A stretch of 23,514 nucleotides of DNA from a virus. Positions 1 through 23,514 of the stretch are shown piece by piece; the stretch's first letter is position 1, and each line of letters starts with the position of its first letter. The position numbers and the translations under genes were made by a program. The notes under the pieces were generated by a model. It saw nothing but the letters and a program-made list of their open reading frames with translations, did no database searches and was not told the DNA's origin. Location: positions 1-23,514 of the IMG/VR virus record IMGVR_UViG_3300017757_000166; one strand, written 5' to 3'.

Positions 1-1361
1 AATCTAATACCTTGTTGATCTACATTTAGATTACTTTGTTGTGTAAAATTTACAATATTATCTTCAGTTAATTCACTACCTGAATAAAAAAACAAAGTAT
101 TACTGTTTAGGGGTTCTCCATATCCTCCAGAAGCAAATTGATAATTAAATGATTTTAATAACCAACCTTTATTCATTTTACAATGATATTCATTATTTAA
201 TTGTGAGGGTACACTATCATCTAATATTTTTATATTAAATTTTCCTCCTGTGGGGAAATCATCAGTAACAGATCTATTATAAGAATCAAAGCTAGATTGT
301 AAAGGTACACTACTACCATCTGTGTCTTTATCTCTAATAGATATAGTTTGGGTAGATTTATCTATATTAAATATTTTTTGAATACTAATATATGAATGTC
401 CCTTTACTTTTGCATATTGAGGATCTTCTGTACCTCCTATTACTGTAGTAGCGTAATATAAAGCTGTACTTCTATTAGATAAAATTGAACTTTGTCCAAA
501 TCCTGTTACATCACCTGGCCAAGTAATATTAGTACCTATTGAAAAATTTATACCTATTATACCTGTTTCTATAGGTAAAGCTTGAGATATTTCGGGATTT
601 GTAAATACATTGGTTTCTTTAGCTTTTAATTTACATCCTTCATATCTAGGATTAGCCCATCCTTTTGTACTTAAAACTGAATCATTAAATTCAACACTAA
701 AATCTCTTAAATCTACTTCTTCATGAATAGAAATTTCTGCAATGTCTATAAAATCAGGGGTTAAGTTTTGACCAAAACCTCCTGGATCTGTAAATTTAAG
801 TATTATATATTGATTAGTACCATAAACTTCAGTTAAGGGTATTTCTATTTGACTTAATCCTGAAGTAGTAGTACCTCCTTCATCTGTTTCTATAACTGTA
901 GAAAAAAGATTGTATTGAAATGAGTCTAAAGGTGTTATTGCATCTGCAAATATATCACTTGCTTCTACCTGAGTTCCTGCTTCTATTAAACTATTAGCTA
1001 AATATAATCTAAAATCTGCTACATTAGTAGTGTCTTTAAAAGTTACTCTTACTCTTCTTAATTTACGTTTTTTTCCTGTATTAATGATTAATTGGGCACC
1101 ACTAAGACCATCATTTAAACTAATAAATTCAGTATTTTGAAATGTAGTTGCAGCATTTGCATCAAATCTACAAGAAGTACTAAATTTATCATCAAAAGCA
1201 AAAGATAATTTATTAGTAACTCCCTCAGCATTATTACCATCTACTAAAAGTTTAGTTATATTTAAGTTAGCAGAAGGATCACTAGGGGGGTTAAGAGCAA
1301 GATTATTATGATCTATTCTAGTAGTAAATAAACGGATTTTTCTAATTACAGGTGCTGGCAT
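1..1361 (-). CDS. Partial beta-rich phage structural protein (3' end outside window)
   Basis: An open frame of 453 codons starts at the ATG at 1359-1361 (MPAPVIRKIRLF...) and runs without a stop off the left edge, so the C-terminus is missing. The start is 4 bases after the stop of the 1411-aa gene, as expected for the next member of the same late operon. Visible features are many alternating hydrophobic/polar strands and few helices. Residues about 70-120 (FISLNDG... then a KKRKLRRVRVTF strand) and a later strand pair ending near AEISIHEEVDL resemble a galactose-binding/discoidin-like sandwich, but I cannot confirm that fold. A STKGWANPRYEG segment looks like a linker seen in tail-associated proteins. 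Its position after the wedge genes and its beta-rich composition suggest a baseplate-periphery or fibre protein. The exact function is unknown. Confidence 0.8.
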   Translation of the reverse strand, partial: MPAPVIRKIRLFTTRIDHNNLALNPPSDPSANLNITKLLVDGNNAEGVTNKLSFAFDDKFSTSCRFDANAATTFQNTEFISLNDGLSGAQLIINTGKKRKLRRVRVTFKDTTNVADFRLYLANSLIEAGTQVEASDIFADAITPLDSFQYNLFSTVIETDEGGTTTSGLSQIEIPLTEVYGTNQYIILKFTDPGGFGQNLTPDFIDIAEISIHEEVDLRDFSVEFNDSVLSTKGWANPRYEGCKLKAKETNVFTNPEISQALPIETGIIGINFSIGTNITWPGDVTGFGQSSILSNRSTALYYATTVIGGTEDPQYAKVKGHSYISIQKIFNIDKSTQTISIRDKDTDGSSVPLQSSFDSYNRSVTDDFPTGGKFNIKILDDSVPSQLNNEYHCKMNKGWLLKSFNYQFASGGYGEPLNSNTLFFYSGSELTEDNIVNFTQQSNLNVDQQGIR

Positions 1362-1365
1362 AACT

Positions 1366-4300
1366 TTATATTATAATATCATTTATGTTACCTATTCCTA
1401 GGTTACGATAATACTTATTAGACTTTCTTGCATTCATGACATTTCCTAATAAAACATCTGATTTTCTTTTTATATATTTAGAATTACTAACATGTAATAC
1501 GGTAGCACTACCTCCAGGAGCTGATGTTTCAGGTCCAAAAGGTTTTATAGGTGCTTGAGAGACATCAGGATCTCCTTTAAAATTTTGAAGAATATCAAGA
1601 GTAACGTTAGTACCTTGCACTAATCTTCTTCCTTTACTATCTAAATAAGCTGAACTTGATCCAAAATGTTTAAAATTATTTGAAGTAACAATTTGTTCAA
1701 TATGAGGATTAGATCCAGATCTTGTTTTTGTTTGTCCTCCTCCCATAGAACCTGTTATAGATTGACGCATATCAAGAATTCTATCATTTAAAGTAAGAGA
1801 AAACTCAAATTTTTGATGTAATCCTGGAGTCATTGTTTGTCCATCAGATCTATGAGGAAATCCTTTTCTTGGTATTTTATGTCTTTCTAAATAATGTGGT
1901 TCTATTAAAACTCCCGTTTTTAAATTTGCTTTAGCAGGTACAAACTGTTCTATTAATTTAAATAAAGTATGATCTATATTTTGTACTGTTTTAATGTAAT
2001 CTCCAAAGTTATATCTTCGTTCAACTTTTTTAAAATATAAATCTTTTATTGTTTTTAAATCTTTATAAATTGAAGCTGTTTGAGCTGAAGGTAAAGGATT
2101 ACCTATAAAATCATCTAATCTAAAACTTCCTAAAGTATAAAGTATGTCTTCATTAATTTCTGTAGTAGGAGAAAAATATACTCCTAAATCTTCATAATCT
2201 AAAGGTTGTCTATCTAAAGTTGAGGTTTCTAATCTTGTATTGTGAGTTAAAAAATTTAAATGATCATCTATACTATTTTCATCTATTCTAACTTTTTCAC
2301 TTGTCATAGAAGATCCTACAGTGTCAGGAGTGGGTAAATGGTGTGTTTCTACTACTTCTTCCCATATAGGATTAGGTAATGATGAAGGTACAAAATCGTC
2401 ACCTCCTGCAAAGCTTGTAGGGGCATTAGTAGGATCAATAGCAAAAAGATTAATATAAAATAAAGTTTCAGCACTATTACCACCAGGAAAATTATATATA
2501 ATATTAGTTTCACCTGAAGTACCTGTTTGTGTTTGAGTCATAGTAAGTGACCCATCTGAATTAACTACACAATTTATTTCTCCATTATGTCCATTAGGTC
2601 CATTTACAGCATTACAAAATCTTGCTGAATTACCCTCTACTCCTTCAGTAATACCAAAATTATTTGTTCCAAACATTGTTTGAGGTATATCATCTATTGA
2701 GTTTTGTGCTATTTCTCCTTCTGTATATTGACTATCAGTTATAATGTTAGTATTAAAAGGAGCATAGTTAATAGAAGTTCCTTGTGCTGATGTAAGTGTA
2801 ATATAACTAGAAAATAGTAATTGTGTAATTACACCCGTATTAAAAAAAGTAGGAAAAGTAGCTGTAGCTGCAAGAGATTTATAAGATAGGTAAGTTGTAG
2901 CTATATTAGGGTGATAACTACCACTGTCTCTTTTATCATTACTTCCTAAAGGTAATCTTAAAACTATATTATCATAAGAAGAAGACATCGTATTACCTGA
3001 ATACATAAAAGGTTCTAAAGCATGTTTTGTTAAAGTATCATGGTTTAAAGCTTCTCCAAAATGATATCTTACTTCCTGAAGAGATCCTGAGTATCTTAAT
3101 GTATGTAAACTGTCATAAGCTGGATCTCCACTAGTAGGCATTCCCCCAAAATAAGCATATCTAGCTCCTCCTTCAGTACCTGTAGTAGATCCATCTAATA
3201 AATTACCACTAGAAGATACCATACCAAAAGATACAGATCTAGTAACTTCTGATACATCAACACTACCTGAAAAAGTAAATACATTACCTAAAAAGTTAGA
3301 TTGATAAGCACCAAAAGTTATTGTATGTTTATCATTTTCAGGGTTTGTTGAAGAAACATCTCCATTAGCTTTAATAAATACATTCCAAAAGTCTCCATTA
3401 AATATAGGAAATGTAGCTGTTGAAGCTGTTACATTATTATTTAAATATAAATCTATTTTACCAAAATTTAAACGATCAGCTGAAGCTGATACATCATTTC
3501 CTGTATGAGGATTTAATACTAATACAGGATCTAAATTTGTATTAGAACTAGATAAATTAAATAAATGAAATTGTTCATTGTCTACTCTTTTAGGTTTAAT
3601 TCTAAATTCTACAGTTTTAGGTGATCTATTTAAAGTATCTGTTAGAGAAGAAGACCATCTTGTTTTTACAAAATATTGATTTACCCCAGTAATTCCTTTT
3701 AAAGCTAATCCTGATTTTTCATATCTAAATGTTTTATAACCTGGGTTTATTCTTGTTGCATCATTATCTACTACAGATCCTCCGTATTCTTTTACGTTTA
3801 AAATAGTTGAAGGAACACCATAACAACTCATTAAGGCTCTTAAACCACGTTCTGTTCCTTTTGTTTTTACAAGATAAGGAGCATTATGGTATATTCTTTT
3901 CCATATTTCTTTAGTTATATCTCCTTTAGGAATAGATCCATCATTAGAAGCAGTAACTAAAGTTTCAGATGCAGAAACAGCAAGTCCTACACCATTAACA
4001 ATTCCTGAACTTGAAGGATGTCCTGAACTATAATTATAAAAATGATCTGTATCATAAAATTTACTGCCTGAAGTTCCTTCTCCTAGTATGTATTCTGTTA
4101 GTTTTGAGTTTTCAAATTGATCAAATGTTTCAAGACCTAAACTTTTTAATTGATGGTAAACTAATTCTTTAGATATTCCTCCTATATGTCTAGAATCATT
4201 TGCTTCAGTTATATGTTTTATATAAGTCCATATATGGTCAAAATGTTGCCCAAACATATTTATTATTCCTAAATAATAGTTATTATCAGGGTTATCTGAT

Positions 4301-5601
4301 ATATGTAAGGGTATAGTTTTAGTTAAAGAATAAGGATTTTGTCTATCAAATAAAGAAGCAGATAATAATTGACCTCCATAATAAGTATTATCACTATTTT
4401 CATTACCTAACCAAGTTAAAGCTTCAGAAGAAGATACAGAATATAATATATTAGAAGTAGAATCTTGTTTGGGCCATACAAAAGGATTAGATCCCGTTGT
4501 ATAATATAAAAACTTTTCATATCCATCAAGTCCTTGTAATATTTTAAGTTTTTTATCTTCTGTTTCTGCTTTTCCATCAAAAACACTTAAAGTTCCTTGT
4601 TCTATTTGACTTATATCTCTATTATAAGATTCTATTAATTTAAGTTTATATTCAAAATTTCTTAAACGTTCATGAGCACTACCAAAATGTATAAAATTAT
4701 CAAAATGATAAGTTTCTTCTAAATTTTCTCCTTTAAAACTTTCAGATACTGGTCTTATATAATCATATTGAATATCTGGTATTTCTTTATCTTCTAAACG
4801 ACTTAATAGATGTTGATAAGAAGAAGTAAGTTCATATTTTAATATTTCATCATATGTTTTATATTCAGAAGGAATACTATTTTGTTGTCTTACATCTATT
4901 TGATAATTAGGACCCCTAAGAGAAGTTGAAGAATCTACTTCTTGAAAAGTTCCTAAATCTATAGGTATTACTATAGGTTCTACTATTGATTCTACAATAG
5001 AAAAATTTCGAGAACTATTTATATCACTACGTAAAGGTTGATTTAATTTAATAAAAATTTCGTGTGTTTCCGGATTTTTATTCAATAAAATATTTATTCC
5101 TCTAACTAATTGATCATTTCCAAAATTTAATGTAAATTCTTGAAAATAAGCAGATGTTTCTATTTCTGAAATAAGGCTACTAATAGCAGGATCAAGAGTT
5201 GCATTTTGAATATTAGGAGTTATAACTCTAAGTTCAGTTTTTGTAGTTGATATTTCTTTAATAGAAAAAGGTTTTAAACCCGTTTGACCAGCTCCATAAC
5301 TTGAAAATGCTTTTTCTTTAAAAACATTTAACTTTATAACATATTGACCTGTAGTAAAAGATCTATCTTTTAAAATTTGAATAGGATTTATAGCTATTTC
5401 ATTAGAAATTTCTCCTTCAGTAGGTAAGGTAAAATCTGCAAAATTATATTCAGTAAAAAGAAGTTCTTGGTTTTGACTATAAATGTGAAGTTCTATAAAA
5501 TCTTCAGATTGACCAAAAGATCTTTGTATGTCTTTAGAATCTACTAAATTTGAAGGAATGTTTAATCCAGGTACATTTAATATTTGATAATTTTCTGCCA
5601 T
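1366..5601 (-). CDS. Giant baseplate/tail protein with P2 gpI (T4 gp7)-like motif and LamG-like domain
   Basis: This 1411-residue protein is the longest in the window. Residues about 449-490 (MFGQHFDHIWTYIKHIT...) lead into about 563-608, where W-x-R-I-x-x-N-x-P-Y-L and KTKGTERGLRAL...YGVP...EYGG resemble the GT-x-x-alpha-R-x-L...G core of P2 gpI-type tail proteins, the counterpart of T4 gp7 in contractile baseplates. Residues about 640-855 look like a concanavalin/LamG-type jelly roll: FRIKPK strand, FWNVFIKA strand, and a closing SLQEVRYHFGEAL element. The C-terminal third has a helical segment (KTIKDLYFKKVERRYNFGDY) and LKTGVLIEPHYLERH. It follows the paralogous 267/760-aa pair and precedes the left-edge gene. 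I infer a wedge protein fused to a carbohydrate-binding-type domain. It could instead be a wedge-attached fibre. No signal peptide or membrane segment is seen. Confidence 0.75.
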   Translation of the reverse strand: MAENYQILNVPGLNIPSNLVDSKDIQRSFGQSEDFIELHIYSQNQELLFTEYNFADFTLPTEGEISNEIAINPIQILKDRSFTTGQYVIKLNVFKEKAFSSYGAGQTGLKPFSIKEISTTKTELRVITPNIQNATLDPAISSLISEIETSAYFQEFTLNFGNDQLVRGINILLNKNPETHEIFIKLNQPLRSDINSSRNFSIVESIVEPIVIPIDLGTFQEVDSSTSLRGPNYQIDVRQQNSIPSEYKTYDEILKYELTSSYQHLLSRLEDKEIPDIQYDYIRPVSESFKGENLEETYHFDNFIHFGSAHERLRNFEYKLKLIESYNRDISQIEQGTLSVFDGKAETEDKKLKILQGLDGYEKFLYYTTGSNPFVWPKQDSTSNILYSVSSSEALTWLGNENSDNTYYGGQLLSASLFDRQNPYSLTKTIPLHISDNPDNNYYLGIINMFGQHFDHIWTYIKHITEANDSRHIGGISKELVYHQLKSLGLETFDQFENSKLTEYILGEGTSGSKFYDTDHFYNYSSGHPSSSGIVNGVGLAVSASETLVTASNDGSIPKGDITKEIWKRIYHNAPYLVKTKGTERGLRALMSCYGVPSTILNVKEYGGSVVDNDATRINPGYKTFRYEKSGLALKGITGVNQYFVKTRWSSSLTDTLNRSPKTVEFRIKPKRVDNEQFHLFNLSSSNTNLDPVLVLNPHTGNDVSASADRLNFGKIDLYLNNNVTASTATFPIFNGDFWNVFIKANGDVSSTNPENDKHTITFGAYQSNFLGNVFTFSGSVDVSEVTRSVSFGMVSSSGNLLDGSTTGTEGGARYAYFGGMPTSGDPAYDSLHTLRYSGSLQEVRYHFGEALNHDTLTKHALEPFMYSGNTMSSSYDNIVLRLPLGSNDKRDSGSYHPNIATTYLSYKSLAATATFPTFFNTGVITQLLFSSYITLTSAQGTSINYAPFNTNIITDSQYTEGEIAQNSIDDIPQTMFGTNNFGITEGVEGNSARFCNAVNGPNGHNGEINCVVNSDGSLTMTQTQTGTSGETNIIYNFPGGNSAETLFYINLFAIDPTNAPTSFAGGDDFVPSSLPNPIWEEVVETHHLPTPDTVGSSMTSEKVRIDENSIDDHLNFLTHNTRLETSTLDRQPLDYEDLGVYFSPTTEINEDILYTLGSFRLDDFIGNPLPSAQTASIYKDLKTIKDLYFKKVERRYNFGDYIKTVQNIDHTLFKLIEQFVPAKANLKTGVLIEPHYLERHKIPRKGFPHRSDGQTMTPGLHQKFEFSLTLNDRILDMRQSITGSMGGGQTKTRSGSNPHIEQIVTSNNFKHFGSSSAYLDSKGRRLVQGTNVTLDILQNFKGDPDVSQAPIKPFGPETSAPGGSATVLHVSNSKYIKRKSDVLLGNVMNARKSNKYYRNLGIGNINDIII

Positions 5602-5603
5602 TG

Positions 5604-5618
5604 TTATTTATAAATATA
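5604..5618 (-). promoter_or_regulatory. Candidate late promoter box (TATATTTATAAATAA)
   Basis: The 31-base gap before the 1411-aa gene contains TATATTTATAAATAA on the minus strand, including the exact T4 late consensus TATAAATA at 5605-5612. Close relatives lie in the gaps at 13045-13059 and 16926-16940. Here the box is only three bases from the ATG, so a transcript started from it would be leaderless or would start inside the gene. The same bases may therefore simply be an A/T-rich translation-initiation region. This is a sequence resemblance only. Confidence 0.3.
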
Positions 5619-5632
5619 ACATAGATATGTTT

Positions 5633-6436
5633 TTAATAATTAGTAATTCTATCTGATGTTGAAAGTTCACTTAAAGTATTTGTAATAGTTGTATTAGTAG
5701 AAGGAGAACCATAAGTATTAATTAAATAATTTAAACTTAAATCAAGACCAAATGAATTTACATCAAGGGTACTTGCTTCTAAATCTGTTGGATTATTTAT
5801 AGGAGGTCCTTCAGGTATTAAATTTAAAGCTGTTTGAGATATAGGAATAGCAAAATAAGTAGGATTTTCAAAATTAGAATTTAACCCATTTTGAATTCTT
5901 ATATTTTCTAATATATCATTATTCGCAATAAATCTCTTTCTATATGATTGTATATAATAAAATTCATTTAAAAGAAAATTTCCATTTAATGTATCTTTTC
6001 TTTGAAGTACTGAAAAATTTCTTATTATAGAATGTTCCTCTACAATTGAAAGCTTACTTTCTAGTGCAGATTTTATTTGAGCATATAAATTATTTATATC
6101 TTTACTTCGAGGGTGTATAAATTCTCCTATATATTCTATACCTCTTTCAACTATATGTTCATGTGAATTCATACCCTTAATAGGTATATCATAAAATAAA
6201 CTTTTATATAATTCAAAAAAAGTTTTTATTTTAAAATCTTTTAATGATAATTCAGTAAATTCTGTATTTAAGTATTCTTTAGTTTTTTTATGACCATAAA
6301 TAGTTTTTTTTAAATTTATACTATCTAATGTTTCAGGAGCAGAAGTATCTACAAATTCAGATGAATTAAAATCTTTAGGGGTTTGAGAACCCCTAGCAGG
6401 TAAAAAGTTTTCTAAATTTCCGTATCCGTTAGACAT
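5633..6436 (-). CDS. Structural protein, short paralogue of the preceding 760-aa protein
   Basis: A 267-residue protein of unknown function. Its N-terminus (MSNGYGNLENF) and residues about 42-155 match the neighbouring 760-aa protein. Shared features in the same order are an LKK basic stretch, L-N-x-x-F-x-E-L, an I-K-x-x-F-x-x-Y-x-x-L-F-Y-x-I helix, an H-x-x-I...E-F-I helix, a Glu-rich helix and N-G-x-x-L-L. The two genes are adjacent and clearly arose by duplication, with this one lacking the large C-terminal extension. Its own C-terminus is Asn/Thr/Ser-rich. It lies 10 bases after the 760-aa gene and 31 bases before the 1411-aa gene, inside the baseplate cluster. I infer a virion protein that may bind the same site as its paralogue. 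No enzymatic motif is visible. Confidence 0.75.
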   Translation of the reverse strand: MSNGYGNLENFLPARGSQTPKDFNSSEFVDTSAPETLDSINLKKTIYGHKKTKEYLNTEFTELSLKDFKIKTFFELYKSLFYDIPIKGMNSHEHIVERGIEYIGEFIHPRSKDINNLYAQIKSALESKLSIVEEHSIIRNFSVLQRKDTLNGNFLLNEFYYIQSYRKRFIANNDILENIRIQNGLNSNFENPTYFAIPISQTALNLIPEGPPINNPTDLEASTLDVNSFGLDLSLNYLINTYGSPSTNTTITNTLSELSTSDRITNY

Positions 6437-6446
6437 AATTTATTTT

Positions 6447-8729
6447 TTAATGTGATCCATGGCTAGGTGCAGTAAAGAAGTTAGGTCTACTTATAATCAT
6501 ATCATATGGGTTACCATGAGTACTTGAATGATCTTTTAAATAAACTCTACACAATCCTGGAAATACACATTTAGCATAATTACTATTTCCCGATAATACT
6601 GGACTCCCATTCATAACTGATTCATAAGAATTTCTTGTTTTACGCCAAAAACCACTACCTATATTAAACATAAAAGCAACTTTTTGACTAACTAATAATT
6701 TTTTACTAGTAGAAGCATTGGATTTTGCAGCAAGAGGATAAAATGATACTAAATCAGTATCTTGGTTAGTACCTCCAATATTTTGTCCTATTATATAATA
6801 TAAATCTCTTAATTCAAAAATAGGAGCTCCATAAATATGACCTGCATGTATTTTTCTATCTCCACCAAAAAAGTTATTCATATCATAATAACCATTATAT
6901 ATGCTATTTAAACTAGCATCTCCTATACCTGATTGAAGACCACTTCCATTTAAAGCAAAATCTGTAACAGTACGTGATGGTTTATAATAACTGCTTTCAC
7001 TATTATCTAATATTTTTTCTACAAATTCAGGTTCTCTTGCTTTTATATTTTCATAAGAGTAAGGATCGTTTGAACTTAAAGAATCAATAGGGCCAAAACT
7101 ATCATTATATCCCATATTTGTTACAATAAAATTATCACTTGATGGGTAAGGTATATATTTACCTCCTTCTCCTCCTGTAATCATTCTTACTTTACTACTA
7201 TTACCCCCTTGCGGACTATCAAATCCTTTACTTCCTCCATCTAACCAATTACCTATAGCTGTAAAATTGCTATATTTATAGGTTTTTGCTATTCCTGTAG
7301 GTACATTATAATAAAATACAGCAAAATTTGATTCAGTTCCATCAGCACCATAATTAGGAATTAAAACATCTATTGAATGTATTTCATCTGTATTTCCATC
7401 ATTATTTAAGTCTCCACCATAAAGGTATTCGGTTCCATAAGATGAATTTAGAGGAATATATTCACCATTTATTGTATCAGAATATCTTATTTCTCTTGCA
7501 AACCCTAATATATAAACTCCTTCATTTATACCTGAAATTCCAGGTTCCATCATTTCAACTTGGCCTGTTCCTTCATTTATAACAGAAGTATTTTGATTAC
7601 TAAAAGCAGCAGGGACAGATTCATATTCAGATCCTGCTATTTGGGTTCTATGTATTATTTTTTCAGATCTAGTACCTGGAGGTAATATTAATGTTTGTTG
7701 TTGAGAACTTAAATCATAATATACTATTTTACAATCACCATTACTATTACCATTCTGTAATTGACCCCCACTAAAAACATGATTTAAATTTATAGCATTG
7801 TCAGGATCTGATGCTCCTCCTGCACATAAACAAATAAATTGAGATTCTCTATAATCAAAAAGATCAGTTATTTCTACTGTATCATCACCTAATAAACTAT
7901 CTGCTGTTCTATCTATATTAATAAGATCAATATCATTATCAACATTAAGACCTGATATGATACTACTTAGTTCTATTTCAGGAAGAACTTGTTGAATAGT
8001 ATCATTACTAATATTTTGGTTAAATCCTAATGCTTTTTTTATAGTTATATAGGTATCTAAATTAGTTATAGATCTTTTTTTTCCTTTTACCATTATATAA
8101 ACAGGCAAACCATTATTGTTAGTAGCAATTCCTCTTAATAAACTACCATTTGGATAAATAGCATTTTGGTTATTAATTGCAATTTCTTTTTCAAATATTT
8201 CTGCATTTATTTGTTCTATAGCTTGGATTAGTTTTTCAGTTTCTTCATCACAACTTACTTCAGATTCATAATTTGTAGGTAAACAATAATCAACAAAGTT
8301 ATTAATAAATTCTTTACTATCTTTAATTAATTCATAATGAGTTTCTTTATTAGGAGCTTTTAATTTTTCTATTTTATAAAATAAATCATTATATATAGTA
8401 AATAGTTTTTTAATATCTATCTCCCTATCTACTGTAATTAGTTCTTTAAAATCTCTATTTAATCCTTTTTTAGCAGCTTTATTACTAACTACTCTTTTTT
8501 TTAAGGGTATAGTTTTTTGGTTTTTAAGATAATAAAAAGTTTCATTTACATTACTATTTAGTAAAATTGAAGTTTCTTCAAGTATTTCATTACTAACATC
8601 CTCAGTATTTGTAGTAGTATTATTATTGGTACCAGTACCTGTACTTATGGGGGTAGGTCTTGAAACATCAGGGTTTGTTGATGCTTCTTCCATATTATTA
8701 TTTAAATTTGAAGAATATCCATTTGCCAT
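6447..8729 (-). CDS. Structural protein with paralogous N-terminal domain and large C-terminal extension
   Basis: This 760-residue protein starts MANGYSSNLNNN, followed by a Ser/Thr/Asn-rich linker to about residue 45. Residues about 76-199 are the helical domain shared with the 267-aa neighbour. Residues 200-300 contain VYIMVKGKKRSI and an acidic stretch. From about 300 it becomes beta/Gly-rich, with CLCAGG at about 300 and an EF-hand- or FG-GAP-like acidic loop DLNNDGNTDE at 440-449 that could bind calcium. The C-terminal 250 residues are rich in Gly, Tyr, Asn and Ser, as in receptor-facing phage proteins. The ATG overlaps the stop of the 526-aa gene by one base (TAATG). I infer an outer baseplate or fibre-attachment protein; I do not recognise a named T4 equivalent. 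Confidence 0.75.
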   Translation of the reverse strand: MANGYSSNLNNNMEEASTNPDVSRPTPISTGTGTNNNTTTNTEDVSNEILEETSILLNSNVNETFYYLKNQKTIPLKKRVVSNKAAKKGLNRDFKELITVDREIDIKKLFTIYNDLFYKIEKLKAPNKETHYELIKDSKEFINNFVDYCLPTNYESEVSCDEETEKLIQAIEQINAEIFEKEIAINNQNAIYPNGSLLRGIATNNNGLPVYIMVKGKKRSITNLDTYITIKKALGFNQNISNDTIQQVLPEIELSSIISGLNVDNDIDLINIDRTADSLLGDDTVEITDLFDYRESQFICLCAGGASDPDNAINLNHVFSGGQLQNGNSNGDCKIVYYDLSSQQQTLILPPGTRSEKIIHRTQIAGSEYESVPAAFSNQNTSVINEGTGQVEMMEPGISGINEGVYILGFAREIRYSDTINGEYIPLNSSYGTEYLYGGDLNNDGNTDEIHSIDVLIPNYGADGTESNFAVFYYNVPTGIAKTYKYSNFTAIGNWLDGGSKGFDSPQGGNSSKVRMITGGEGGKYIPYPSSDNFIVTNMGYNDSFGPIDSLSSNDPYSYENIKAREPEFVEKILDNSESSYYKPSRTVTDFALNGSGLQSGIGDASLNSIYNGYYDMNNFFGGDRKIHAGHIYGAPIFELRDLYYIIGQNIGGTNQDTDLVSFYPLAAKSNASTSKKLLVSQKVAFMFNIGSGFWRKTRNSYESVMNGSPVLSGNSNYAKCVFPGLCRVYLKDHSSTHGNPYDMIISRPNFFTAPSHGSH

Positions 8730-10309
8730 TATCTAATAACTTTAAATATGTAATCATTATCATATATAGTAGTACCATCAGTATTTATATGTTTAAATAA
8801 TAATCTATAGTATCTTTCAGGTTGTAATCCTTTCATATAAATTTTAAAAAACATTCCTTCTGAATCAGCACTCATTTTAGTAAAGTTATCATCAAAAGGT
8901 ATAACTTCTTCTTCAGAATAAGCATCTCTAATACTATAAAAAGAATTTGCTGTAAAATAACCTGCATCTAAAAAATTAGAAGAAGTAACAAAAGTTCTTA
9001 CAGGATACTTATCTCTAACATTTACTCTAAAAAGAGCTATATCATTTTGATTATATTCTTTTTTATTTCTATATAGGGATACATTTAATTCTCCACTATT
9101 TTTAGCTTGTGATGTGTATTCATGAGTACTATCATCCCACCTAAATGTTAATTTTGGAGGGTAAATTGTATGGGTATCAACTGAAAAATATTGCATTTCT
9201 CCAAAACTACTACTAGTGTTATGTTCTATAGAATCAGGTTGTTTAATTAAAAACCCATGGTTTTCTATTCCTGAAGGTAAATTACCTTGGTTATGTGTTT
9301 GACTTGCAAATAAACTACTACTCCATCTTTGCATTATACTAGTTACTTCAAAATTAGTATCTAATGTATCAGCATTTAAAAACTGTTGAGTAGAAGTGTA
9401 ATTACTACCTGTCCACCAAGTTCCTCCCCCCGCTGTTAGTAAATCTGTATCAATAGAGCCTGTACTTCCTGGGTAAAAAGTAGGAGATGAATCATCAGTA
9501 CCTCCTTGGAGACTAAAATTAGTCATAGTACTATGTTTTGAAAATACTGCTTGATCATTACCAGCAATAGAACTTGTAGTTACAACTATGTTACCTATAG
9601 TTCCTTTTTGTGATGCTGAAATAACTAAACCACCTACTGTAGGCCATCCTGTTTCTAGCATACTAGCACTAACAACAGCAGATGAAGAAGCAGCAATAGC
9701 GTTACTTAAATTTATATTTAAAAGTTGTACTGATGAGCTAATTTCAACAAAAACTTCTGTATCAGTACTAGTAAATAGAGAAGATGATAAAACAGGGATA
9801 TAAGAAACATTACCTATAGTAAATTTATGAGCTGATGCTGAAGGCATTTTACCAATAACATAAGAACCAGAACCAAAAGTTAAACCTGTTACTGAACCAG
9901 TAGGCCATATAGTTTTTGATATACTATCATCTCTAAATAGCCAAGAACATCCATTAGAAGAAGTAGGTATATTTGAATACCTTCCTTTACCTTCATGCCA
10001 TGATTGTGATACAGCAAAAACATCTAAATTTAAAATAGTAGTTAAATTTTTAGGTTCAGTTTGGAATAAATTTAAATTAACCTTAGTAGTATTATTATTA
10101 AATGTAGAAGATCCTATAACAGAAGAAATAGTTTCTTTTATTTCTTCATTTTTAAATTTAATTAATACTCTAGAGGGATAATATTTTTGATCTGTATGTT
10201 TCTCTTTTACAATTTCAAGTATTTCGTCTCCTCCTGTATTTAGAGTATCTCTATTAGGGTGACTATATATTGTTGAGTCAATTTCGGGAAATAAAGAATA
10301 ATATGCCAT
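8729..10309 (-). CDS. DNRLRE-like baseplate/fibre protein with inserted phage module
   Basis: This is a 526-residue protein. Residues 1-130 (FPEIDSTIYS..., RVLIKF, V-S-Q-S-W-H-E-G) and about 300-395 (ADTLDTNFEVT, W-SSS, NHGFLIKQ, PPKLTFRWDD) resemble two halves of a DNRLRE domain, a beta fold of bacterial surface proteins. Between them, about 158-271, sits a different module: NLSNAI...SA, then SQKGTIGNIVVT and FSLQGGTD. This G-x-x-GN...GGTD pattern recurs in phage structural proteins. The last 125 residues form an Ig/FN3-like strand-rich domain ending YRLLFKHINTDG. The gene starts 2 bases after gp6 and overlaps the next start by one base, so it is probably made with the wedge proteins. I infer an outer wedge or receptor-contact protein. 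The T4 gp8/gp10 slot is possible by position but not by sequence. Confidence 0.7.
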   Translation of the reverse strand: MAYYSLFPEIDSTIYSHPNRDTLNTGGDEILEIVKEKHTDQKYYPSRVLIKFKNEEIKETISSVIGSSTFNNNTTKVNLNLFQTEPKNLTTILNLDVFAVSQSWHEGKGRYSNIPTSSNGCSWLFRDDSISKTIWPTGSVTGLTFGSGSYVIGKMPSASAHKFTIGNVSYIPVLSSSLFTSTDTEVFVEISSSVQLLNINLSNAIAASSSAVVSASMLETGWPTVGGLVISASQKGTIGNIVVTTSSIAGNDQAVFSKHSTMTNFSLQGGTDDSSPTFYPGSTGSIDTDLLTAGGGTWWTGSNYTSTQQFLNADTLDTNFEVTSIMQRWSSSLFASQTHNQGNLPSGIENHGFLIKQPDSIEHNTSSSFGEMQYFSVDTHTIYPPKLTFRWDDSTHEYTSQAKNSGELNVSLYRNKKEYNQNDIALFRVNVRDKYPVRTFVTSSNFLDAGYFTANSFYSIRDAYSEEEVIPFDDNFTKMSADSEGMFFKIYMKGLQPERYYRLLFKHINTDGTTIYDNDYIFKVIR

Positions 10310-10311
10310 TT

Positions 10312-12204
10312 TTAATATGTTGTTACTCTACCCTGAATATCAGAAGTAGGAAATTTAAGTTCAAATATACTTGGGTCTAAAGAGGGATATATTACCCCAT
10401 CTGTAGTTGCCCTTTCTAAATCGTATTTATACTGTGAGTATCCTATACTGATACCCGTTTTATTATTAAGTGTAACTTCTTCTACTGTTTGTACTCCTTG
10501 TACTCCTCCTATTAGGTTTTCTATTTCAGATATAATAATTGGTTGGTTTATTTGCCATCTATCTATATTAAAATAACTTTTTAATTCATTAATACAATCT
10601 AATAAAACTTGTTGGTTGTTAAAGCTTTTAAAAGTTGTTATAGAAAAATCTAATCCTATATTAATAATAAAAGCATCTTTAATATTAATAGCATCCGTTA
10701 ACATTCTATATTGTTCTAAATAAGTAGCTAAATTTGTTTTTGTAGCATTATTTAAAGTTGTAAGTTTTTTATTTCCATCATACCCTAAGGTATAAAGACA
10801 TAAACCTAAAGGATTAGGAATTCTGTTAGTTTCACCTGTATTTGAAGGGGATATTTGATCGTCTTGAACAATATGAGCTTTAGTTATTGTTCCAAATTTA
10901 GAAGGCATAGATAAAGTTCTAATAATATAATCATTTAAAGTTACTGTTCTTTTTTGTGTAGAAAAATTAGCCATAGCATTTAATCTAAGTTCTTCTAAAG
11001 TATCTCCACTTCCCCCTCCTTTAGCAGGTTCAGGATTTGTAACTCCTACAGATGATTGTACAAAATTTAATAAGCCACCATTTAAATTAGGTTGGCTTGT
11101 TATGTTTACAAATCCCTTATTAACAATAGTATTAGATCCTACATTTGATTCTAAACCTCCTCCTTTTAAATATGTTACGGTTAGTGTAGTATTAGAGGGA
11201 ACTTGTCCATAAGCTCGTGTGTACATAAAATTTGAGGGATCATAAGCTATATCTAATTTACTAAAGCCATCTTTAATCCCTAAACCAATGTTATCAGGAT
11301 TAGGTATTATTTCTTCATCTGATTTATCACTTATACCTGCACCAAATTGAAGTTGAAGATTATCATTATCTAAAAATCGGGTTACAAATCTTCTTGGTAC
11401 TTTTTTTATTTTTAATAGATAGGGAGTTTGAATACTAGAACCTGCAAGTTTGGGATCATTAGAATATATATTTTCTAAATCTACAAATTTAGTATCTTGA
11501 GCTAAATATTCTACTTCTTCCCATGAATTACCCTCAGAATCTACTACGGATTCTATTTGTATTATATTATCATCAAATAAATTTAGTGTTTTATATTTTT
11601 GAATTTGTCCTACTTCTATTTCTTTTGTTTTTGATTCAGCAGAAACAGCTCTAACTGATTTTTTTAATAAATAATATTCAGGATTACCTGACCCATCAAA
11701 TTTATATACACTAAAATTAGTAGGGTCTAAAGAAGAAGAAACATTAAATCTAAGATCTTTAGTAGTATAAAAAGAAACATTTCCATCTGTTTTAAAAGTT
11801 GAACCTTCACTTATAGTTAAAGCATATGATAAATCAGGGATATATTGACTAGAGGGTAAAGAGGGGACTACTTGAAATACTTCTAAATTTACATTACTAG
11901 CTGCTGTTACTTTAGGTTGGTATCCTAAAGAATATGCTATATTGTATATATTTTCTCTTTCTTGAGCTGTGTTTAAAAAAGTTTCTTTAATTTGAGTATC
12001 AGTATAAAAAGATAAAACATCACCAACATATGCCGCCATTTCTAAAAACATAGTAGCTGGGTTACTTTCTGAAAAATCATTATAAGTATTAGGAAAATAT
12101 GATTGTGCAAAATTTTTAAGTTTAGATTTAAAAGATGAAAAATCTTTACTTAAATAATTAATGTCTTTTTCTTTTATTTTATTTGATACCTTATTGTAAG
12201 CCAT
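10312..12204 (-). CDS. Baseplate wedge protein, T4 gp6 / baseplate-J family
   Basis: This 630-residue protein forms the inner ring joining wedges around the hub in contractile tails. Diagnostic regions are residues about 45-98 (SNPATMFLEMAAYVGDVLSFY, then ETFLNTAQERENIYNIAYSLGY), the N-terminal signature of marine T4-like gp6 proteins, and about 396-445 (GGGSGDTLEELRLNA, NFSTQKRTVTLNDYI, KFGTITKAHI), the J-family segment with the conserved arginine, threonine and DY. Length agrees with T4 gp6 (660 aa). It overlaps the stop of gp25 by one base, the gp25-gp6 order typical of T4, P2 and related contractile systems. The product is expected in the assembled baseplate, with no export signal. The identification is strong. 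Confidence 0.93.
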   Translation of the reverse strand: MAYNKVSNKIKEKDINYLSKDFSSFKSKLKNFAQSYFPNTYNDFSESNPATMFLEMAAYVGDVLSFYTDTQIKETFLNTAQERENIYNIAYSLGYQPKVTAASNVNLEVFQVVPSLPSSQYIPDLSYALTISEGSTFKTDGNVSFYTTKDLRFNVSSSLDPTNFSVYKFDGSGNPEYYLLKKSVRAVSAESKTKEIEVGQIQKYKTLNLFDDNIIQIESVVDSEGNSWEEVEYLAQDTKFVDLENIYSNDPKLAGSSIQTPYLLKIKKVPRRFVTRFLDNDNLQLQFGAGISDKSDEEIIPNPDNIGLGIKDGFSKLDIAYDPSNFMYTRAYGQVPSNTTLTVTYLKGGGLESNVGSNTIVNKGFVNITSQPNLNGGLLNFVQSSVGVTNPEPAKGGGSGDTLEELRLNAMANFSTQKRTVTLNDYIIRTLSMPSKFGTITKAHIVQDDQISPSNTGETNRIPNPLGLCLYTLGYDGNKKLTTLNNATKTNLATYLEQYRMLTDAINIKDAFIINIGLDFSITTFKSFNNQQVLLDCINELKSYFNIDRWQINQPIIISEIENLIGGVQGVQTVEEVTLNNKTGISIGYSQYKYDLERATTDGVIYPSLDPSIFELKFPTSDIQGRVTTY

Positions 12205-12611
12205 TATGAGTTAAAATTTAGTTGTATAGCATCTGTAGTTGAATCTATTTTATAGCTATATATTATTTTTATATATAATAAATAATCTGCCTCAGAAAAA
12301 TCTGAAATAGAATCTATCAAATTTATTTGAGGAATATAAGTATTTATTTGTTTGTTTATAGCATTATTTAATGTTCTAGAATCTGTTACTTGGGAAAATA
12401 ATAATTTTTTTATTCCTACACCATAAGTAGGTAAATGTAATCGTTCTCCTGGTTCTGTTAGTAATAAATTAACAAGATTAGTTTTAGCCTGTTCTTTAGT
12501 TGTTCGGGTTCCTTGGCTTAAACTTTTTTCATTTAAAGGAAAAGATACTCCTAAAGTTATATCTTTATTTATATCTAAGGGGTTTATTCTTCTAATAGTA
12601 TTTATAGCCAT
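12204..12611 (-). CDS. Baseplate wedge protein, T4 gp25 / GPW family
   Basis: This 135-residue protein belongs to the gp25-like (GPW_gp25) family, which nucleates sheath assembly on the inner baseplate in contractile phages and type VI systems. The family core is at about 17-75: DITLGVSFPLN, a helix with TKEQAKTNLVNLLLTEPGER, then LHLPTYGVGIKKLLF. The TEPGER segment with the following Y/F-G-x-G-I is the clearest hallmark. Length is the usual 110-140 residues. It overlaps both neighbours by a single base in TAATG junctions (12611 and 12204), implying translational coupling with the 140-aa protein upstream and gp6 downstream. Confidence 0.92.
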   Translation of the reverse strand: MAINTIRRINPLDINKDITLGVSFPLNEKSLSQGTRTTKEQAKTNLVNLLLTEPGERLHLPTYGVGIKKLLFSQVTDSRTLNNAINKQINTYIPQINLIDSISDFSEADYLLYIKIIYSYKIDSTTDAIQLNFNS

Positions 12612-13033
12612 TATTTACCTTTTTTTTTATTTATTGCTTCCATTAAGCCACTATAATCTCTATTCACAGCATTTGCTACTGCAGGAGGTAAACCTTCTGA
12701 AGGCATGATATTGGGAGAAGAAAAAGGATCAGATAAAGAAGCATGTGGTTGAGATGTTTCTGTATTTGTGTTACCCATAGCTGTTTCATTAAGTAAATCA
12801 TTTAAAGTACTATTTTGGGCAAATTGTTGTTTTTTATATTGTTTTTTAATAGGAGTATTACCTATTATTTTTTCATTTAAAGAGGATTTTAATTTAGTAG
12901 GTTCTTCTTTAATTATAGGTTTAATTTCATCACGTAAATCTTCTTTAAGTGATTTAATTTCTCTGCGTAATGCATAATCAATTTCTTCTCTAACTATTTT
13001 TCTAATTAGGTTTTCAAATGTTTTTGCTTTCAT
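12611..13033 (-). CDS. Small coiled-coil protein of the baseplate cluster
   Basis: A 140-residue protein I do not recognise by function. Residues 5-45 form a strongly charged amphipathic helix (KIVREEIDYALRREIKSLK) resembling the EE/EI helices in the 129- and 371-aa proteins of this window. At 75-85 is STLNDLLNETA, a short motif in a disordered Asn/Thr/Ser-rich tail; the C-terminus is KKKGK. The stop overlaps the gp25 ATG by one base. The start follows a 33-base gap with a TATAATAA box, so this may be the first gene of a gp25-gp6 transcription unit. The position suggests a small baseplate assembly factor or hub-wedge linker. I do not assign gp53. Confidence 0.65.
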   Translation of the reverse strand: MKAKTFENLIRKIVREEIDYALRREIKSLKEDLRDEIKPIIKEEPTKLKSSLNEKIIGNTPIKKQYKKQQFAQNSTLNDLLNETAMGNTNTETSQPHASLSDPFSSPNIMPSEGLPPAVANAVNRDYSGLMEAINKKKGK

Positions 13034-13044
13034 AAGTAGTGTTG

Positions 13045-13059
13045 TTTATTATAAATATA
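13045..13059 (-). promoter_or_regulatory. Candidate late promoter box (TATATTTATAATAAA)
   Basis: The 33-base gap before the 140-aa/gp25/gp6 run contains TATATTTATAATAAA on the minus strand, almost identical to the gap motif at 16926-16940 and close to the one at 5604-5618. Its TATAATAA core ends 12 bases before the ATG. A T4-type late start would leave only a few bases of leader. No -35-like element is evident, consistent with a gp55-type promoter, but the region is A/T-rich and chance occurrence is possible. Confidence 0.35.
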
Positions 13060-13066
13060 TTTAAAT

Positions 13067-14023
13067 TTAGGAATTATTAGCTTCTATGTTAACTAATTTT
13101 ACTTTATAGCTTTTTAATTTATTATAATTAGGTATAGATTGTTGAGTAATATGATCAAATTCTAAAGCATATAATCTTTCTGCTATTCTCATCATACCTT
13201 GGTTTTGTAAAGCTTCATTAAGTTGTTGGAAAGCAAGAGATAAATTATCTGATATTCCTGTATCTACATCTGCATCATCTATAATATCAGCAACTGATAA
13301 TGTTATAATTTCTTCACTTTCTTCTATATTGTCTTCAATAATATTACAACTAGTAACATATTGTAAATATAAATATTCTAAAAGAATTTTTTGTTTAAAT
13401 ACTATTGCTTGAGTTTCTTCAATTTTCATTTTTGCTTTATTAATAGTATTTAATAATTTAAAAACTTTTTCTTGATAAGTAGGAATAATTGCACTATACC
13501 CACTAATTATTCTAAGAAATAAACCTTGTTTATCTTCTGCTTTTTTTAAGGCTTTAGTTAATTGACCTATTATTCCACCAGTTCCTATCCCCCCTAAAGC
13601 TTGTAAGGCAAGAGGACCTACTACTAATACAATATTTAAAGCATTAATAGCTGGTTTTAGTATATCTAAAATACCTGTATTGTTGTCGTTTGTAAGTTTG
13701 TTTAAAACTTTAGTATTTACTTCTGATACTCTTTTATGTTGTTTTTCACAAAACAAATGTGATGAATTAAGAATTTCATCAATTTTAGTTAATTTTTTAT
13801 TTATTTTTTTAAAAATATTTTCTATTTTTTGTTGTGCTCTTTCACTACATGCTTCTGTTGTGAATTGGTTTTCTAATTCTCTTTTAGTGGGAATATCTTT
13901 TTTTAATTGTAAAAGTTTATGATTAGCTTGTTTTTTTAAATCTTTTTTTGCTTGAGAAAATACCCTACTAGCATTGTTAGTTAAATATTGTCTTATAGCT
14001 TGTTGAGGGGATCTTTGACCCAT
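13067..14023 (-). CDS. Coiled-coil tail protein with an internal hydrophobic stretch
   Basis: This 318-residue protein of unknown function is mainly helical. Residues 20-100 are Lys/Gln-rich coiled coil (ACSERAQQKIENIFKKINKKL). Residues about 124-155 are a long uncharged Ile/Leu/Val/Gly stretch (NIVLVVGPLALQALGG and GIGTGGIIGQL) that could be one or two membrane-type helices. Residues 165-225 are again helical (KVFKLLNTINKAKMKIEETQ), followed by an acidic tail. It lies 5 bases after the spike-like gene and 33 bases before the 140-aa gene, among hub and wedge genes. A virion protein reaching the host membrane, or a short tape-measure or hub-plug protein, would fit; the length is short for a tape measure. 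The function is inference only. Confidence 0.65.
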   Translation of the reverse strand: MGQRSPQQAIRQYLTNNASRVFSQAKKDLKKQANHKLLQLKKDIPTKRELENQFTTEACSERAQQKIENIFKKINKKLTKIDEILNSSHLFCEKQHKRVSEVNTKVLNKLTNDNNTGILDILKPAINALNIVLVVGPLALQALGGIGTGGIIGQLTKALKKAEDKQGLFLRIISGYSAIIPTYQEKVFKLLNTINKAKMKIEETQAIVFKQKILLEYLYLQYVTSCNIIEDNIEESEEIITLSVADIIDDADVDTGISDNLSLAFQQLNEALQNQGMMRIAERLYALEFDHITQQSIPNYNKLKSYKVKLVNIEANNS

Positions 14024-14028
14024 ATAAT

Positions 14029-14559
14029 TTATTCTTTATTTGCTAGATATATTTTATTACTTAAAAAAGCACAATTATCAGCATTTGTTAAGTTATTATT
14101 TTGATCTACAGACAAATCATCTCTTAGAGCTTCTAAATCTGATTTTCTTTGGTTAATTACTGTTATGTTTCCTTCACTAGCTGTTGTATCTTTTCCTGTA
14201 CTATCAGCATATCCTATTTCTCCATTTATCATGTCTAGAATTTCTACCATTTCATCTATAAGTCTATTTAACCAATCTCTTAAAGCTGTTCCTAATACTG
14301 CTCTTTCTGTAGGTAAAGTTTCTGCATCTATATTTTTTTTTAGCCCTAAATATATTTTAGGAGAATTAATTACTACTTTACTATCACTATCTTTACCATC
14401 ACTAGTATCAAAATATATACTGCCCCTAGTATTAAATCCTATTGCTTTATCTGAATAAAGTAAAATAGAATCCTCTTTAGCATTAAATACTATTCTATCT
14501 GAATTAATTATTGCTTGAGCTCCTCTATATTGGTCAATAGGTTTTGGTATATATGTCAT
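14029..14559 (-). CDS. Beta-helical cell-puncturing spike-like protein (gp5 C-terminal domain-like)
   Basis: This 176-residue protein carries, at about 16-73, short repeated strands with an every-other-residue hydrophobic pattern: IINSDRIVFNAKEDSILLYS, AIGFNTRGSIYFD, VVINSPKIYLG. This resembles the intertwined beta-helix at the tip of T4 gp5, P2 gpV and VgrG spikes. After it comes LPTERAVLGTALRDWLNRL, which matches the E-x-A-V-L-G...L-x-x-W-L-x-x-L element common downstream of spike prisms, then a helix and a polar tail ending LSNKIYLANKE. It starts directly after the 661-aa hub gene (7-base gap). I infer that this phage encodes the gp5 function on two polypeptides, a hub and a separate spike. 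Trimerisation is expected from the family but not shown here. Confidence 0.65.
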   Translation of the reverse strand: MTYIPKPIDQYRGAQAIINSDRIVFNAKEDSILLYSDKAIGFNTRGSIYFDTSDGKDSDSKVVINSPKIYLGLKKNIDAETLPTERAVLGTALRDWLNRLIDEMVEILDMINGEIGYADSTGKDTTASEGNITVINQRKSDLEALRDDLSVDQNNNLTNADNCAFLSNKIYLANKE

Positions 14560-14563
14560 ATTT

Positions 14564-14571
14564 TATTTATA
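14564..14571 (-). promoter_or_regulatory. T4-late-like TATAAATA box before the spike gene
   Basis: An exact TATAAATA lies on the minus strand four bases before the ATG of the spike-like gene, partly over the stop region of the hub gene. It matches the T4 late promoter consensus, but the placement would give a leaderless transcript and A/T-rich start regions are general here. It may act only in translation initiation. Confidence 0.22.
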
Positions 14572-16552
14572 AAAAATTAGAAGGAGTTATAGCTTCCTTT
14601 ATATTATCTTGGTATATTCTATCTATTCCCCTTCTTGTACCTTCATACATATTATGATAATAATCATTTTCAGATGCCAAAGTTGTATTTTCAAAAAGTT
14701 TATTAGAAACATAAGAAATATGAACCCAAGAATTTTTTCCTCTTTCAGGAAATGCCCACATTAAATTAGTATATTTATGCCCTTGAGAAAGATTATTAAC
14801 ACACCAATTAAACAAAGCCATATTATTTCCTTCATCTGGTGTTCTTATATCTGCAGCATACCCATAAACATGTTCACTATTTGTTGGGTTTTCGCCTAAT
14901 ATTTGATTTAAATGTTTACTTCTATAAACAGAAACTAATTCTAAATTACTAAATTGATCCATAATAGGATCTATACATCTTCTAAATAAAAATTTTAAAT
15001 TTTCAATAATAAAAGATTGATTTATACCTGTATCTATTCCTGGGTAATTATTTAAACCATAATTACTATAGTTACCAAAAATTATTGATTCAGCTTCTCT
15101 AATTAATTGTATATCATCTTTAAAATAAACATAAGGAGAAATACTATTAGAAGGTCTTATTTGAATAGAATCATCTATAGTATTATATGAAGAAGAAGGA
15201 ATATCTTCAGGGTTTAAATAATTTCCTTCTGTTATAACTCCTAAATATTCTTTAACCTTAATGGTCTTTTTACCTTTATTATTTATATCTATATAGAAAC
15301 CTACTTTATCTCTTTGATAAAAAGCATTTGTATGATAGTAAGATTTAGGGGTAGATTCAATATTTTGTGACTGAGGAGTTGAAATTAAATGAATTAATTG
15401 AAAATTTTGTCCTATAAGTTGGTTTAAATTTATTTCTGTAGAACTAGTAGGGTATGTAGTAGGGAAATTTAAATCATTTATATTAGTTTGTAGTGTAATT
15501 TTATTATTATCTGTGTTGCCCTCTACTAAATAATAAGGGGTTATTTCATTTCCATCTATATTAGTAAGTTCTGAATTTAAAGTATTTTCTTCTATTAAAT
15601 TAGGTATTGTAGGTTTTGTTATAATAACATCTTCATCCTCATCATCGGGTAATATATCATTACTTAATTGAGGGGTATAGATATATTTAGTACCTTTAAA
15701 TCTATTTTCATCATCTGTTTTATCATCGTCAGGGTTTATTTTAGCTAACATTGATAAAGCTTCTACCCCTGAGGGGGTAAAGCCAAATATTTTTTGGTTA
15801 GAAGTTAAATATATACTGGAAGGATCTGTATTTATATTTTCTTTAGTATGAATCCAAGATTTATTAAGATTATCATCTCCTGTATATAATTTAGAATCTT
15901 TTGAGTACCCATTTGATATAATAGTGATAGGGTCTCCTATATTTCCTTCTTGACTCCAGCTGTTTTTTTGATTTTCATTTAAAAATCTATTATTAATAGT
16001 AGACCCCATTCTAATAGAACTACCAAATCTACTCTCTAATATATAATCTCCTTCATAAGGTAATAATTGTTTTATAGGTAATTCTCTAAAATATTCTCCT
16101 AAGTCTATATTTAAATTTTCTTCTACAGATGTTTTATCAGGTAATATTCCTCTTTCTGCTTCAAAATAATTTTGCATTTTTGATGAAGCTAAATCACTAT
16201 TTTTAGATGCTTTAGGAAAGGCATTATGGTTTTGTTGACCCCACAAATTACATTCTCCTGGTAAATAATAAGTATGTTTAACAATTTTAGTATTATATCC
16301 TTCTTTTGAAATTGTTTCAAAAACTAAAACTATTTCATTTTTTAGGGGATAATGTTTAATAAGATTATTAAAAGGTTTAGCATATAATTTACTTTTTGTT
16401 TTTTCATTTATTAATTCATACTCAATATGCCCCACAGCACTATGTCCTTGGGGTCCCCCTAATGTTTTAGCTAGTTTAGAAGTAGAATTAAGTACTATAT
16501 CTAAAACTCTAGCAGGTCGAAATTTTATATTATCTCTTTCAAATAATGCCAT
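14567..16552 (-). CDS. Baseplate hub protein with C-terminal M15-type peptidase domain
   Basis: This 661-residue protein is a gp5-like hub. Residues 10-80 (ARVLDIVLN...VGHIEYELI...PLKNEIVLVFE) look like an OB-fold. Residues 165-185 (PYEGDYILESRFGSSIRMGS) and 233-257 (WIHTKENINTDPSSIYLTSN) are spacer motifs of this hub type. From about 515 to 615 is a Peptidase_M15-like domain: SVYRS at 541-545, S-E-H with His561, G-x-A-A-D with Asp568, and W-V-H with His611, giving the His/Asp/His zinc set of D-Ala-D-Ala-type peptidases. M15 enzymes cleave peptidoglycan peptide bonds, so this domain would replace the glycosidase (lysozyme) of T4 gp5 for local wall penetration. The ATG overlaps the stop of the 121-aa gene by one base; the spike-like protein follows. 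The M15 assignment is strong; the hub role rests on motifs and order. Confidence 0.82.
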   Translation of the reverse strand: MALFERDNIKFRPARVLDIVLNSTSKLAKTLGGPQGHSAVGHIEYELINEKTKSKLYAKPFNNLIKHYPLKNEIVLVFETISKEGYNTKIVKHTYYLPGECNLWGQQNHNAFPKASKNSDLASSKMQNYFEAERGILPDKTSVEENLNIDLGEYFRELPIKQLLPYEGDYILESRFGSSIRMGSTINNRFLNENQKNSWSQEGNIGDPITIISNGYSKDSKLYTGDDNLNKSWIHTKENINTDPSSIYLTSNQKIFGFTPSGVEALSMLAKINPDDDKTDDENRFKGTKYIYTPQLSNDILPDDEDEDVIITKPTIPNLIEENTLNSELTNIDGNEITPYYLVEGNTDNNKITLQTNINDLNFPTTYPTSSTEINLNQLIGQNFQLIHLISTPQSQNIESTPKSYYHTNAFYQRDKVGFYIDINNKGKKTIKVKEYLGVITEGNYLNPEDIPSSSYNTIDDSIQIRPSNSISPYVYFKDDIQLIREAESIIFGNYSNYGLNNYPGIDTGINQSFIIENLKFLFRRCIDPIMDQFSNLELVSVYRSKHLNQILGENPTNSEHVYGYAADIRTPDEGNNMALFNWCVNNLSQGHKYTNLMWAFPERGKNSWVHISYVSNKLFENTTLASENDYYHNMYEGTRRGIDRIYQDNIKEAITPSNFL

Positions 16553-16917
16553 TATTCAGGTTTTTGTAATTTTTTGGGTTCTACTGTTTTAGATATTTCT
16601 TCAGCTACTTCTTGAAGTTGTTGCATTTCTTCATCAGTTAACATACCACCATCTCCTGTACTAGTATTACCTGTAGATAAACGTTGAACTATAGCTGCCA
16701 TTTTTATTAACTGGTCATCATTTTTAACACTAATTTCCATATATTCTTTAATTAGGGGTACTACTACTGTAGCATCTCCCAAACTAGTAATAAGAGGACG
16801 TAATTCAGCTATTAAAGAAGCTAATTGTTTTGATTTTTTACTTTGATTTTTATGAATTTCTTTTAATAAATCAGAAAATGATTTATCATCGAATATTATT
16901 TGGTTTAATGAATCCAT
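16552..16917 (-). CDS. Small helical protein upstream of the hub gene
   Basis: A 121-residue protein of unknown function, predicted almost wholly helical. Visible elements are FSDLLKEIHKNQSKKSKQL, ASLIAELRPLITSLGDA, VVVPLIKEYMEISVKNDD and IVQRL, followed by a Gly/Thr linker and an acidic helix (DEEMQQLQEVAEEI). The pattern looks like a conserved small virion or assembly protein. Its stop overlaps the hub ATG by one base (TAATG at 16550-16554), so the two are probably made in linked amounts. A chaperone or partner of the hub would fit, but this is inference from coupling only. The 30-base gap before it carries a promoter-like box. Confidence 0.7.
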   Translation of the reverse strand: MDSLNQIIFDDKSFSDLLKEIHKNQSKKSKQLASLIAELRPLITSLGDATVVVPLIKEYMEISVKNDDQLIKMAAIVQRLSTGNTSTGDGGMLTDEEMQQLQEVAEEISKTVEPKKLQKPE

Positions 16918-16925
16918 ATTATTTA

Positions 16926-16940
16926 TTTATTATAAATATG
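16926..16940 (-). promoter_or_regulatory. Candidate late promoter box (CATATTTATAATAAA)
   Basis: In the gap between the sigma gene and the 121-aa/hub operon, the minus strand reads CATATTTATAATAAA, differing by one base from the gap motif at 13045-13059. The TATAATAA core ends 9 bases before the ATG. Its place directly ahead of the whole baseplate cluster, and directly after the gp55-like gene, makes it the most attractive of the candidate late promoters. No experiment supports it. Confidence 0.37.
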
Positions 16941-16947
16941 GAAAGGA

Positions 16948-17703
16948 TTAAATTCTCACATATCCTGTTTCACGATATTCATTATGAAGCTTATAATATA
17001 ATTTCTTTAAATGTTTAGTTACTTTAGTAATTACGGGAGTATCTACATTTGTAATTTCACGTATATAAATATAAAGAGCTTTTTTATTAAAAATTTCTAA
17101 ATTTTCTCTTCTTTTAAATAAAATATTTACAGCATCGCACACTTTTCTATCATTATCTTTTTTAAATATAGTAAACATATGTTTATCTACATATGATGTA
17201 AAATAATCTATAAAATCTTTTAATTCTTGTTTACGTGCAGGTCTACCTAGTTGCTGCAATACTCCACTATCTTCATCAGCCGCCATAACATCTGTTGTTA
17301 TTTTTTTCTTCTTATAATTATTATTATTATAAAGTATAAGATAATTTTTTCCTACAATACTGAAATAACTAAAAGCTTTACTACCTCTTTCTGGTTTAAA
17401 ATAGTCTAATTTTTCTAAAAGAAAACACATTACTTCATGTTTTAAATCTTCTAAATTATCTACTTCTGTATAATAAAATTTAAAAGTGTGAATTAAATTT
17501 TCTGCTAATTTATATAAAGCATAATGAATACGGGTTTTATATATGTAATCTCTTTCATCTTGGTTAGTAGATGCTAAGTATTCTGCTATTGCTGCTTCTG
17601 TGTCTTCTGTGAAGTATCTTTTTTTAGTTCTTTTTCTACCTCTTTTCTTTTTAGGTGGGGGGATAGAGTTTGCTTCCAATTTAATTTTTGGTTTTGTAAT
17701 CAT
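16948..17703 (-). CDS. Late-transcription sigma factor, T4 gp55-like
   Basis: This 251-residue protein resembles the divergent sigma factors that direct host RNA polymerase to phage late promoters. It has a basic N-terminal tail (PPPKKKRGRKRTKKRYF), then TEAAIAEY at about 35-42. Residues 58-120 form the sigma region 2-like core: YALYKLAENLIHTF, LEDLKHEVMCFLLEKLDYF, and the diagnostic GSKAFSYFSIVGKNYL (T4 gp55 has a comparable KGKAFNYF). A Lys/Asn-rich loop follows. Residues about 205-240 (ALYIYIREITNVDTP...ITKVTKHLKKLYYKL) look like a helix-turn-helix. It follows the 84-aa membrane protein by 3 bases and precedes the baseplate cluster. T4 gp55 also needs the sliding clamp and gp33 for full activity; neither is in this window. 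Confidence 0.82.
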   Translation of the reverse strand: MITKPKIKLEANSIPPPKKKRGRKRTKKRYFTEDTEAAIAEYLASTNQDERDYIYKTRIHYALYKLAENLIHTFKFYYTEVDNLEDLKHEVMCFLLEKLDYFKPERGSKAFSYFSIVGKNYLILYNNNNYKKKKITTDVMAADEDSGVLQQLGRPARKQELKDFIDYFTSYVDKHMFTIFKKDNDRKVCDAVNILFKRRENLEIFNKKALYIYIREITNVDTPVITKVTKHLKKLYYKLHNEYRETGYVRI

Positions 17704-17706
17704 ATA

Positions 17707-17961
17707 TTAATTAAGTGTAAATTCGTTTAATGCTTCTTGTATTTTTTTTACTTCTTTAAAAAACCATCCTATTTCATCGTCAGCATAAAATACATTTTTT
17801 CTATCTACTTCTTTTAACCTCTTATCACATTCATTTATAGCATCACTTTGTTTAGTTATAAAATCTTCTAATTTTTCATTTTTAACAAGTAAATTTCTAA
17901 GAGAAAATCCCATTGCCGTTACGAATATACTAAGTATTGTTGTTGATATTATCCACCCCAT
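17707..17961 (-). CDS. Short membrane-anchored coiled-coil protein
   Basis: This 84-residue protein has one N-terminal hydrophobic helix (residues 2-20, WIISTTILSIFVTAMGFSL) followed by a charged helix (LVKNEKLEDFITKQSDAI) and a C-terminal IGWFFKEVKKIQEAL segment. The layout is of a single-pass membrane protein with a short coiled coil, probably facing the cytoplasm. It sits 2 bases after the HD-hydrolase gene and 3 bases before the sigma factor, so it is in the same transcript. I do not recognise a function. A role at the membrane during assembly or lysis control is possible but unsupported. It lacks the pattern of known holins (one helix only, long charged tail). Confidence 0.65.
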   Translation of the reverse strand: MGWIISTTILSIFVTAMGFSLRNLLVKNEKLEDFITKQSDAINECDKRLKEVDRKNVFYADDEIGWFFKEVKKIQEALNEFTLN

Positions 17962-17963
17962 AA

Positions 17964-18749
17964 TTAATCTTTAAAAAAAGAATCTATAACATCCAAAGTA
18001 GCGTTAGATAAATTTGGATTATTCTTTGTATTTATTTTTTTAGCATTTCTCATTGTTTTATCTCCTTTAGAACCATTTGTTGGTTTTGATTGTTTGGGAA
18101 CTGCATCTGTTGCATTATTCCAAATTTCATATTCAATTTGAGCTGCCATATGATCTGCCTGATGCATAAGAAGAGGTAAATGAGAACGTAATTTAGTTTC
18201 TTTCATACCTGACATAAAATAAAATTTATTACTTTCATCATATAAACCATCATGTATTTTAATACCAATAAATTCATTTTGGCTTACTTTAACTCCAATT
18301 TCTTGTAATAAGAACAAAGATCGTTCTGGTATTTTCATAGCAGGAATATCAGTATTAAACTTATAAATTTGACCTAATTTATCAATATGCCATTGTGAGT
18401 CGTTTGGTTTATAGTATTCGCCTTCTTGCTGGCCCATCTTGCCCAAATCATGTAATAAAGCGACGAAATGCATTTCCTCAATTGTATATGTGGATATATC
18501 ACCCCCCATTTTATTCCACGTTTTATATAATTCATTTGAACAATCAAAAACACGCAATACGTGGTCAACATAACCACCAGCAAATGCTGAATGATGCCAA
18601 TTTTTTGCTGCTGCGGGCATCATCATCATTCTTTCTTGATATTTTTCCATAAATGGAATTAATATATCTGCTCGTTCTTTAGATATATTTGTTTTTATTT
18701 CACTAATATAGCGATTCCAATTTGATTGGATTTTTTCTGCTGATAACAT
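17964..18749 (-). CDS. HD-domain metal-dependent phosphohydrolase
   Basis: This 261-residue protein has all metal-binding positions of the HD superfamily: His63 in GGYVDHVLRV, the His100-Asp101 doublet in ALLHDLGK, a further His166-Asp167 in KIHDGLYDE, and the distal Asp199 in LMHQADHMAAQIEYE. HD enzymes hydrolyse phosphate esters of nucleotides, cyclic nucleotides or ppGpp; the substrate cannot be read from sequence. The region between about 105 and 165 (EYYKPNDSQWHIDKLGQIY) is an insert that may set specificity. The last 50 residues are Lys/Asn-rich and low in structure. It lies between the 75-aa and 84-aa genes in the sigma-factor operon. Nucleotide-pool control or neutralising a host signalling nucleotide are both plausible. 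The HD assignment is firm, the role open. Confidence 0.87.
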   Translation of the reverse strand: MLSAEKIQSNWNRYISEIKTNISKERADILIPFMEKYQERMMMMPAAAKNWHHSAFAGGYVDHVLRVFDCSNELYKTWNKMGGDISTYTIEEMHFVALLHDLGKMGQQEGEYYKPNDSQWHIDKLGQIYKFNTDIPAMKIPERSLFLLQEIGVKVSQNEFIGIKIHDGLYDESNKFYFMSGMKETKLRSHLPLLMHQADHMAAQIEYEIWNNATDAVPKQSKPTNGSKGDKTMRNAKKINTKNNPNLSNATLDVIDSFFKD

Positions 18750-18762
18750 AACCTATATTTTA

Positions 18763-18990
18763 TTAAAGTGGACGTGTATTTTGTACTCCTCTAGCTCCTA
18801 AACCTGTATTTCCGGGTCCACCTGCTACAGTAATTATATTTTGTAGATTCTCATAAGCATCTTTTAGGGGACCTTCTTCCATAAATCTAATAGCCTCTTG
18901 TTGATTACCCTTCTTTATTAATCTATTAAGAGCTAATAATGTTTGATCTAATCTATCTAAAGCCGTTTGTACTTGTCGTGCGTATTTCAT
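18763..18990 (-). CDS. Small helical conserved-type phage protein
   Basis: A 75-residue protein with no recognised function. Residues 1-55 are helical (YARQVQTALDRLDQTLLALN, then QQEAIRFMEEGPLKDAYENL), followed by a Gly-rich tail (AGGPGNTGLGARG) that looks flexible and exposed. The length and helix-then-Gly-tail plan are those of a small virion or assembly component. It is the first gene after the terminator-like hairpin at 19012-19046 and has a TATAAATT box 11 bases before its ATG, so it may open the operon that continues through the HD hydrolase and the sigma factor. Confidence 0.65.
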   Translation of the reverse strand: MKYARQVQTALDRLDQTLLALNRLIKKGNQQEAIRFMEEGPLKDAYENLQNIITVAGGPGNTGLGARGVQNTRPL

Positions 18991-19001
18991 ATTATTTTTT
19001 T

Positions 19002-19009
19002 AATTTATA
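19002..19009 (-). promoter_or_regulatory. Candidate promoter box TATAAATT before the sigma-factor operon
   Basis: The minus strand has TATAAATT, 7 of 8 bases of the T4 late consensus, ending 11 bases before the ATG of the 75-aa gene and just downstream of a terminator-like hairpin. A terminator followed by a promoter in one 54-base gap is a sensible operon boundary, which gives this box more weight than its sequence alone. Confidence 0.33.
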
Positions 19010-19011
19010 TT

Positions 19012-19046
19012 GATGTGTAATAAGAAAATTTGGTGAATCCAAATTT
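19012..19046 (-). terminator. Rho-independent terminator-like hairpin after the 484-aa gene
   Basis: Right at the stop codon of the 484-aa gene, the minus strand reads AAATTTGG (19046-19039), loop ATTCA, CCAAATTT (19033-19026), then the T-rich TCTTATTA. This is a perfect 8-bp stem with a 5-base loop and a short T tract. The stem holds only two G-C pairs, so its strength is modest, but it is the best hairpin in any gap of this A/T-rich window. Confidence 0.5.
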
Positions 19047-20499
19047 ATTGTGATATTTTTACAAACTTAGATGAATCATTAGTAGATGAATAAGCATATC
19101 TTAAAATATCATCTAATATTTCATTTGCAGGTTGTGGTTGATTGTCTTCAAGTCTTTCTACAAATTCTAAACTAAAGAAATTACCTACTTTCCATGTTAA
19201 TTTTGATGAATTATATTTTTCTTCAAAAGCTTCTTTTGATATATTTTCAATAAATCTATCATATAAGTAATATAATTTATTATAATGATTTTTATCATTT
19301 GTTTCAAAAGATTTTCTTACTTCAGATGCAGCAGGTAAAGGGGATAAACCATTATTTTGTAAAATTGTATTTATAGCTTCTCCTCCTGCTTTACCACCTT
19401 GAGCAATTTTTCCATTTACTTCTACAGCAAATCCTCCTAATCCTCCAAACATTCTAGCGGTTGCAGTACCTCCTGTAAATAATATAGTAGCTCCAGATGA
19501 TTTAGGGGTAGTTTTATACCCTTCATATGAATATTTTTCTGCTTCTATTTCAGGATCATTATATATTTTTTCTATGGCATCATTCTTTTTACTAATTTTT
19601 TTTAATGATACTCCTACTAATTTTCCATCTTCATAATAATCAGCAATTTGTCCATTTAATACTTCTACATTACCTGACCAATCTTCATCTACTACTTCAG
19701 GGCTAAATAACCAAATATCAGCTGGGTTCCATTTATCTTCTTTCATTTTTGAAAATTGAAGAGATTTTTCATCTTCTTTTTCAAAAGATTTCATAAAAGC
19801 AGTATATAATCTTTCTACTGCTACTGAAGCTCTATGAAAAGTGTAGCTTTTATTAGGAAATAATTCATATATTTTATTTATAGATTTAACTATAGAAGAA
19901 ACCCATTCAGGTTTTCTAATTATAAAATCTTCTACTTCATCAATAGTAACAACACCATCTACATATTGTGCTCCTTGTTCAAAATTTTCTTTAATTAAAT
20001 CTCTTTCTGTAATAGGTCCTTGTATAATATAATAAGCTATAGCACAAGCATAACAATGAGCAGATTCTTGCATTTTAGTATCCGCGCCTGCTCCTGTAGG
20101 TTGGCCTCCAAATTCTAATGTTTTTTCAAAATTAGTTAATTTATGGGTATTACCTGAAGTATCAGTAAATATTAAATTTTTAGTATCAAAATCTTTGTTT
20201 TGGATTTTTTGAATAGATTCAGCAGATTTTTCTAAATCTATAATAATTTTAGAACCATCTTTTAATTCAAATTCTTCACCTTTATTAATTTTATCTAAAA
20301 ATAAAACATCATTATCTCTTTTTTTTAAAGTATCACCCTTAAAAGGAGCTTCTTTTAAATTTTCAATAATAGTGTTTGAAGGTAAATTTAATTTTTCTAA
20401 AATTTGTTTAAGTATAGAGATATCAGAAGGGCTATCCAATGATGGATACCCCTTTTCTGACCTATAAGACCATTCTAATAATAACTCATCGAGAGTCAT
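19045..20499 (-). CDS. Large uncharacterised phage protein, possible nuclease-like fold
   Basis: This 484-residue protein is not confidently recognised. The N-terminus (LDELLLEWSYRSEKG...SDISILKQILEKL) looks like a short helical module. Residues 144-160 hold QESAHCYACAIAYYIIQG, two cysteines in a helix. Residues 256-301 contain KWNPADIWLFSP and, about 35 residues later, VGVSLKK. The spacing of P-x-D and S-x-K resembles a PD-(D/E)xK nuclease core with serine in place of the acidic residue, but this is only a pattern. A Gly/Ala-rich segment (ILFTGGTATARMFGGLGG) follows. It starts 4 bases after the acidic 129-aa gene and ends at a terminator-like hairpin, so it is probably the last gene of that operon. 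Alternatives are an internal or head-associated virion protein. Confidence 0.7.
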   Translation of the reverse strand: MTLDELLLEWSYRSEKGYPSLDSPSDISILKQILEKLNLPSNTIIENLKEAPFKGDTLKKRDNDVLFLDKINKGEEFELKDGSKIIIDLEKSAESIQKIQNKDFDTKNLIFTDTSGNTHKLTNFEKTLEFGGQPTGAGADTKMQESAHCYACAIAYYIIQGPITERDLIKENFEQGAQYVDGVVTIDEVEDFIIRKPEWVSSIVKSINKIYELFPNKSYTFHRASVAVERLYTAFMKSFEKEDEKSLQFSKMKEDKWNPADIWLFSPEVVDEDWSGNVEVLNGQIADYYEDGKLVGVSLKKISKKNDAIEKIYNDPEIEAEKYSYEGYKTTPKSSGATILFTGGTATARMFGGLGGFAVEVNGKIAQGGKAGGEAINTILQNNGLSPLPAASEVRKSFETNDKNHYNKLYYLYDRFIENISKEAFEEKYNSSKLTWKVGNFFSLEFVERLEDNQPQPANEILDDILRYAYSSTNDSSKFVKISQ

Positions 20500-20503
20500 A
20501 ATG

Positions 20504-20893
20504 TTATTTTATGATATTTGCAAGTTTTTGAAACCTTTCTTGAAGTGCTACCATTTTTCCATCCATTTCCATCATGTTACCTGCTGGAGCAGCTGGCATT
20601 TCAGGCATATCAGGAGCATCCATTTTAGGAGCATCATCTTTTTTGTTGTCATCATCTCCTTCAAAGAAATCTTTTAACATATCATAAATTGCTTTTAAAG
20701 TTTCTTCTGGATTTTCTTCACCCATATCTAAATCACCACCACCTACATCTACTTTAGGTTTCTTAGCAGCTTTGGGTTTATCATCTTTGGGTTTATCATC
20801 TTTAGGTGCATCATCTTTTTTTTCATCTTCTTGTTCTGCTACAAATTTATTGTATTCCTCAGCAACAAGTGATTTTAATTCTTTTAAATTCAT
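20504..20893 (-). CDS. Acidic low-complexity protein, possible scaffold/core component
   Basis: A 129-residue protein of very biased composition. An N-terminal helix (LKELKSLVAEEYNKFVAEQE) leads into a repeated Lys/Asp/Pro tract (KDDAPKDDKPKDDKPK), then an acidic helix (PEETLKAIYDMLKDFF), an Asp-rich stretch, a Met/Pro/Ala-rich linker and a C-terminal helix (MVALQERFQKLANIIK). Highly charged, disordered proteins with helical ends are typical of phage prohead scaffold or core proteins, but I see no specific homology to T4 gp67, gp68 or gp22. The start follows a 29-base gap after the 49-aa gene and has AAAGAAA upstream rather than a clear Shine-Dalgarno sequence. The DNA of the Lys/Asp/Pro tract is a 15-bp tandem repeat. 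The function is inference only. Confidence 0.72.
   Translation of the reverse strand: MNLKELKSLVAEEYNKFVAEQEDEKKDDAPKDDKPKDDKPKAAKKPKVDVGGGDLDMGEENPEETLKAIYDMLKDFFEGDDDNKKDDAPKMDAPDMPEMPAAPAGNMMEMDGKMVALQERFQKLANIIK
20774..20818. repeat. Three tandem 15-bp units inside the acidic gene
   Basis: On the plus strand the 15-mer GGGTTTATCATCTTT occurs twice head to tail (20774-20788 and 20789-20803), followed by a diverged third copy AGGTGCATCATCTTT (20804-20818). The units encode the repeated DDKPK/DDAPK segment of the 129-aa protein. In-frame 15-bp units allow the tract to grow or shrink by slippage without breaking the gene. Confidence 0.85.
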
Positions 20894-20922
20894 TTTAAAT
20901 TTCTTTTAAGTTATTATTAGTC

Positions 20923-21072
20923 TTATAATTCAATCCCAAAATTTAATATTAGTAATCTAAACTTAATTCCGGGATTCCACTTAAGTTCAAATAGAGTTAA
21001 TACTCCAAATCTTAATGTAAAGTTGATAATATTTTTTTTATTACCTTCTCTCCAACTATTTATCCAATTCAT
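20923..21072 (-). CDS. Small 49-aa hypothetical protein
   Basis: A complete short frame runs from the ATG at 21070-21072 to the TAA at 20923-20925 and encodes 49 residues (MNWINSWREGNKKNIINF..., ending LLILNFGIEL). It fills most of the 198-base space between the 371-aa and 129-aa genes, with gaps of 19 and 29 bases, on the same strand. The protein alternates hydrophobic and aromatic residues (FGVLTLFELKW, FRLLILNFGIEL) with a basic N-terminal part, more like beta strands or a membrane-associated peptide than a random frame. Without it this would be the only sizeable gene-free gap, which supports it being real. A TATAATAA box lies 16 bases upstream. The function is unknown. Confidence 0.55.
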   Translation of the reverse strand: MNWINSWREGNKKNIINFTLRFGVLTLFELKWNPGIKFRLLILNFGIEL

Positions 21073-21088
21073 AACTATTTATTTTTAT

Positions 21089-21096
21089 TTATTATA
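21089..21096 (-). promoter_or_regulatory. TATAATAA box overlapping the stop of the 371-aa gene
   Basis: The minus strand reads TTATAATAAATAAA across the stop codon of the 371-aa gene, sharing the TATAATAA core with the gaps at 13046-13053 and 16927-16934. It ends 16 bases before the ATG of the 49-aa gene. It shares only the core with the other two sites, and its overlap with a stop codon makes chance more likely. Confidence 0.25.
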
Positions 21097-22207
21097 ATTT
21101 TAATCCATTTGAAAGGCCTTCTAAATATGCTGCCTTTGCTATTTCGTAATATGTTTTAACACCCATAGCTCCTTCTCTTAAAGAAATACCTTTTTCTTTT
21201 ATAATTTCAAGAAGTTTAATATGTTGTTCACGAGTCATATCAGTTTTAGCTATTTCATATCGCATTTCATTAGTTTTTATAACTTCTTCTTCTTCTTCTT
21301 TTTCAATAGCTTTAAGTCTAACACCTAATGCTTTAATAGTTTCAGGTAAAGTTGATCCAAATACATCCCCAATAACAACACTATTACCTTTTCCATCTTC
21401 ACCAAACATTTTTACATGTTTTTCTAATGTTTTTTCAAATTTTGCATTTGCTGTTTTTAGTAACTCATTATATTCGTCTGCTCCTCCTTCTTTGCCTTTA
21501 AATTTAGTTTTATAAGTATTAAGTAATTCATCTTTTTTAGCTAAAAGACTTTCAGGAGCTGGTTCGTCTTTAGTAAATTCACTTTCTTTACCTTTTTTAC
21601 CTCTGTATAATAAATCATTAATAGCATCTTTTTCTAAATCAAATCTATTACCTTTAGCTTTTTTAGCTCCTTTTGTAGCAGCTTTATCTGCTTTTTCTTC
21701 ATCGGCATCAAAATCTTTTTCTTCTTGTTCTTTAAGAACTTGTTTTATTTCATTTTTAATTGATTCCTTAAGTGCTTTCATTTTTATGTCAGCTTTTGTA
21801 GATACTTCTTGACTTTTAATTTTTGGTTCAGTCATTTTATCATTTTTAAATGCATTTTTAACTTCTTTCATTTTATTCATATCATAATGGTCTTTAAGCC
21901 AAGCTTTAAAATTTTTACCTTCAATTTTACTTCCATGATCCATTCCTGCTTCAAACTGCATTAATCCTGAGTAATATGCAGGATGATGATCTAAATTTTT
22001 TAAAACACTTTCTGTAGATTTTTCTCTTTCTTCAGGAGTAGATTCTTGTAATCTCATACATCCCAAAGCAGTTAGTTCATAATCCATACCTTTCCTAAAT
22101 TCATATGGATTTACTCTATCTAAACGATTACCAGATCCAGGTATTCCCTCATTAGGAACTGTTTCTTCTTTTTTTGGATTATATCCGTAAAATTTATTAT
22201 TTGCCAT
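21092..22207 (-). CDS. Charged helical phage protein, possible capsid-assembly or internal protein
   Basis: This 371-residue protein is of unknown function. The N-terminal 105 residues look like a compact conserved domain (NPYEFRKGMDYELTALGC, STPEEREKSTESVLKNL, HHPAYYSGLMQFEAG). The middle is very rich in Lys and Glu, with MKALKESIKNEIKQVLKEQ at about 142-160 and an Asp/Glu/Lys linker. The last 110 residues are helical again (SVVIGDVFGSTLPETIKAL, then MTREQHIKLLEIIKEKGI and YYEIAKAAYLEGLSNGLKL). The central helix resembles the start of the 129-aa protein encoded two genes later, suggesting partners or shared targeting. A 49-base gap separates it from the T9SS cargo-type gene. The composition suits a scaffold, core or internal virion protein, but no homologue is recognised. 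The start has no Shine-Dalgarno sequence. Confidence 0.72.
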   Translation of the reverse strand: MANNKFYGYNPKKEETVPNEGIPGSGNRLDRVNPYEFRKGMDYELTALGCMRLQESTPEEREKSTESVLKNLDHHPAYYSGLMQFEAGMDHGSKIEGKNFKAWLKDHYDMNKMKEVKNAFKNDKMTEPKIKSQEVSTKADIKMKALKESIKNEIKQVLKEQEEKDFDADEEKADKAATKGAKKAKGNRFDLEKDAINDLLYRGKKGKESEFTKDEPAPESLLAKKDELLNTYKTKFKGKEGGADEYNELLKTANAKFEKTLEKHVKMFGEDGKGNSVVIGDVFGSTLPETIKALGVRLKAIEKEEEEEVIKTNEMRYEIAKTDMTREQHIKLLEIIKEKGISLREGAMGVKTYYEIAKAAYLEGLSNGLKL

Positions 22208-22256
22208 TATTTAAGTATGTTATTCCCCAATAAATATAAATTTATTTTAAAAGGCG

Positions 22257-23514
22257 TTATTGTTTTATGATTTTATTATTTATTATTTTATTATTATGAT
22301 TTATATTTAAATTATAAATACCCCTTGGTAATTTAGTCATATCTATTTGTGTTGTTTTTTCTTTAGAAATAACTAAATTTCCTATCATATCATATAATTT
22401 TATATCAACTTCTTGATTTATATTTAATATGTTAATTATTGGGTTAGGATATATTAATAACTCACCATTTATTTCTTCTAAATCAACAGGCCATCCTAAA
22501 TCACAATAATTATATAACTCAATACAATATGAATTCCAATTACCTGTACAACATTCAGTGTCAATTGATATTACCCACTCAAAACATTCGTTAGGTAACC
22601 AATATGGAACTCCAGGTCCACCACTACATCCAGCATCATATTCACAACTTCCATCATCTGTATTGACATTTCCATCGTAATTATAAGCATTAACATCAGT
22701 ACATCCTGTTAGTATGTCAATACAAGTTCCATTATCTGTATTTGCTAATGAATCATAATTAAATGCATTAATATCAGTACATCCATAAATTATTTCAATA
22801 CAGCTAAAATCTTCTGTATTTGCTTCTGAATTATAGTTGAAGGCTGATGCATCAGTACATCCATAAATTACAGGTATACATGAATCATTATCTGTGTTTG
22901 CTAATTCGTTATAATTAAATGCTGTTGAATCTGTACAACCATAAATGTAATCTATACATGAAAAATCATCTACATTTGCTAATTCATTATAGTTGATTGC
23001 CGCTGAATCTGTACATCCTTCAACTATTTCTATACATGAATCGTTATCTACATTTGCTTCTGAATCATAATTTAATGCTGTTGGGTCAGTACAACCATAA
23101 ACAGTTAATATACATGAATTATCGTCTGTATTTGCAAATGCATCATAGTTAAAAGCGAATATATTTGTACAACCTTCTATCACTGGTATACATGAATCAT
23201 TATCTGTGTTTGCAGATGAGTCATAATTAAATGCTGTTAAGTCAGTACAACCATAGATAGGTAATATACAACTACCATCATCTGTATTTGCTTCTGAATT
23301 AAAGTTTAAAGCTGAACTATCAGTACATCCTGGATATAAACAAGATCCATTATCTACATTAGCTATATAATTATAATTTATTGCTTCAGAATTAGTACAG
23401 CCAAAATATAAACATGAGTCATCTCCTACGTTTGCATTTTCATTATAATTCCAAGCTACATCATCCATACAACCAACTACTACAGGGATACATGAATTAT
23501 CATCAAAATTTGCA
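22257..23514 (-). CDS. Partial T9SS-sorted repeat protein (5' end outside window)
   Basis: The frame is open at the right edge: upstream of the ATG at 23466-23468 it continues in frame as A-N-F-D-D-N-S-C-I-P-V-V-V-G-C, part of another repeat, so that methionine is internal and the true start lies outside. Visible are 418 residues. First come eleven full repeats of G-C-T-D...A-x-N-Y...A-N-x-D-x-x-S-C, 24-26 residues each with two cysteines. Next is a Cys/Trp-rich module (ECFEWVISIDTECCTGNW...C...YC). The last 69 residues (22260-22466) are a type A T9SS sorting domain: LLIYPNP, DIKLYDMIGNLV, LPRGIYNLNI and a basic end. Such domains send proteins across the Bacteroidetes outer membrane and are normally cleaved on surface attachment. 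An N-terminal signal peptide would be expected off-window. The T9SS and repeat assignments are firm; the biological role is unknown. Confidence 0.87.
   Translation of the reverse strand, partial: ANFDDNSCIPVVVGCMDDVAWNYNENANVGDDSCLYFGCTNSEAINYNYIANVDNGSCLYPGCTDSSALNFNSEANTDDGSCILPIYGCTDLTAFNYDSSANTDNDSCIPVIEGCTNIFAFNYDAFANTDDNSCILTVYGCTDPTALNYDSEANVDNDSCIEIVEGCTDSAAINYNELANVDDFSCIDYIYGCTDSTAFNYNELANTDNDSCIPVIYGCTDASAFNYNSEANTEDFSCIEIIYGCTDINAFNYDSLANTDNGTCIDILTGCTDVNAYNYDGNVNTDDGSCEYDAGCSGGPGVPYWLPNECFEWVISIDTECCTGNWNSYCIELYNYCDLGWPVDLEEINGELLIYPNPIINILNINQEVDIKLYDMIGNLVISKEKTTQIDMTKLPRGIYNLNINHNNKIINNKIIKQ
22635..23514. repeat. Tandem array of about 78-bp units (GCTD repeats)
   Basis: At least eleven head-to-tail units of mostly 78 bp (some 72-75 bp) encode the GCTD...NY...SC repeats and continue past the window edge. 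Units differ at many silent and some coding positions, but neighbouring units share long identical blocks such as those encoding NYNELAN and TDNDSCIP. That fits repeated duplication followed by drift, with scope for recombination to change copy number. Confidence 0.9.

Follow-up and report, generated by a model that had tools for sequence, protein, structure and literature searches.

Bacteroidota are major degraders of polymers in the sea, and the type IX secretion system (T9SS) is their route of export to the cell surface. In Flavobacterium, the gliding and T9SS proteins SprB-SprF and RemA pair a T9SS surface protein with an outer-membrane barrel, and T9SS adhesins such as SprB and RemA are suspected to offer phages a receptor route. 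Phages can also modify the host envelope by themselves, as do Llp of phage T5 and the porins and other outer-membrane proteins of lambdoid phages, which act in the host outer membrane to block receptors or alter the surface. Phage proteins with T9SS type A sorting domains have been described in Cryophage, where they were proposed to use the host secretion system and superinfection was named as an option (PMC7468147). T9SS-sorting-domain proteins encoded near head genes are also reported for crAss-like BACON phages of Bacteroidetes (PMC6949934).

The stretch of DNA that we analysed (hereafter the window), which is an entire virus record of 23,514 bp, encodes a protein of this type. A first-pass annotation had singled out this gene as the best candidate for an undescribed system. 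This no longer stands for phage-encoded T9SS cargo as such, already known from the two studies cited above, but it does for a larger unit that the annotation had not recognized: the cargo belongs to a four-gene cassette present in many phage lineages, and this cassette appears to be new, since we found no description of it in the open-licence literature. We consider it very probable that the gene is a phage-encoded T9SS cargo inside a real cassette. Whereas Cryophage cargo comprises endoglucanase, GH39, and PA14 proteins located in variable islands (PMC7468147), here a single conserved cargo architecture occurs in a fixed cassette together with a predicted outer-membrane barrel (OMP), a membrane protein that combines a single hydrophobic helix with a coiled coil (TMcc), and a thioredoxin-like protein devoid of CxxC (TRX). 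The crAss-like phages have BACON domains and come from the gut, and the excerpted part of that source describes no such cassette (PMC6949934). The pairing of a T9SS surface protein with an outer-membrane barrel in the cassette resembles SprB-SprF and RemA, but the genes are those of phages and not of the host, the barrel has a generic fold and is matched by no sequence in Pfam or the PDB, and the sorting domain of the phage cargo is of type A instead of type B. The T5 and lambdoid proteins are small lipoproteins or porins, none of them using the T9SS, in contrast with the T9SS domain of the cassette cargo.

The 3' part of the cargo gene occupies the right end of the window (22257..23513, minus strand) as an open frame of 418 aa. 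Its 5' end lies beyond the window edge, and its start and signal peptide are visible in relatives only. The translation begins with an array of 11 complete and one partial GC[TM][DN]xxAxNYxxxANxDxxSC repeats (22638..23513, minus strand), each with two cysteines and spaced by 24 and 26 aa, with complete units from 23474 downwards; such repeats occur throughout the homologs too. The array is followed by a conserved Cys/Trp domain and a linker (22455..22637, minus strand) with the pattern DAGC..YWLxxxCfxWVIxxDxxCC...WxxxCxxxYxYC. This pre-CTD domain, YWLPNECFEWVISIDTECC...WNSYC, corresponds in the window cargo to the residues YWLPNECFEWVISIDTECCTGNWNSYC; in an alignment of 58 sequences its CC, WVI, WD, and C positions are invariant or nearly so, and its motif is present in 80 of the 94 cargo proteins scored as complete by script. 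The gene ends with a T9SS type A sorting domain (Por_Secre_tail; 22260..22454, minus strand) that exceeds the curated cut-offs of both TIGR04183 (35.8 bits against 23, E 9.4e-12) and PF18962 (42.1 bits against 27). The Cys-paired GCTD repeats and the T9SS cargo-type C-terminus proposed by the first-pass annotation are thus both borne out. TIGR04183 also matched all 58 diverse homologous C-termini that we sampled.

All main open reading frames of the window, including the cargo, are encoded on the minus strand. The cargo stop (22257) is separated by 49 bp from the start (22207) of the downstream neighbour (21092..22207, minus strand), a 371-aa protein (MANNKFYGY...) without assigned function that is conserved in the window's lineage. 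Further away are the genes for a T4 gp25-like baseplate wedge protein (12204..12611, minus strand; PF04965 32.8 bits, cut-off 27.2; phrog_261 E 3.6e-12) and a gp6-like baseplate wedge protein (10312..12204, minus strand; phrog_6 E 2e-22, phrog_219 E 5.7e-22), as well as for a possible sigma-like late transcription factor (16948..17703, minus strand) with a weak match under the cut-off (PF04542 E 0.036). The association with T4-like genes noted in the first-pass annotation is therefore real, and related phages show it likewise. Portal models had no match in the 23.5-kb window fragment, and neither capsid nor portal was found in the records of its close relatives; among other cassette phages, Gp23 occurs in 5 of 31 records and the portal in 4 of 26. 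The window also encodes a 484-aa phrog_1462 protein (19045-20499) with ~25-30% identity to many cyanophages and no assigned function. A PADLOC scan retrieved no defence-family matches, and a promoter and terminator scan gave no excess over shuffled sequences.

A search of viral contigs retrieved 55 loci with cargo relatives. In 20 other loci, some of them on near-identical contigs, the cargo ends 46-59 bp ahead of the same downstream phage gene, so that the same-strand spacing of 49 bp described initially is a recurrent arrangement. Complete homologs from the window's lineage have 1050-1330 aa; those in longer contigs (L004, L012, L017, L020, L021, and others) measure 1050-1310 aa and consist of a signal peptide, beta-sandwich-like domains, 14-18 repeats (as counted by a simple pattern match), the Cys/Trp domain, and the sorting domain. 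Signal peptides are predicted by inspection at the start of complete homologs (MKKLLLLLALLPSFLFSQ...), and a crude script rule flagged them in 56 of 94 complete cargo proteins. The first-pass annotation had placed the signal peptide, and possibly further phage genes, to the right of the window edge; both are seen in these full-length relatives, the longer contigs having phage genes on both flanks of the cargo. The AlphaFold model of a 665-aa relative (L050) has a mean pLDDT of 48, low in the repeats, and fair confidence only in two sandwich domains and the CTD (pLDDT ~78), the only parts that we used. The best PDB match of this CTD model was the translocon-bound T9SS substrate NucA (8glk_D, prob 1.00, TMt 0.66); 7pq4 and 5ag8 were matched too (prob 1.00) and the RgpB CTD was among the matches, such that the modelled CTD fits the T9SS CTD beta-sandwich fold. 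The last 150 codons of the window cargo compared with 15 relatives yielded dN/dS values of 0.12-0.26, lower than those of the neighbour gene (0.24-0.69, computable in 13 of those 15 relatives); the cargo C-terminus is under purifying selection. A profile of the N-terminal part of the cargo matches 216 of 396 Flavobacteriales genomes, and the matches listed are single domains or repeats except for one contig (L068, see below), in keeping with a cargo pieced together from host-type parts and with hosts endowed with a T9SS.

Some loci depart from this layout. Three cassettes (L058, L059, and L062; e.g., L062:7635-10939) have two adjacent T9SS-domain genes, coding for ~690 and 411 aa, the second with a weak CARDB-like domain below the cut-off. 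Other cargo proteins keep the remaining domains and end in an alternative tail of ~45 aa, KKLIMITDLLGRPV..IKNQLLFYIYxDGSVxKK (L093:9721-12417, L102:3487-6165, L122:10910-13156, L134:4770-6956, L136:3195-5378, L145:9653-12571, and L036/L037). This tail, which has no significant match in Pfam or NCBIfam, is present in 23 of 60 Flavobacteriales genomes, with up to 51 matches per genome and a C-terminal position in the examples that we read; it is a candidate for an uncatalogued surface-sorting tail.

Clustering of the neighbouring genes revealed that three genes accompany the cargo. The OMP (340-390 aa) is predicted to form an outer-membrane beta-barrel of ~12 long strands (pLDDT 79), TMcc (94 aa) has one hydrophobic helix plus a coiled coil, and TRX (110 aa) is predicted to be exported and to adopt a thioredoxin fold in which NxxN replaces CxxC. 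Compared with PF00085, one TRX copy (L062) scores 24.0 bits, over the cut-off of 23.5, and another (L061) 18.7 bits, under it. The TRX consensus is FNAxWNxxN, and CxxC occurs anywhere in just 8 of 105 sequences, so that the family lacks the catalytic motif. Only the cargo is visible in the window and we deduce its three partners from relatives. Among 118 barrel loci, cargo is found within 3 kb in 107, TMcc in 97, and TRX in 102, and those missing a partner mostly lie near contig ends. The 78 complete cassettes are always on one strand and show three basic orders (39, 33, and 5 cases) plus one with two cargo genes. Barrel sequences average 62% identity across loci that differ in flanking gene content, and the cassette occurs both on contigs that encode a T4-type capsid and portal and on contigs where neither was found. 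Across all loci, the strongest partial correlations of divergence are those between the barrel and the pre-CTD part of the cargo (0.45) and between TMcc and TRX (0.40); they are only suggestive of partnership, because the pattern changes with gene order, and the first could be partly due to linkage.

Neither the barrel nor TMcc belongs to any significant Pfam or PHROGs family. We considered the barrel as a homolog of PorV or SprF and make no such claim: sequence searches found no Pfam match to PorP/SprF or other T9SS partner families, and Foldseek retrieved a T9SS chain (8gl6_F, E 4.4e-3) amid many unrelated barrels. TMcc as a holin is disfavoured by the presence of separate holin-like genes in several loci. 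The barrel frame is intact in most records but split into two in those of L002 and L012, both closely related to the window, which reflects either decay or sequencing error. One record of 73,554 bp (G002, locus L027) contains cargo, TMcc, and TRX, yet over its full length no barrel turned up; some phages may thus do without the barrel or encode it away from the other three genes. A viral record of 245,646 bp (L077 and L083) contains two complete barrels and two T9SS cargo genes ~119 kb apart.

Relatives of the barrel are present in at least 533 viral contigs, as compared with 4 loci, all on contigs of metagenome-assembled genomes (MAGs), in 84,980 species genomes. Neither the barrel nor TMcc had a match among 50,697 GenBank phages, where CTD matches were marginal only (fecal and huge-phage records) and TRX matches were weak and in unrelated phages. 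Among 396 Flavobacteriales genomes, the barrel was found in two: a distant homolog (L151) that adjoins a ribonucleotide reductase-like gene and an M15 endolysin, and the contig mentioned above (L068:1-21077). The latter, assigned to a Flavobacteriales MAG, comes from a T4-like phage and has UvsX-, NrdA-, NrdB-like, and queuosine-type genes; its presence in the MAG is probably due to binning contamination. This MAG has ~40 TIGR04183 matches, in contrast with mostly one or two per virus record.

As the best overall explanation, which we favour somewhat over an even chance, the four genes form an envelope cassette whose T9SS-exported cargo coats the infected cell and masks its receptors. Because the cassette comes from no cultured phage, we infer timing and export. 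The cassette proteins would be made late in infection, as suggested by the proximity to lysis genes: holin- or endolysin-like genes (M15, amidase, or other) are found within 4 kb in 44 of the 66 loci with enough flank, a count that is a description and not a test against chance, since the gene models derive from those same flanking genes and include members that are only putative. Given the predicted signal peptides and the sorting domain, OMP, TRX, and cargo would pass the inner membrane via Sec, the host BAM would place the barrel in the outer membrane, and the host T9SS would read the C-terminal sorting domain and export the cargo. In the periplasm, TMcc and TRX may assist the folding of the disulfide-rich cargo or retain it. 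The cargo would have to reach the surface before lysis, because the T9SS needs energised cells, and would be kept there by the phage barrel, by the attachment machinery of the host, or by both. Its repeat rod would then cover the infected cell and hide surface receptors, so that progeny would be spared re-adsorption to that cell or to debris from it, and other phages would be excluded. In Cellulophaga, T9SS adhesins are suspected to be phage receptors (PMC13288928), and occupying the T9SS route would therefore make sense. Taken separately, the masking or exclusion role is the most likely use of the cargo, but a tentative one that we rate below an even chance. Against the explanation stand the lack of any match between the N-terminal domains and known masking proteins, the failure to find a barrel in G002, and, in the lineage of the window, a cassette with no lysis gene seen beside it. 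Still more doubtful is the complete scheme of a phage surface-display system combining its own barrel and periplasmic helpers with the host T9SS, which would coat infected aquatic Bacteroidota with the disulfide-rich protein and block both superinfection and progeny loss.

The same neighbourhood might instead point to a spanin-like, envelope-breaking or lysis-timing module, in which inner-membrane TMcc, periplasmic TRX, and the barrel and surface protein at the outer membrane would form a trans-envelope complex opening the outer membrane at lysis. The cassette has predicted parts for each envelope layer, and TMcc is laid out like an i-spanin, with an N-terminal helix followed by the coiled coil. 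However, the match of TMcc to the PHROG spanin is not significant (E 0.26), such a module has no obvious need for a disulfide-rich surface protein of 600-1400 aa exported by energised cells, and lysis genes do not adjoin the cassette in every lineage, with none seen beside it in the window's own. In addition, the row in L068 (spanin-like gene, two-helix gene, cargo, barrel, TMcc, TRX, and amidase) already has an Rz-like spanin match (99 aa, phrog_739 E 5.9e-5), a two-helix holin-like gene, and an amidase endolysin, leaving no missing step for the cassette to fill, and we regard this function as unlikely. We give equally little credit to an adhesin or aggregation factor by which infected cells would adhere to other cells or particles and their progeny reach new hosts. 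A stalked adhesin would have a similar layout, with beta-sandwich domains ahead of long Cys-rich repeats, and such single domains and repeats are common in the Flavobacteriales genomes, but a Pfam search of the cargo found no lectin or adhesin domain. Ligand-binding tips usually diversify, whereas the C-terminal region, the part tested for selection, is conserved and not hypervariable.

A virion or tail-fibre protein with an incidental T9SS-like C-terminus might be suspected from the cyanophages S-CAM3 and ACG-2014j (H42-H48), whose proteins matching the GCTD-type repeats carry the annotation virion structural or hypothetical, and from six loci (L042-L046 and L063) with a second large repeat protein, upstream of the cassette, that lacks a sorting domain. 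Yet virion assembly is cytoplasmic, while complete cargo proteins have a predicted signal peptide and a T9SS domain that exceeds the cut-offs and has the matching fold, which makes a virion location highly improbable. The first-pass annotation had also envisaged a host/prophage junction or a misassembly, and the contig end that cuts the cargo gene and the Flavobacteriales-type domains would agree with these or with a binning artefact. This alternative is refuted for practical purposes by the identical junction in the 20 other loci, the phage genes on both sides of the cargo in longer contigs, a base composition equal to that elsewhere in the window (GC 0.283 in the cargo gene versus 0.276, GC3 likewise equal), and the strong bias of the barrel towards viral contigs, with one of its four genome loci, L068, turning out to be a T4-like phage when read closely.

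The preferred reading, a T9SS-exported cargo that coats the infected cell, suggests that phages re-dress the surface of the cells that they infect. By appearing to exploit the T9SS, the cassette would represent an unrecognised form of phage control of the infected-cell surface, present in hundreds of viral contigs. It would also provide a sequence marker that ties viral contigs to T9SS-bearing hosts, and it offers four proteins open to testing, of which the barrel and TMcc have no significant Pfam or PHROGs relative. If true, this display system would be widespread in metagenomes and would have remained unseen because no phage carrying it has been cultured.
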